Source of the DNA: Asanoa hainanensis
GTDB lineage: Bacteria > Actinomycetota > Actinomycetes > Mycobacteriales > Micromonosporaceae
Assembly: GCF_900188485.1 (NCBI RefSeq)
Contig: NZ_FZPH01000015.1
Coordinates: forward strand, 62,001-126,000
DNA: 64,000 bases
Direction of reading: 5' to 3'
Shown: positions 1 to 64,000 of the stretch, piece by piece
How the letters are laid out: each line of letters starts with the position of its first letter
Position numbering within the stretch: the stretch's first letter is position 1
Program-made: the position numbers and the translations under genes
Notes under the pieces: generated by a model
Seen by the model: the letters and a program-made list of their open reading frames with translations, nothing else
Told to the model about the DNA's origin: nothing
Databases searched by the model: none

Positions 1-1087
1 CCTCGATCACCTCGGGGTGGTCGAGCGAGACGAGCCGGCTGAAGATGGGCTTCTCCCAGATGGACAGGCCGACGCCGTGCCCGTACTGCAGCGCGAACGC
101 CGCCTCCTCGTTGGCGAAGCCGAACTCCTCGGCCCGCGGCCACAGCGACACGATGTCGGCCGTCGTCGCGCCGGGCCGCACGGCGGCGATCGCGCGGTCC
201 ATGTACTCCCGGCACCGCACGTACGCGTCACGCATCCCCGCCGAGGCGCTGCCGACCGCGAAGCACCGGTAGTAGCAGGTGCGGTAGCCGACGTGGCTGT
301 GCAGGATGTCGAAGAACGCCGGGTCGCCGGGGCGGATCAGCCGGTCGCTGTAGACGTGCGGGTGCGGCGCGCAGCGCTCGCCGGAGATGGCGTTGACGCC
401 CTCGACGAACTCGCTGCCCAGGTCGTAGAGGACCTTGCTGACCAGCCCGACGCACTCGTTCTCCCGCACGCCGGGGCGCAGGAACTCGTAGAGCTCCTCG
501 TAGGCGGCGTCCACCATGGACGCCGCCTGGGTCAGCAGGGAGATCTCGTCGACGGTCTTGACCCGCCGGGCCTCCAGGAACAGCTGCTGCCCGTCGACCA
601 CCTCGATGCCGGCGCGCTGGAGGGCGAGCAGCACCGGCATCTCGGCGATGTCGATGCCGACCGGGGCGTCGGCCAGGCCGCGCTCCTCGAGCTCGACGGC
701 GATCTTGCGGGCCAGTTCGTCGGCGATGCCGGCGTCGGGGTGGAAGGCACCGCGCAGCACGGAGATGCCGGCCCGGGCCCGCTTCTCCCCGTCGAGCCAG
801 GGGTTGTAGAGCTGGTGGTGGCGGGCCGCCGAGCCGAAGTCCCAGACGATCGGCTCGGCGCCGCGGACCAGCAACGCGAACCGGATGAACTTGTCGATCG
901 CCCACGTGCCGATGTGGGTGGCCGTCATGTAGCGGATGTTCGCGAAGTCGAACGCGAGGACCGCCCCGAGGCTGGACCGTTCGAGCTCGGCGTTGAGCCG
1001 GGCGAGCCGTTCCCGGCGCAGCCGGTCGAGGTCGATGCGCTGTTCCCAGTCGACGGCATTCGAGCCGTACGTGCCGATCGCCACCAC
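1..1087 (-). CDS. M24 (Xaa-Pro peptidase/creatinase-fold) family protein, C-terminus beyond window
   Basis: Reads leftward without a stop to the window edge, so the C-terminus is missing. Start is one of two adjacent GTGs (1087 or 1084); GAGGGG at 1097-1092 serves either. The N-terminal creatinase-like domain covers roughly residues 1-165. The pita-bread domain follows, with an Asp at about 259 (PAFFD) and GHGVG near the visible end. In canonical metal-dependent M24 enzymes a second Asp lies 11 residues after the first; here that place is Cys (GYRTCYYR). The fold may therefore not bind the usual dinuclear metal centre, as in creatinase-like members, or uses altered ligands. It diverges from the XRE-cupin regulator and probably belongs to the adjoining amidohydrolase/transporter cluster. 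Substrate unknown. Confidence 0.82.
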   Translation of the reverse strand, partial: MVAIGTYGSNAVDWEQRIDLDRLRRERLARLNAELERSSLGAVLAFDFANIRYMTATHIGTWAIDKFIRFALLVRGAEPIVWDFGSAARHHQLYNPWLDGEKRARAGISVLRGAFHPDAGIADELARKIAVELEERGLADAPVGIDIAEMPVLLALQRAGIEVVDGQQLFLEARRVKTVDEISLLTQAASMVDAAYEELYEFLRPGVRENECVGLVSKVLYDLGSEFVEGVNAISGERCAPHPHVYSDRLIRPGDPAFFDILHSHVGYRTCYYRCFAVGSASAGMRDAYVRCREYMDRAIAAVRPGATTADIVSLWPRAEEFGFANEEAAFALQYGHGVGLSIWEKPIFSRLVSLDHPEVIE

Positions 1088-1114
1088 AGCACCCCTCTGC
1101 TATATTCCGGGCGT

Positions 1115-1164
1115 GTTAAGTAACGCTTGACGAAGCTAGCCAGTTGGCAACACGGGCGTCAAGC
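1115..1164. promoter_or_regulatory. Candidate operators between M24 gene and XRE-cupin regulator
   Basis: The 145-nt divergent intergenic region contains a 10-nt near-palindrome GTTAAGTAAC (1115-1124). It also contains an exact 8-bp inverted repeat, GCTTGACG (1125-1132) and CGTCAAGC (1157-1164), whose centres are 32 nt apart, about three helical turns. This is a natural place for the dimeric XRE-cupin protein to control both directions. Inference from symmetry and position only. Confidence 0.4.
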
Positions 1165-1232
1165 ATCACACCACAGTGCTCGGGACGCGCGATAGAGTGT
1201 GGAGCCAGGAAAACTGAAGGGTGGCACCGGGC

Positions 1233-1898
1233 GTGAGTGGACAGGCGGGGATGCCCCCGATCGGTGAGCGGCTGCGTCAAGCCCGACTGGACCGCGGCAT
1301 GACGGTGCGTGGCCTGGCCCGCGTCGTCGACACCTCGGCCAGCCTGATCTCCCAGATCGAGACCGGCAAGAGCAACCCCTCGGTCAGCACGCTGTACGCC
1401 ATCACCGCGGCGCTCGGCATCTCCGTCGAGGACATCTTCAACGAGCCCGAAGCCGGCGCCCCGCGCCCGGCCCCAGCGCCGGTCGTCACGAACGGCGACC
1501 TGACGGGCAACTCCGCTACCGCGCAAGGGCTGCGGATGCTCGCCCAGCGCCGGCGCGTGGGCCCGGTGGTGCCCGCCGGCGAGCGCGAGGTGCTGCACCT
1601 CGACTCCGGCGTCACCTGGGAGCTGCTCGGCCAGCTTCCCGACACCCATGTGGACTTCCTGCGCATCACCTACGCACCGGGCGGCTCGTCCTCCGGCGCG
1701 GGTGTCCTGATGCGCCACTCGGGCACCGAGTGGGGCCACGTGCTGTCCGGGCAGCTCACGCTGACGCTGGGCTTCGACACGCACGTGCTCGACCCCGGCG
1801 ACTCGGTGTCGTTCGACTGCTCCACACCGCACTCGTACGCCAACCACGGCGTCGAGCCCGCCGTCGGCATCTGGTTCGTGGCCGAGCGCTTCAGCTGA
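1233..1898 (+). CDS. XRE-family HTH regulator with C-terminal cupin domain
   Basis: About 220 residues. An N-terminal XRE helix-turn-helix (GERLRQARLDRGMTVRGLA ... SLISQIETGKSNPS) is followed by a Pro-rich linker and a cupin-2 sensor domain (GTEWGHVLSGQLTL, then LDPGDSVSFDCSTPHSY). The architecture is that of PuuR/SutR-type regulators, which sense a small metabolite through the cupin. Three in-frame starts are possible (GTG 1221, GTG 1233, ATG 1251). GTG 1233 is chosen because AAGGGTGG lies about 8 nt before it. It sits between the divergent M24 gene and the amidohydrolase/ABC cluster and is the obvious local regulator; inducer unknown. Confidence 0.85.
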   Translation: MSGQAGMPPIGERLRQARLDRGMTVRGLARVVDTSASLISQIETGKSNPSVSTLYAITAALGISVEDIFNEPEAGAPRPAPAPVVTNGDLTGNSATAQGLRMLAQRRRVGPVVPAGEREVLHLDSGVTWELLGQLPDTHVDFLRITYAPGGSSSGAGVLMRHSGTEWGHVLSGQLTLTLGFDTHVLDPGDSVSFDCSTPHSYANHGVEPAVGIWFVAERFS

Positions 1899-1928
1899 CG
1901 GGCCCGCCTGTTTCATCTTCATGAACGG

Positions 1929-1953
1929 CAGTGCACAGTGGTATTGCACACTG
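1929..1953. promoter_or_regulatory. Imperfect inverted repeat upstream of amidohydrolase genes
   Basis: In the 140-nt gap before the first amidohydrolase, CAGTG (1929-1933) is mirrored by CACTG (1949-1953), and GTGCA (1931-1935) by TGCAC (1945-1949). This is a nested dyad 86 nt before the ATG. It could be an operator for the upstream XRE-cupin regulator. No confident -35/-10 pair could be assigned. Confidence 0.3.
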
Positions 1954-2038
1954 TCCACCCGAGCCGTACGCTCCTGCCTCAGTAGTGGTTCATAACGCCT
2001 CCTGGCGCTTTAACCGCGAAGGGCGGTGTAGCCCAGAA

Positions 2039-3733
2039 ATGAACGATCCCCTCTCCTTCTCCCGGCGCGGCGTGCTCGGCGCCGGCGCTGCCATGGCCGC
2101 CGGAACCGCGCTCGGCCTCTCCAGCCCGGCCGCCTCCGGTTCCGCTCCCGTCTCCGTCGTCGACCGCACCACACCGCGCGGCGACCTGGTGCTCCACAAC
2201 GGAAAGATCCGCACCTTCGACGGCCACGGCCGTACGGTCGCCGGTGTCGCGATCTCCGAGGGCCGCATCGTCGGCGTCGGTTCCAGCCTCGGCCAGCTCA
2301 AGAAGCTCGTGCCGGGCAAGCCGACCGTCGTCGACCTGCGCGGCCGCACGGTCGTGCCGGGCATGATCGAGCCGCACGTGCACTTCGTCAGCCTCGCCAT
2401 CCGCCCCGGCTACCACGTCGTCATCGAGAACGCCGGCGACATCGCCGGGATCCAGCGTCTCCTGGCCGCGCGCCGCCGCGACGTGCCGCCAGGCCAGTTC
2501 ATCACCGCGATGGGCGGTTTCCACCCGAACCTGTTCGCCGAGCGCCGCCTGCCGACCCTGGCCGAGCTCGACGCCGCCGTACCCGACCGCCCGGTCCTGC
2601 TGTTCCAGGGCTTCACCGGCCCGGCCTGGACCAACTCGCTGGGCAAGGCCTACTTCGAGGCGGCGCCGGTGCCGTCGGTGGTCGGCGCGGACGGCTCGAT
2701 CACCGGCGTCGCCAACGCGGAGGCCGCGCTCTACAACGTGCGGCTGACCCAGACGTTCGAGGACCGCAAGCGCAGCACGCTCGACGCGATGGCCTACTCG
2801 GCCAGCGTCGGCATCACCGCCGTGCTCGACGAGGTCGGCTTCCCGGTCATCGGCCCACCACAGCCGAACCACGCACTGTCCAACTTCGACCATTACCGGA
2901 TGTACGACTCCTGGCGGGCCCTGCACGCCGAAGGGAAGACGTTCATCCGGCTGCAGACCAACTTCCTGCACAACCAGAACGACCTCACCCTGCCCGAGCT
3001 GACCCAGCGCCTGGCCAACCAGTACCAGCTCTTCGGCGACGACCTGCTGATGACCGGCGGGATCGGCGAGTGGGGCGCCCCCGGAGACGGCAACGGTCCG
3101 GTGTGGACCCGGGCGCAGCAGCTCATCGCGGCCGCCGGGTGGCGCAACAACAACCGGGCGCTGAGCCTGGCCGCGCTGGAGGCGCAGATCGCCGGCTACG
3201 AGGCGGTCAACGCGCAGTACGACATCACCAGGCTGCGGTGGCGCATCGACCACGTCCCGGTCGTGACGCCGGCGCTGCTCGACCGGCTCCAGGCCCTGGG
3301 CGGCGCGGTCAACGGCGGCACCTTCGCCTTCATGTCCGGCAGCGGCACGGCCGCGGGCGCGCCGTTCCGCACGATCCTCGACCACGGCATCAAGGCCGGC
3401 ATCCACCTCGACGGCGTCCACATCGCCCCGCTGAACCCCTGGTTCGGCATCTACTACGCGGTCACCGGCCGCAACGCGCTGGGCGTCGAGATCAACGTCG
3501 GTCAGCAGATCACCCGTGACGAGGCCGTCCGGCTGTGGACCCGCGAGAACGCCTGGTTCCTCAACATGGAGGACAAGCTCGGCACGATCGAGACCGGCAA
3601 GCTCGGCGACCTGGTCGTGCTCGACCGCGACTACCGCACGGTCAGCGACGAGGACCTCAAGCGCATCAGGCCCATCCTCACCGCGGTGGGCGGCCGGATC
3701 GTGCACGACTCCGGCGAGCTCAAGCACCACTGA
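2039..3733 (+). CDS. Tat-exported amidohydrolase (YtcJ-like, amidohydrolase 3)
   Basis: 564 residues. The N-terminus has a twin-arginine signal (SFSRRGVLGAG followed by a hydrophobic Ala-rich stretch), indicating folded export. The amidohydrolase composite domain starts with LVLHNGKIRTFD; the metal-binding HxH is in MIEPHVHF (about residues 114-121), and a late Asp lies in HLDGVHIAPLNPW. The C-terminal GKLGDLVVLDRDY strand is typical of YtcJ-like metal-dependent hydrolases acting on amide or cyclic C-N bonds. The ATG is chosen because the Tat motif follows at once; the ribosome-binding site is weak. It is a tandem paralogue of the next gene, and together they precede a Liv-type ABC transporter. 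Substrate unknown. Confidence 0.85.
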   Translation: MNDPLSFSRRGVLGAGAAMAAGTALGLSSPAASGSAPVSVVDRTTPRGDLVLHNGKIRTFDGHGRTVAGVAISEGRIVGVGSSLGQLKKLVPGKPTVVDLRGRTVVPGMIEPHVHFVSLAIRPGYHVVIENAGDIAGIQRLLAARRRDVPPGQFITAMGGFHPNLFAERRLPTLAELDAAVPDRPVLLFQGFTGPAWTNSLGKAYFEAAPVPSVVGADGSITGVANAEAALYNVRLTQTFEDRKRSTLDAMAYSASVGITAVLDEVGFPVIGPPQPNHALSNFDHYRMYDSWRALHAEGKTFIRLQTNFLHNQNDLTLPELTQRLANQYQLFGDDLLMTGGIGEWGAPGDGNGPVWTRAQQLIAAAGWRNNNRALSLAALEAQIAGYEAVNAQYDITRLRWRIDHVPVVTPALLDRLQALGGAVNGGTFAFMSGSGTAAGAPFRTILDHGIKAGIHLDGVHIAPLNPWFGIYYAVTGRNALGVEINVGQQITRDEAVRLWTRENAWFLNMEDKLGTIETGKLGDLVVLDRDYRTVSDEDLKRIRPILTAVGGRIVHDSGELKHH

Positions 3734-3760
3734 CCTGCTTCTGGAAGGCGGTTTCGTTCG

Positions 3761-5479
3761 ATGAGCGAGACACACCAGCGGGGCCAGACCCGGCGCGACC
3801 TGTTGCGCACCGGCGCGCTCGCCGCCGCCGCCGCGCCGTTCGTCGGCGCCACCGCGGCCGACGCGCACGGCAAGGGCACCTCGCCCGCGGGCGACCTGAT
3901 CCTCACCAACGGCGAGATCCACACCATGGACCGGCACGACTCGGTCGTCGAGGTCGTCGCCATCCGCGACGGCGAGGTCGTCTACACGGGCGACCGGGAA
4001 AGCGCGGCCCGCAAGGAGTTCGTCGAAAAGCCGCGCACCATCGACCTGCGCGGGAAGACGGCGATCCCCGGCATCATCGACTGCCACAACCACATCGTGC
4101 TGATGGGCAACCGGCCCGGCTACCACACGCCGTTGGAGAACGCGTACTCGATCGCCGACGTCCAGGCGACGATCCGCGCGCGGGCCCGCACGGCGCCGGC
4201 CGGCGCGTTCATCACCACCATCGGCGGGTTCCACTTCAACCAGTTCAAGGAGATACGCCTCCCCACGCTGGCGGAGCTCGACGCGGCCGCGCCCAACCAC
4301 CCGGTCTACCTCTCGATCGGGTTCGTCGGGCCGGGCGTGACCAACAGCCTGGGCAAGGCGTTCTTCGAGAGCGTCCCGGGCCCGGACGGCCCGGTGACGG
4401 TCGGCGCGGACGGCTCGATCGCGGCGTTGACGCAGACCGGGCGGGCCACCCTCGCCCTGCGCCGGCAGCTCACCTTCGAGGACCGCAAACGCGGCACGCG
4501 CGACGCGATGAAGTACGCCGTGGGCCTCGGCGTCACCACGCACCTCGACCAGGGCGCGTTCCAGGCCGTCGACGCGCCTTCCGACGGGTCGGCGCACGAG
4601 GACAACTTCCGGATGCACCTGCCGTTCCTGTCGGTCTACGGCGACGGTGACGGCATCGTCCGGCTGCGGATCAACTTCCTCTACATGGACGCCGACCCGG
4701 CCAGCGTCGCGCTCGGCGACCGGCTGCGCAACGCGTTCCCCTTCTTCGGCAATGACCTGGTCCGCACCGGCGGCATCGGCGAGTTCGTCGCGCCGGTGCC
4801 CAGCGACCCGATCACCAGCGGATCGGCCGGCAACCAGCGCTGGCTCGACGCCGCCCGCAAGGTCGCGCAGGCCGGCTGGCGGGCCGAGGTGCACTCGCTG
4901 TCGGCTACCGACTTCAAGGCCGAGATCGACGGCTTCGCGCTGGTCAACCAGGAGTTCCCGATCACCGACCTGCGGTGGGTGGTCGGCCACGTGCCCTCGA
5001 TCACCGAGGACTACGTCGACAAGCTCAAGGCGCTCGGCGGCGGCATCAACGTCACCGGGTTCCGCTACTTCACGGGCACGCCGACCGCGGCCGGCCCGCC
5101 GTACCGCATGCTGCTCGACAACGGCATCCCGCTCGGGATGAGCTCCGACGGCATGCAGATCGCGCCGATGAACCCCTGGGTGCACGCCTACTACGCCACG
5201 ACCGGCATCAACGCGCTCGGGGTGGCGATCAACGGCAACCAGCTGATCACCCGGCGCGAGGTGGTCGAGCACTACACCAGGGCCAACGGGTGGTTCCTGG
5301 GCGGCGTCGACGAGGACCGGCTCGGCGTGCTCGCGCCGGGTCGCCTGGGCGACGTCGCGGTGCTCAACCGCGACTACTTCGATCGGCGGGCCGTTGGCGA
5401 CGCCGACCTCAAGAAGATCAATTCCGTGCTGACCGTGCTCGGCGGCGTCGTCGTGCACGACAGCGGTGTCATACGTTAA
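3761..5479 (+). CDS. Second Tat-exported amidohydrolase (YtcJ-like)
   Basis: 572 residues, starting 27 nt after its paralogue. A Tat signal (GQTRRDLLRTGALAAAAAP) leads into the same composite fold: LILTNGEIHTMD, metal HxH in IDCHNHI, the shared RLPTLAELDAA and TNSLGKAFFE blocks, and C-terminal GRLGDVAVLNRDY. The similarity to the upstream protein runs the whole length, so this is a gene duplication. Divergence around the pocket (HNH against HVH, SDGMQ against LDGVH) suggests different substrates or consecutive steps. AGGCGG lies about 13 nt before the ATG. Confidence 0.85.
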   Translation: MSETHQRGQTRRDLLRTGALAAAAAPFVGATAADAHGKGTSPAGDLILTNGEIHTMDRHDSVVEVVAIRDGEVVYTGDRESAARKEFVEKPRTIDLRGKTAIPGIIDCHNHIVLMGNRPGYHTPLENAYSIADVQATIRARARTAPAGAFITTIGGFHFNQFKEIRLPTLAELDAAAPNHPVYLSIGFVGPGVTNSLGKAFFESVPGPDGPVTVGADGSIAALTQTGRATLALRRQLTFEDRKRGTRDAMKYAVGLGVTTHLDQGAFQAVDAPSDGSAHEDNFRMHLPFLSVYGDGDGIVRLRINFLYMDADPASVALGDRLRNAFPFFGNDLVRTGGIGEFVAPVPSDPITSGSAGNQRWLDAARKVAQAGWRAEVHSLSATDFKAEIDGFALVNQEFPITDLRWVVGHVPSITEDYVDKLKALGGGINVTGFRYFTGTPTAAGPPYRMLLDNGIPLGMSSDGMQIAPMNPWVHAYYATTGINALGVAINGNQLITRREVVEHYTRANGWFLGGVDEDRLGVLAPGRLGDVAVLNRDYFDRRAVGDADLKKINSVLTVLGGVVVHDSGVIR

Positions 5480-5491
5480 GGAGGGCTTACC

Positions 5492-6733
5492 GTGCTGAGG
5501 CGCGTGCTCGGTGCGCTCGCGGCGACCGTTCTGGTCGCCGCGGGCGCGGCCTGCAGTAGCAAACAGGAGTCCGGCGGTGGCGGTGCCGACCAGAGCCCCA
5601 TCGTGGTCGGCTCGACCCTGTCGCTGACCGGTGCCTTCGCGGCCACCGGGCTCATCCACAAGGTCGCCGGCGAGCAGTACGTCGAGCGGCTCAACGCGGC
5701 CGGCGGGCTGCTCGGTCGCAAGGTCGAGTGGACGGTGCTCGACGACCAGTCCGACACCGCCAAGGTCGGGCCGCTCTACGAGCAGCTGATCGCGCAGAAC
5801 AAGGTCGACCTGATCATGGGTCCGTACGCCACGCCGAACATCCTCGCCGCGATGGCGGTGGCCGAGCGGCACGGCTACGTCCTGCCGCAGCACACGGCGG
5901 TGCTGGCGCCCCAGCTCTCGTACCCCTGCCAGTTCCCCGCCTGGTCCATCGGCCCGACGCCGAACCAGTTCATCCCCAACCTGCTGTTCGACGCGGTGGC
6001 GACGCTGCCCACGCCGCCGCAGCGGATCGCGGTGCTGACCAGCCAGAGCGGGTCGGCGGCGTTCGTCACCGACGGCCTCGGCGAGGACAAGACCGGTGTG
6101 CTGTCGATCGCCAAGGAGCGCGGGCTGGACGTGGTCCTCGACCGGCACTACCCGCCGACCACGTCCGACTGGGCGGGCATGGCCGCCGAGGTACGCGACG
6201 CGAAGCCGGACCTGTTGATCAGCAACAGCCTCGGCGTCGACACCGTCAACGCGCTCAACGCGATGAAGCAGCTCGGCTACACGCCGCCGAAGGTGTTCAG
6301 CCTCTTCCCCGCGCCCGGGCCGCTGCTGGGTCTCGGCGCGGCCAGCGACGGTGCGCTCTCGGTGTCCATCTTCGAGCCGAACGACCCGCTGATCGAAAAG
6401 GCCGGCGGCGACGCGCAGGCGATCGTCGACGAGTTCAAGACGAAGGCCACGGCGGCGAAGGTCGCGTTCCCGGTCTTCGAGACTCAGGCCGCGGCGAGCT
6501 GGAACGCGTGGGACATCCTCGCGTCCGGCGTCAAGGCCGCCGGCTCCACGGACAACAAGGCGATCTGCGACGCGCTGCACAGCAAGGGCGCCGACACCGC
6601 GTTCAGCGGGCACCTGACGTTCGAGCAGAAGGACAACAACTTCTGGCCGACGACGCTGGGCATCAAGCAGATCCAGAATGGTGAATGGGTAATGGTCTGG
6701 CCGCAGGACCGGGCCGCCGCACCGATCAAGTAA
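5492..6733 (+). CDS. ABC transporter substrate-binding lipoprotein, branched-chain amino acid (Liv) type
   Basis: 413 residues from a GTG preceded by an excellent ribosome-binding site (TAAGGAGGG, 5477-5485). The signal peptide ends in a lipobox (AAGAAC, then SSKQE), so the mature protein is anchored to the outer face of the membrane. The mature part is a type I periplasmic-binding fold of the LivJ class (IVVGSTLSLTGAFAATG; SLGVDTVNALNAM). Its gene is 12 nt after the amidohydrolases and directly before the permease and ATPase genes, which ties its ligand to the hydrolase products. Family members bind amino acids, amides, urea or aromatic acids; the ligand here cannot be read from sequence. 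Confidence 0.9.
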   Translation: MLRRVLGALAATVLVAAGAACSSKQESGGGGADQSPIVVGSTLSLTGAFAATGLIHKVAGEQYVERLNAAGGLLGRKVEWTVLDDQSDTAKVGPLYEQLIAQNKVDLIMGPYATPNILAAMAVAERHGYVLPQHTAVLAPQLSYPCQFPAWSIGPTPNQFIPNLLFDAVATLPTPPQRIAVLTSQSGSAAFVTDGLGEDKTGVLSIAKERGLDVVLDRHYPPTTSDWAGMAAEVRDAKPDLLISNSLGVDTVNALNAMKQLGYTPPKVFSLFPAPGPLLGLGAASDGALSVSIFEPNDPLIEKAGGDAQAIVDEFKTKATAAKVAFPVFETQAAASWNAWDILASGVKAAGSTDNKAICDALHSKGADTAFSGHLTFEQKDNNFWPTTLGIKQIQNGEWVMVWPQDRAAAPIK

Positions 6734-6752
6734 CTAACCAAAGGAGACGTAC

Positions 6753-7622
6753 ATGACCGCCGTCCAGGCGGCGCTCAGCGGGGCCCTGATCGGCGGGCTG
6801 TACGCCTTGATGGCGGCCGGCCTGTCGGTCACCTGGGGCACCCTGCGAGTCATCAACCTGGCGCATTTCGGGCTGATCCTGGTCGGCGCCTACCTCTCGT
6901 ACCAACTGACCTCCGCCTGGGGCATCGACCCCATGCTCACCCTGCTGGTCTCGGCGCCGGCCCTGTTCGTGGTCGGCGCCGGGCTCCAGTGGGCCTACGA
7001 CCGGTTCAACATCGTCGAGTTCAACTCGCTGCTGGTCAGCTTCGGCCTCCTGATGATCATCATCGAGGTGTCGACCCAGGTATGGACCGCCGACTTCCGG
7101 CACATCGACGCCGGCGCCAACCCGTACGGGACCAGCGCCCTGCACCTCGGCCCCATCGCGCTGCCGGTGTCGCGGCTGGTCGCCCTCGGCTTCGCGTTGC
7201 TGCTGATGGGCGGCGGCCACCTGGTGCTGGAGCGCACGTTCGCCGGCCGCGGGCTGCGCGCCTTCGCGCAGGACCGCACGGTCGCCGCGTCGTTCGGCAT
7301 CGACCACCGCCGCCTCGGCCTCGTCGTGGGCGGGCTCGCCGGGGTCAGCGCCGCCGTCGCGGGCATGGTGTTCGCGCTCGGCAACACCATCGCGCCGGCC
7401 CACGCGTACGAGTGGTTCGGCACGGTCTTCGCCGTGGTCATCCTCGGCGGCATCGGCAACCTGCTGGGCTCGCTGTTCGCCGGCCTCGGCGTCGGGGCGT
7501 TCTCGGCCGTCGTGGCGGTGCTCTGGGACCCGAGCTACGAGCCCTTCGTGCTGTTCCTGGCCATCATCCTCGCGCTGGTCCTGCGGCCGCAGGGGCTGTT
7601 CACCCGGAGGGCGGCGGCATGA
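6753..7622 (+). CDS. livH: Liv-type ABC transporter permease (LivH family)
   Basis: 289 residues with about eight hydrophobic helices. It opens with the LivH hallmark SGALIGGLYALMAAGLSV and ends with the membrane-cytosol coupling region (EWFGTVFAVVILGGIGNLLGS) and GLFTRRAAA. AAAGGAG precedes the ATG. The stop overlaps the next gene (ATGA), so the two permease subunits are translationally coupled. With the LivM part of the next protein it forms the heterodimeric channel. Confidence 0.92.
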   Translation: MTAVQAALSGALIGGLYALMAAGLSVTWGTLRVINLAHFGLILVGAYLSYQLTSAWGIDPMLTLLVSAPALFVVGAGLQWAYDRFNIVEFNSLLVSFGLLMIIIEVSTQVWTADFRHIDAGANPYGTSALHLGPIALPVSRLVALGFALLLMGGGHLVLERTFAGRGLRAFAQDRTVAASFGIDHRRLGLVVGGLAGVSAAVAGMVFALGNTIAPAHAYEWFGTVFAVVILGGIGNLLGSLFAGLGVGAFSAVVAVLWDPSYEPFVLFLAIILALVLRPQGLFTRRAAA

Positions 7623-9532
7623 GTGTCCGGAAAGGACTGACCTCGCTGGTCGGGGTCAGCCTGCTGCTGGCGGTCCTCGCCCACTTCAACACCTCGCTCG
7701 GCGTCGCACCTTATCTGCTGGTGCTCGCGACCTCCGTGCTGTTCTGGGTGATCCAGGCGACGAGCTGGAACATCCTGTCCGGGTACGCCGGCTACTTCAG
7801 CTTCGGGCAGGCCGCGTACGTCGGTATCGGCGCGTACGCGGTGGCGGTGCTGACGGGCCGGCACGGGGTGAGCTACCCGGTGTCGATCGTCGTCGGCGGC
7901 CTGCTCGGGGCGCTGCTCGCGCTGATCACCGGGGCGATCGCGTTCCGGCTCGGCTCGCTGCGCGGCGAGATCTTCGCACTGCTGACCCTGGCGGTGCCGT
8001 TCATCCTGGCCGCGTTCGTGCGGATCAACCGCGACATCGACGGCGGGCTCGGCACGACGCTGCCGCTGCCGGCGTTCCCGGACTGGATCGGCGACTTCCA
8101 GCACCTGATCTTCCTGCTGATGCTCGCGGCGGCGACGCTGGCCGTCGGCACGGCGCTCGCGGTGCAGCGCTCCCGGCTCGGCCGCGGCCTGAGCGCGATC
8201 CACGACAACGAGGACGCCGCCGAGGTGCTCGGCGTGCCGACGTTCCGCTACAAGATGATCGCCATCGTGCTCAGCGGCGCGCTCGGCGGGCTCGGCGGCG
8301 CGCTGCTCGCCGTACGCAACGGCGCCGTGCAGCCCGAGCTCGTGTTCACCCTGACCGTGCCGCTGTTCGTCATCGTGATGGCGGTGCTCGGCGGCCGCCG
8401 GCACTGGGCGGGCCCGGTGGTCGGGGCGGCGTTCGTCACCGTGCTCCAGGACGAGCTGGCCGCGCAGAAGCTCGACCAGTGGGGCAACATCATCCTCGGC
8501 GGCGTGCTGGTGGTCTTCGTGGTCGCCGCGCCGGACGGGTTGTTCGGTCGCCTGCGGGCCCGGCCGTGGCTGACGGTCGGCGTATTCGTGCCAGTTTTGG
8601 CCGGACTGGTCCTCAGTGGGCAGTACACCGAGCTGGACGCGCTGCTTTATGCCATGGTGGCCGCTATCGTCGTTGCCGTGGTGGTCGACCGCTTGCGGCC
8701 GGTCGCCGCGTCCCACCCCGTTCCGTCCCGCACCACTGCGGCCGGCACCCCGCCGGCCGTCCGGACCGCGCCGCCGCCGTTGTCGGCTCCCCAGCCGGAT
8801 TCCGGTCGCGACCTGGTCGCGGTCGCCGGTCTAATCCGTGACTTCGGCGGCGTGCGCGCCCTCGACGACGTCTCGTTGTCGGTGGGGCAGGGTGAGATCG
8901 TGGGCCTGGTCGGGCCCAACGGGTCCGGCAAGACCACGTTGGTCAACCTGCTCTCCGGTGCGCTGCCACCGAGTGCGGGCACGATCGCGATCGACGGGCG
9001 CGCCACGGTCGGGCTGGCGCCGCACAAGGTGGCGCACACCGGCGTCGCCCGCACGTACCAGATCCCCAAGCCCTTCGCCTCGATGACCGTGCTGGACAAC
9101 GTGGCCATGGCCGTCATGTTCGGCCGCACCGGCGCCTCGCTCCCGGCGGCCCGGCGGGCGGCGGCGGACCACCTCGCCACCGTCCGGCTGGAGCACCTGG
9201 CCGGCCAGCTGCCGGCGGCCCTCAACCTGCACCAGCGCCAGCTCCTGGAGATGGCCCGGGCGATCGCCGCGGAACCGGTCGTGCTGCTGCTCGACGAGGC
9301 GCTCGCCGGCCTGAACCCGGCCGAGATCGACGACGCGGTGGCGGTGATCCGGCGCATCCACGAAGGCGGCATCTCGATCATCATCGTCGAGCACCTGCTG
9401 CGCGTGCTCAACCAGCTCGCCACCCGCATCGTCGTCCTCGACCGGGGTGTGCTCATCGCCGACGGCGAGCCGGCCACCGTGCTCAACGACCCCGCGGTCG
9501 TCCGGGCCTACCTGGGGAGGCAGCGTGCTTGA
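7619..9532 (+). CDS. Fused Liv-type permease and ATPase (LivM-LivG)
   Basis: 637 residues. Residues 1 to about 340 are a LivM permease (SWNILSGYAGYFSFGQAA, then GGRRHWAGPVVGAAF) with multiple membrane helices. A Pro/Ala-rich linker (about 360-400) follows. A complete LivG ATPase occupies about 400-637: Walker A GPNGSGKTTL, a LivG-type TYQIPKPF segment, the signature region LHQRQLLEMARAIA, Walker B VLLLDEALAGLNP and H-loop VEHLL. LivM and LivG are separate proteins in E. coli; fusions occur in several bacteria. The signature replaces the usual LSGGQ with NLHQRQ, as is common in LivG. It overlaps livH by 4 nt and livF by 8 nt. Confidence 0.9.
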   Translation: MSVRKGLTSLVGVSLLLAVLAHFNTSLGVAPYLLVLATSVLFWVIQATSWNILSGYAGYFSFGQAAYVGIGAYAVAVLTGRHGVSYPVSIVVGGLLGALLALITGAIAFRLGSLRGEIFALLTLAVPFILAAFVRINRDIDGGLGTTLPLPAFPDWIGDFQHLIFLLMLAAATLAVGTALAVQRSRLGRGLSAIHDNEDAAEVLGVPTFRYKMIAIVLSGALGGLGGALLAVRNGAVQPELVFTLTVPLFVIVMAVLGGRRHWAGPVVGAAFVTVLQDELAAQKLDQWGNIILGGVLVVFVVAAPDGLFGRLRARPWLTVGVFVPVLAGLVLSGQYTELDALLYAMVAAIVVAVVVDRLRPVAASHPVPSRTTAAGTPPAVRTAPPPLSAPQPDSGRDLVAVAGLIRDFGGVRALDDVSLSVGQGEIVGLVGPNGSGKTTLVNLLSGALPPSAGTIAIDGRATVGLAPHKVAHTGVARTYQIPKPFASMTVLDNVAMAVMFGRTGASLPAARRAAADHLATVRLEHLAGQLPAALNLHQRQLLEMARAIAAEPVVLLLDEALAGLNPAEIDDAVAVIRRIHEGGISIIIVEHLLRVLNQLATRIVVLDRGVLIADGEPATVLNDPAVVRAYLGRQRA

Positions 9533-10229
9533 GGTCCGTGGAGTCGACGCCCGCTACGGCGACGCGCAGGCCCTGTGGGACGTCGCCCTGGACGTCGGCG
9601 CGGCCGAGACCGTCTGCATCGTCGGCCCGAACGGCGCCGGCAAGACCACGCTGGTGCAGACCATCGCGGGCCTGCACCGGGCCGCCGCCGGCACCATCAC
9701 CGTCGCGGGCGTCGACGTCGCCACGCTGCCGGGGCACCGGGTCTGCGACCACGGCGTCGCGACGGTCCCCGAGGGGCGGCGGGTGTTCGGCCACATGAGC
9801 GTGCGCGACAACCTGCTTCTCGGCGCGTACCGCCGGCCGGCCCGGGCCGTGCACCGCGAGACGGAGGCCCGGGTCTACGAGCTGTTCCCGCGGCTCAAGG
9901 AACGTTCTGGCCAGCAGGCCGGCAGCCTGTCCGGTGGCGAGCAGCAGATGCTGGCCCTCGGGCGCGCGCTGATGGCCCTGCCTCGCCTGCTGCTGCTCGA
10001 CGAGCCGTCGCTGGGCCTGGCCCCGGTGATCGTCGACGAGGTGTTCGACGCGATCGCCGCCGTCAACGCGACCGGGGTGAGCGTGCTGCTGGTCGAACAG
10101 GACGTGGAACGCGCGCTGTCGGCCGCCAGTCGCGGCTATCTGCTCATCGAGGGCCGGATCGTGGCGTCGGGCACGACGTCCGAGCTGCGATCGAGCGCGG
10201 ACGTACGCGAGCGGGTGCTGGGCATGTGA
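9525..10229 (+). CDS. livF: Liv-type ABC transporter ATPase (LivF family)
   Basis: 234 residues from a GTG preceded by GGGGAGG and overlapping the previous stop by 8 nt. The motifs are Walker A GPNGAGKTTL, LivF-typical VPEGRRVFGHMSV, signature LSGGEQQMLALGRAL, Walker B LLLLDEPSLGLAP and VEQDVERAL. It completes a five-component Liv importer: binding lipoprotein, LivH, LivM-LivG, LivF. Confidence 0.92.
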   Translation: MLEVRGVDARYGDAQALWDVALDVGAAETVCIVGPNGAGKTTLVQTIAGLHRAAAGTITVAGVDVATLPGHRVCDHGVATVPEGRRVFGHMSVRDNLLLGAYRRPARAVHRETEARVYELFPRLKERSGQQAGSLSGGEQQMLALGRALMALPRLLLLDEPSLGLAPVIVDEVFDAIAAVNATGVSVLLVEQDVERALSAASRGYLLIEGRIVASGTTSELRSSADVRERVLGM

Positions 10230-10264
10230 AAACGCGGTGCGGTTTCGCTCGCCTGGCTGGTTGA

Positions 10265-10978
10265 GTGTGTGCCGTGGACGGGTATCTGCTCTGCGGCACG
10301 CCGCGCACCGGCAGCACGCTGTTGTGTTCGCTGCTGCGCGACACCGGGGTCGCCGGTCGGCCGGAGTCCTATTTCCGGGTGCCGGGCGAGGAGCTCTGGG
10401 CGGAGCGCTGGGGGTTGCCGCTCGGTTCTTTTGACTACCGTGACTACGTGCGGGCGGCGGTCGCGGAGGGCAGCACCCCCAACGGGGTCTTCGCCGCCCG
10501 GGTGATGTGGGGCACGCTGGACGAGCTGGTGGCCAAGCTCGGCTCTTCGGGGTCCGACCTCGACCTGCTGACCGCGGCGTTCGGCCAGTTGCGCTTTGTC
10601 CATTGCTGGCGCGAGGACACCGTCGCCCAGGCCGTGTCGTGGGCGCGCGCCGAGCAGACGCAGTTCTGGCAGCACGACGACGTCCCGCTGCCCGACCGCT
10701 CGCCCCGCTTCGACTTCGCGCTGATCGACGACCTCGTGCGGACGATCGGCGCGCACAACGCGGCCTGGCGCGCCTGGTTCGCGAAGTTCGGCGTCCAGGC
10801 CCACTCCGTGCGCTACGAGGACCTCACCACCGACATCGCCGGTGTCACCCGCGGCATCCTCGACTTCCTCGAGCTTTCGCCGGCGGCCGGTCACGCCTTC
10901 GTCCCGCGTCACCGGCGGCAGGCCGACGAGCTCAACCGCGACTGGTATGCGCGCTATCACGCCCTGGCCGGTCGGTGA
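10265..10978 (+). CDS. Stf0-type sulfotransferase
   Basis: 237 residues. The 5'-phosphosulfate-binding loop of PAPS-dependent sulfotransferases is at the N-terminus (LLCGTPRTGSTLLCSLL) and the C-terminal RHRRQADELNRDW is typical of Stf0 proteins. Stf0 of mycobacteria sulfates trehalose; the acceptor here is unknown. The start is GTG 10265 or GTG 10274. It begins 35 nt after livF but has no clear link to the transporter. Confidence 0.85.
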   Translation: MCAVDGYLLCGTPRTGSTLLCSLLRDTGVAGRPESYFRVPGEELWAERWGLPLGSFDYRDYVRAAVAEGSTPNGVFAARVMWGTLDELVAKLGSSGSDLDLLTAAFGQLRFVHCWREDTVAQAVSWARAEQTQFWQHDDVPLPDRSPRFDFALIDDLVRTIGAHNAAWRAWFAKFGVQAHSVRYEDLTTDIAGVTRGILDFLELSPAAGHAFVPRHRRQADELNRDWYARYHALAGR

Positions 10979-11112
10979 TGGCCGCCTTCGTTCTCGTCGC
11001 GGGCGCGCGGCTCGGCGACACCTGGCGACTGGTCACGATGGACACCGGCCACTGGCCGATGTTCTCGCAGCCGCGCGAGCTGGCCCGGATCCTCCTCGAC
11101 GCGGCGACCTAG
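10978..11112 (+). pseudogene. C-terminal fragment of an alpha/beta hydrolase
   Basis: 44 codons starting at an ATG that overlaps the sulfotransferase stop (TGATG). The peptide carries a block typical of the end of alpha/beta-hydrolases, including the catalytic-His segment (MDTGHWPMFSQPRELARIL). Nothing of the nucleophile elbow or core fold precedes it. It is best read as the tail of a deleted hydrolase gene. Its stop interlocks with that of the convergent membrane-protein gene in one CTAG. Confidence 0.6.
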
Positions 11113-12314
11113 CGGCGGCGCAGCGTCGCGCCCAACGCGGCCCCGAAGACCGCGCACGGGACGCCGACCACCGGGCCGTAGGTCAGCTGCCAGAACACGG
11201 CGTCGTCGAGGATGACGCCGACCGGGCCGGCCAGGTGGTCGAAGCCCACGCCACCGCCGTTGGCGTAGATCCGCAGCCCCTCGGTGACCGACACGGCGTA
11301 CGCCAGTGGGAGGTAGGCGATCGCGGTCCAGAGGCCGGCCCGCAGGCCCGTGCGGAACGATCCGTCGGCCGCCGCGGCCAGGACGGCGGGCAGGAAGAAG
11401 AGCGCGGCCGGCCCGAGGAAGATGGACATCGCGATCAGGGCCGTGACCGCCTCCTGCCCGCTCTCGCCGACGATCGGATCGGTGGCGACGCGGACGGCGA
11501 GCAGCGTGGCGACGACGTAGCCCAGTGCGGTGACGGCGCCGAGGTGGGGTGCGAGCCGGTTCGGGCCCGTAGTCGCCACGGCGGCCCACAGGCAGGCGGC
11601 CAGGAGCACGGCGAGGGCCACCGCCCGCGTCGGCGACAGCTGGTCTGCCACGGACGGCTCGCGGACGAGCAGGACCACGGTCGCGGTAACCGCCGCGACC
11701 ACTCCGCCGGCGACGAGGACCGTCGGAACCGGAACCGCGAGCCGCACCCGGCGGGCGCGCCCGACCGCCAGCACCGCCAGGGCGCCGAGCAGCGCGCCGA
11801 GGGTCACGGCGAACACCCCCAGGCCGGGCGCGGCCACGCGCGCCGCGACGATCGGTGCCGCGACCGCCAGCGCGGCGACGAGCACCAGTGTCGGTGCGCC
11901 ACCGAGCGGCGGCAGGCGCAGGGCCGCGCCGGCACAGCTGAGCGCGAACCGCCACCGCGCCGGCCGGCCGCGCACCTCGGCGAGCTCGGCCGTCATCGCG
12001 GCACCCCACTCGCGCCGATGCTCCGGGAGCGTCGCGACCACGACCGCCAGGACGTGCCCCGGCGCGTCGGACCCCTTGGGCCGGGCGGGCGACCCGGTCA
12101 GTCGGAAGTGCAGCAACAGCAGCGCGGCGAGCACGTAGACCGTCGTCGGGACGGCGAGCAGCACCCCGAAAGCCAGGTTGACTTCCGTGGCGGTCTCGCC
12201 GACCGGGTCGTACGCCGGCGGGCTGAAGGTGATGATGCCGAGGTAGACCACCGCCCACCCGAACACCACGACCGCGGCGGTGAGGACCTGCAACCTGCGC
12301 CGGGACCACGACAT
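11109..12314 (-). CDS. Polytopic membrane protein of PadR-associated type
   Basis: 401 residues with about ten hydrophobic helices. A cytosolic stretch after the second helix (ATLPEHRREWGAAMTAELAEV) is typical of actinobacterial membrane proteins usually encoded next to a PadR regulator. No catalytic motif is seen. No intact PadR gene lies beside it, but a strong palindrome covers its promoter region. Function unknown. Confidence 0.75.
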   Translation of the reverse strand: MSWSRRRLQVLTAAVVVFGWAVVYLGIITFSPPAYDPVGETATEVNLAFGVLLAVPTTVYVLAALLLLHFRLTGSPARPKGSDAPGHVLAVVVATLPEHRREWGAAMTAELAEVRGRPARWRFALSCAGAALRLPPLGGAPTLVLVAALAVAAPIVAARVAAPGLGVFAVTLGALLGALAVLAVGRARRVRLAVPVPTVLVAGGVVAAVTATVVLLVREPSVADQLSPTRAVALAVLLAACLWAAVATTGPNRLAPHLGAVTALGYVVATLLAVRVATDPIVGESGQEAVTALIAMSIFLGPAALFFLPAVLAAAADGSFRTGLRAGLWTAIAYLPLAYAVSVTEGLRIYANGGGVGFDHLAGPVGVILDDAVFWQLTYGPVVGVPCAVFGAALGATLRRR

Positions 12315-12318
12315 ACGC

Positions 12319-12340
12319 TAACTCTATATAGTCAGAGTTA
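12319..12340. promoter_or_regulatory. Operator-like palindrome at the membrane-protein promoter
   Basis: A perfect 7-bp inverted repeat TAACTCT (12319-12325) / AGAGTTA (12334-12340) flanks an A/T-rich centre containing CTATATAG. It is unusually AT-rich for this DNA and ends 5 nt before the leftward gene's ATG (12314). PadR-type repressors favour such AT-rich palindromes, but the cognate regulator is not adjacent. Confidence 0.5.
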
Positions 12341-12346
12341 CGGCGG

Positions 12347-12651
12347 TCAACCGTCCGATCTCGACCAGCTGACGACGTATCCGCCGGCCTGGACCGCGCG
12401 CGTGATGTCGGCTCGATAGGGCGCGAACCCGAGCTCCTCGGCCGCCCAACCCGCAACCACTCGACCTCGTCCGGGCTCACCGTCAGCGGCGTGCCCCGGA
12501 ACCCGTCGACGACCTCGGACGTGTCCAACCAGACGCGGTCGCTGATCCGATCGGCGCCGGACGGCGGAGTGGCCGCCCGGACCGCTTCCGCGGTGACACC
12601 CGCGAACATGCCGAACCCGTTGGTCTGGCGTTTGAACCGATAGTTGCGCAC
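12347..12651 (-). pseudogene. Frameshifted small protein gene of unknown function
   Basis: Two leftward frames read as one about 100-residue protein. The first runs from GTG 12651 (RNYRFKRQTNGFGMF ... SPDEVEWL). The second continues with AGWAAEELGFAPYRADITRA to a TGA at 12349-12347. The switch lies near 12450-12465 and needs one or two bases changed. The family was not recognised. Either a decayed gene or a base-call error. Confidence 0.4.
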
Positions 12652-12742
12652 CCAGCCACCCTGTCGTCTCGCGGATCCTCCGTCGAGCGTGTTTCGGCTG
12701 CCGGTGTCCGATCGGGGTCGTCGCGTTCGTAGTACGGGTGAG

Positions 12743-12761
12743 GCCACCCACGAGGGGTGGC
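12743..12761. promoter_or_regulatory. Hairpin in the leader of the DHFR-family gene
   Basis: GCCACCC (12743-12749) and GGGTGGC (12755-12761) form a perfect 7-bp stem with a 5-nt loop, ending 10 nt before the GAGGA ribosome-binding site of the gene at 12785. It could be a leader structure or an operator. No terminator-like U run follows. Confidence 0.3.
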
Positions 12762-12784
12762 GCCGAGGCTGAGGAACCACCACC

Positions 12785-13408
12785 GTGAAGCTGACGACCA
12801 TCACCCAGATCACCATCGACGGCGTAGTGCAGGGGAACGGCGGCGCGTCGGAGGAGGACCGCCGCAACGGGTTCGAGCGCGGCGGTTGGGCCCTGGGTAA
12901 GGGCGACCACGAGACCACCGCGTTCATCAACCAGGTGTACGACCGCGCCGACGCGTTCCTGTTCGGGCGGCGGACCTACGAGCTGTTCGCCAGCTCCTGG
13001 GGGTCCCTGACCGAGCGGGACGTCCCGGGCTGGGAGACCGTCCTGCGGGCGTTGAACGCCCGTCCCAAGTACGTCGCGTCGACCACCCTCACCAATCCGG
13101 CGTGGTCGGGCACCACCGTGCTGCCCGCGGACCTCGCGACCGCGATCGCGGACCTGAAGGCCAAGCCCGGCGGTGAGCTGCAAGTGCACGGCAGCGGCAC
13201 GCTGATCCGCTGGCTGCTCGAGCGTGACCTGGTCGACGAGCTGATCCTGACCGTCGTGCCGGTGGTGCTCGGCCAGGGCACCCGGCTGTTCCCGGACGCC
13301 GGCCCGGATCTCGCCCTCGACCTGGTCGAGTCGCGGGTCGACTCGAAGGGCGTGACGACCCAGGTCTTCCGCCCGGCCGGGCGCCCGCACTACGCGCCCG
13401 GCCGATGA
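12785..13408 (+). CDS. Dihydrofolate-reductase-family (RibD C-terminal type) protein
   Basis: 207 residues, GTG start with GAGGA about 9 nt before it. The sequence has the RibD-C/YwjB-like pattern: ADAFLFGRRTYELFA, a central GGELQVHGSGTLIRWLLE dinucleotide-binding segment, then LILTVVPVVLGQGTRLFP. Such proteins are NADPH-dependent reductases of mostly unknown substrate, common singly in actinomycetes. Confidence 0.85.
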   Translation: MKLTTITQITIDGVVQGNGGASEEDRRNGFERGGWALGKGDHETTAFINQVYDRADAFLFGRRTYELFASSWGSLTERDVPGWETVLRALNARPKYVASTTLTNPAWSGTTVLPADLATAIADLKAKPGGELQVHGSGTLIRWLLERDLVDELILTVVPVVLGQGTRLFPDAGPDLALDLVESRVDSKGVTTQVFRPAGRPHYAPGR

Positions 13409-13415
13409 GCGTCGG

Positions 13416-14252
13416 TCAGGGGAACTGGAGCATGTCCGGGTTCGCCGCCAGCTTCGCGAGCTGGTCGGCGGTCACCGGCAGCGTGGCCAGTCGCGGCTTG
13501 ACGCGGTTGCCCGGTCGCCGGCCGTCCAGCGGGGTCTGGGACTCGTCCGTGCCCAGTCCCTGGTCGGCCGAGAGGATGAGGGCGCCGCCGGCGAGGGCTC
13601 GGCTCGCGCTGACGTGCCGGCCCCGCTCGTCGTTCCACGTCGTCACCTGGATGGCGACGCCGTCGACGGTCACCATCTTGCACACGGCCTTCGCCGGCCG
13701 AGCGGGCGCCGAGCAGTCCACGTCGAGCTGCTTCGGATCACCGGTGGACCAGATGTTGGCGCTCAGCAGCCCCTCTCCCCCACCGCGGCCCAGCAGGAGC
13801 CCGGCGAACGCAACACTCATCAGTCCGTTCCTGGGCGCGGGGAGGCCCCGGTTCGGCAGGACCGCCGTCGGGTCGAAGTCCTTGTCGTAGCTGACCGGGA
13901 AGTCCCGCACCGAATAACCGGCGGGCGCGAGCCCCAGCAGCAGGTGCCGCATCTGCGCCGAGTGGGTGAAGGCGGCCTTGGCAGGAGGCGTGCGCGCGGG
14001 AGCGGGGGCGGCCGACGAGGTGGCCAAAGGCGCGACCACCAAAGGCGCCGGCAGGGCCGTTCCGCCCGCGGGCGTCAACTGCAGCGTGAGGACCACCCCG
14101 GTCGCGGCGGCGGTCAGCGCGCCCACCGAGGCGACCCCGGCCCGGCGGCGCCGAACCACCGAGCGGCGGGCCGCGGCGAGCACCTCCGCGCTGTCCCGCA
14201 GCGGCGGCGGCGTGACCAGCATGCGCTCGCAGATTTCCCGTACGTCGTTCAC
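13416..14252 (-). CDS. Membrane-anchored protein downstream of a broken sigma factor
   Basis: 278 residues. A short cytosolic N-terminus (VREICERMLVTPPPLRDSAEV) precedes a basic segment RRSVVRRRRAG, one membrane helix, a Pro/Ala-rich stretch and an extracytoplasmic domain with two Cys (DCSAPARPAKAVC). Its GTG overlaps the stop of the SigE-family sigma gene by 4 nt, the usual layout of a sigma/anti-sigma or sigma/effector pair. It lacks a recognisable zinc anti-sigma motif (HxxxCxxC). The sigma gene is disrupted, so this gene may have lost its partner. Confidence 0.7.
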   Translation of the reverse strand: MNDVREICERMLVTPPPLRDSAEVLAAARRSVVRRRRAGVASVGALTAAATGVVLTLQLTPAGGTALPAPLVVAPLATSSAAPAPARTPPAKAAFTHSAQMRHLLLGLAPAGYSVRDFPVSYDKDFDPTAVLPNRGLPAPRNGLMSVAFAGLLLGRGGGEGLLSANIWSTGDPKQLDVDCSAPARPAKAVCKMVTVDGVAIQVTTWNDERGRHVSASRALAGGALILSADQGLGTDESQTPLDGRRPGNRVKPRLATLPVTADQLAKLAANPDMLQFP

Positions 14253-14687
14253 GATCGCCCTCCAGGCCTGGGTCGCTCAAGGTCGTGTAGTTCGGCGCCG
14301 AGGACGGCCCGCAGGGCCGCCAACCCTCGCGCCGTCTGGCTCTTCACCGTGCCGGTCGAGCAGCGCAGGATGTCGGCCACCTGCTCCACCGACAGGTCGT
14401 CCCAGAACCGCAGCACCAGCACCGCGCGGTGCCGGGGTGACAGCCGCGACAGCGCGTTGTCGAGCAGGCAGCACGCGGCGGGCGTACTGGTCGAGCACGT
14501 CGTGCCGTTGGATGCGGTGCCAGGCCCGGTAGAGGTTGGTGAACGCCGTCTGGGTCAGGTCCTCCGCCAGGTGCCAGTCACCGCACAGCAGGTACGCGGT
14601 GTTGCGCAGGCTGCCGGCCCGCGCGGTGTAGTACGCGACGAACTCGTCGTCGATGTCAGGTCGGCCACTTCGCCACGCGAACGCCAT
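14249..14687 (-). pseudogene. SigE-family ECF sigma factor with internal deletion and frameshift
   Basis: From the ATG at 14687 the frame encodes sigma region 2 (DDEFVAYYTARAGSLRNTAYLLC, then HLAEDLTQTAFTNLYRAW) up to DVLDQYARRVL. A different frame then resumes directly in region 4 (LLDNALSRLSPRHRAVLVLRF ... STGTVKSQ) and ends at TGA 14251-14249. Intact SigE-family proteins have roughly 40 residues between these blocks, so the linker is deleted and the joint is out of frame. A pure sequencing error would not remove that much. Confidence 0.75.
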
Positions 14688-14772
14688 CTGATCGGCCGCT
14701 CCTTCCCACCTCGGTCACGTTAGACACGTAGCGATGGGGTCGGCGGGTTCCATCGGGGCTACCGTGTCGGGG

Positions 14773-16567
14773 ATGGACGTCACCGAGCGCATCGGCTGCT
14801 GGCTAGTCCCGGCGGGCGCGTTCTTCCGCGTCTGGGCGCCGCACGCCGCGCACGTGGCCGTCACGGTGCAGACCGGCGACCGATGGCACAGCGGCCAGCC
14901 GGGCACGACCGCCGCGCTGACGCGTACCGGTGACTATTGGAGTGTGACCGTCCCCGGGGTGCGGCCCGGCCACCTCTATCGGTTCCGCATCACGACGGCG
15001 GCCGGCGAGGTGCTCGACCGCCTCGACCCGGCGGCCCGCGACGTGCTCAGCTCGGAGCTCACCCGCGACGACCCGGACAGCCACAACGCGTCGATCGTCT
15101 CGACCGGGCACGACTTCGACTGGGCACGCTTCGAGCCACCCCCGGTTCGAGGACTTCGTGATCTACCAGCTGCACGTCGGCACGTTCGTCGGGCGTGGAG
15201 ACGACCGGTGGGCGACCTTCGCCGACGTGGCGCGCACGTTCGGCTACCTGCGCGACCTCGGGTTCACCTGCGTGCAGCCGCTCCCGGTCCAGGAGTACGC
15301 GATGGACCGCTCGTGGGGCTACAACCCCGCCAGCTTCTTCGCGCCCGAGTCGTCCTACGGCTCCCCGGCCGACCTGCGACGATTCGTCGACGCGGCGCAC
15401 CGGGCCGGGCTCGCCGTGGTCTTCGACGTCGTCTACCACCATTTCGGGCACAGCGACAACGTCCTGTGGGATTACGACGGCTACCGCGACCACGGCGGCA
15501 TCTACGTCGAGGGCGGCCAGCAGACGCCGTGGGGTCCGGGGCCGGCCTGGTGGAAAGAAGAGGTCCAGGACTTCTTCTACCAGAACGCCCGGATGTACCT
15601 GGAGGAGTACCGGGCCGACGGGCTGCGGTTCGACGCGACCACCCAGATCAACGGCCAGCACCTGCGCCGCGTCGTCGAGCGCCTGCGATCCGAGTTCCCC
15701 GACCGCTATCTCATCGCCGAGCACCTGCCCGACGACCCGTGGATCATCCGCGAAGGCCGCTTCGCCGCGACCTGGTGCGCCGACGCCCACCACGAGGCCC
15801 AGCGGGCGCTGGCCCGTCAGGAGAGCGTGCCGAAGATCAAGGGCATTCTGGGCTGGGACGGGTACGACCATGCGTGGAACCTGGTCAAGTACCTGCTCGG
15901 TTCCCACGACGACATCGGCGACCAGCAGGAGGGCGACGCCGAGGACGGCCTGACCGACTGGGACCGCCGGCACCGCTACCTGGTCGACCAGCTTGGCGGC
16001 CGCGCCGACTGGACCGCCCGGGCCAAATGCCGACTGGCGTGGGCGTTGAACGTCGCCATGCCCGGCACCCCCATGCTGTTCATGGGCTCGGAGTGCCTGC
16101 AGGCCGCGCCGGAGGTGGCCTGGGGCTACTGGCACGACGGGGTCGACGGCCGCGGCGACCACCGCTTCGACTGGGCCATCGCCGGCGACCCGCTCGGCAC
16201 GGAGATGCGCCGCCTCGTGGGCGCCGCCAACCGGGTCCGGCTCGCGAACCCCGCGTTGCGCGCGGACTCCCTCGACGTCACCCACGAGGACCACGACAAC
16301 GAGGTGCTCGGCTTCGTACGCGAGTCGGGCGACAACGCCGTCCTCGTGGTCGTGAACCTCGGCGACCGGACCTTCGGCGACCACGGGTACGGCGTCGGCA
16401 CCGGCGGCCGTGGCGGGCGCTGGACCCAGCTGCTGTGCAGCCAGGACGCGGACTTCGGCGGCTGGGACGGCGCCGGCAACGCCTTCCACGAACCGTGGAC
16501 GCAGCCGGACGGCCGGGTCTACGTCAACGTTCCGAAGTGGAGTGTCGTGGTCCTGCGCCGCACCTAG
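14773..16567 (+). pseudogene. GH13 alpha-amylase/branching-type enzyme, one-base frameshift
   Basis: An N-terminal CBM48-like domain (AFFRVWAPHAAHVAVTV) reads from ATG 14773 to about 15140. The (beta/alpha)8 barrel continues in another frame from about 15146 (FEDFVIYQLHVGTF) to the TAG at 16567. It has GH13 regions I (VVFDVVYHH), II with nucleophile Asp (GLRFDATT), III with acid Glu (LIAEHL) and IV (GSHDD). Removing one C from the five-C run at 15139-15143 restores a single reading frame of about 597 residues (RFEPPRFEDFV). The barrel resembles glucan-branching or TreZ-like GH13 proteins. The shift may be natural inactivation or a homopolymer base-call error. Confidence 0.8.
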
Positions 16568-17004
16568 CGGACGGCCTGACTCACGAGCGCGCTGATCCGC
16601 TCTTCGACCTCGGGGGTCACCTCGGACAGGGCGAACCCGGCCGCCCACATCGGACCCTCGTCGAGGTTCGCGTGGTCGCTGAAGCCCAGCGTCGCGTACC
16701 GCGCCTTGAACTTCTCGGCCGGTTGGAAGTGGCAGACCAGCTTGCCGTTCAGCGCGTAGGCGGGCATTCCGTACCAGAGCTTCGGCGCGATCGCCGGGAC
16801 GGTCGCGGTGATGACCGCGTGCACGCGTTCGGCCATGACCCGGTCCGGCTCCCCCATCTCGGCGATCTTCGCGAGCACGTCCCGCACCGCCTCCGCCGCC
16901 TTGTCCGCCGCTGATCCGGCTCGGGCCGCCCGCTTGAGGTCGTTGGCGTGGTCCTTCATCGCGGCCAGCTCGTCGGCCGCGAACCCCTGGTGCTTGGTGG
17001 TCAT
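16564..17004 (-). CDS. DUF1801 (YdhG-like) protein
   Basis: 146 residues from an ATG preceded by GGGGAG. The sequence has the DUF1801 pattern: APKLWYGMPAYALNGKLVCHFQ, with KFKARYATLGFSDHANLDEG near the end. These small cytosolic proteins resemble iron-chaperone/CyaY-like folds; function is unsettled. Its stop interlocks with that of the convergent GH13 gene in one CTAG (16564-16567). Confidence 0.85.
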   Translation of the reverse strand: MTTKHQGFAADELAAMKDHANDLKRAARAGSAADKAAEAVRDVLAKIAEMGEPDRVMAERVHAVITATVPAIAPKLWYGMPAYALNGKLVCHFQPAEKFKARYATLGFSDHANLDEGPMWAAGFALSEVTPEVEERISALVSQAVR

Positions 17005-17019
17005 CGTCTCCCCTTGACC

Positions 17020-17538
17020 GTGCCTGCCACGCCGAGGCGCCGCGGCGCGCTCAGCAGCGTGTGGACCAGCGACCTGGACTACGACGACACGGGAGACGTC
17101 CACGCGGACCTGCGCGAACAGTTCCTGCGCTCGAGTCACGTCCTGTCCAGCCCGCCGATCGGCCCGGCCTACCGCGCGCTCATCGCCGAGGCGCAGGGCG
17201 ATCCGGCGCTGCGGGCGGCAATCCACGAGCGGTTCCTGGTCACCGTCGAGCAGAGCACCCTCCGCCGGATCACGGCGGCACAGGACGCCGGCGAGCTGAC
17301 CCCGGGCGTCGATCTGGCGTTCGCGGCCGAGGTGCTGTGCGGCACCCTCTACTACCGACACCTGCTCTCGACCAGGCCGGTCGGCGAGGAGGCGGTCGAC
17401 GGCCTCCTGGACATGTTCATGGCCGCGTACGGAGATCCAGCTCGCGGCCGCCTGCGGTCAACCACGCGCGGAGGCCCGCCGGCGCAATACGACGGTGGCG
17501 ACGATGATGACCAACGGCCCGAGCAAGGCGAGCCATAG
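17020..17538 (+). pseudogene. TetR-family regulator lacking its DNA-binding domain
   Basis: From about 17055 the frame encodes a typical TetR C-terminal ligand-binding/dimerisation domain (GDVHADLREQFL ... ALIAEAQGDPALRAAIHERFL ... AAEVLCGTLYYRHLLS). The N-terminal helix-turn-helix is absent: the preceding sequence is already the promoter and start of the DUF1801 gene. The earliest in-frame starts (GTG 17020) have no ribosome-binding site. About 40 unrelated residues follow the normal end. Truncated relic. Confidence 0.65.
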
Positions 17539-18087
17539 TTGTCCCCACGTGCTGCCGGCAGAGAACAGTAAGGCCCCGACGGGATAGGCGGCGTGCCACA
17601 CGTTCAGGCGCAGGCGCGTTCGGCCGGCCTCGGTGTCCGTTGTGATGCGGGGCGCGCGGCCGCCGCGGTGTCGCGCGAGCAGCACGTTGAGGTCCCTGGC
17701 GACCCGGTCGGCGTGCCCCTCCCGGCGCGCGGCGCGGTTGATGTTGTTGGTCGACAGCGACGTCACCCGCAACGAAGGACCGTCCTTGCGGTGTACGTGG
17801 AGGACGTCGAGCGAGTCGAACCGCCGGATCTGGTCCCAGGGCACGGTTGTCGTGCGCAACGGCTCCACGACGGTGACGCCCGTGGGGGTCGCGATCAGCC
17901 TGGGTCGGAACGTCCCGAACCAGGCGAAGATCGGCAACCACGACGTGCCCAAGGGGCACATCATCGCGCCGAAGCTGCCGTCGCCGTAGATCAGGGACAG
18001 GGTCCACATCGTCACCAGTACGGCGCACATCACGCAGCCGGCAGCGAACAGCACCCGGCTGCGGAACACCCGTACGCCATCGATCAT
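17458..18087 (-). CDS. Membrane protein with PH-like domain
   Basis: 209 residues. Two hydrophobic helices near the N-terminus (LFAAGCVMCAVLVTMW; a second after FGAMMCPLG) precede a compact PH-like segment (PRLIATPTGVTVVEPLRTTT, then VPWDQIRRFD). Two helices lie near the C-terminus, ending RRRASARG. This is the layout of small actinobacterial bacterial-PH membrane proteins of unknown function. Its 3' end overlaps the TetR remnant on the other strand. Confidence 0.65.
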   Translation of the reverse strand: MIDGVRVFRSRVLFAAGCVMCAVLVTMWTLSLIYGDGSFGAMMCPLGTSWLPIFAWFGTFRPRLIATPTGVTVVEPLRTTTVPWDQIRRFDSLDVLHVHRKDGPSLRVTSLSTNNINRAARREGHADRVARDLNVLLARHRGGRAPRITTDTEAGRTRLRLNVWHAAYPVGALLFSAGSTWGQLWLALLGPLVIIVATVVLRRRASARG

Positions 18088-18115
18088 GGTCGCGGAGCTT
18101 AGGCGACGCGCGCAA

Positions 18116-18152
18116 CCCGGGGGCGCGGCGGCTTGGGGCCGCCGCGCCCGGG
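18116..18152 (-). terminator. Terminator-like hairpin after the xylanase gene
   Basis: A perfect 12-bp inverted repeat (18121-18132 with 18138-18149, GGGCGCGGCGGC arm), extended by CCC/GGG, lies 8 nt beyond the xylanase stop on the leftward strand. No T-run follows, as usual in this GC range. Confidence 0.6.
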
Positions 18153-18159
18153 TGCGGGG

Positions 18160-20533
<2,374 letters not shown>

Positions 20534-20607
20534 CGGGCAAGTCTCCCGTCCCACCCGTCGCGCGCGGGGCCCTGTTTGTGCGCGGCCGAATCGGATACCC
20601 GGCGTGC

Positions 20608-21069
20608 ATGACAGAGTCCGCCGACTTCCCGGCGCCGACCGAAGGCATTCTGGCCACCTTGTTCATCACCGTTCGCAGCGTGGCGCGGTCCCGTGACTTC
20701 TACTCGCGCGTGCTCGGTGGCACCGTTGTCGTAGAGGAGAACCCGTGCATCGTCAAGCTGTCGAACACGTGGCTGCTCATGAATCCCGGTGGTCCGCCGA
20801 CGCCGGACAAGCCGGGCATCACCGTGGCCAACTACGAGCCCGGCGACACCACCTCGATCTTCCTGAACCTGCGGGTCGCGGACATCCAGGCCTGTTACGA
20901 GGATTGGTCGGCCAAGGGCGCCGAGTTCCTGACGCCGCCGATCGACCGGGGCGCCGAGCTCCGCTGCTATCTGCGTGATCCGGACGGGTATCTCATCGAG
21001 GTCGGCCAGTCCACCGGGCTCCTGCACGGCGAGCACGCCGCCAAACGCCCCGAGGACCTTCGCGGTTGA
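20608..21069 (+). CDS. Glyoxalase/bleomycin-resistance (VOC) family protein
   Basis: 153 residues with two beta-alpha-beta-beta-beta units: ATLFITVRSVARSRDFYSRV at the start and the terminal strand CYLRDPDGYLIEVGQ, whose Glu is a usual metal ligand. VOC proteins are dioxygenases, isomerases or drug-binding proteins; the substrate is not predictable. Short divergent intergenic region with the gene at 19460-20533. Confidence 0.85.
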   Translation: MTESADFPAPTEGILATLFITVRSVARSRDFYSRVLGGTVVVEENPCIVKLSNTWLLMNPGGPPTPDKPGITVANYEPGDTTSIFLNLRVADIQACYEDWSAKGAEFLTPPIDRGAELRCYLRDPDGYLIEVGQSTGLLHGEHAAKRPEDLRG

Positions 21070-21116
21070 GGTGCGGGCAGCCAGCACCGCCGGGCGACAG
21101 CAACTATCGTTGAGAT

Positions 21117-22379
21117 GTGGCAAATGTGTCACCAGGTGGCGATGAGCGGCGTGACGACGAGTTTGTCCGGATCATTCGGGATCGGCGGCTCGAGAGCGTG
21201 TTCCAGCCGATCGTGCATCTGGCCAGCCGAACCACCATCGGCTACGAGGCCCTGGTCCGCGGCCCGGCCGGCTCGTCCCTCGTCGACGCCCACACGTTGC
21301 TGCGCCACGCGTACCGCACCGGTCTCGTGGTCGAGTTCGACTGGGCGGCCCGCGCCGCGGCGTGCCGGGGGGCGATGGCCGCGCGGCTCACCCGCGACCA
21401 GCTCCTGTTCCTCAACATCGAGCCGTTGGCGCTCGGCACCGACTGCCCGCCCGACCTGTGGCCCGACATCAGGGCGGCGTTCGAGCGGTTCCAGGTCGTG
21501 CTCGAGGTGACGGAGCGGTCGCTGGACCGCGACCCCCGATCCCTGCTGGAGGGGATCGACCGCCAACGACCGAACGTCGCCGGCATCGCCATCGACGACC
21601 TCGGCGGCAACGGCGCGACGCTGTCGATGCTGCCGGTCCTGGCCGCTGACGTCATCAAGCTCGACCAGTCCGTCACCCAGTCCGGACCGACGTCGACGGT
21701 CATGCAGATCATGGACATCGCGTACGAGGAAGCGGAGCGCACGGGCGCGACCATCCTCGCCGAGGGCGTGGAGACCCCGGCGCACGCCGCGTTCGCCGAG
21801 TCCGCCGGCGCCACCCTCGCGCAGGGTCTCTACCTGGGGCCGCCGGCGCCGCTGCCCACCGCCTTTCGGGCGGCGTCGGTGCCCCTGAGTGTCAACTCGG
21901 AGCAGATCGCCAACCTCGCCACGCCGTTCGACGCGCTCGAGGGCCGGACCACGAGCCGCGCCGACCTGACGTACCTGACCGCGCTCAGCCACCACTTCAC
22001 CGACCGGGCGGCGGAGCTGGTCGCCCCGTCGCTCTCGCTGCTGTTGCTGCCGGACCCGCGCCTGCTGACCCGCGAGGACCGCATCCAACTGGCGCTGCTG
22101 GCCCAGCGAGGCGTCGTCACCGGCGTGCTCGGGCCGGGCCTGCCGGATCCGCCCGCGACCGGCGTACGCGGGGCCCGCGACCACGACCACGCGCTCGACG
22201 GCCACTGGGCGACGCTGACCCTCAGCCCCGGCACGGCGTCGGCGCTGCTGGCGCGGGCCGTGCCGGGCAGCACCGACGAGTTCGAGTTCGGCGTGACCCA
22301 CGACCGCCGCCTCGTGGTCGCCGCGGCCCGCTGTCTGCTGCGCCGGCTCGGCGCCGGATCACCTGAGGTGACGCACTGA
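21117..22379 (+). CDS. EAL-domain protein with C-terminal DICT sensor
   Basis: 420 residues from a GTG. The EAL phosphodiesterase domain covers about 15-245 and keeps the key residues: EALVRG Glu, NIEP Asn, EVTER Glu, DDLGGNG Asp pair, DVIKLDQS Lys and ILAEGVE Glu. It could therefore hydrolyse c-di-GMP. A linker (ATPFDALEG) connects to a DICT-like domain (about 280-420) predicted to sense light or other signals. No membrane helix. A second gene of the same architecture lies at 36653-37876. Confidence 0.85.
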   Translation: MANVSPGGDERRDDEFVRIIRDRRLESVFQPIVHLASRTTIGYEALVRGPAGSSLVDAHTLLRHAYRTGLVVEFDWAARAAACRGAMAARLTRDQLLFLNIEPLALGTDCPPDLWPDIRAAFERFQVVLEVTERSLDRDPRSLLEGIDRQRPNVAGIAIDDLGGNGATLSMLPVLAADVIKLDQSVTQSGPTSTVMQIMDIAYEEAERTGATILAEGVETPAHAAFAESAGATLAQGLYLGPPAPLPTAFRAASVPLSVNSEQIANLATPFDALEGRTTSRADLTYLTALSHHFTDRAAELVAPSLSLLLLPDPRLLTREDRIQLALLAQRGVVTGVLGPGLPDPPATGVRGARDHDHALDGHWATLTLSPGTASALLARAVPGSTDEFEFGVTHDRRLVVAAARCLLRRLGAGSPEVTH

Positions 22380-23423
22380 CTACGTGCGGCGCGGTGCGCG
22401 CAGGAGGAGCCAGCCGGCGAGGCCTCCGACCGGGACGATGAGCCAGCACGAGAGCACGCGGTAGATCAGCACCGCGGCGGCGGCGCTGCCCGCGCCGGCG
22501 CCGGCGGCGGTCAGGCCCGCGGCCAGGGCGAGCTCGACGACCCCGATGCCGCCGGGGGTCAACGGCACCTGGCGTACGACCTGGACGCTGAGGTAGACGG
22601 CCGTCAGCGTCGCCGGGCCGCCCGGCAGCGCGAACGCCTGCGCGACGGCGAGGAAGCACAGCAGGTCGGTGACCCACTTCGCGGCGGACCACGCGAGCGC
22701 GACCGCCCAGTTGGTCGCGGTCACCGTGGCGGCCGCGCGCCAGGCCGAGCGGAGCCAGTTCAGCACGATGACCAGATAGCGGCGGACGCCGTCCGGTGCG
22801 ACCGCCTCCTCCGGTGCGGTGCCCCAGCGGCGGCGTCCGACTCCGATCGCCGCCGCCAGGACCGCGACCAGGGCCGCGACGACGATCAACGGCCGCCAGC
22901 TGAACGACGAGCCGGCGCCGCCCCAGCCGGCCACACCGGCGTACACGGCGACGATCCCGCCGATCGACGCCAGCCCGGAGATGACCATCACGGCGGCGGC
23001 CACCTCGGGGGCCGCTCCGGCCCGCTGGTAGCGGCGGACCGAGAACGCCGCCGAGACCGCCGACCCCGCGGGGAGGCTGATCGACATCGCGGTGCTGGCC
23101 AGCACGATCGCGACGGTGTGGCGGCGGCTCAGCCGCGCGCCCAGGGCGGTCAGCAGTCCGTGCTGTTGCAGCGAGAACGCGCCGAGCGAGGCGGCCTGCA
23201 GCGCCGCGGCGACGACGATCCAGACCGGGTGGACGGTGGCGAGGGCGTGACTGGTGTCGGCCCAGGTCGGTAGGCGTCCGTGCAGGCCCAGCACGGCCAG
23301 GCCAGCCACCACGGCGACCACGACGAACACGCGCAGTGACCGTGCCCACCACGACCGGGCACGGTCGGCGCCGGGTCGCTCCTCCTCGACGAGGGCGACC
23401 TGATCATGGCGAACGTCGGGCAC
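22380..23423 (-). CDS. Flippase-like membrane protein (UPF0104/LPG-synthase transmembrane family)
   Basis: 347 residues, GTG start, with about eight transmembrane helices and the family blocks SISLPAGSAVSAAFSVRRYQ and VRQVPLTPGGIGVVELAL. Related to the membrane part of lysylphosphatidylglycerol synthases and glycan/lipid flippases. No aminoacyltransferase domain follows, so it is a flippase-like member, substrate unknown. Its stop abuts that of the EAL-DICT gene. Confidence 0.85.
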   Translation of the reverse strand: MPDVRHDQVALVEEERPGADRARSWWARSLRVFVVVAVVAGLAVLGLHGRLPTWADTSHALATVHPVWIVVAAALQAASLGAFSLQQHGLLTALGARLSRRHTVAIVLASTAMSISLPAGSAVSAAFSVRRYQRAGAAPEVAAAVMVISGLASIGGIVAVYAGVAGWGGAGSSFSWRPLIVVAALVAVLAAAIGVGRRRWGTAPEEAVAPDGVRRYLVIVLNWLRSAWRAAATVTATNWAVALAWSAAKWVTDLLCFLAVAQAFALPGGPATLTAVYLSVQVVRQVPLTPGGIGVVELALAAGLTAAGAGAGSAAAAVLIYRVLSCWLIVPVGGLAGWLLLRAPRRT

Positions 23424-23560
23424 GGTAGGTCATCCTGCCAGCGCGGCCCGCCCGCGCGTGCGGTGTCCGCCGTCACGGGTGACCAGCGACTCATCCGTCG
23501 GGCGTCGGACATCGACGTGGCTGCGCCGGCACGGTTCAATCAGGTGGCGAAGGAGGCATT

Positions 23561-23914
23561 GTGGAGGGTCTGGAACTGATCATCGCGGCCCTGGCCGCCG
23601 GAGCCACGGCGGGTGCCAGCGACGTCGCGGGCGCGGCGGTCCGGGACGCGTACACGGCGCTGCGCCGGCTCCTGGGGCGCAAAGCGCCCGAAGCGGACCT
23701 GGACGCGGTGGACACGGAGCTCGCGCACGAGCTGGAGCGCAGCGGCGCCGCCGACGATCCGGAGATCATCGAGGCGGCCCGGCAGGTGCTCGCATCCGCC
23801 GAGGGCGCGCGCATGCGCATCGGATCGATCGAGATCAACGATTCGACCGGCGTCATGATCGGCGACCACGGCACCATGACGCTGCACATCGGCGACCACC
23901 CCAAGAAGGCTTAG
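23561..23914 (+). CDS. Small RHIM/amyloid-motif protein
   Basis: 117 residues, GTG start, AAGGAGG 4 nt upstream. Residues 1-38 form a helix (LELIIAALAAGATAGASDVA, then AVRDAYTALRRLL) typical of an actinobacterial family annotated as RIP-homotypic-interaction-motif proteins. An acidic helical region (45-85) follows. The C-terminal motif at 93-110 reads DSTGVMIGDHGTMTLHI, matching the V-x-[IV]-G-[DN] core of RHIM-like amyloid sequences. Such motifs template cross-beta assembly and relay a signal to a partner with a like motif. The convergent neighbour has similar motifs and overlaps by 4 nt. Family recognised from memory; signalling role inferred. Confidence 0.72.
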   Translation: MEGLELIIAALAAGATAGASDVAGAAVRDAYTALRRLLGRKAPEADLDAVDTELAHELERSGAADDPEIIEAARQVLASAEGARMRIGSIEINDSTGVMIGDHGTMTLHIGDHPKKA

Positions 23915-25320
23915 CTCACGCGCGGATCCGCGATGCGGATGCGGGTGCGGGCGGAGGCGGTCGGGTTGCGGCCGATGCCGACACCGGCGCCGTGTACGAC
24001 GGTCAGGCGGGCTCCCGACTGGCGCACCTGGGGGCGGTTGCCCACCGAGGCCTGGCGCGCCACGTCGGCCGTGGAGACGAGGTCGCCCACGTCGAGGTCG
24101 CGCAGCACCCGCTCGACCGTGTGCGGCAGCCGCTCCCGCGCGGCCTGCGCCTCGGCCGTGTCGCCGCGGCTGAGCGCCAGGTCGTCGCGCAGCGCCGCGT
24201 CGGCGAGCAGGGCCGCCAGGTTGACGCGGCAGCCCTCGATCGTGTGCCGGCGGGCGACTTCCATCGTGATGTTGTCGCCGACCGCTACGCCGCTGCTGCT
24301 CCAGATGTTGGTCCAGAAGTCGATGGCCAGGGCGTTGGACGAGACGGACGTGCTGGTGCCGGTCACCGTGCCGGGCCGCAGCGCGGTGCCCGACCAGCCG
24401 AAGAGCGGACCCTCCGGCTCCATCTTCAACAGCTCCGCCATCTCGACGACGGGCTCGGCGACCTCGCACTGGTGGATCACCGTGACCGTGCTGTCGTCGC
24501 CCCGCACCACGCCGACGGAGTCCCGCACGGTGACGGACTCGACCGGGCGCTTGCCGAACCGGCCATCGACCGTGCCGTCGGCCGCCGGCGCGACCGCCAC
24601 CGCGGCCCGGTGCCGCTCCACCACGCCTTCCAGGTGCGCGAGCGCCTCCCGCAGCTGCGCGGGCGTCGCCTCCCGCAGATCCCGGACGTGCGGCGCGGAG
24701 CCGAGGGCTTCGCTCAGGAGCACGTCGAGCGCCCGCAGGACCTCGCGCGGATCCTCGCCGCGCAGCGCCGCCAGCTCGTCGCGCAGGTCGGCCGACGCGA
24801 CGAACTCCGGGAGTCGGGCGGCCGCGCGCACCAGGTCGTCGGCCGCCTCCTGGATCTTCATCAGCGCGGCCCGCTCGCGCACCGCCAGCTGCGCGTCCCA
24901 CTCGGCGGCGGCCTTGATCGCGGCTTCCAGCTTCGCGGTCTGGCTCAGCTGGGCATCGATCAACGACTCGAAGGACCGCAACGCCCCGTCGGTGACGCCC
25001 CGATCGGCCTCGGCCCGGTCCGCCCGGCGCAGCGCCTCTTCCAGCGCCCGCGTCGCGACGTCGGCGCGCTCCTGGGCGCGGACGGCGCGCTGCTCGGCCG
25101 AAGCCCCCGCCTCCTTGAGCGCGGCGACCTCGGCCCGCAGCAGCTCGGACACGGGGGTCCGCGGCCGCGGCGCCCCCTCGGACGCCGGCGCCGCGGGGCG
25201 CCTCCGACCCAGGAACCGCAGCAGGTCGTCGACCGACCGCGCCGGCTCAGCCTTCGGCACCTCCCGCGAAGGCGCGGGCGAAGCCGACCGAACCTCGCGG
25301 TGCCTCTCGAACTCGCGCAC
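23911..25320 (-). CDS. Coiled-coil protein with repeated RHIM-like motifs
   Basis: 469 residues, GTG start. Residues 1-55 are basic and Pro-rich. A long coiled coil (about 57-165) and a helical region to 240 follow. Three G-V-x-x-G segments appear next: 267-283 (DSVGVVRGDDSTVTVIH), 342-355 (SSGVAVGDNITMEV) and, weaker, 444-456 (GAGVGIGRNPTAS). The first two align gap-free with the motif of the convergent 117-residue protein. No nuclease, protease, TIR or membrane domain was recognised. It may be a scaffold or effector assembled through amyloid-like contacts. No clear ribosome-binding site. Not assigned to a named family. Confidence 0.7.
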   Translation of the reverse strand: MREFERHREVRSASPAPSREVPKAEPARSVDDLLRFLGRRRPAAPASEGAPRPRTPVSELLRAEVAALKEAGASAEQRAVRAQERADVATRALEEALRRADRAEADRGVTDGALRSFESLIDAQLSQTAKLEAAIKAAAEWDAQLAVRERAALMKIQEAADDLVRAAARLPEFVASADLRDELAALRGEDPREVLRALDVLLSEALGSAPHVRDLREATPAQLREALAHLEGVVERHRAAVAVAPAADGTVDGRFGKRPVESVTVRDSVGVVRGDDSTVTVIHQCEVAEPVVEMAELLKMEPEGPLFGWSGTALRPGTVTGTSTSVSSNALAIDFWTNIWSSSGVAVGDNITMEVARRHTIEGCRVNLAALLADAALRDDLALSRGDTAEAQAARERLPHTVERVLRDLDVGDLVSTADVARQASVGNRPQVRQSGARLTVVHGAGVGIGRNPTASARTRIRIADPRVS

Positions 25321-25381
25321 TCATCACCCACTCAAACGCGCCACCGTCTCATGTCGAGGGTAGCGCCACGGGCTCCCGGAG

Positions 25382-26629
25382 CTAGCGCAGCGAGTGGAAG
25401 GTCGCGCGGACGTCTTCGGAGAGCAGTTGCGGCTGCTCCCACGCGGCGAAGTGGCCGCCCCGGTCGTGTCGCACGTAGGTGACGAGGTTCGGGTACGCCT
25501 GCTCCGCCCAGCTGCGCGGAACACGGTAGATCTCGTCGGGGAAGATGCTCACCCCGACCGGCACCCGCACGCCCTTGGTGGCGAAGAACGGGAGCTTGCT
25601 CTCCCAGTACAGCCGCAACGAGGAGACCCCGGTGTTGGTCAGCCAGAAGAGCGTGATGTTGTCCACGATGTCCTGGCGGGTGAGGTCGCTGGGCCGCTCC
25701 AGCCGGTCCTCCAGGACCTGCTGCACCAGGCCGGGCTGGCCGGTCCCGTCGCCGTGGTCGAGCATGAACGCGGCGAGGTCCAGCGGCGAGTCCGCGAGGC
25801 CGTACATCGTCTGCGGACGCGTCCCCGCGATCAGCCCGTACGCCACGTGCGTGCCGAAGAAGCCGAGCAGCTGGTCGTACGTGTCCTGCTCCTCGGGCGA
25901 GAGACCGTCCGGCGCGGGCGAGCCGGCGAAGGACGAGGCGAACAGCTTTGGCGGCACCGCGCCGGGCATGTTGGTGTGGATGCCGACCAGTCCCTGCGGC
26001 GGCGGTTCGGCGACCATCGGGTCGGCGCGGCCGCCCGCCAGCGCGTCGACCACGATCGCGCCCCAGTCGCCACCCTGCGCGGCGAACTGCGTGTAGCCGA
26101 GCCGACCCATCAGCTCGACGTACGCCTTGCCGATGCGCACCGGGTCCCAGCCGGCCTCGGTCGGCTTGCCGGAGAACCCGTACCCGGGCATCGACGGGAT
26201 CACGACGTGGAAGGCGTCCGACGCGTCACCGCCGTACGCCGTCGGGTCCGTCAGCGGGCCGATGAGCTTCAGCTGTTCGATGACCGATCCCGGCCAGCCG
26301 TGGCAGACGACGATCGGGAGGGCGTTCTCGTGCTTCGAGCGGACGTGGATGAAGTGGATGTCCAGCCCGTCGATCTCCGTGACGAAGTTGGGCAGGGCGT
26401 TCAGCCGCTCCTCGCACTGCCGCCAGTCGTAGTCGGCCTCCCAGTAACGGGCGAGGTCCCGCATCAGCGCGAGCGGCACGCCCTGCGAGTCGTCGTCGAC
26501 GGTCTCCTTCTCGGGCCAGCGCATGGCCCCGATGCGGGCGCGCAGATCCTCGAGGTCCGCGTCGGCGAACCCGATCTCGAACGGCCTGATTTCCGCGGTC
26601 TGCGATCGCGCTTGGGTCTTGACAGCCAC
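25382..26629 (-). CDS. Epoxide hydrolase (alpha/beta hydrolase fold)
   Basis: 415 residues, GTG start with GGGGAGA about 6-8 nt before it. The N-terminal EHN domain (IRPFEIGFADADLEDLRARI, MRDLARYWEADYDWRQCEERL) is diagnostic of microsomal-type epoxide hydrolases. The core has oxyanion HGWPGSV, nucleophile Asp in QGGDWGAIV and catalytic His in RGGHFAAWEQP. It opens epoxides to diols in the cytosol. Substrate unknown. Confidence 0.9.
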   Translation of the reverse strand: MAVKTQARSQTAEIRPFEIGFADADLEDLRARIGAMRWPEKETVDDDSQGVPLALMRDLARYWEADYDWRQCEERLNALPNFVTEIDGLDIHFIHVRSKHENALPIVVCHGWPGSVIEQLKLIGPLTDPTAYGGDASDAFHVVIPSMPGYGFSGKPTEAGWDPVRIGKAYVELMGRLGYTQFAAQGGDWGAIVVDALAGGRADPMVAEPPPQGLVGIHTNMPGAVPPKLFASSFAGSPAPDGLSPEEQDTYDQLLGFFGTHVAYGLIAGTRPQTMYGLADSPLDLAAFMLDHGDGTGQPGLVQQVLEDRLERPSDLTRQDIVDNITLFWLTNTGVSSLRLYWESKLPFFATKGVRVPVGVSIFPDEIYRVPRSWAEQAYPNLVTYVRHDRGGHFAAWEQPQLLSEDVRATFHSLR

Positions 26630-26786
26630 AGGACTCTCCCCACCTGCCGATGGATCTCCTTCGAGATCGGCGGGTAGGCGCCGACCTCCCGTCGCGGACA
26701 CCTGGAACGTCCCGCGCTCGTGCGGCAGATCGGCAGGGGCACCCAGGCCCACGTGTGTCGAGGGTAGGACTCGCCCTCCGCAGATC

Positions 26787-26821
26787 GGGGCAATACGAAC
26801 AATCCCGGGCGGTTTTGCCCC
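26787..26821 (-). terminator. Possible terminator after metH
   Basis: GGGGCAA (26787-26793) and TTGCCCC (26815-26821) form an exact 7-bp inverted repeat with a long 21-nt loop, 25 nt past the metH stop on the leftward strand. The long loop makes this a weak candidate. Confidence 0.25.
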
Positions 26822-26846
26822 AAGTGCGGCGTCTGTACAGCAGGCG

Positions 26847-30443
<3,597 letters not shown>

Positions 30444-30451
30444 ACCCACCA

Positions 30452-30469
30452 CCTCCGAATGAACGGAGG
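30452..30469 (-). promoter_or_regulatory. Shine-Dalgarno-sequestering hairpin of metH
   Basis: On the leftward strand CCTCCG (30469-30464), loop TTCATT, and CGGAGG (30457-30452) make a perfect 6-bp stem that hides the metH ribosome-binding site. Bases 30467-30469 of the masking arm also belong to the riboswitch pseudoknot, so the two structures exclude each other. Confidence 0.6.
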
Positions 30470-30540
30470 CGACCTTGGGGCGTTCCCCGGACGAGCGTGG
30501 CGGGGCGTGGTGCGGGCCCCGTTGCAGCGCCTCTCGTCTC
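30464..30540 (-). promoter_or_regulatory. S-adenosylhomocysteine (SAH) riboswitch before metH
   Basis: The leftward leader has the SAH-riboswitch core AGGCGCTGCAAC followed by CCACGCTCGTCC. Pairings: P1 GACGAG (30538-30533) with CTCGTC (30495-30490); P2 CGGGGC (30521-30516) with GCCCCG (30506-30501); P4 GGGG/CCCC around 30488-30477; pseudoknot AGGCG (30532-30528) with CGCCT (30471-30467). SAH riboswitches are known to turn on ahcY, metH and metF genes. Here ligand-stabilised pseudoknotting would free the ribosome-binding site. Consensus recalled from memory. Confidence 0.75.
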
Positions 30541-30557
30541 GGACCGCTAACGTTACC

Positions 30558-33457
<2,900 letters not shown>

Positions 33458-33533
33458 CCGTTGGGTCCCGGCTTCGTGCCGTGGGTGCTTGCCGCACGGG
33501 CGTTCCGGCCGCGCCGGCCCCACTCTCGTTCGC

Positions 33534-34259
33534 ATGACGAACCCCCACCGCACCACCGTTCGGGTCGCCACTGTCACCGCCGCCGTCGTGCTCGGTGGCT
33601 TCACCCTCGGCTGCGGTCTCGTGCAGAACGCCGTCGACACCGCCAACACCCTCGGCGAGTTCTCGGACCGGCTCGGCAGGTCGGCCGAACTGACCTACAC
33701 CGCCACGTACCAGACCGACGACGCGACGGTCACCTTCGTACAGCAGCCGCCGAACTCGGCGGTCCTGAGCGCGAACAGCCGGCTGATCTCCACCCCGACC
33801 GCGATGATCATGTGTGACCGGTCCGAGTGCCAGCAGGCGCCGAACACCGCGGCCGTGGCCGGGCCCGCGGACGCCAACCTCGTCTCGGCGGTCGGCGGTG
33901 CCGGCTTCCTGACCCCGGAGCTCGCCCTCGGCCTCGTCGCGGCGGCCGCGATCGTGCCCGGCACCGACGTCAGCACGAGCGAGCGCGAGATCGCCGGCCA
34001 GGACTCGCTGTGCGCGGACGTCGACGGCATCGAGGACCCGGAGGCCGGCGCCCAGCCGGGCGACATGAAGTCGTTCTCGGTGTGCGTGACCGAGACGGGC
34101 CTGCTGTCGTCGTTCAGCGGCGAGACCCACAGCGGCGACCGGACGCGCATCGAGCTGGTGTCCTATTCGGACAAGGTCGACCCGGCGGCGTTCGCACCGC
34201 CGAAGGGCGCGAAGGTCGTCGACGTCACCGACCTGGCCGCCCAGGCCATCGGCAACTGA
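33534..34259 (+). CDS. Exported protein, possibly lipoprotein, unknown function
   Basis: 241 residues. A signal segment (VRVATVTAAVVLGGFTLGCGLV) could be a lipoprotein signal, though its -3 residue is Thr and so a poor lipobox. The mature part is beta-rich (AELTYTATYQTDDATVTFVQQ) with Cys pairs (MCDRSECQQ; SLCADVD; SVCVTE), suggesting disulfides outside the cell. The layout resembles LppX/LprG-like mycobacterial proteins only distantly. Confidence 0.7.
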   Translation: MTNPHRTTVRVATVTAAVVLGGFTLGCGLVQNAVDTANTLGEFSDRLGRSAELTYTATYQTDDATVTFVQQPPNSAVLSANSRLISTPTAMIMCDRSECQQAPNTAAVAGPADANLVSAVGGAGFLTPELALGLVAAAAIVPGTDVSTSEREIAGQDSLCADVDGIEDPEAGAQPGDMKSFSVCVTETGLLSSFSGETHSGDRTRIELVSYSDKVDPAAFAPPKGAKVVDVTDLAAQAIGN

Positions 34260-34273
34260 TCCAGACGCGTCGG

Positions 34274-34798
34274 TCAGGGCCCGGTCAGCGGGCCCTGACC
34301 GAAGCCCGGGTCCTGGAAACCGCCGGGCTCGGCGGCGCCGACCTCGTTGAAGACGGCGATGACGTGCTGGCCGATCTCGTACGCGCCGAACGCGAAGAGC
34401 AGGAAGAGCAGGCCGAAGGCGAGCGGGATGGCCAGTAGCTTGCCGCCGGCACGCACCGCCTTCGCTTCGGTCGGCTTTCGTGGGTCGTACAGCACGTCGA
34501 TCGTGGTGCCGGCCACGTGGGATCGGAACCCGGTCAGGTCGGCGAGCACGGCCGTGACCTCCGGACCCGAGCCCGCCTGGAACGTCACCACCGGCCGGAA
34601 CGTGATCCTGCCGCGCGACCGCGACTCCATCTGGTTGTCGACGACCTGCGCGGTCGCCCGCTCGCCCGAAGCGCCGAGTGACCGCAGTTTCAGCCACCGC
34701 CACGCGGCCGCGACGATCAGCCCGGCACCGGCCAGGCCGGGAACACCCACGACGAAGCCCACGACGACGTACGGCAGCCAGCCCAGGCTATCGATCAT
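34274..34798 (-). CDS. DUF3592 membrane protein
   Basis: 174 residues with an N-terminal helix (LPYVVVGFVVGVPGLAGAGLIV), a central DUF3592 beta domain (RITFRPVVTFQAGSGPEVTA ... VLYDPRKPTEAKAV) and a second helix (LLAIPLAFGLLFLLFAFG). Such proteins are membrane anchored with the beta domain exposed; function unknown. Confidence 0.8.
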   Translation of the reverse strand: MIDSLGWLPYVVVGFVVGVPGLAGAGLIVAAAWRWLKLRSLGASGERATAQVVDNQMESRSRGRITFRPVVTFQAGSGPEVTAVLADLTGFRSHVAGTTIDVLYDPRKPTEAKAVRAGGKLLAIPLAFGLLFLLFAFGAYEIGQHVIAVFNEVGAAEPGGFQDPGFGQGPLTGP

Positions 34799-34872
34799 GG
34801 CAAGACTGTAGGGGCCTGGCCAGGCGATGTCACGATGAGGCACGGGGTCGGCGCACGGGGAGGCGATGGGCG

Positions 34873-35751
34873 ATGGATTGGTCGGATTCCACCGTGTACG
34901 TGCCGTACCTGGCGGTGATCGAGCTTGCCGACGGCGAGGAGCGGACGCACCCCGCGCACTTCGTGACGTTGACACCTGATTTCGTCTTCGTCCGTGATCC
35001 GGCCGGCCGGTTCGAGCACCATCCGACCCGCGAGGTGCGCTCGATCCGGATCACGGTGCGGGATCTGCCGCACGACTACGACCTGCTGCGCGCCGACTAT
35101 CCGCACGCGTACGAGCCGTGGCATCCGTTCCTGGTCACCGATCTTCGCGACGTGCACGACTCGAGCCAGTCGCTCGCCGCCATCGTGCGGAAGTTGGGTC
35201 GCCCGCCGGCACACCTGGTCGCCAAGGCGCCCGAGTTCGGCTACGACCTCACCGGCGTGGCGAACACCGCGGACGACGAGCCGGGCTCGTTGGCGGCCCG
35301 TTTCGACGAACGTGCCACCTCCCACGACTACCTCGTGTTCCGCAAGCCCGGAAGCGCGGATCCGTACCAGATCCTGAGCCGGCAACGCATCGGCCCGGAC
35401 GAGGTCTACCGCATCGGCTCCTGGGGGTTCGCGGCCACGTTGACCGGGCAGCAGGTGCGACCACTGCCCAAGGATCCCGACGTCGAGACGGTGGAGCGCG
35501 ACGACGACCGGCTCGCGCCGCATTTCCGGGTGCCGCCGGAGCATCGGGTCGAGGGTGAGTACCTGGTCGGCGTTCGGCCAAGCGGTGATCCACTCACCGT
35601 TGCCACCCGGGCCGGCGTGTCACCCCGCCACGTCTTCGGCTTCATCAACACCTTCGGTGCCGCGATGACCGACGCCCAGGTGTACGCCCTGCGCGCCGAC
35701 CCGGACGTGGTGAACATCGAAGACAACGGCGTTTACACCGTCGACGACTGA
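34873..35751 (+). CDS. Protein with C-terminal inhibitor-I9-like domain and no protease
   Basis: 292 residues, ATG with GGGGAGG upstream. Residues 1 to about 215 show no family I recognise (VPYLAVIELADGEERTHPAHFVTL). The last about 65 residues (YLVGVRPSGDPLTVA, then SPRHVFGFINTFGAAMTDAQVYALRADPDVVNIEDNGVY) have the pattern of the I9 propeptide/inhibitor of subtilisins: the FxGFxxxLTxxQVxxLRxDPxVxxIExD strand-helix-strand. There is no peptidase S8 domain and no signal peptide, so it may act as a free protease inhibitor or a chaperone-like domain. Confidence 0.65.
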   Translation: MDWSDSTVYVPYLAVIELADGEERTHPAHFVTLTPDFVFVRDPAGRFEHHPTREVRSIRITVRDLPHDYDLLRADYPHAYEPWHPFLVTDLRDVHDSSQSLAAIVRKLGRPPAHLVAKAPEFGYDLTGVANTADDEPGSLAARFDERATSHDYLVFRKPGSADPYQILSRQRIGPDEVYRIGSWGFAATLTGQQVRPLPKDPDVETVERDDDRLAPHFRVPPEHRVEGEYLVGVRPSGDPLTVATRAGVSPRHVFGFINTFGAAMTDAQVYALRADPDVVNIEDNGVYTVDD

Positions 35752-35754
35752 CCG

Positions 35755-36525
35755 TCAGCCCGCAGCGAAGGTGGTCCAGGTTTCGCCCGTCTCGAAGCCG
35801 GCGCGCTCGAACAGTGGCACCGTGTCGTTCGCGGAGTGCAGGAACGCCGTGCGCGCGCCGGCCGCCTGACCGTCGCGGAGCATCGCGGTGGTCAGCGCCA
35901 GCGCGTGGCCGCGCCGTCGGTGGTCCGGGTGGGTCGCGATGTTGGCCAGGTAGAGGTGGTCGCCGGTGCGCACCGCCAACCCGACGGTCCGGGGCGCGCC
36001 GCCCTCCTCCAGGACGTACGCATCGAGCTCCGGCCGGTCCAGCGTCGCGGCGTTGTAGAGGCCCGAGATGATCTGCGGCGGGGCGCCGAAGGCGGCACCG
36101 AGCACGTTGGCGAAGGTCTCGTACTCCGCACCGGGCAGCTTGCGCACCCGCTCCGGCGCCGGCCCCGGGTCCTCGGACAGCGACCGCAGCATCATCACCG
36201 ACCCGGTCCGCACGGTCAGGCCGTGGCCGGCGGCGACCGCGATGACCTCGGAATCGGCCGAGCCTCGCAGCCGGATGGTCCAGGGCACCTGCTGGGCGGC
36301 GTACGCGGCGGTCCGCTCCGCGAGGGCGGCTATCTCCCCCGCGTCGGGTGAACGGCTCAGCCCGAGCACGGCGTTCAGCAGCGGGATCGGTGTGCCGGTG
36401 AACAGGAGGGCCGTTCCGTGCGGTGCGCTCTCGAAACGCCCGTTCGGGGCCGCCGCGTCGGCGATCAACTCGGCGCCCGCGCGGAAGGCGTTCGCGGCGG
36501 CGTCCAGGGTCTGGTCAGCAATCAT
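35755..36525 (-). CDS. GNAT-family N-acetyltransferase
   Basis: 256 residues. The C-terminal half is a GNAT fold with the acetyl-CoA loop in HPDHRRRGHALALTTAML and the terminal FERAGFETGETW strand. The N-terminal half (about 1-120) is a variant domain of the kind seen in two-domain GNAT proteins. Acceptor unknown. Transcribed divergently from the second EAL-DICT gene. Confidence 0.85.
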   Translation of the reverse strand: MIADQTLDAAANAFRAGAELIADAAAPNGRFESAPHGTALLFTGTPIPLLNAVLGLSRSPDAGEIAALAERTAAYAAQQVPWTIRLRGSADSEVIAVAAGHGLTVRTGSVMMLRSLSEDPGPAPERVRKLPGAEYETFANVLGAAFGAPPQIISGLYNAATLDRPELDAYVLEEGGAPRTVGLAVRTGDHLYLANIATHPDHRRRGHALALTTAMLRDGQAAGARTAFLHSANDTVPLFERAGFETGETWTTFAAG

Positions 36526-36652
36526 GACCACAGGATGCGGCGCGCGCCGTGAAGGTTCGGTTTTTTGCTGGTTTGTAACCCGGCTCACGCCACAGCCGTC
36601 TCGAACGCCCCAGGCGGTTTGCACGCGCGCGGAATGGAAATACGGGCTGATC

Positions 36653-37876
36653 ATGGGCGATGACCTGCGGTTTGCCGCTGACGTCGGTATCGAGGGGATC
36701 CTCGCGCGCCGGCTGGTCAAGCCGGTCTTCCAGCCGGTCGTGTCGCTGGCCGACGAGCGGCCCGTCGGCTTCGAGGCGCTCGCGCGGGGTCCGGAGGGCC
36801 CCTTCCACCAGGCACCGGCGCTGTTCGCGGCCGCCGCCCGGGCCGGCCTGTCCGCCGAACTGGACTGGTTGTGCGCGTCGGCGGCCGGCCAGGCGTACCG
36901 GGAGGCCGACCTGCCGGAGATGGCGTTGTTCGTGAACCTCAACCCGGACACCCTGGCCTCGGACCCACCGGCCGAGCTCGTCGAGGCGTACGACGAGCTC
37001 ACGCAGGAGCGGGACGTCGTACTCGAGATCACCGAGCAGTCGGTGATGCGTGAGCCGGCCCGGTTGATGGAGGCCGTCCTCGACGCCCGGCGGCGCAAGG
37101 CCCGGATCGCGCTGGACGACATCGGCGTCGAGCCCGGGAGCCTGGCCGCGATGCCGTTGGTCAACCCGGACATCATCAAGCTCGACCGGTCGATCATCCA
37201 GGCCCGGACGAACTCGTGGGCCGTCTCCCAGGTCGTCAACGCGGTCCTGGACGAGGCGCACCGCCGCGACGCGCAGATCCTCGCCGAAGGGATCGAGCGC
37301 CCGGAGCACCTGGCCGTCGCGCGGTCGATGGGGGCGACGCTGGGCCAGGGGTATCTGTTCGGCCGCCCCGGGCCGCTGCCGGACCAGGTCCAGCGCTCGG
37401 AGCGGGAGTTGGCGCGCGTCACGTCGCGGAACGTCGCCCACCAGACCCCGTTCGACCTGCTCGCCCCGACCGCCGACATCTACCCGACCTCGGAGGAGAT
37501 GTTCGCGTCGATGGTCGGGCACATCGAGAACCAGGCCACCCAGACCACGAGCCCGGCGATCCTCGTGGTCAACGTCGGCGACGGTGACTACGACGACGAG
37601 TCCCGCATCCGGCACACGTACCTGACCAGCCGGGGCATCGACGTCTTCGTGCTCGGGACGGGCACGGCGCGGAACCTCGGCAACCGGATCCGCGGGATCG
37701 CCCTGACCGACGACGACCCCCTGCTGACTGAGCGCACCGTCCTGTTCGTCGGCAGCCGCTACGGCAGCGGGGCCTTCGCCCGCCGGGACGGGGACACCCT
37801 CCACGCCGGCACCTGCTACAACCCCGAACGCGTCATCGAAGCGGTGCTCACGCTCGTCAACCGGCTCCCTAGCTGA
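36653..37876 (+). CDS. EAL-domain protein with C-terminal DICT sensor (second copy)
   Basis: 407 residues. EAL domain about 10-235: FEALARG Glu, NLNPDTL Asn, EITEQSV Glu, DDIGVEPGSL in place of DDFGTG, DIIKLDRS Lys, ILAEGIE Glu. After the shared TPFD linker comes a DICT domain (about 285-407: AILVVNVGDGDYDD, TYLTSRGIDVFVLGTG, VLFVGSRYG). It matches the 21117-22379 protein in domain order and size, so they are distant paralogues, and the catalytic loop is somewhat divergent. Its 3' end overlaps the convergent nitrilase gene by 8 nt. Confidence 0.87.
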   Translation: MGDDLRFAADVGIEGILARRLVKPVFQPVVSLADERPVGFEALARGPEGPFHQAPALFAAAARAGLSAELDWLCASAAGQAYREADLPEMALFVNLNPDTLASDPPAELVEAYDELTQERDVVLEITEQSVMREPARLMEAVLDARRRKARIALDDIGVEPGSLAAMPLVNPDIIKLDRSIIQARTNSWAVSQVVNAVLDEAHRRDAQILAEGIERPEHLAVARSMGATLGQGYLFGRPGPLPDQVQRSERELARVTSRNVAHQTPFDLLAPTADIYPTSEEMFASMVGHIENQATQTTSPAILVVNVGDGDYDDESRIRHTYLTSRGIDVFVLGTGTARNLGNRIRGIALTDDDPLLTERTVLFVGSRYGSGAFARRDGDTLHAGTCYNPERVIEAVLTLVNRLPS

Positions 37877-38693
37877 CGAGCAGGGTGCGCCGTTCGCGTT
37901 CCGGAAGCCCGATGCCGTGCTCCGTCAGCACCGGATGGTCCGCCCGGGCCAGGGCCAGCACCTCCGGGTCGAGGCGGCCGATCGCCAGCGCCGGCTCGGC
38001 CGCTCCCGCGTCGGTGAGCGGGGTGCCGTCGGGGTTCCAGATCGCGCTGCCGCCGCAGCCGACCAGCGGGCCGCTGCGGCCGCTGTGGTTGGCCAGCACG
38101 GTGTAGACCGTGTTGTCCTGCGCCCGCGCCGGCAACTGGGTGGCGCGGCGGTGCGCGCTGCGACCCGGGCTGAACATCGCGCCGACCAGGTACGCGTGGC
38201 AGCCGTCGAGGGCGGCGGCCCGGGCGTGCTCCGGGAAACCCGTGTCGGCGCAGATGCCCAGGCCGAGGCGCCAGCCGTCGACCTCCAGGGTGCAGCCGTG
38301 CGCGCCGGCGGTCGCGCCCGCGACCCGCTCGGTGGCGGTCGGCCGCTGCTTGTCGTAGCGGCCCACCACACTGCCCGACCGGTCGAACACCAGGCCCGAG
38401 ATGTACGCGCGGCCGCCGGCCACCACCGGCGCACCCACCACGACCGCGGTGCCGGTCTCGGAACAGGCTTTGGCCAGTGGTGAGAGGCGGTCGTCGTCGG
38501 GCTCCACCGCGTGCGAGCGCAGCGCGGCCAGCTCGTACCCGGTCAGGAAGAGCTCCGGGAGGACCAGCACCGCGGCGCCGGCGGCCTGCCGGACGAGCGC
38601 GGCGGCCGTAGCCACGTTGGCAGCTACGTCGAGGGACACGCAGGGGGCCTGGCCGGCGGCGACGACCAGGGGCTCCGGGGGCAATGGGTGCAC
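37869..38693 (-). CDS. Carbon-nitrogen hydrolase (nitrilase superfamily)
   Basis: 274 residues. The Glu-Lys-Cys triad is visible: Glu in VLVLPELFLTGYE, Lys in GRYDKQRP and Cys in GLGICADTGFPE. It hydrolyses a nitrile, amide or carbamoyl bond in the cytosol; substrate class not determinable. No clear ribosome-binding site next to the ATG at 38693. Confidence 0.9.
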   Translation of the reverse strand: MHPLPPEPLVVAAGQAPCVSLDVAANVATAAALVRQAAGAAVLVLPELFLTGYELAALRSHAVEPDDDRLSPLAKACSETGTAVVVGAPVVAGGRAYISGLVFDRSGSVVGRYDKQRPTATERVAGATAGAHGCTLEVDGWRLGLGICADTGFPEHARAAALDGCHAYLVGAMFSPGRSAHRRATQLPARAQDNTVYTVLANHSGRSGPLVGCGGSAIWNPDGTPLTDAGAAEPALAIGRLDPEVLALARADHPVLTEHGIGLPERERRTLLVS

Positions 38694-38807
38694 CGACGCA
38701 GCCTACCGATGAAACTTACTTACGAAACGCGCGTACGGCCTGGCAGCTATTGACGTGGTCTTCGTCGATGGAGGAAGGTGGCTCGAGGCAATCCCGGGAG
38801 GCGCAGG

Positions 38808-40757
38808 ATGCGACGAACCCTCAGTTATCTGTCCGCGGCGACCCTCACGGTCGCGGGACTCACCCTCACCGGTCCGGCGCCGGCCAGCGCCGCACCGGCC
38901 GACCGCCAGCAGGTGTACGCCGCCGCGGCGGACGAGTTCGGCGTACCCGAGAGCGTCGTGCTCGGGGTGTCCTATCTGGAGTCACTCTGGAACGACAACG
39001 CCGGGCGGCCCAGCACCAGCGGCGGCTTCGGCCCGATGCACCTCACGGACGCGGCCGCCGTCAGGGCGTTGCCCCACGAGCACGAGGGTGCCTCCGGTGA
39101 CCCGCGCGGCGACGACAGCCGGCCGCTGCCGGAGACCACCGCCACGGACGACGACCCGGCACCGGCGGCCGCGGCGCTCCAGACCCTCGACGCGGCGGCC
39201 GCGCTGACCGGTGCCGACAAGGAGACCCTGCGGACAGACCCGGCGGCCAACATCCGGGGCGGCGCCGCGCTGCTGGCCGACTACCAGCGGGCGCTCGGCG
39301 CGCCGGCCGGTGCCGACAGCGACCCGGCCGCCTGGTACGGCGCCGTGGCCCGCTACTCGGGCGCCGAGACGACGGAGGCGGCGACGGCGTTCGCCGACGA
39401 GGTCTACGCGACCATCCGGGACGGTGCCGCGCGCACCACGGACGACGGCCAGGCGGTGAAGCTCGCGGGGCGGTCGGTGGCGCCCCAGCGGGACCAGGCC
39501 GACCGGCTCGGCCTGCGCGGAACGCCGCGGCCGGACGGGCTGGAGTGTCCGGTGACCGTGGCCTGCGAGTGGATCCCGGCACCCTACGAGCAGTACGGCT
39601 CGACACCCGGCGCCTACGGCAACCACGACCTGTCCGAGCGGCCGACGCGGCAGAAGATCGAGTACATCGTCATCCACGACACCGAGGCCTCGTACGCGAC
39701 GACGCTCAACCTGGTGCAGGACCCGACGTACGTGAGCTGGCACTACACGCTGCGCTCGGTCGACGGCCAGATCGCCCAGCACGTCAAGACCAAGGACGTC
39801 GCCTGGCACGCCGGCAACTGGGACGTCAACGCCCGCTCGGTCGGCCTCGAGCACGAGGGCTTCGCGGCCGACGGAAGCTGGTACACCGAGGCGCTCTACC
39901 GCTCCTCCGCCAAGCTGGTCCGCTACCTGGCCAGGCGCTTCGACGTGCCGCTGAACCGGCAGCACATCCTCGGCCACGACACGGTGCCCGGCACCACGGC
40001 GGCCACGGTCCGCGGCATGCACTGGGACCCGGGCCCGTACTGGGACTGGTCGCACTACTTCGACCTGCTCGGCGCGCCGTTGTGGTCGACCGGCACGTCG
40101 CTGACCGGCCTCGTCCAGATCGACCCGGACTACGCCAGCAACCAGCCGCCGTTTACCGGCTGCGTCACGGCCGGCGTGCCGTGCACTCCGCACGGTTCGT
40201 CCGCGGTCGTGCTGCGGACCGCGCCGAGCGCCGACGCCCCGCTGCTCACCGACCTCGGCCTGCACCCGGACGGGTCACCGTCCACGATGCACATCTCCGA
40301 CCACGGTGCGCGGGCCTCGGCGGGCCAGACCTTCGCGCTGGCCGGCCGGGAGGGTGACTGGACGGCGGTCTGGTATCTCGGGCAGAAAGGCTGGTTCCTG
40401 AACCCGCGCTCGGCCCCGACCGCCAACTGGCAGCTCGGCCTGGTCGCGGTGCCGAAGAAGGGCAAGGCCACGATCCCGGTGTACGGGCGGGCCTACCCGG
40501 AACCGGAGGCGTACCCGGCCGGCGTGCCGGTGCAGGCGATCTCGCCGCTGCAGTACACGTTCTCGGCCGGGCAGCGCTATGCGGTCGGAGCGGTGCTGCC
40601 GGGCCAGTACTACCGGGCGACGACGTTCGCGGCCACCTCACCCGGTGACTGGACGGTGATCCAGGGCGACAAGACGTACGTCGAGATCCAGTTCGGGCAG
40701 CGGGTGGCGTTCGTCGACCGGGCGGACGTCGACCTGCGGCTGTCGATCGGCGGCTGA
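38808..40757 (+). CDS. Secreted N-acetylmuramoyl-L-alanine amidase
   Basis: 649 residues, ATG with GGGAGG 7 nt before. A Sec signal ends near ASAAPAD. Residues about 33-220 resemble a transglycosylase/lysozyme-like segment (FGVPESVVLGVSYLESLWN, GGFGPMHLT). An Amidase_2 zinc domain follows (about 278-420: YIVIHDTEASYATTLN, SWHYTLRS, VGLEHEGF, HILGHDTVPG) with the expected His ligands. The C-terminal region has SH3-like wall-binding repeats (TGCVTAGVPC, GWFLNPRSAPT). It cleaves the amide between muramic acid and the stem peptide, acting in wall remodelling. Confidence 0.9.
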   Translation: MRRTLSYLSAATLTVAGLTLTGPAPASAAPADRQQVYAAAADEFGVPESVVLGVSYLESLWNDNAGRPSTSGGFGPMHLTDAAAVRALPHEHEGASGDPRGDDSRPLPETTATDDDPAPAAAALQTLDAAAALTGADKETLRTDPAANIRGGAALLADYQRALGAPAGADSDPAAWYGAVARYSGAETTEAATAFADEVYATIRDGAARTTDDGQAVKLAGRSVAPQRDQADRLGLRGTPRPDGLECPVTVACEWIPAPYEQYGSTPGAYGNHDLSERPTRQKIEYIVIHDTEASYATTLNLVQDPTYVSWHYTLRSVDGQIAQHVKTKDVAWHAGNWDVNARSVGLEHEGFAADGSWYTEALYRSSAKLVRYLARRFDVPLNRQHILGHDTVPGTTAATVRGMHWDPGPYWDWSHYFDLLGAPLWSTGTSLTGLVQIDPDYASNQPPFTGCVTAGVPCTPHGSSAVVLRTAPSADAPLLTDLGLHPDGSPSTMHISDHGARASAGQTFALAGREGDWTAVWYLGQKGWFLNPRSAPTANWQLGLVAVPKKGKATIPVYGRAYPEPEAYPAGVPVQAISPLQYTFSAGQRYAVGAVLPGQYYRATTFAATSPGDWTVIQGDKTYVEIQFGQRVAFVDRADVDLRLSIGG

Positions 40758-40774
40758 TCCGCCGGAAAGCCAGT

Positions 40775-40812
40775 CGCGGCCGCTCGGGACATCGGGGTCC
40801 CGGGCGGCCGCG
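40775..40812. terminator. Bidirectional terminator between amidase and phosphotransferase genes
   Basis: CGCGGCCGC (40775-40783) pairs exactly with GCGGCCGCG (40804-40812), and an inner GGGAC/GTCCC extends the stem. It lies between two convergent stops (40757 and 40815) and can serve both. Confidence 0.65.
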
Positions 40813-40814
40813 GC

Positions 40815-41726
40815 TCATTCCAGGAGGGCGTCCACGGCGGCCGGGGTCAACGGCCGCGCGAGCATGGTGGCCAGACGTGCCTCCGCACGCGACCGGTTCT
40901 CTTCGGACTCGGCTTCGTCGAGCGCCCGCCGGCCGTAGAACTGGAGCAGGTGCGCCTGCACCACGATCGCCATCGAGAAGTCCTCGGGCCGCAGCGTGAT
41001 GTCCCCATAGGCCGCTGCCGCCTCCGCCGCGCCCGCTCCCAGGTCCCAGAGCAGCCCCGCCAGCTCCCGCTCGGGCTGGGCCGGGCCGCTGTTCTCCCAG
41101 TCGAGCACGACGAGCGGGCCGCTCGCGGTGCGCCGCACGTTCTCGCCGTGGAAGTCGCGGTGGCAGGTGGTCACGCGGGCCGGGTCGGGCGGGCGCACCA
41201 GCGCGTCGAGGGTGATCAGCTCGGGGAGGTGCGTGGCCAGGGCGGCTCCCCAGGGCGCGCCGACGGCGGACGCGGCCAGCTCGTGCCAGGCCGACACACC
41301 CAGCGGGTCGGCGAACCACGGCGCGACCGGGCCGCGCGCCGGGTGTGCGACCCGGTGCAGGCGGGCCAGCAGCGCGCCGAGCTCCTGTGCGGTGGGCGCG
41401 CCGGCTTCGAGGTCGACCCATTCGTAAACCCGCAACACCGCGCCGGGACCACGCACCGTCACGCGGCCGTCGGTGGTGTGCACGGGTGATGGGAGGGGCA
41501 CACCGGCCGCGGCGGCGGCGAGCTGGAAGGCGACGTCGGCTGCCGCGTCGGCCTCGGCCACCGGGACCAGCGCTTCCTTGACCGCCCAGGCGCCACGCGT
41601 CGTGTCGAGCCGCCAGATCCGGCCCAGCTCGCCCCGCGCCGCGTACACCGGTGGCCCGAGCACCTCGCCGAGGCCGTAACGGGCCGTGACCATGGCCGTG
41701 ACCTCGGTGGACAGCACGCCCATCAT
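40815..41726 (-). CDS. Aminoglycoside-phosphotransferase-family (APH) kinase
   Basis: 303 residues. The APH catalytic loop is TTCHRDFHGENVRR (HxDxxxxN) and the metal Asp is in VVLDWENSGPA. The ATP-binding Lys is probably in WAVKEALVP. These kinases phosphorylate antibiotics, choline, homoserine or sugars; nothing here identifies a resistance role. Start is either of two adjacent ATGs after AAGGACA. Divergent from the APC permease. Confidence 0.85.
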   Translation of the reverse strand: MMGVLSTEVTAMVTARYGLGEVLGPPVYAARGELGRIWRLDTTRGAWAVKEALVPVAEADAAADVAFQLAAAAAGVPLPSPVHTTDGRVTVRGPGAVLRVYEWVDLEAGAPTAQELGALLARLHRVAHPARGPVAPWFADPLGVSAWHELAASAVGAPWGAALATHLPELITLDALVRPPDPARVTTCHRDFHGENVRRTASGPLVVLDWENSGPAQPERELAGLLWDLGAGAAEAAAAYGDITLRPEDFSMAIVVQAHLLQFYGRRALDEAESEENRSRAEARLATMLARPLTPAAVDALLE

Positions 41727-41796
41727 TGTCCTTGACGCCGTCGGAGAAGGCGATCAATATCCACTCGATCGCTGTCCACTCTGGAAGGCCGTTGCC

Positions 41797-43275
41797 ATGT
41801 CCGCTCCCCCTCAATCGACCGGAACGCTGGCCTCCGGCCGGCTCGGCGTACCCGCGGTGCTCTTCTTCGTGATGTCGGCGGCGACCCCGCTGACCGTGGT
41901 CGCCGGCGTGGTGACCACCGGCTTCGCCACGACCGGCCTGACCGGCATCCCGGTCGCGTTCGTGGTCATCGGACTCGTGCTGGCGGTGTTCTCGGTCGGC
42001 TACGTCGCGATGGCGCGGAACATCGCCAACGCCGGCGCCTTCTACACCTTCGTGGCCCGCGGCGTGGGCCGCCCGGCCGGCGTCGGTGCCTCGTGGGTCG
42101 CCCTGGTCGCCTACAACGCGCTCCAGGTCGGCCTCTACGGCGCGATCGGATCGGCGGCGGGCCCGCTGCTCGACGAGTGGTTCGGCGTCAACCCCGACTG
42201 GTGGGTGATCGCGCTGGTCTGCTGGGCGCTCGTCGCCGTGCTCGGCGTGCTGCGCATCGACGTCAACGGCATCGTGCTCGCCGTGCTGCTGTGCGCCGAG
42301 GTGCTGATCATCCTGGTCTACTCGTTCGCGGACCTGGGCAGCCCGGCCGGCGGCGCGATCAGCACCGCCACCCTCGACCCGGGCAACCTGTTCGGCGACG
42401 GGGTCGGCGCGATCCTGGTGCTGGCGCTGCTCGGCTTCGTCGGCTTCGAGGCCTCGGTGGTGTTCTCCGAGGAGGCCAAGGACCCCAAGCGGACGGTACG
42501 CACGGCCACGTACGTCGCGGTCGCCGCCACCGCGGTGCTCTACACGTTCGCGTCGTGGGCGATGACGGTCGCGACCGGGCCGGACACCATCGTCGAGCGG
42601 TCGCAGCAGGAGAGCGTCGGCCTCATCTTCGGCCTGGCCGGCGCCAACCTCGGCGACGCCTGGGTGACCATCGGCGAGGTGCTGTTCGCCACGTCGGTCG
42701 CCGCCGCGATGATCTCGTTCCACAACACCATCGCGCGCTACATGTTCGCCCTGGGCCGCGAGCGGGTGCTGCCGGCCGCGCTCGGCCGCACCAGCCCGAG
42801 CACCCAGGCGCCGCGCAACGCGTCGATCGTGCAGTCGGTGATCGGCCTGGTCGTCATCGTCGTGTACGCGATCGGCGGCTGGGAGCCGACCGTCCACCTG
42901 TTCTTCTGGGCCGGCACGTCCGGCGGCCTGGGCGTGCTGTTCCTGATCACCCTGACCGCGCTCGCGGTGCTGCTGTTCTTCCGCCGCGACGCCCACGGCG
43001 AGTCGGCGTGGTCCCGCCTGATCGCGCCGGGCGTCGCCCTGGTGGCCCTGGCCGTCGTGGTGGTGCTCGCGGTGGCCAACTTCGACGCACTGCTCGGCGT
43101 GGCCCCGGACAGCGCCCTGGCCTGGGCGATCCCGCTGGCGTTCGTGGTGATCGGCCTGGCCGGCGCCGCCTACGGCCTGCGCCTGAAGTCCAGCCAACCC
43201 GAGGTGTACGCCGCGATCGGCTCGGGTGGCACCAAGCCACCCGCGGTCCCGGAACCGACCACTGTGGACGACTGA
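41797..43275 (+). CDS. APC-superfamily amino acid permease
   Basis: 492 residues, twelve or so helices. The first helices have LGVPAVLFFVMSAATPLTVVAG and a glycine-rich AGAFYTFVARGVGRPAGVGASW, with a cytosolic loop FEASVVFSEEAKDPKRTVR typical of the APC family. An amino acid or polyamine importer/exchanger; substrate unknown. GGAAGG lies 8 nt before the ATG. A terminator hairpin follows 15 nt after the stop. Confidence 0.9.
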   Translation: MSAPPQSTGTLASGRLGVPAVLFFVMSAATPLTVVAGVVTTGFATTGLTGIPVAFVVIGLVLAVFSVGYVAMARNIANAGAFYTFVARGVGRPAGVGASWVALVAYNALQVGLYGAIGSAAGPLLDEWFGVNPDWWVIALVCWALVAVLGVLRIDVNGIVLAVLLCAEVLIILVYSFADLGSPAGGAISTATLDPGNLFGDGVGAILVLALLGFVGFEASVVFSEEAKDPKRTVRTATYVAVAATAVLYTFASWAMTVATGPDTIVERSQQESVGLIFGLAGANLGDAWVTIGEVLFATSVAAAMISFHNTIARYMFALGRERVLPAALGRTSPSTQAPRNASIVQSVIGLVVIVVYAIGGWEPTVHLFFWAGTSGGLGVLFLITLTALAVLLFFRRDAHGESAWSRLIAPGVALVALAVVVVLAVANFDALLGVAPDSALAWAIPLAFVVIGLAGAAYGLRLKSSQPEVYAAIGSGGTKPPAVPEPTTVDD

Positions 43276-43290
43276 CCACCGCGCCGACCC

Positions 43291-43321
43291 GAGGGCGGGC
43301 TCTTGTCCAGGGCCCGCCCTC
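43291..43321 (+). terminator. Terminator hairpin of the APC permease gene
   Basis: GAGGGCGGGC (43291-43300) and GCCCGCCCTC (43312-43321) form a perfect 10-bp stem with an 11-nt loop, directly after the permease. It runs into the first codons of the PadR fragment, including its only upstream start. Confidence 0.7.
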
Positions 43322-43602
43322 GGCCACTCCACGGCTACGCCATCATCAAACGGGCCGAGGAGTTGTCCGGCGGGCGGGTGCGCATGGCCGCCGGCACCCT
43401 CTACGCGGCCCTCGATCGGCTGAACGCCGAACAGCTCCTCCGGGTCGAAGGGAAGGTGGTCAACGGTCGGGCCCGGCGCTACTACGACCTCACCGACGAG
43501 GGGGTGGCGGCGCTGCGCGCGGAAGCCGATCAGATGCTCCAGGCGGCGCGCGTGGTGACCGAGCGGCGTGCCCCGCGGGTGCGGGCGGTGAAGCCGGCAT
43601 GA
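43303..43602 (+). pseudogene. PadR-family regulator truncated at its N-terminus
   Basis: The frame reads PLHGYAIIKRAEELSGGRVRMAAGTLYAALDRL and a wing (GRARRYYDLTDEG), a PadR winged helix. Family members begin with a hydrophobic first helix (like LxxLLALADG) before the HGY motif; it is missing here. A TGA lies 10 codons upstream of the only possible start, TTG 43303, which sits in the permease terminator. It was probably truncated when the permease region was joined. The 3' end couples by ATGA to a membrane gene of the type PadR usually controls. Confidence 0.6.
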
Positions 43603-44306
43603 ACCGCGAGAAGGCGCTCGAGGCGCGGTATCGGCAGCTGCTGTGGGCATATCCGAAGCAATACCGGCGCGACCGCCGCGCGGAGATCGTCGGCACGTTG
43701 CTGGACACCGCCCACACCGACCAGCGACGGCCGACGGTGCGCGAGGCGGCAACCCTCGCCGTCCGTGGACTGCAGACCCGCGCCGGGACGCACGACGCAC
43801 CGGCAGCGGACCGGGGCCTGCGCGGAGCGCTGCGACTCGCGGCGCTCCTCATGCTGGCCTACGCGACGGCCGGCCCCCTGGTCGACAGCGGCCATATCAT
43901 CCCTCGCATCATCGCCGACGGAGCTCTGCGCTACCCGTACGAGCTCGTCCAGCCGCTGGTTACCGTGATCGTTGGCTGCGCTGTGGTCGCGGTCGCCGCC
44001 GGACGATATGTGTGGGGTCTGCTGGCAGCCCTCGGCGCACTCACCTTCACCCTGGCCGTGCTGCGGTTCGCCATCAGCTACGACAGCGCCACCCACGACG
44101 TGGTCTTCCCGCCGTTCGAGCTGACCCGGGACATGGCGGCCGAGGAGCCGGCGACGTGGTTGCTGGCGTTCGCGGCGCTGCTGATCCTGCTCGCACTGTC
44201 ACTCAACGGCTTGGACCAGCCCACCTGGCTCTGGACACTGCTGATCGGAACCGCCACCCTCGTCACCGCCGGCGCGGTCGGCCTGCACCGCCAAGCCCAC
44301 ATATAG
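43599..44306 (+). CDS. Membrane protein partner of PadR
   Basis: 235 residues. An N-terminal cytosolic module (ALEARYRQLLWAYPKQYRRDRRAEIVGTLLDTA) is typical of proteins encoded after PadR repressors in actinomycetes. Five to six membrane helices follow. It overlaps the PadR remnant by 4 nt. With that gene truncated, regulation is likely lost or altered. Function unknown. Confidence 0.75.
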   Translation: MNREKALEARYRQLLWAYPKQYRRDRRAEIVGTLLDTAHTDQRRPTVREAATLAVRGLQTRAGTHDAPAADRGLRGALRLAALLMLAYATAGPLVDSGHIIPRIIADGALRYPYELVQPLVTVIVGCAVVAVAAGRYVWGLLAALGALTFTLAVLRFAISYDSATHDVVFPPFELTRDMAAEEPATWLLAFAALLILLALSLNGLDQPTWLWTLLIGTATLVTAGAVGLHRQAHI

Positions 44307-44367
44307 CCATCGTCCCCAACACGCTCTCGGGCAGTGAGAATCCGAGCATCGCGGGTAGACGCGAAGC

Positions 44368-45498
44368 ATGGATCTCTCCTACCTGCGGCCGATCTACGCG
44401 CAACCCGGGCCCTGGGCGTCGGTCTACCTCGATGCCTCGCGCAGTGACGAGAACGCCGAGCACGAGGTGGCGCTGCGCTGGCAGGCGCTCGCGGACCGGT
44501 TGGCCGCCCAGGGTGCCGACCAGCCGACGATCGACGTCATCGGTGACACGCTGACCAATTACCCCACCCAGCAGGGCCGGTACGGGCTGGCCGCGTTCGC
44601 CCGGGCCGGCCGGGTCGCGCTGGTCGAGCCGATGAACGCCCCGCCGCCGGTCGAGGAGGCCACGTACACGGAGCTTCCGCACGCGATGCCCCTCGTCGCC
44701 TACCGTGGGGAGGACATCCCGTATGTCCGGGTCGTCGCCGACCGGGCGGGCGCGGACCTGGAGGGCATGGCGGTGGCGACCACGCCGCGCCTGCGCGAGG
44801 TGGACCGCGAGGTGCGGGGCCGCGAGCAGTACCCGCTGCACAAGGCGCACTCCGGCGGCGAGTCCCGGGAAGGCGACCGGTTCACCGTCGACGAGATCTG
44901 GAAGCGCAACGCCGGTGACGTCGCCGCGGCGACGGCCGAGCTCGCCGAGGCCGTCGGTGCCGAGGTCGTGGTGGTCGGCGGCGACGTGCGTACCGTGCCG
45001 ATGTTCGTCAACAAGCTGCCCAAGCGCTGGCAGGAACGGGTCGTGCGCACCGACGCCGGATCGCGGGCGAAGGGCGCTGACGAGGAAGCCCTGGACGACG
45101 TGACCATCCAGGCGATCGCCGACGTGGCCGACCGGCACACCCAGGGCGCGATCGACCGCTTCGGCACTCAGAACGGCGAGCACGTGGCCGCGAGCGGGCT
45201 GCCCGACGTGGTGTCCGCGCTGCAGCGCCGCCAGGTCGAGACCGTGCTGCTGGTCAATGACATGTCCTCGACCGACACGCTGTTCATCGGGCTGGACGAC
45301 CCGTCGCTGGTCGCCGTCGACGCGGACACGCTGCGGGCCGTGGGGGTCGAGGACCCGCTGCGGGTACGCGCGGACCAGGCGCTGCTGCGGGCGATCACGG
45401 GCACGGACGCCGCATTGGTGCTGGTGGGGCCTGACGAGGTGCCCCTGGAGCACGGCATCGGGGCGGTCATGCGGTGGGCCGACCAGCCCTCACAGTGA
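44368..45498 (+). CDS. Rv2629/Vms1-like (release-factor-fold) protein
   Basis: 376 residues. The pattern is that of the actinobacterial Rv2629 family, related to the archaeo-eukaryotic release factor/Vms1 fold: WASVYLDASRSDENAEHEVALRWQA, central DEIWKRNAGDVAAATAELAE, and C-terminal QVETVLLVNDMSSTDTLFIGL. Members are linked to ribosome hibernation and dormancy; Rv2629 belongs to the M. tuberculosis dormancy regulon. Cytosolic. The next gene has a stress-type promoter, consistent with a stress locus. Confidence 0.8.
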   Translation: MDLSYLRPIYAQPGPWASVYLDASRSDENAEHEVALRWQALADRLAAQGADQPTIDVIGDTLTNYPTQQGRYGLAAFARAGRVALVEPMNAPPPVEEATYTELPHAMPLVAYRGEDIPYVRVVADRAGADLEGMAVATTPRLREVDREVRGREQYPLHKAHSGGESREGDRFTVDEIWKRNAGDVAAATAELAEAVGAEVVVVGGDVRTVPMFVNKLPKRWQERVVRTDAGSRAKGADEEALDDVTIQAIADVADRHTQGAIDRFGTQNGEHVAASGLPDVVSALQRRQVETVLLVNDMSSTDTLFIGLDDPSLVAVDADTLRAVGVEDPLRVRADQALLRAITGTDAALVLVGPDEVPLEHGIGAVMRWADQPSQ

Positions 45499-45536
45499 TA
45501 TACCGCACTTAGTCCGTTTTCTGCCTGGCTTACGGG

Positions 45537-45560
45537 GTTTGCGGGCAGTTGCTAGGGGTA
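45537..45560 (+). promoter_or_regulatory. Stress-sigma (SigB/SigF-like) promoter of the SPW gene
   Basis: GTTT (45537-45540), 15-nt spacer, GGGTA (45556-45560) matches the actinobacterial general-stress promoter pattern GTTT-N14-16-GGGTA. It lies 44 nt before the ATG, which has GGAGGA for ribosome binding. Confidence 0.6.
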
Positions 45561-45603
45561 GCCAGCCAGTTGCGAGAAGTAACTACGCGCACCTGGAGGA
45601 ACA

Positions 45604-46335
45604 ATGTCCTACCCACGCAGAGCACGGCCGGACGACCCGGTCCGTGACGGGGTCACGGACCGCAACGGCACCTCCGGCAACGGCATGTCCGGTAACGGGA
45701 TGTCCGGCAACAGCATGTCCGGCGGCAACGGGATGACCGGCCGGCATACCGCGGAGCCGATGGCGACCCAGGGCGGCCAGACCCGGATGGAGTCCCGCGG
45801 CGGGGCCTACGACGACGGTGGGTCGAGCCCGCGCATGGCCGACGGCGGCTACGCGGCCGCACCACCCGAGGCGATGGCGATGGCGGACCGCGTCCAGCAG
45901 ACCGCGATCTCCCTGCCGAACGCGCTGCTCCTGATCGCCGGCGTCTGGCTGATCATTTCGCGCTTCGTGTTCGACTACCCGCTGGCCGGCGCGACCGCCG
46001 GCGGCGTGCTCAACGGCGTCGTCATCGGCATCGCGGTGGCGATCCTGGCGCTGGTGCGGATGTCCGCGTACCGCTCGAACCCGATGATCAACGCGGTCAC
46101 GGTGGTCGCCGGCGGCTGGATGATGGCGTCGCCGTGGGCGTTCGGTTACCCGCACTTCGGCACCTTCGGCCGGCCCGGCTGGAGCGACATCATCGTCGGA
46201 GGCTTCATCATCGCCTTCGGCCTGCTCGGCGCGGCCGCCCAGATGGTGCGCCGGCCCAGCAGGGGCGGTTCCAGGATGACCATGATGAACCGCGGCGGCA
46301 TGAGCCGCGGCGGAGGCCGCCTGGCAACCCGCTGA
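45604..46335 (+). CDS. SPW-repeat membrane protein
   Basis: 243 residues. The N-terminal third is hydrophilic, with a Gly/Asn/Ser/Met repeat. Four membrane helices follow, carrying two SPW-type repeats: one around NALLLIAGVWLIISRFVF and one with GGWMMASPWAFGY. The C-terminus is Met/Arg/Gly-rich (MTMMNRGGMSRGGGRL). Function unknown; often stress-induced in actinomycetes, in agreement with the promoter. Confidence 0.87.
   Translation: MSYPRRARPDDPVRDGVTDRNGTSGNGMSGNGMSGNSMSGGNGMTGRHTAEPMATQGGQTRMESRGGAYDDGGSSPRMADGGYAAAPPEAMAMADRVQQTAISLPNALLLIAGVWLIISRFVFDYPLAGATAGGVLNGVVIGIAVAILALVRMSAYRSNPMINAVTVVAGGWMMASPWAFGYPHFGTFGRPGWSDIIVGGFIIAFGLLGAAAQMVRRPSRGGSRMTMMNRGGMSRGGGRLATR
45661..45741 (+). 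repeat. Tandem 15-nt coding repeat (NGMSG units)
   Basis: Five near-copies encode NGTSG, NGMSG, NGMSG, NSMSG and NGMTG in the N-terminus of the SPW protein. Copies differ at wobble bases. Length variation between strains would be expected. Confidence 0.75.
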
Positions 46336-46340
46336 TTCGG

Positions 46341-46383
46341 CACGGCAGCACGGGGCCGGGGTCGCACCCCGGCCCCTGCCGTG
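46341..46383. terminator. Strong bidirectional terminator
   Basis: GGGGCCGGGG (46352-46361), 5-nt loop, CCCCGGCCCC (46367-46376), with outer CACGGCA (46341-46347) paired to TGCCGTG (46377-46383). It lies exactly between the convergent SPW and phosphatase stops. Confidence 0.8.
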
Positions 46384-46941
46384 TCAGTGCACCCGCAGCC
46401 GCCCGATCGGGACCGCGCCGGCGGCGAGCCAGCGTTCGACGCTGTGGGCGTAGGCCTTCACCAGCACCGCTTCCGTGCGGTGGGTGGCGATCAGCTCCGC
46501 CGCCTCGTCCGCGTCGTGCCCCCGCAGCCGCAGCACCGCGTACGTCAGCAGGATCGAGCGCCGGCGCCCCTGCTGGCAGTGGATGAGCACGCGGGCGTCG
46601 GGCTCGTCGGCGAGCACCAGCGACACGTACTGCGCCGCCGCCGACCACAGCCGCGGATGCTGCGGCTGCCCGAAGTCCCACATCGGCGCGTGCACCACGC
46701 GGGTCGGCCCGAACAGCGCGCGCTCGGCGGCCAGGTCCTGCGAGAGCCAGGTCTGCGTGGTCGACCGGCAGTTGATCACGTGGGTGATGCCCTCTTCGCG
46801 CAGCAGCGGCAGCGTCTTGCCGGTGGGCACGCTGCCGACCGCGATGCGCTCGTCGCCGATCCAGCTCAGCCAGGAGTTGCGCTTGCTCGGCCCGTAGAAC
46901 CGGGTGCTGTGCCGGTGGAACCAGCCGCGCCACCTGTCCAT
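46384..46941 (-). CDS. Dual-specificity protein phosphatase-like protein
   Basis: 185 residues. The P-loop is VLIHCQQGRRRS (HCx5R-S), with the general-acid Asp probably in APMWDFGQPQHP. It should dephosphorylate Ser/Thr/Tyr or phosphoinositide-like substrates in the cytosol. Just beyond the hydrogenase operon, same strand, 71 nt after the methyltransferase; probably separate. Confidence 0.85.
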   Translation of the reverse strand: MDRWRGWFHRHSTRFYGPSKRNSWLSWIGDERIAVGSVPTGKTLPLLREEGITHVINCRSTTQTWLSQDLAAERALFGPTRVVHAPMWDFGQPQHPRLWSAAAQYVSLVLADEPDARVLIHCQQGRRRSILLTYAVLRLRGHDADEAAELIATHRTEAVLVKAYAHSVERWLAAGAVPIGRLRVH

Positions 46942-47012
46942 GACCCCCACACCACAAATGGTGGCAGGTTCCCGCACGCCGCGCGGAGGTTCGTGTCCGA
47001 GTGTCCGGGTCC

Positions 47013-47666
47013 TCAGCGGTGCAGCTCGACCCGCCACCGGAAGATGGGGTCGTCGGGCTCGCGGAGCTCGTCCACCCGGTCGACCCTCAGCCCGTCGACC
47101 GCGAACGCGTCGATCTCGTCGCGGGTCAGCGGCCACGGCGGCCCGGCGAAGTCCGTCTCCGGGTCGCGGCCGGCCGCGATCACCAGCAGCAATCCGCCGG
47201 GCGCCACGAGCGGACCGACCTGCCCGATCGCCGCACGCCGGGGCGGCTCGGGCAGCGACTGCACGGTCATGCTTTCCACGACCAGGTCGAACGCCCCGCG
47301 CCACTCCCCCGGCGGGTCGAACAGGTCGGCCACGACGTAGTGCACGGGCGAGTCCGGGTGCCGCTCCTTGGCGGAGGCGATCGCCGTGGCCGAGATGTCG
47401 AACGCGACCACGTCGAAGCCCAAGGAGGCCAGGAACTCGGCGTCGCGGCCGAGCCCGGCCCCGACCACCAGGGCCCGCCGACCACCGCCGGTCACCCCGG
47501 ACCGGGCGGCCCACTCGGCGAGCAGGCTGTGCGGAGCGCCGCGATCCCATGGCACGGCAGCCGCACCGTTCGCGGCCGCCGCGTAGAGCCGCTCGAACCA
47601 GCCCGTCGGGTCGCCCTCGGCAATGGACCTGCTGGCCAGCTCGCGCGCGTACACCTCCGGGTCCAT
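47013..47666 (-). CDS. Class I SAM-dependent methyltransferase
   Basis: 217 residues. Motif I LVVGAGLGRDAEFLASLGFDVVAFDIS, motif II DLVVESMTVQSLP and a LVAPGGLLLVIA strand. It resembles thiopurine-methyltransferase-like proteins. ATG 47666 is preferred over GTG 47675 because AAGGTG is 6 nt before it. It begins 10 nt after the DUF6390-like gene, so it may be the last gene of the hydrogenase operon; a role there is not established. Confidence 0.8.
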   Translation of the reverse strand: MDPEVYARELASRSIAEGDPTGWFERLYAAAANGAAAVPWDRGAPHSLLAEWAARSGVTGGGRRALVVGAGLGRDAEFLASLGFDVVAFDISATAIASAKERHPDSPVHYVVADLFDPPGEWRGAFDLVVESMTVQSLPEPPRRAAIGQVGPLVAPGGLLLVIAAGRDPETDFAGPPWPLTRDEIDAFAVDGLRVDRVDELREPDDPIFRWRVELHR

Positions 47667-47676
47667 AAGGATCACC

Positions 47677-48354
47677 TTAGGTCCTGTAGCGGGCCTCCAT
47701 GACCTCGATCCGCGCGGCCTGGTCGGTGGTGAGCGTGTCGCAGACCCAGTTCCAGTGCAGCGCCACCCGGTCGCCGGCCGCCAGCCCCGGCAGCAGTGAC
47801 CAGCCCTCCACCGACCACCGCACCGACTCCCGCCTGGTCTCGCCCGGCACCAGGCCGCCGTCCGGTCCCATCGTCAGCGGCCGGGACTCCACGGTCGCGG
47901 TCTCCCCCGACACCGCGGTCACCACGCCCGTGCGGATGCGGCACTGGTCGAGCACCGAGAGCGCCTGTGGGTGGCCGGTGCGGGCCAACAGCTCCGCCCA
48001 CGGGTAGACCTCGAACACCTGGAACGTGTGGTGCGGCAGCGCCCGGTCGGCCGCGGTCCGCCAGCTTCCCCCGGACTGGCCGACGAAGCGCGTCGTCAGG
48101 AACGACACCAGCGCCGCGGACGACACGCCGGCCAGCAGGTCGCCGCCGACCCAGTAGGCCTCCACCACCCGTTCGTCGAGGGGGTCGGCGATCCCGGCCG
48201 AGGACGCGAGGAACTCCAGATAGGACCACGCGCCCTCGAACCGGCGGGCCCGCCGCGCGATGTCCGCCGTGGCGTCGCCGCGCAGCATCGCCTCCGCGCC
48301 CGCCGGGCCGCAGTAGCCCAGGGCGTTCGGCGGGTACGCGTACCGCGCGAACAT
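47677..48354 (-). CDS. DUF6390-like hydrogenase-operon protein
   Basis: 225 residues, starting MFARYAYPPNALGYCGP. ATG 48354 has GAGGG 7 nt upstream and is preferred over GTG 48375. A conserved-looking Cys is in the first 20 residues; the rest mixes helices (FEGAWSYLEFLASSAG, VEAYWVGGDLL) and strands (LHWNWVCDTLTTDQ). The DUF name is recalled from memory of similar operons. Position after hypE suggests a maturation or accessory role. Confidence 0.65.
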   Translation of the reverse strand: MFARYAYPPNALGYCGPAGAEAMLRGDATADIARRARRFEGAWSYLEFLASSAGIADPLDERVVEAYWVGGDLLAGVSSAALVSFLTTRFVGQSGGSWRTAADRALPHHTFQVFEVYPWAELLARTGHPQALSVLDQCRIRTGVVTAVSGETATVESRPLTMGPDGGLVPGETRRESVRWSVEGWSLLPGLAAGDRVALHWNWVCDTLTTDQAARIEVMEARYRT

Positions 48355-48376
48355 CAGCGCGCCCTCGGCCGACACC

Positions 48377-49425
48377 TCAGCAGATCCGTGGTAGCTGCTC
48401 GCCGATCGGCAGGCTGATCACCCGCGTGCCGCCGAGCGCGGTGCGGGCGACCACCATCCCGGGGTGCTCGGCCACGCACGTCCCGATCGCCCGCGCACCG
48501 GCGCCCAGCGGATGTGCCCGCATCGCGGCCAGCACCTGCTCGGCCGCGCCCGGTGCCACGATCGCCACCAGCTTGCCCTCGTTGGCCACCTGCAGCGGGT
48601 CGAGCCCGAGCAGGCTGCACGCGTCCCGCACCGCGGCCGGCACCGGCAGGTCCCGCTCCGACAGCGAGACACCGACCCCGGATGCCCGCGCGATCTCGTT
48701 GAGCGACGCGGCCACCCCGCCCCGGGTCGGATCCCGCAGCACCCGCACGTCACCGCCGCTGCCCAGCATCGCCGCGACCAGCCCGGCGAGCGGCGCGGTG
48801 TCGCTGAGCACCGAGGTGCCGAACGACAGGCCCTCCCGGCAGCTCAGCACCGCGACGCCGTGCACCCCGATGTCGCCGCTGACGAGCACGACGTCGCCCG
48901 GGCGGGCGCGGCGGGGGCCGATCTCGACGCCCGGCCCCACGAGCCCGATGCCCGCCGTGGTGACGAACACCCCGTCGCCGCTCGCGCTGTCGACCACCTT
49001 CGTGTCACCGGTGACGAGCCGCACCCCGGCGGCCGCGGCGGCCAGGCCCATCGCCTGCGCGATCCGGCCCACCACCGCGAGGTCGGTGCCCTCCTGGAGG
49101 ATGAACGCCGTCGACAGGAACAGCGGCGTCGCGCCCGACATGGCCAGGTCGTTGACGGTGCCGTTGACCGCCAGGTCACCGATCGAGCCACCGGGGAAGA
49201 ACATCGGCTTGACTACGTACGAGTCGGTCGAGAACGCCAGCCGCGCACCGCCCGCGGTGACCACGGCGGAGTCGCCCAGGTCGTCGGGCGAGGCGCCGAA
49301 GGCCGGCAGGAACAGCTGCTCGACGAGCTCGGCCGACATGGCACCGCCGCCGCCGTGCCCCATCACCACGGCCGGCGTGTCCCGCAGCGGCACCGGGCAC
49401 GACCACGCCGCGAAGTCCACAGTGG

Positions 49426-49429
<4 letters not shown>
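48377..49429 (-). CDS. hypE: Hydrogenase maturation factor HypE
   Basis: 350 residues, ending in the canonical PRIC whose C-terminal Cys carries the carbamoyl later dehydrated to cyanide. PurM-like ATP-binding features: [50 protein letters not shown]. HypE works with HypF to make the CN ligands of the active-site iron. ATGA overlap with hypD. Confidence 0.96.
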
Positions 49430-50522
<1,093 letters not shown>

Positions 50523-50526
<4 letters not shown>

Positions 50527-50771
50527 TTGGCCCCGAACTCCTCCTCGAGAATGCCCAGTTGTTCGAAGTTTGCAAGCGTTTGCAAAGCGGATTGCTCGTC
50601 GAGCCGCTGGATCGCGAACCCGACGTGCACGACGACGTACTCGCCGACGGTCGCGTCAGGGACGTACTGGAGACAGACGTCCTTGCGGACACCGCCGAAG
50701 TCGACGTCGGCCATCAACGTCCCGTCGCGTTCGGCGATGCTCATGACCTGTCCGGGTACTGCCAGGCACAC
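50523..50771 (-). CDS. hypC: Stand-alone HypC chaperone
   Basis: 82 residues from a GTG; starts MCLAVPGQV, the HypC signature with the functional N-terminal Cys2. It ferries the Fe(CN)2CO unit between HypD and the large subunit. GAGGGG lies about 10 nt upstream. It is the second HypC in the operon, since the preceding gene has one fused to HypF. Confidence 0.93.
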
Positions 50772-50786
50772 GGTGACGGTTCCCCT

Positions 50787-53318
50787 CTACGAAGCTGCGG
50801 AGATCAACAACTGTCCGAGCGCGATGCCGCCGTCGTTGGGCGGCAGCAGGCGCGGGCGCAGCACGGTGAAGCCCCGTTCGGCGAGCTGCCGTTCGCCCGC
50901 ATCGAGCAGGAGCGAGTTTTGGAAGACCCCGCCACCTAGCGCAACGGTGTTCAGGCCAGTGCGGTCGCGGGCCCGGTCGGCGAGGTCGGCGATGAGCGCG
51001 GCGACCGTGCTGTGGAAGACCGCCGCGATCTCCGCCGCCGGCACGCCGGCACGCAGATCGGCGACGACGGCCCGGACCAACTCGGCCGGATCGGCCACCA
51101 GCGGTCCGCCTTCTTTCAGATCCATCGGATACGCACGACGGGGCGAGCGGTCGCGGGCAAGGCCCTCCAGCACGATGGCGGCCTCGGCCTCGAAGTCGAC
51201 GACATGCTTCACGCCGACGAGGGAGGCCACGGCGTCGAACAGTCGCCCCATGCTGGACGTCGGCACGCTGCCGAACGCGGTGTCGAGCTGGTGTGCGAGC
51301 ACGTCCCGCTCGGCCTGCGGGCACGCCGCCACGGCCGGGATGTCGTCGGTCCACTCGATGCCCGCGTTGCGCAGGTGCGCGAGGGCCATCCGGTAGGGCC
51401 GCAGCACGCTGGCGTCGCCGCCTGCCAGCGGCACGTACCCGAGGTGCGCGAACCGCTCGGCGGACTTGTAGTCGCAGACGAGCACCTCGCCGCCCCAGAC
51501 CGCGCCGTCGGTGCCGTAGCCGGTGCCGTCGAACGCGACCCCGATGACCTGCTCCCCCGCGCCGACCCCGTGCTCGCCCATCACCGAGGCGATGTGCGCG
51601 TGGTGGTGCTGCGCCCGGTGCACGGGCCGCCCGTCGGCGTGGTCGAGCGCCCACCGGGTGCTGCGGTAGCCGGGGTGGGCATCGACCACGAGCCGCTCCG
51701 GCCGCACGCCGGTCAGGTCCTCCAGCTGGCCCGCGACGGCGGTCAGGGCGTCGACGGTGCGCAGGTCGTCCATGTCGCCGACGTGCGGGCTGAGCCAGGC
51801 GTAGCGGCCCTCGGCCACCGCGCAGGTGTTCTTCAGATCGCCGCCGGCGGCCAGCGTCGGCGGCACCTCGACGGGCAGCGCGACCGGCAGCGGCGCATAA
51901 CCCCGCGAGCGCCGCACGGGCAGCGGTGTCCCGCCGACGGTGCGGGTGACCGAGTCGTCGCACGGCACGTGGATCGGCCGGTCGTGGCGCAGCCAGGCGT
52001 CGGCGATGCCGGCGAGGCGCTCCAGCGCGTCCGCGTCGTCCGTGGCGATCGGCTCGCCGGCCACGTTGCCGGAGGTGAGCACCAGCGCATCCGTGATCGG
52101 CGGATCGCCGTCGAGGCCGAACAGCAGCTCGTGCAGCGGCGTGTACGGCAGCAGGACGCCGAGGTCCGGGTTGCCGGGCGCGACCCCGTCGGCGAGCGGC
52201 TCGCGCTTGGGCACCAGCACGATCGGCCGCTGCGGCCCGGCGAGCAGCCGCTCCTCGTCGTCGGTCAGCACCGCGATCCGCCGGGCCACCGCCAGGTCGG
52301 CGACCATCACCGCGAACGGCTTGCCGCCCCGGCGCTTGCGGCGCCGCAACTCCGCGACGGCGCGCTCGTCGCGGGCGTCGCAGGCCAGGTGGTAGCCGCC
52401 GAGTCCCTTGACCGCGACGATCCCGCCCTGGGCCAGCAGCTCCCGGGCGGTGCGCAGCGCGGTCTCGCCGTGCACCGGCGGCCAGCTGTGCCGCCCGGGG
52501 CCGCCGGTGACGAGCTCCAGGCGCGGGCCGCAGTCGGGGCAGGCGATCGGCTGGGCGTGGAAGCGGCGGTCGGCCGGGTCCTCGTACTCGCGGCGGCAGG
52601 CGTCACACATCTGGAAGCGGGCCATCGTGGTGGTGTCCCGGTCGTACGGCAGCGCGGTGATGATGGTCAGCCGCGGTCCGCAGTTGACGCAGGTGATGAA
52701 CGGGTGCCGGTAGCGGCGGTCGCCCGGGTCGCGCAGCTCGGCGCGGCAGTCGTCGCACGTGGCGACGTCGGGCGACGCCAGGGTGCGGGACCGGCCGGTC
52801 GGCCCGGAGTCCACGATGGTGAAGCCCGTGCCGCCGGTCGCGTCCATGATGGACTCGTTGACGGCCTCCACCACGGCCAGCGGCGGCGGCTCGGTGCGCA
52901 GAAGGCGGCCGAACGTGTCGAGGGCGTCCGGCAGCCCCTCGACCTCGACGGTGACCCCGGTCGCGGTGTTGGAGACGCGGCCGCTGAGCGCCAGGGCCGT
53001 CGCGGTGGCGTAGACGAACGGGCGGAAGCCGACGCCCTGCACGACGCCGGTCACCTCGTAACGGCGGCGCTCTCGCCGGTCGGCGGCGCGCCCCCGACCG
53101 ATCAGCTCCAACCCGTCGAGGGCTTTCCGGGCGCGCTCCCGGTCGATGAGCTCGACCGCGAACCCCATGTGGATGAGCACCCAGGCGCCGGGTTCCGGTG
53201 GCTCGTCGAGCATGCCGACGTTGACCCGGCGGGCGGCGCCTTCGACGTCGACGAGGGCGAGCTGGCCCTCGTACCCGGGAACGATTTCGACGACCTGTCC
53301 CGGGATGCCCAGGCACAT
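50787..53318 (-). CDS. hypF: HypC-HypF fusion protein
   Basis: 843 residues. Residues 1-75 are a complete HypC-like domain (MCLGIPGQVVEIV ... VLIHMGFAVELID). HypF follows: acylphosphatase-like 86-175 (GVVQGVGFRPFV), two zinc fingers with cysteines 188/191/210/213 and 238/241/260/263, YrdC-like domain (GIVAVKGLGGYHLACDA, RRKRRGGKPFAVM) and Kae1-like domain (HHHAHIASVMGEHG, GVAFDGTGYGTDG). HypF carbamoylates HypE. Most genomes encode HypC separately; here both a fused and a free copy exist. 3 nt after hycI. Confidence 0.93.
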   Translation of the reverse strand: MCLGIPGQVVEIVPGYEGQLALVDVEGAARRVNVGMLDEPPEPGAWVLIHMGFAVELIDRERARKALDGLELIGRGRAADRRERRRYEVTGVVQGVGFRPFVYATATALALSGRVSNTATGVTVEVEGLPDALDTFGRLLRTEPPPLAVVEAVNESIMDATGGTGFTIVDSGPTGRSRTLASPDVATCDDCRAELRDPGDRRYRHPFITCVNCGPRLTIITALPYDRDTTTMARFQMCDACRREYEDPADRRFHAQPIACPDCGPRLELVTGGPGRHSWPPVHGETALRTARELLAQGGIVAVKGLGGYHLACDARDERAVAELRRRKRRGGKPFAVMVADLAVARRIAVLTDDEERLLAGPQRPIVLVPKREPLADGVAPGNPDLGVLLPYTPLHELLFGLDGDPPITDALVLTSGNVAGEPIATDDADALERLAGIADAWLRHDRPIHVPCDDSVTRTVGGTPLPVRRSRGYAPLPVALPVEVPPTLAAGGDLKNTCAVAEGRYAWLSPHVGDMDDLRTVDALTAVAGQLEDLTGVRPERLVVDAHPGYRSTRWALDHADGRPVHRAQHHHAHIASVMGEHGVGAGEQVIGVAFDGTGYGTDGAVWGGEVLVCDYKSAERFAHLGYVPLAGGDASVLRPYRMALAHLRNAGIEWTDDIPAVAACPQAERDVLAHQLDTAFGSVPTSSMGRLFDAVASLVGVKHVVDFEAEAAIVLEGLARDRSPRRAYPMDLKEGGPLVADPAELVRAVVADLRAGVPAAEIAAVFHSTVAALIADLADRARDRTGLNTVALGGGVFQNSLLLDAGERQLAERGFTVLRPRLLPPNDGGIALGQLLISAAS

Positions 53319-53321
53319 GTG

Positions 53322-53792
53322 TCAGGTCCCTTCGGTGGTGAGCTTGCCGAGCAGGACGTCGACCGCGGCGACCGCTTCCGGGATCGCGGCGGCGACGGCG
53401 GGGCTGAGGCCGAGGCCCTCGTCGAGGTTGGCGGGCCGGCAGCCGACCACGTAGGTGGGCGGCAAGGTGCCGCCGAGGCGGTGCAGGGTGGCGAGCACCG
53501 TGGCGGGGTCCATCGCGTGGGCGTCGAGGCCCACACCGGCCGGAACGTCGTCGACCTCCAGCACCGTCACCGTCCCAGGCGCGTCGTCGCCGGGCAGCGC
53601 GTCGACCAGCACCAGGGCCGCGACGCCGTGGAGCAGGTCGTAGGCCAGGTGCAGGCCCCGGATGCCGTAGTCGACGACGCGCACCTGGTCGGGCAGGTCT
53701 CCCCGCTCGACCAGGTGCTGGGCGACCGCCGGGCCGAAGCCGTCGTCGCCGAGGAATACGTTGCCGATGCCGGCTACCAGGACCCGTCTCAC
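53322..53792 (-). CDS. Hydrogenase maturation protease (HycI/HybD family)
   Basis: 156 residues, GTG start overlapping the previous stop. Nickel-sensing acidic residues sit in GIGNVFLGDDGFGP and VVDYGIRGLHL, with His in LDAHAMDP. It removes the C-terminal peptide of the large subunit after nickel insertion; the matching site is present in the large subunit (after His574). Confidence 0.92.
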   Translation of the reverse strand: MRRVLVAGIGNVFLGDDGFGPAVAQHLVERGDLPDQVRVVDYGIRGLHLAYDLLHGVAALVLVDALPGDDAPGTVTVLEVDDVPAGVGLDAHAMDPATVLATLHRLGGTLPPTYVVGCRPANLDEGLGLSPAVAAAIPEAVAAVDVLLGKLTTEGT

Positions 53793-53908
53793 ATCGAGCG
53801 GATCTTCAGGTAGCGGCGGATGTCCGGGATCGACCGGACCGTCATCACCAGCGCCACCAGGGCCAGGCCGGCACCGACTCCCGCGGTCATCATGCCGAGT
53901 CTTCTCAT
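53789..53908 (-). CDS. 39-residue single-helix protein (DUF6893-like)
   Basis: Tiny gene, ATGA overlap upstream and GTGA overlap downstream, so it is translated within the operon. One membrane helix (MMTAGVGAGLALVALVMTV) is followed by basic SIPDIRRYLKIRSM. It is the only membrane-spanning product of the operon's hydrogenase part and may help dock the otherwise soluble enzyme. Family name recalled from memory. Confidence 0.75.
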   Translation of the reverse strand: MRRLGMMTAGVGAGLALVALVMTVRSIPDIRRYLKIRSM

Positions 53909-55272
53909 GACCGGCTCTCCTCTCTCTCGATCGGTTTCGCGTCGCCGGCGAGCGGTTCGAGCTCGTCCGGCGCGAAGTAGAAGTAGCGCCCGTACCAGTC
54001 GTGCAGGTCCGCCGCGGGGTCGTCGACGAGGACCAGCGCGACGTGCACCGCGCCATCCACATCGGACAGCACGGCGGTGACGCGGGCGACCTGGTCGGCG
54101 AAGAACAGGTCCTGGGCGTCGGCGCGGCGGCTCGGGTGCACCCGGACCAGGCTGCCCTTGCCCACCGGCACGCCGTTGATGACGACGACGTCGGTGTCGG
54201 GCGAGACGGCGGCGTCGGCGGCCGGGTCCCACCACGGCGCCCCGGCGGTGTCGAACGACGGCGGCTCGACGTTGCGCATGTCCGCCAGCGGGTCGCGGAG
54301 AATCCCGTGCAGCCCCTGGAGCTGCTCCGGGGTCAGCCCGTCGCAACGGTCGATGATGGCAGCGACCTGCGGGTCGGTGGCTCGCGCCTCGGCCTTCTCC
54401 GCCTCGGTCATCGTCATGATGCGCAGCACCAGGATCTCGTCGATCTCGGTCGCGTCGAACAGCGCGCCCGGGCTTTGCTCGGCCACCTCCGGGTGGTCGT
54501 ACAGGATGATCGGCGAGCCGAGCACGAGGTCGGTCGCGCCGGGCGGGCCGGCCAGCACGGGCCAGCAGCGGTGCTGCACGCAGCGCGCGGCGGCGGCAGC
54601 GGCGGCGTCGGGCGGGTCGATCACCGAGACGAACCCGGCCCCAGCCGCCGCCCGCAGCACGAGGTGCGCGCCGAGCAGCGAGCCGCGCGTCGCATCGTCC
54701 TTCGTGGACAGCGCTCCGTCGTACGCGTTCTCGACCGCCACGGTCAGCCGGGTGTACGCGCCGTCGGGTTCCGTCGCGAGCCGCAGGTGGGCGCGCAGCG
54801 GCCAGCGCCGGCGCACGACCTGCCCGAGCTCGACGCCGGACCCGTCGCACACCGCCTCGACGTCCTCGCCGCCGGATATCTCGACGCGCAGCTCGCCGTC
54901 GGGCCCGACCGGCTGCCCGGTGAACACCGCCTCGCGCTCGACCGCCTCGTCCCAGCTGAGCACGGTCCGCCCGCCGACGTCGAGCGCCTCGACGTCCGTA
55001 AAACCACCGTCGCCGTCCAACCGCCGCACCTGCCGCACCTGGAGCTGCAGGAACCGCAGATGCACGTCCACGGTGGACCCGACACCGGAGAGCAGGCACT
55101 GCACGGCCATGCCGGACTCCTCGCCCAGCCCACGTTCGGCGGCGCCGGGCGGGCCGAGCACGCCGAACTGCCACCGGGTGCGGTTCTTCTGCGCGCTGGC
55201 CCGGTACGGGTAGAGCAGGTAGCCCTCGTAGAGCACCGCGTCGGCGATCGCGCGGACGCTTTCCACAGTCAT
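53905..55272 (-). CDS. Conserved hydrogenase-operon protein, unknown function
   Basis: 455 residues from the ATG at 55272, overlapping the DUF6084-like gene by ATGA. Soluble. Segments RAIADAVLYEGYLLYPYRASAQ at the N-terminus and MTMTEAEKAEARATDP and DWYGRYFYFAPDELEPL near the C-terminus look conserved in structure. No catalytic family recognised. Homologues are expected beside group 1h hydrogenases, suggesting assembly or electron-transfer accessory function. Confidence 0.75.
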   Translation of the reverse strand: MTVESVRAIADAVLYEGYLLYPYRASAQKNRTRWQFGVLGPPGAAERGLGEESGMAVQCLLSGVGSTVDVHLRFLQLQVRQVRRLDGDGGFTDVEALDVGGRTVLSWDEAVEREAVFTGQPVGPDGELRVEISGGEDVEAVCDGSGVELGQVVRRRWPLRAHLRLATEPDGAYTRLTVAVENAYDGALSTKDDATRGSLLGAHLVLRAAAGAGFVSVIDPPDAAAAAAARCVQHRCWPVLAGPPGATDLVLGSPIILYDHPEVAEQSPGALFDATEIDEILVLRIMTMTEAEKAEARATDPQVAAIIDRCDGLTPEQLQGLHGILRDPLADMRNVEPPSFDTAGAPWWDPAADAAVSPDTDVVVINGVPVGKGSLVRVHPSRRADAQDLFFADQVARVTAVLSDVDGAVHVALVLVDDPAADLHDWYGRYFYFAPDELEPLAGDAKPIEREESRS

Positions 55273-55901
55273 GTCAGCACCTCGGCGGGCAACAGCGACC
55301 GGATCGTCTCTTCCCAGCTGATGTGCCCGCGCTGGGCGCGCACGGCCGCCAGGGCGTCCAGCACCTCGCGGTCGAGCCGGATCCAGCCGGTGCCCGGGAA
55401 ATACTGCTCGATGAGCGAACGCCAGACCGTGACCGGCAGGTCGTACGCCGCGGAGCGGTCCCAGGGCACGGGTTCGACCGAGAAGCCGGTGGCGCCAGGC
55501 ACGAAGACGGTGCCGGAGAACAGGAAGGTCAGCGGAACCGTGCCGGCGTGGAGGGCGTGGAGGTAGCTGGTGCCGACCACATCGAGGTCGTACGTGCACG
55601 GCAGCGCCAGGTCGACCTCGGTGCCGCCGGCGAAGCCGGGCACGGTGGTGTCGCAGCGCAGCCACGGGAACGAGCGCACGGTGTCGGCCCAGCGTTCCCG
55701 GCCGCCGAACAGCCCGCGCAGCGCCTCGCCCTCTTCCGTGTCGTAGCCGCGCCGCGCGGGGTCGACCCGCACCTGGCAGCGCAGCGTCATCGCGTGCACC
55801 CGGCGGCCGGCGTCGTCGTCGACGCGCAGCTTCGCGGTGAGTTGCGGTGTCACGGCGTGCGGTTCGGCGACAATGTCACGCACGGCGAACGTCAGGCTCA
55901 T
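55269..55901 (-). CDS. DUF6084-like hydrogenase-operon protein
   Basis: 210 residues. Beta-rich N-terminal two thirds (LTFAVRDIVAEPHAVTPQLTAKL; FLFSGTVFVPG) and a helical end (DREVLDALAAVRAQRGHISWEE). Starts with ATGA overlap to the DUF5947-like gene. Function unknown; the DUF name is from memory of equivalent operons. Confidence 0.72.
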   Translation of the reverse strand: MSLTFAVRDIVAEPHAVTPQLTAKLRVDDDAGRRVHAMTLRCQVRVDPARRGYDTEEGEALRGLFGGRERWADTVRSFPWLRCDTTVPGFAGGTEVDLALPCTYDLDVVGTSYLHALHAGTVPLTFLFSGTVFVPGATGFSVEPVPWDRSAAYDLPVTVWRSLIEQYFPGTGWIRLDREVLDALAAVRAQRGHISWEETIRSLLPAEVLT

Positions 55902-56524
55902 CCGTCGACGCTCCGCCGGTCGACCGTGGCGAAGAACTCGGCGATCGCGGCCCGGGCCTCGGAGCCGCCGTCGAAGCCGCGCCAGCCCCGCCGGAGCGTG
56001 CCGACGAGCTCGTAGCAGACGTCGATGGGCACGAGATGGCAGGAGCCCTCGTGCGCGGCACCGGGTGCGGCGCGGCGGACCAGCAGCGCCTCGACGTCGG
56101 GGCGCAACGTCGCAAGCGACGGGTGGGCGGCGAGCACGCCGTTCCAGGCTTCGAGCGGAAGCTCCGACTCGGTGGCGCCGGCCGGGCTCGGGTAGAACGC
56201 GACGAGGCGCTCCTGCACCGAGTTGTGGAACAGGAACGCCAGCCCGACCGGGATGTCCAGCGCGTCGAACGCCGGGCCGTCGGCCGACACGTCCGGGAAG
56301 CGCAGGTAGCGGTCCGGCACCGCGCGGTAGCGCTGGTCCGCGTCACTGGCGAAGAGCAGGTAGCAGGGCCGGCACGCGCACATCAGCGCGCGCCCCTCGA
56401 GATGCACGACGTGGCCGTGCTCCTCCTGCACGGGCTGGGCGCACAGGTCGCAGTGCTCCCCCGGGACCCGCGGTGCCGGCCGGTCCCGGCTGATCCGGCG
56501 CAGCGCGCCCAGCGCCGGGCTCAC
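55898..56524 (-). CDS. DUF5947-like hydrogenase-operon protein with Cys pairs
   Basis: 208 residues, GTG start. N-terminal EHCDLCAQPV and MCACRPCYLLF supply two Cys pairs that could bind zinc or an Fe-S cluster. The C-terminal part has CYELVGTLRRGWRGFDGG. Overlaps nifU-like and DUF6084-like genes by 4 nt. Likely a metal-binding accessory of the hydrogenase; DUF name from memory. Confidence 0.74.
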   Translation of the reverse strand: MSPALGALRRISRDRPAPRVPGEHCDLCAQPVQEEHGHVVHLEGRALMCACRPCYLLFASDADQRYRAVPDRYLRFPDVSADGPAFDALDIPVGLAFLFHNSVQERLVAFYPSPAGATESELPLEAWNGVLAAHPSLATLRPDVEALLVRRAAPGAAHEGSCHLVPIDVCYELVGTLRRGWRGFDGGSEARAAIAEFFATVDRRSVDG

Positions 56525-57072
56525 GGCGCCTCCGCGGGCGCCGGCCCTACCCGGCTGAACAGCGAGCCGATCGGGATGACCGTGCCGGCGGACCGGTCCG
56601 GCTCGACCACCTCGATGGTCACCACCTCGGGTGCCGCGTCGGCGACGGCCGACTCGACCGCGGCCTTCAGCGGCGCGGACGAGCAGCCGCTGGCGGTCAG
56701 CCGGACGCGGGCGATCCCGTCGGGCGTGATGTCGATCAGCTCGGCCTCGCCACCCGGTGCGGCCGCCGCCAGGGCCTTGGCGACCCGGGTCGACGCGCTC
56801 TCCGGATGCAGTCCGTGCACGAGCAGCAGGCTGGCGACGAGGTCGTCGGCGGCGAGCGCGTCGAGCACGTCGTCGGACAGCGCGCCGCGCTCGTGCAGCA
56901 GTTCCAGGAGCCGTTCCAGCCCGGCGCCGTACAGGTCGACGACGAGCCGGACCAGTTCCTCGGCCCGCTGCCGGGCCACCGCGCCGCCGGCCGCGCTCGC
57001 GGTGATCAGTGCCTCGATGCGATCCCCGGCCCCACGCCAGTCGGTGGGAACCTCGACTTCCACGGTGGTCAC
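56521..57072 (-). CDS. NifU-domain-like hydrogenase accessory protein with incomplete CxxC
   Basis: 183 residues, GTG start overlapping the large-subunit stop. Helical N-terminus (1-105), then a NifU C-terminal-like fold (ELIDITPDGIARVRLTASGC, then LKAAVESAVADAAPEVVTIEVVEP). The cluster-binding CxxC of NifU is here Cys130-Ser-Ser-Ala133, so only one Cys remains. It could bind a cluster as a dimer or may serve structurally. Comparable genes sit beside group 1h structural genes in other actinobacteria. Confidence 0.78.
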   Translation of the reverse strand: MTTVEVEVPTDWRGAGDRIEALITASAAGGAVARQRAEELVRLVVDLYGAGLERLLELLHERGALSDDVLDALAADDLVASLLLVHGLHPESASTRVAKALAAAAPGGEAELIDITPDGIARVRLTASGCSSAPLKAAVESAVADAAPEVVTIEVVEPDRSAGTVIPIGSLFSRVGPAPAEAP

Positions 57073-58859
57073 TCGGCGCCCGCCGACTGCGTGGGCGAGT
57101 GCAGCATCTCGAGCTTCTTCCCGTTGCCCAGGTACATGTGCACGCCGCAGGGCAGGCAGGGGTCGAAGCTGCGGACCGTACGCATGATGTCGATGCCCTT
57201 GAAGTGCTCCCGGTCGTTCTCCTCGAAGATCGGCTGACCCTGCACCGCGTCCTCGTACGGGCCCGGAGTGCCGAAGCTGTCGCGCGGGCTGGCGTTCCAC
57301 GGGGTCGGCGGGTACGGGTGGTAGTTGGCGATCTTCCCGTCCCGGATCACCATGTGGTGCGACAGCACGCCGCGCACCGCCTCGGTGAACCCGGCGCCGA
57401 CACCGTCCTTGGGCACCTCGAACTTCTCCCAGGTCTTGGTGCGCCCGGCGCGGATCTCGACCAGCGCCTGCTCGGCGAAGTGCAGCGCGCAGGCGGCCGC
57501 GTACGCCTGGAAGTAGGTCCTGGCGCGGTTGCGCTCCAGGGTGTTGCTCCACTGCGGAATGCGCCACTCCAGCTCGACCGGGCCCTTGAGCGCGGTCTTC
57601 GGGAGGTTGATCTTCACGCTGCGGCCGGTCGACTGCACGTACCCGATGTCGACGAGGCCGGCCAGCGCGGTGGACCAGAGCCGGGCGAGCGGCCCGCCGC
57701 CGGTGTCGAGGGCCAGGTAGTCCTTGCCGTCGAACCAGCGCGGCGACATCACCCAGCTGTAGTTGTTGTCCAGGTCGCGCTTCTGGGGCTGCGGGTTGGT
57801 GTGCTGGTTCCAGGGATGCCGCCGGTCGACCGGGTTGCCGAGGGGGTCCTCGGTCACGAACATCTCCTGGCCTTCCCAGTCCTGGTAGTAGGACGAGCCG
57901 AGCAGGATGCGGATGCCGAGGTTGATCCGGACCAGGTCCGTGGTGACCAGCTTGCCGTCCACGACGACACCGGGGGTCACGTACATCTTGCGACCCCAGT
58001 CCGTCATGTCCTTGTACTCGAAGTTGCAGTGCTCGGGGTCCTGGAACGAGCCCCAGCAGCCGAGCAGGATCCGCCGGTTGCCGACCATCTCGTAGCCGGG
58101 CAGCGCCTGGTAGAAGAAGTCGAAGAGGTCGTCGTGCATCGGCACGACCTTCTTCATGAACTCGACGTAGCGCATCAGCCGGGACATATAGTCGGTCATC
58201 AGCTGGATGGTCGCGACCGTGCCGACGCCGCCCGGGTAGAGCGTCGAGGGGTGCACGTGGCGCCCCTCCATCAGGCAGAACATCTCGCGGGTCATCCGGC
58301 TGACCTGGAGCGCCTCGCGATAGTGGTCGCCCGTGAAGGGGTTGAGCGCCCGCATGATGTCGCCGATCGTGCGGTAGCCGTGCGCGCCGGCATTGGGTGC
58401 CTCGGTGCGGTTGGCCATCTCCAGCACGCCGGGGTTGGTCTCGGCGACCATCTTCTCGCAGTAGTCGACCCCGACCAGGTTCTCCTGGAAGATGTTGTGG
58501 TCGAACATGTACTCGGCGGCCTCGCCGAGGTTGACGATCCACTCGCCGATCGCGGGCGGCTTCACCCCGTACGCCATGTTCTGCGCGTAGCAGGAGCAGG
58601 TCGCGTGGTTGTCGCCGCAGATCCCGCAGATCCGGCTGGTGATGAAGTGCGCGTCGCGCGGGTCCTTGCCCTTCATGAAGATCGAGTACCCGCGGAAGAT
58701 CGAGCTGGTGCTGTGGCACTCGGCGACGACCCGCTGGTTGAAGTCGATCTTCGTGTAGATCCCCAGGCTCCCGACGATGCGGGTGATCGGGTCCCACGCC
58801 ATGTCCACCAGGGACTCGGTGCCTGACCCCGTGGCGCGCTGCGGTTGCGTGACCGTCAT
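57069..58859 (-). CDS. hhyL: [NiFe] hydrogenase large subunit, group 1h (actinobacterial type)
   Basis: 596 residues. Nickel ligands are in the L1 motif R76-I-C78-G-I-C81-G-D-N-H85 and the L2 motif D566-P-C568-L-P-C571-G-V-H574. Twenty-two residues follow His574, the expected protease-cleaved tail. The SRICGICGDNHATCSCYAQN and FDHNIFQENLVG blocks match group 1h enzymes, which oxidise H2 down to atmospheric levels in air. Group assigned from remembered motifs. CCGAGAGAGG precedes the ATG. No export signal. Confidence 0.95.
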   Translation of the reverse strand: MTVTQPQRATGSGTESLVDMAWDPITRIVGSLGIYTKIDFNQRVVAECHSTSSIFRGYSIFMKGKDPRDAHFITSRICGICGDNHATCSCYAQNMAYGVKPPAIGEWIVNLGEAAEYMFDHNIFQENLVGVDYCEKMVAETNPGVLEMANRTEAPNAGAHGYRTIGDIMRALNPFTGDHYREALQVSRMTREMFCLMEGRHVHPSTLYPGGVGTVATIQLMTDYMSRLMRYVEFMKKVVPMHDDLFDFFYQALPGYEMVGNRRILLGCWGSFQDPEHCNFEYKDMTDWGRKMYVTPGVVVDGKLVTTDLVRINLGIRILLGSSYYQDWEGQEMFVTEDPLGNPVDRRHPWNQHTNPQPQKRDLDNNYSWVMSPRWFDGKDYLALDTGGGPLARLWSTALAGLVDIGYVQSTGRSVKINLPKTALKGPVELEWRIPQWSNTLERNRARTYFQAYAAACALHFAEQALVEIRAGRTKTWEKFEVPKDGVGAGFTEAVRGVLSHHMVIRDGKIANYHPYPPTPWNASPRDSFGTPGPYEDAVQGQPIFEENDREHFKGIDIMRTVRSFDPCLPCGVHMYLGNGKKLEMLHSPTQSAGAE

Positions 58860-58880
58860 CGTGTTCTCGGCCTCTCTCGG

Positions 58881-59936
58881 TTACCAGGTGCGCTTCGCGC
58901 CGGTGGTCAGCTCGCGGCCGCGCTTGCGCCACTTGGGCTCGCGGTCGAGCGTGTGGGTCGTGATGCCGCGCAGGCGGCGCATCGTGTTGCCGTAGGCGCC
59001 GACGGTCGTGGTCGACAGCTTCGCGCCGGGCGGCTCGTCCATGAACGGCATGAACTTGTCCGGGAAGCCGGGCATCGTGCAGCCGATGCAGATGCCGCCG
59101 ACGTTCGGGCAGCCGCCGAGGCCGTTCATCCAGCCGCGCTTGGGCACGTTGCACTTGACCGCGGGACCCCAGCAGCCGAGCTTGACGATGCACTTCGGCG
59201 AGCCGTACTCCGTGGCGAAGTCGGCCTGCTCGTAGTAGCCGGCGCGGTCACAGCCCTCGTGCACGGTGTTGCCGAACAGCCAGGTCGGCCGCAGGGCGTC
59301 GTCGAGGGGGATCATCGGCGCCTGCCCGGTCGCCATGTAAAGGAGGTAGACCAGCGTCTCCGACATGTTGTCGGGCTGGATCGGGCAGCCGGGCACGTTG
59401 ACGATCGGGATGCCGGCCTTGGATTTCCACTCCCAGCCCAGGTAGTCGGCCACGCCCATCGCGCCGGTCGGGTTGCCGGCCATCGCGTGGATGCCGCCGT
59501 ACGTCGCGCAGGTGCCGGTCGCCACGATCGCGGTCGCCTTCGGCGCGAGCCGGTCAAGCCAGCCGCTCATCGTGATGGGCTGGTCGGTCGCCGGGTTGTT
59601 GCCGAACCCGGTCCAGTAGCCCTCGCTGTGCAGCTCCTCGTTGGCGATCGAGCCCTCGACCACGAGGACGAAGGGGTCGAGCTCGCCGCGGTCGGCCTTG
59701 AAGAACCACTCCAGGAAGTCGTCCTGCCCGCCGTTGGGGCCGCACTCGAAGTCGATCAGTGGCCAGTGCACGGCCACCTTGGGCAGGCCCGGCAGCGCGC
59801 CCAGCGCGATCTCCTCGATGCTCGGCTGGGTGGCCGCGGTCAGCGACACGGAGTCGCCGTCGCAGCTGAGCCCGGCGTTGATCCAGAGAACGTGGATGAG
59901 CGTGTCCTCGGCCTTGATCGCTTCCGCTGTGGGCAT
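58881..59936 (-). CDS. hhyS: [NiFe] hydrogenase small subunit, group 1h
   Basis: 351 residues, no Tat signal, so cytosolic. Proximal-cluster ligands are Cys25, Asp28 (CDGD instead of CxGC), Cys143 (TGTCATYGG) and Cys184 (VPGCPIQPDN). The 3Cys-1Asp set matches that known from the Ralstonia eutropha actinobacterial-type enzyme. Distal ligands His226, Cys229, Cys249, Cys255 and medial Cys262/276/283/286 are present. ATG 59936 fits the family start. First gene of the operon. Confidence 0.95.
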   Translation of the reverse strand: MPTAEAIKAEDTLIHVLWINAGLSCDGDSVSLTAATQPSIEEIALGALPGLPKVAVHWPLIDFECGPNGGQDDFLEWFFKADRGELDPFVLVVEGSIANEELHSEGYWTGFGNNPATDQPITMSGWLDRLAPKATAIVATGTCATYGGIHAMAGNPTGAMGVADYLGWEWKSKAGIPIVNVPGCPIQPDNMSETLVYLLYMATGQAPMIPLDDALRPTWLFGNTVHEGCDRAGYYEQADFATEYGSPKCIVKLGCWGPAVKCNVPKRGWMNGLGGCPNVGGICIGCTMPGFPDKFMPFMDEPPGAKLSTTTVGAYGNTMRRLRGITTHTLDREPKWRKRGRELTTGAKRTW

Positions 59937-60012
59937 GGTGTCCGCCTTCCCCGTCGCGCGTCCGGCGTCGCAGAACGTGCGTAGCTCGGTGCTCAGCGTA
60001 ATATCGGACCTA

Positions 60013-60037
60013 GTCTGCAAGTGGGTGCAACGCAGAC
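60013..60037. promoter_or_regulatory. Candidate operator between hydrogenase operon and hypAB
   Basis: In the 121-nt divergent gap, GTCTGC (60013-60018) and GCAGAC (60032-60037) form a perfect inverted repeat with 13-nt spacer, containing a direct repeat TGCAA-GTGGG-TGCAA. It lies 21 nt before hypA and 77 nt before hhyS, and could coordinate both units. No -10/-35 pair was convincing. Confidence 0.4.
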
Positions 60038-60057
60038 AAATGTCACTTAGGAGTCCG

Positions 60058-60387
60058 GTGCACGAGCTGTCGATCACGCAGAGCGTCGTGGAGTCGGTCC
60101 AGGCCCGCGCGGGTGAGCGGCGGGTGCACGCGATCCGGCTCCAGGTCGGGGCGCTGACGGCCGTCGTACCCGATGCCATGCACTTCTGCTTCGACCTGGT
60201 CACCGCGGGGACCGTCGCGGAGGGCGCCCGGCTCGACATCGACCTGGTGCCCGGCCGCGCGGCGTGTCGTTCCTGCGGCGTGTCGTTCGACCTGCCCGAC
60301 CCCGTGTTGCTGTGCGCGTGCGGCAGCGCCGACGTCTCGGTGCTCGCCGGCCGCGAGTTGAAGATCGTCTCGATGGAGGTGGGTTGA
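60058..60387 (+). CDS. hypA: Hydrogenase nickel-insertion protein HypA
   Basis: 109 residues. GTG start with AGGAG 4 nt upstream. The N-terminal (M)HELSITQSVVESV gives the nickel-binding His2. The zinc site is Cys-x-x-Cys (ACRSCG) and Cys-x-Cys (LCACGSADV), the second pair closer than the usual CxxC. Works with HypB. 3 nt before hypB. Confidence 0.95.
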   Translation: MHELSITQSVVESVQARAGERRVHAIRLQVGALTAVVPDAMHFCFDLVTAGTVAEGARLDIDLVPGRAACRSCGVSFDLPDPVLLCACGSADVSVLAGRELKIVSMEVG

Positions 60388-60390
60388 CCG

Positions 60391-61080
60391 GTGTGCGGCA
60401 CCTGCGGTTGTTCTGACTCTGCTGCTCACTCGCATTCGCATGAGCACGTTTCGCTGGAGCAGAACGTGCTGGCCAAGAACGACGCGATCGCCCGCGACAA
60501 CCGGGCGTGGCTGCGCAAGCGGGACGCGATCGCGCTCAACCTGATGAGCTCACCCGGCGCGGGCAAGACCACGCTGCTGGAGCGGACCTTGACCGCCCTG
60601 GCCCGGGTACGGCCGGCCGCGGTGATCGAGGGCGACCAGGCCACCTCGCTGGACGCGGAACGGCTGCGCCGCACCGGTGCGCCGGCCGTCCAGGTCAACA
60701 CGGGAGCCGGTTGTCACCTCGACGCGGCGCTGGTGCGGTCGGCCCTGTCCAGACTCGACCCGCCGACGGGCGCGGTGGTCTTCGTGGAGAACGTCGGCAA
60801 CCTGGTCTGCCCGGCGATGTTCGACCTGGGCGAACAGCGCAAGGTGGTCGTCATCTCGGTCACCGAGGGCACGGACAAGCCGCTGAAGTACCCGTACATG
60901 TTCGCGGCCGCCGACCTGGTGGTGATCAACAAGATCGACCTGCTGCCGTACGTGGACTTCGACGTGGACCTGTGCGCCAAGAACGCGCGGTCGGTCAACC
61001 CGGACCTGGCCCTGCTGACCGTCTCGGCGACCTCGGGCGAGGGCGTGCCGGCGTGGTTGGAGTGGATCGCGGGCGTCTAG
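60391..61080 (+). CDS. hypB: Hydrogenase nickel-incorporation GTPase HypB
   Basis: 229 residues from a GTG. N-terminal MCGTCGC (CxxCGC high-affinity nickel motif) and a short His run (HSHSHEH). GTPase motifs: P-loop SSPGAGKTT (53-61), metal Cys in NTGAGCHLD, switch ENVGNLVCPA, and NKIDLLP. It drives nickel transfer to the large subunit. Its stop shares CTAG with the convergent lipoprotein gene. Confidence 0.96.
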   Translation: MCGTCGCSDSAAHSHSHEHVSLEQNVLAKNDAIARDNRAWLRKRDAIALNLMSSPGAGKTTLLERTLTALARVRPAAVIEGDQATSLDAERLRRTGAPAVQVNTGAGCHLDAALVRSALSRLDPPTGAVVFVENVGNLVCPAMFDLGEQRKVVVISVTEGTDKPLKYPYMFAAADLVVINKIDLLPYVDFDVDLCAKNARSVNPDLALLTVSATSGEGVPAWLEWIAGV

Positions 61081-61751
61081 CTTTTCGGTGCCGTGGGTGC
61101 GGTGACCGCGTCGAAGTCGCTGAACTCGGACTTCGTCGGAGCCGCGGGCACGTCGATGGTGACGCGGGTGATGTGGCCGCGGTCGTCGAGGGTCACGGTC
61201 ATCGGCACGGCCCGCGCCTGGTCCAGCTCCTTGGGTGCGGCGGCGCCGTTGGTCGCGTTGAGATACATGTTCGCGGTGAGGTCGATCGTCCCCGCGTACG
61301 TCAGCGGTGCGGTCTCGTGCAGGCCGGAGACGCTCGAGAAGAGTTCCGCGCCGACAAGCGCATCCGCACCGGCCACGTAGCGGAACGGCGGCTCGCTCAG
61401 CGTTTCGGCGGTCACCTCGCTCCACGGGGAGATCTCGTCGAGGGGCGGGGCGTCGCCGACGGCGGTCAGGTCGGCGTTCGTGCGGACCCAGCCGCGGTCA
61501 CCGATCAGCACGGTCTCGGTCGTCACCGCGCCCTCGCGCGTGGACAGCCGCAGCGTGGTGGATTTCGACGGCCGGTGCACCAACCCGTCGTACTCGTCGC
61601 CCGCCGCCGTGTGGTGGTAGGAGAAACTGCTCTTCGCCATGGTCTCGACCGCGGCCCTGACCTGCTCGTCGGCCCGGTCGGCCTGGCGGACGACGTTTCC
61701 ACAACCCGCGAGCAGAAGCCCGACCGCGACGACGAGCGCGACACGCCTCAT
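61077..61751 (-). CDS. Lipoprotein, LppX/LprG-like
   Basis: 224 residues. Lipoprotein signal VALVVAVGLLLAGCGN with a canonical lipobox (LAGC). The mature part (SSFSYHHTAAGDEYDGLV, VLIGDRGWVRTNADL, YAGTIDLTANMYLNA, MTVTLDDRGHITRVTID) has the half-barrel pattern of actinobacterial LolA/LprG-like lipid-carrier lipoproteins. Ligand unknown. Monocistronic, convergent with hypB. Confidence 0.78.
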   Translation of the reverse strand: MRRVALVVAVGLLLAGCGNVVRQADRADEQVRAAVETMAKSSFSYHHTAAGDEYDGLVHRPSKSTTLRLSTREGAVTTETVLIGDRGWVRTNADLTAVGDAPPLDEISPWSEVTAETLSEPPFRYVAGADALVGAELFSSVSGLHETAPLTYAGTIDLTANMYLNATNGAAAPKELDQARAVPMTVTLDDRGHITRVTIDVPAAPTKSEFSDFDAVTAPTAPKS

Positions 61752-61843
61752 GACCGAACCCCCGTTACGACAAGATCTATTCCGGCGGGAGGGTACGGCA
61801 ACCGACACGCCGACGCCGACCCGCGTCTGATCTGATCTCGGGC

Positions 61844-63916
61844 ATGACGGCTTTCGACGAGGCGGTCCGCGCCGCCGCACTCGACGCTGACGCGGCCGCC
61901 GACGGGCTGATCGCGGCGCTGACCGACGACGAGCTGGCCTGGCTGCTCGACGGTGACCTCCCGGTGTGGGCGGCGGTCCGGCTGCCGGCCCGGATCAAGG
62001 CCGGCCCGGTGACCGCCGGCGCGATCCCCCGGCTGGGCATCCCGGGCGTCCGGTTCAGCGACGGCCCGCGCGGGGTGGTGATGGGGCGGTCGACCGCGTT
62101 CCCGGTCACCATGGCCCGGGCGGCGACCTGGGACCCGTCGCTGGAGGAACGGGTCGGGCTCGCCATGGGTCTGGAGGCGCGGGCTCGGGGCGCCAACTAC
62201 TCCGGTGCGGTGTGCGTCAACCTGCTGCGGCATCCGGCGTGGGGTCGGGCGCAGGAGTGCTACGGCGAGGACCCGGTGCTGACCGGGCGGATGGGCGCCG
62301 CGCTGACCCGCGGCCTGCGCCCCAACGTCATGGCCTGCGTGAAGCACTTCGCCCTCAACTCGATGGAGAACGCGCGCTTCACGGTCGACGTGGAGGTCGA
62401 CGAGCACGCGCTGCACGAGGTGTACCTGCCACACTTCAAGGCCGTGATCGACGCCGGCGCCGAGTCGGTGATGAGCGCGTACAACTCCGTCAACGGCGCG
62501 TTCGCCGACCAGAACGCGGTGCTGCTGACCGACATCCTGCGGGGCGAGTGGGGTTTCACCGGCTTCGTCACCAGCGACTGGGTGTGGGGCACGCACGACG
62601 CGGTCGACAGCCTCGTCGCCGGGCTGGACATCGAGATGCCACTGCGCATGCACCGGGCCCGATCGCCGCTCCTGCGCCTCGTGCCCCGCTCGGTGGTGCG
62701 GCGGTCAGCCCACCGGATCCTGCGGACGACGCTGCTCCACTACGCCAACCGGGCGGCCGCCGAGCCTTCGCCGGACGTGGTGGCCTCGGCGGCGCACCGA
62801 TCGCTGGCCTACGAGGCCGCCGTGCGCGGCGCCGTGCTGCTGCGGAACGAGCCCTCGGTGTTGCCGCTGCCGGCCTCGACGCGGGTCGCCGTCGTGGGGC
62901 GGCTCGCGGCCACGCCGAATCTCGGTGACCGGGGCTCCTCCACGGTCGACCCGCCGTCGACGTCGTCGCCGTTGGACGGGCTGCGCGCGGCATTCTCTGC
63001 TCTGTCCTATCTGGATGGCCGCGATGTCGACGCCGCGGTGCGGGCCGCGCGCGACGCCGATGTCGCCGTGGTCGTCGTCGGCATGGGTCCGACGGACGAG
63101 GGTGAGCGGGTCACCAACGACGATCCGGCGAGCCTGGCGTTCCTCGGCTTTCCGCTCACCCTGCGGCCGGTGCAGCGGTTGGCCGCCTGGCTCGCCCGGC
63201 GGGTCACCCGGTTCGAGCCGGGCGGCGACCGTACCCGGTTGACCCTGCACCCGCCCGACGAAGAGCTGATCGCCGCGGTCGCGGCGGCCAACCCGCGGAC
63301 CGTGGTGGTCGTGATCGGCGGCAGCGCGATCGTCATGGAGGCCTGGCGGTCGCGGGTGGCGGCGATCCTGCTGGCCTGGTACCCGGGCATGGAGGGCGGC
63401 CAGGCGATCGCCGACATCCTCACGGGCGCGGTCGAGCCCGGCGGCCGGTTGCCGGTGGCCATCCCCCGCGACGCCGCACACCTGCCGTTCTTCGACGCGT
63501 CCGCCAGCCGCATCCGGTACGACGCTTGGTGGGGCCAACGAAAGCTGGACCGCGACGGGCGCCGCGCCGCGTACCCCTTCGGTTTCGGTCTGGGCTACAC
63601 GACTTTCTCCGTGACGCTGCTGGCGCCCGGTCGGGTGCGGGTCACCAACACCGGTGAGCGGGCGGGCTCGACGGTCGCGCAGCTCTACGCGTTCGACGCG
63701 GACGCGGACCCGCCGGTGCCGGTGCTGGTCGGCTTCGAGCGGGTCACTCTGGACGCGGGCGCCACGGCCGAGGTGGACGTGGAGCTCGACCTGACCCCGA
63801 CGCGCCAACGGGACCCGGCCACCCGCACCTGGTCGCCACGCCCGGGGCGGTGGCGGATCGTCGCCGCGACCCAGCACCCATCCACGTTGGACGGCGCCCT
63901 GGACCTGGTCTTCTGA
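61844..63916 (+). CDS. Glycoside hydrolase family 3 protein
   Basis: 690 residues, no signal peptide. N-terminal GH3 barrel with VRFSDGPRGV, NLLRHPAWGRAQECYGEDP, ACVKHFALNSMENARF and nucleophile Asp245 (FVTSDWVWG). Then the alpha/beta sandwich (VVIGGSAIVMEAW, AWYPGMEGGQAIADILTG) and a C-terminal FnIII-like domain (VRVTNTGERAGSTVAQLYA). A cytosolic beta-glucosidase or beta-xylosidase is likely; the latter would fit the xylanase at 18-19 kb, but that is inference. Confidence 0.92.
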   Translation: MTAFDEAVRAAALDADAAADGLIAALTDDELAWLLDGDLPVWAAVRLPARIKAGPVTAGAIPRLGIPGVRFSDGPRGVVMGRSTAFPVTMARAATWDPSLEERVGLAMGLEARARGANYSGAVCVNLLRHPAWGRAQECYGEDPVLTGRMGAALTRGLRPNVMACVKHFALNSMENARFTVDVEVDEHALHEVYLPHFKAVIDAGAESVMSAYNSVNGAFADQNAVLLTDILRGEWGFTGFVTSDWVWGTHDAVDSLVAGLDIEMPLRMHRARSPLLRLVPRSVVRRSAHRILRTTLLHYANRAAAEPSPDVVASAAHRSLAYEAAVRGAVLLRNEPSVLPLPASTRVAVVGRLAATPNLGDRGSSTVDPPSTSSPLDGLRAAFSALSYLDGRDVDAAVRAARDADVAVVVVGMGPTDEGERVTNDDPASLAFLGFPLTLRPVQRLAAWLARRVTRFEPGGDRTRLTLHPPDEELIAAVAAANPRTVVVVIGGSAIVMEAWRSRVAAILLAWYPGMEGGQAIADILTGAVEPGGRLPVAIPRDAAHLPFFDASASRIRYDAWWGQRKLDRDGRRAAYPFGFGLGYTTFSVTLLAPGRVRVTNTGERAGSTVAQLYAFDADADPPVPVLVGFERVTLDAGATAEVDVELDLTPTRQRDPATRTWSPRPGRWRIVAATQHPSTLDGALDLVF

Positions 63917-64000
63917 TCACCAGGTCCAGCGGCCCAGCCGGAACGGGTAGCGGACCACGACCGAGCCGGCGGCGCTGCTGCCGCTGATCACCAGGTGCGG
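63917..64000 (-). CDS. C-terminus of an unidentified gene cut by the window edge
   Basis: Leftward frame open from the edge to TGA 63919-63917, immediately after the GH3 stop. The 27 visible residues (HLVISGSSAAGSVVVRYPF, then RLGRWTW) are beta-rich. Too short to assign. Confidence 0.5.
   Translation of the reverse strand, partial: PHLVISGSSAAGSVVVRYPFRLGRWTW

Follow-up and report, generated by a model that had tools for sequence, protein, structure and literature searches.

The convergent gene pair at positions 23561 to 25320 of the window (the whole stretch of 64,000 nucleotides analysed here, taken from a genome of 8.64 Mb that is 99.97% complete) raises the question of whether a bacterial amyloid effector can work with a partner other than an NLR. 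Bell/BASS3 NLR amyloid signalosomes of bacteria were reportedly described by Dyrka et al. in 2020. In passages of a 2021 review, bacterial signalling amyloids are presented as NLRs each coupled to an effector, the latter being a Bell protein or, less often, a CHAT or TIR protein, and it is asked whether NLR-independent signalling amyloids exist in bacteria (PMC7889193). Among the titles and abstract openings searched no publication seemed to deal with a Bell partner other than an NLR, a weak absence given that the founding description lay outside the search.

Results

Organization of the locus

The small gene (23561..23914, + strand) encodes a Bell-type putative effector of 117 residues with a RHIM/BASS3-like tail, as judged from homologues, tails and codon-position GC. 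Its start codon is the GTG at 23561, downstream of a ribosome-binding site (AAGGAGG; 23550..23556, + strand) that was read directly in the sequence. The large gene (23911..25320, − strand) encodes a partner of 469 residues with several RHIM-like segments and, according to homologue and family searches, no recognised NTPase. The two genes are placed tail to tail and have 4 bp in common, with the TAG of the small gene at 23912-23914 and the TAA of the large one at 23913-23911. The GC contents at codon positions 1, 2 and 3 are 0.75/0.49/0.91 for 23561-23914(+), 0.79/0.53/0.95 for 23911-25320(−) and 0.54/0.78/0.94 for a long opposite ORF at 23933-25363(+). These values support the coding character of both genes and do not favour the opposite ORF, so that the convergent pair recognized in the initial annotation was confirmed. 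In the sister genome G003, which shows 84-91% DNA identity around the site of the pair, the alignment stops at window position 23502, a short way before the start of the small gene; it restarts at 32458 with the order inverted. Therefore, the pair sits in a stretch that is variable between the sisters.

The small protein resembles Bell effectors

The AlphaFold model of the small protein is of low confidence (mean pLDDT 53.5) and places helices at residues 4-17, 21-39, 47-61 and 67-82; the tail is modelled as three short strands. Residues 1-84 (23561..23812, + strand) are thereby predicted to form a helical domain with a hydrophobic N-terminal helix; the top 19-residue Kyte-Doolittle window, at residue 6, has a value of 1.53. 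The RHIM/BASS3-like motif, SIEINDSTGVMIGDHGTMTLHIG, spans residues 89-111 (23825..23893, + strand). This tail scored 39.6 with a PSSM of 23 columns made from 39 Bell tails of other loci (those of the window were omitted, as were those of L044, L067 and L068, where the pair also occurs), and it was the only match at E<=10 (E 4.8e-6) when the Bell-tail profile A8 was run against the whole genome. The protein had been said to end at the motif; in fact seven more residues, GDHPKKA, come after LHI.

Homologues of the small protein are present in 89 of 354 family genomes. Among 82 homologous ORFs from the first 81 loci the tail was of RHIM type in 46, of APVTF type in 28 and of neither by pattern in 8, although L049, one of these last, is a RHIM variant. 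The RHIM-type tails have a consensus close to VDxRxAKGVQVGDHNTQxNTF, and the same pattern is found in the sister Bell tails and in the Frankia BASS3 peptide VDLRDAKGVQVGDGNVQINRF (ORT49035.1, residues 103-123), an effector-side RHIM-like motif for which aggregation and binding of Congo Red have been reported (PMC8086366). In passages of PMC7889193, Bell is predicted to be a small bundle of helices that includes a hydrophobic one, and membrane targeting and death are hypothesised for it. The 117-residue protein fits the description of Bell effectors, its putative membership being assigned by that description, as given in passages of PMC7889193 and PMC8086366, and by the tail. The initial view that the pair is not a described system thus gives way to that of a variant of one.

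The large protein carries an array of RHIM-like segments

In the large protein, a long N-terminal helix or coiled coil (residues ~57-168; 24817..25152, − strand), variable among homologues, and a further helical region (residues ~177-236; 24613..24792, − strand), both delimited with alignment A1 and AlphaFold, precede the C-terminal array. RHIM-like segment 1, SVTVRDSVGVVRGDDSTVTVIHQ, comprises residues 262-284 (24469..24537, − strand), as located by A1, the PSSM and profile comparison; it contains the invariant H283 and is directly followed by C285. Segment 2, WTNIWSSSGVAVGDNITMEVARR, comprises residues 336-358 (24247..24315, − strand) and was delimited by profile comparison and by a six-row profile searched against the PDB. 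A weak third copy, RLTVVHGAGVGIGRNPTASARTR, detected with the PSSM and matching the Bell tails only weakly (11%), lies at residues 438-460 (23941..24009, − strand). The motifs are thereby found where the initial annotation had put them (residues 267-283, 342-355 and, weaker, 444-456).

Alignment A1, made of six large homologues, showed a variable N-terminus and a conserved C-terminal array, in which segment 1 follows the pattern DSxGVxxGxxNxxxVxHxCxVExPVIE and segment 2 the pattern SSGVxxGxxN, with a helical stretch and then segment 3, LTIRHGAGVAVGWD, behind it. All six rows have the motif glycines G274, G348 and G450 in common, and likewise H283, C285, C364 and H443, four residues that may mark a site for metal binding or redox chemistry. 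H283, C285 and H443 are retained in G024 and G027 despite the decay of the motif glycines in these two homologues, and therefore the region does something more than carry the motif.

No credible Pfam, NCBIfam or PADLOC family match was obtained for the large protein; PLU-1 (E 0.27) and KAAG1 (E 0.003, one member) were rejected as not credible. Homologues of its C-terminal half occur in 10 of the 354 family genomes, the named carriers being Catellatospora coxensis, Actinoplanes subtropicus and Paractinoplanes bogorensis, which we take to be Micromonosporaceae. An eleventh genome, G265 (E 2.1e-4, one stop), was dropped because the ORFs at the matching site are unrelated genes. No homologue came to light outside the family: in a class-wide sample of 394 genomes the search with the large protein found the window alone, and a wider contig scan gave three matches, all of them at loci already in the set.

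The AlphaFold model of the large protein, built on 4 sequences, has helices at 57-71 and 75-168 of low confidence, with the N-terminal part below 60, and an ordered beta-rich C-terminal region. Residues 241-469 fall in pLDDT blocks of 71-88 except for 301-340, and a three-strand pattern is predicted at each segment (262-287, 335-361 and 438-463). The VIA-align rows for this model reached the helical part alone, the beta region being barely tested. A rigid globular fold, named in the initial annotation as evidence that would speak against an amyloid motif, is in part what this model of 4 sequences predicts, with the segments as strands of the ordered region; either a stacked, solenoid-like array or a plain folded domain would agree with the model.

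Similarity among the motifs and to animal RHIMs

The PSSM score at segment 1 was 14.0, the highest among the 162 ORFs of >=150 aa in the window (runner-up 6.6). In the large protein the PSSM gives its three highest scores at the named motifs, and the probabilities that a shuffled maximum reaches these scores are 0.001, 0.036 and 0.102; therefore the third site is not significant by itself. The three segments are also the top three sites in five of the six large homologues, and G074 has no significant site. Being ungapped, the PSSM fails on the Bell tail of L044, which is one residue shorter. In pairwise profile-profile comparisons the Bell tails matched segment 2 with 96%, segment 1 with 94% and segment 3 with only 11%, and segments 1 and 2 matched each other with 87%. 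A RHIM-like motif is common to the two neighbours and conserved in the homologues of both; of the three copies initially claimed in the large protein, the third is weak.

A search of the PDB with a segment 2 profile of all six intact rows gave seven matches at E<=10, all of them RIPK1/RIPK3 RHIM constructs (best E 1.2e-5). An earlier version of this profile, made of the three most RHIM-like rows, placed RIPK1 and RIPK3 at the top with unrelated entries among the weaker matches, and its exact reversal, used as a control, gave one unrelated match (E 1.5). The Bell-tail profile retrieved RIPK3 alone (E 0.14-0.21), and the whole-array profile A3 retrieved RIPK3/RIPK1 at E 0.47-0.76 plus two unrelated matches. 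Used as a single sequence against the PDB, segment 2 of the window gave no RHIM match, and that of G084 gave RIPK1/RIPK3 at E 0.2-0.53 with unrelated matches mixed in. No RHIM match in the PDB came from either segment 1 or segment 3, and segment 2 is therefore the most animal-like. The metazoan RHIM core is (I/V)-Q-(I/V/L)-G. The cores in the window, VMIG (Bell), VVRG, VAVG and VGIG, depart from it, and the RHIM glutamine is absent.

Linkage of the two genes and cognate fit of their motifs

A Bell gene adjoins the large gene in 4 of the 10 genomes that carry the latter, in convergent (window), tandem (G018/L044 with overlapping ORFs, G073/L068 with an ATGA overlap) and divergent (G084/L067) order. 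Excluding the window, through which the pair was found, adjacency amounts to 3/9, for which a rough model assuming a density of 1.4 Bells per 9 Mb gives a chance of ~5e-8. The large gene has no adjoining Bell in the other six genomes, and five of these copies are decayed or broken: that of G001 is split over two frames, that of G014 is a fragment, segments 2-3 are degraded in G074, and G024 and G027 have lost the motif glycines and have a truncated segment 3. The sixth, G072, is intact. The three sites are kept in one intact ORF in 4/4 paired copies versus 1/6 unpaired ones (Fisher p 0.048). The conserved adjacency anticipated at the outset is thereby borne out for 4/10 genomes and fails for the remainder, in which most copies of the large gene are decayed or broken.

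As regards the co-variation of the motifs, suggested in the initial annotation as a check, cognate motifs fitted each other best. In family 1, that of the window, the true pairing of Bell tails and partner motifs was the best of 24 (p 0.041), and in family 2, the L041 type described below, five pairs gave p 0.027, with G157 left out as near-identical to G293. The value of p 0.0002 over all nine pairs pools both families and is too favourable; the values obtained within each family are to be preferred. Kinship among neighbours may contribute to this fit.

Partners of Bell homologues at the sister loci

The census of sister loci comprised 55 Bell homologues with a loosely defined RHIM-like tail, at the best-match loci plus the second-family loci, which are part of all matches; L131 and two short membrane-type matches in L125 and L130 were omitted, and the stricter tail pattern is the one that gave 46/82 ORFs in the other set of loci. 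Within 2.5 kb of the Bell, a coding-like ORF combines the motif with a Walker A in 13/55 and has the motif and no Walker A in 19/55; a Walker A ORF devoid of the motif is found in 6/55, and neither in 17/55. The coding filter loses true partners (the second-family pair of L193 and the ORF beside the L049 Bell), so that the partner counts are lower bounds and 17/55 is an upper bound. Of ten chosen partners searched against Pfam, five matched NB-ARC, NACHT or AAA_16 and three others matched NPHP3_N (one of these below the cut-off), and no domain was assigned to those of L054 and L041. The five Pfam-searched partners with motif and Walker A all contain NB-ARC, NACHT or AAA_16, and their motif is N-terminal. 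Classic Bell/NLR pairs are therefore present among the sisters, with the pair of the window as one of several exceptions. The family 1 partner adjoins just 4/55 RHIM-tail Bells. In the window, L044, L067 and L068, the 2.5 kb on either side of the Bell contain no coding-like Walker A ORF of >250 aa, in agreement with the initial remark that no NLR ATPase is present here.

Discussion

Comparison with known systems

The pair resembles the Bell/BASS3 signalosomes, as set out in passages of PMC7889193 and PMC8086366, in having a small helical protein with a C-terminal RHIM-like motif whose gene lies beside that of a larger motif-bearing partner. The BASS3/RHIM-like effector motif is indeed C-terminal in the 117-residue protein, whereas an adjacent NACHT/NB-ARC NLR with an N-terminal motif is not found at the window pair. 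Here the partner has neither an NTPase family nor a Walker A, the gene order varies, and the motif, single and N-terminal in the partner of Bell/BASS3 systems, is repeated and placed in the C-terminal half. The fungal HELLP/PNT1 system (PP-motif) likewise has an effector tail and a partner sharing a RHIM-related amyloid motif, together with a helical membrane-targeting executioner, but there the partner is an NLR of the NB-ARC/TPR type that has its motif at the N-terminus (PMC7889193; PMC7885112). With the RIPK1/RIPK3/ZBP1 group of animals the likeness lies in the segment 2 profile, which matches RIPK1/RIPK3 only (among the segments, profile similarity to RIPK1/RIPK3 is confined to segment 2), and in ZBP1, also multi-RHIM, which is a non-NLR sensor with two RHIMs according to PMC9499459. 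The large protein differs from these in having no recognised kinase or Z-nucleic-acid domain, and the core glutamine is missing in the window. The path from ZBP1 to an MLKL-like executioner offers the closest working analogy to the logic of the window pair (PMC9499459 for ZBP1).

Proposed mechanism

We hold it to be somewhat more likely than not that the two genes form a bacterial module for amyloid signalling that does without an NLR, a variant of Bell/BASS3 signalling. The computed observations behind this reading are the shared motif, its conservation, the repeated adjacency, the cognate fit and a neighbourhood with no NLR-like ORF; Bell function, amyloid templating and cell death would follow by analogy with the described relatives. 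The 117-residue protein, a small bundle of helices of which the first is hydrophobic, would be silent until its RHIM-like tail converts. The 469-residue protein would be the upstream sensor or adaptor, standing in for the NLR of the described Bell/BASS pairs; we surmise that its coiled-coil N-terminus takes up some cue and multimerises, and that it activates rather than restrains. Multimerisation would gather the RHIM-like segments of the C-terminal array and nucleate a cross-beta assembly, which would recruit and template the Bell tail. The converted Bell domain could then insert into the membrane, leading to death of the cell or hyphal compartment.

Alternative explanations

A different account of the array, which we rate as fairly unlikely, is that the segments form a folded beta-rich domain of three beta-beta-beta units, not amyloid, with units perhaps stacked as a solenoid or metal-bound via H283, C285, C364 and H443, and that the pair works by ordinary binding. 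The three-strand pattern of each segment, the pLDDT blocks of 71-88 outside 301-340 and the H/C/H residues that persist in G024 and G027 after decay of the motif glycines agree with such a domain; however, segment 2 matches RHIM amyloid constructs only, segments 1 and 2 match the Bell tails, the cognate motifs fit each other, and the model comes from 4 sequences with VIA-align rows for the helical part alone. The large protein could also act as an antidote or decoy whose array sequesters the Bell tail, its loss leading to death. We regard this as unlikely, since motif-bearing partners in the sister loci are often NLR-like, i.e. receptors, and up to 17/55 RHIM-tail Bells have no neighbour with motif or Walker A within 2.5 kb; what speaks for it is the two-gene arrangement with a tail-to-tail overlap, the lack of a recognised sensor domain and the decayed or broken state of 5/6 unpaired large copies, as expected of an antidote without its toxin. 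Toxin and antidote genes of toxin-antitoxin modules go together. Here, 6/10 large genes lack an adjoining Bell and the family 1 partner is present at 4/55 RHIM-tail Bells.

A further reading, quite improbable in our view, is that an NLR encoded at another place in the genome acts as the true receptor, with the large protein as no more than an accessory. At E<=10 the Bell-tail profile found no second motif match besides the Bell gene in the 99.97% complete genome, and the only two coding-like Walker A ORFs of >250 aa in the window lie at 7-10 kb and have P-loops that look ABC-type. On the other hand, the same profile detects the NLR-like partner of G001 at 1.2e-7 but that of G003 only at 0.72, and it misses the segments of the large protein itself in the genome search at E<=10; a diverged NLR motif elsewhere may therefore escape it. 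Hardly credible, finally, is a chance neighbourhood of unrelated genes with a short glycine-rich pattern in common. The motif is short and 6/10 large genes have no Bell beside them, but the adjacency recurs in three further genomes in differing gene order, with the odds given above, and together with the PSSM, the segment 2 profile and the cognate fit this led us to reject pure chance.

A second multi-RHIM family

The signalling-module reading gains a wider setting from L041 (G012), where a Bell occurs together with two other ORFs, one of them small and with a hydrophobic stretch, the other of 548 aa and with three RHIM-like copies. The 548-aa ORF is collinear with the window array in hhalign (probability 60%, E 8.4e-5), and relatives of the L041 type are present in 21/354 genomes. 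Like the window family, most motif-bearing members have two or three RHIM-like copies, and no Walker A was seen in the 20 L041-type ORFs recovered; unlike it, they have another N-terminus and commonly G-x-Q-x-G cores, and the H/C residues were not seen in L041 by eye. The L041 type is thus a distantly similar second family that repeats the layout of the window pair.

A broader proposal, which we put forward tentatively and with more doubt than conviction, is that bacteria activate Bell effectors through ZBP1-like non-NLR receptors with RHIM repeats in tandem. Such receptors would be built on at least two scaffold families (window and L041 types), and their repeats may stack as a short beta-solenoid, a ready-made seed templating the Bell tail. 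If true, it would answer the question on NLR-independent bacterial signalling amyloids raised in passages of PMC7889193, and the animal layout, from a multi-RHIM sensor to a helical membrane killer, would have a bacterial counterpart. The window pair and the second family make a small concrete test case, with two proteins, no recognised NTPase and a motif near the animal RHIM. Among the L041-type loci, the motif exceeds the threshold at least once in 13 and nowhere in 8 (one of these last, L209, yielded no ORF). A Bell adjoins 6/13 of the former versus 0/8 of the latter (Fisher p 0.046), or 6/21 genomes overall, counts that include the near-identical G157 and G293 as well as G012, where, as in the window, adjacency was ascertained.

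Partners of the Bell proteins

The Bell protein, a small helical putative effector with a C-terminal tail, has at locus L095 an NLR-like partner (3104-4975, minus strand) in which a RHIM-like N-terminus precedes NB-ARC and the end of the protein matches PF01556, the DnaJ C-terminal domain (Pfam, E 7e-30). The same layout, including the DnaJ C-terminal domain, was recognised by eye at L100 (3238-5058, minus strand). Bell partners with the N-terminal motif and without Walker A are encoded at L084, L085, L101, L120, L128, L136 and L137. They resemble inactive members of the STAND class that bear membrane segments, and both of those submitted to Pfam, from two of the seven loci, weakly matched NPHP3_N.

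At L125 (4646-4927, minus strand) and L130 (5439-5828, plus strand) the Bell gene adjoins one for a short protein with hydrophobic stretches, as judged by eye, and a C-terminal GVQIGDHNTQHN. The Bell neighbour at L054 (7874-8689, minus strand) is a 271-residue protein that has a RHIM-like motif at its N-terminus and may contain a membrane segment; it had no family match in Pfam. Multi-RHIM proteins of a second family (L041, 8642-10288; L190-L199, L206 and L207), in which no Walker A was seen, are encoded beside a Bell gene in six of 21 genomes.

Bell tails and genomic setting

A NYGAVGEFHAPVTFHQGPPVPPAPPAA-like tail, distinct from the RHIM type, is carried by 28 of the 82 Bell ORFs (for example at L040, L042, L086, L087, L096, L098, L103 and L105), and is possibly a separate signalling motif. 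Walker A proteins frequently adjoin these ORFs.

The pair in the window lies in a segment (23503-32457) that is missing from the corresponding place in the sister genome G003, where the DNA alignment restarts at 32458, inverted. In genome G001 the homologue of the large coiled-coil protein (L036, about 7952-8882, minus strand) is split over two reading frames.
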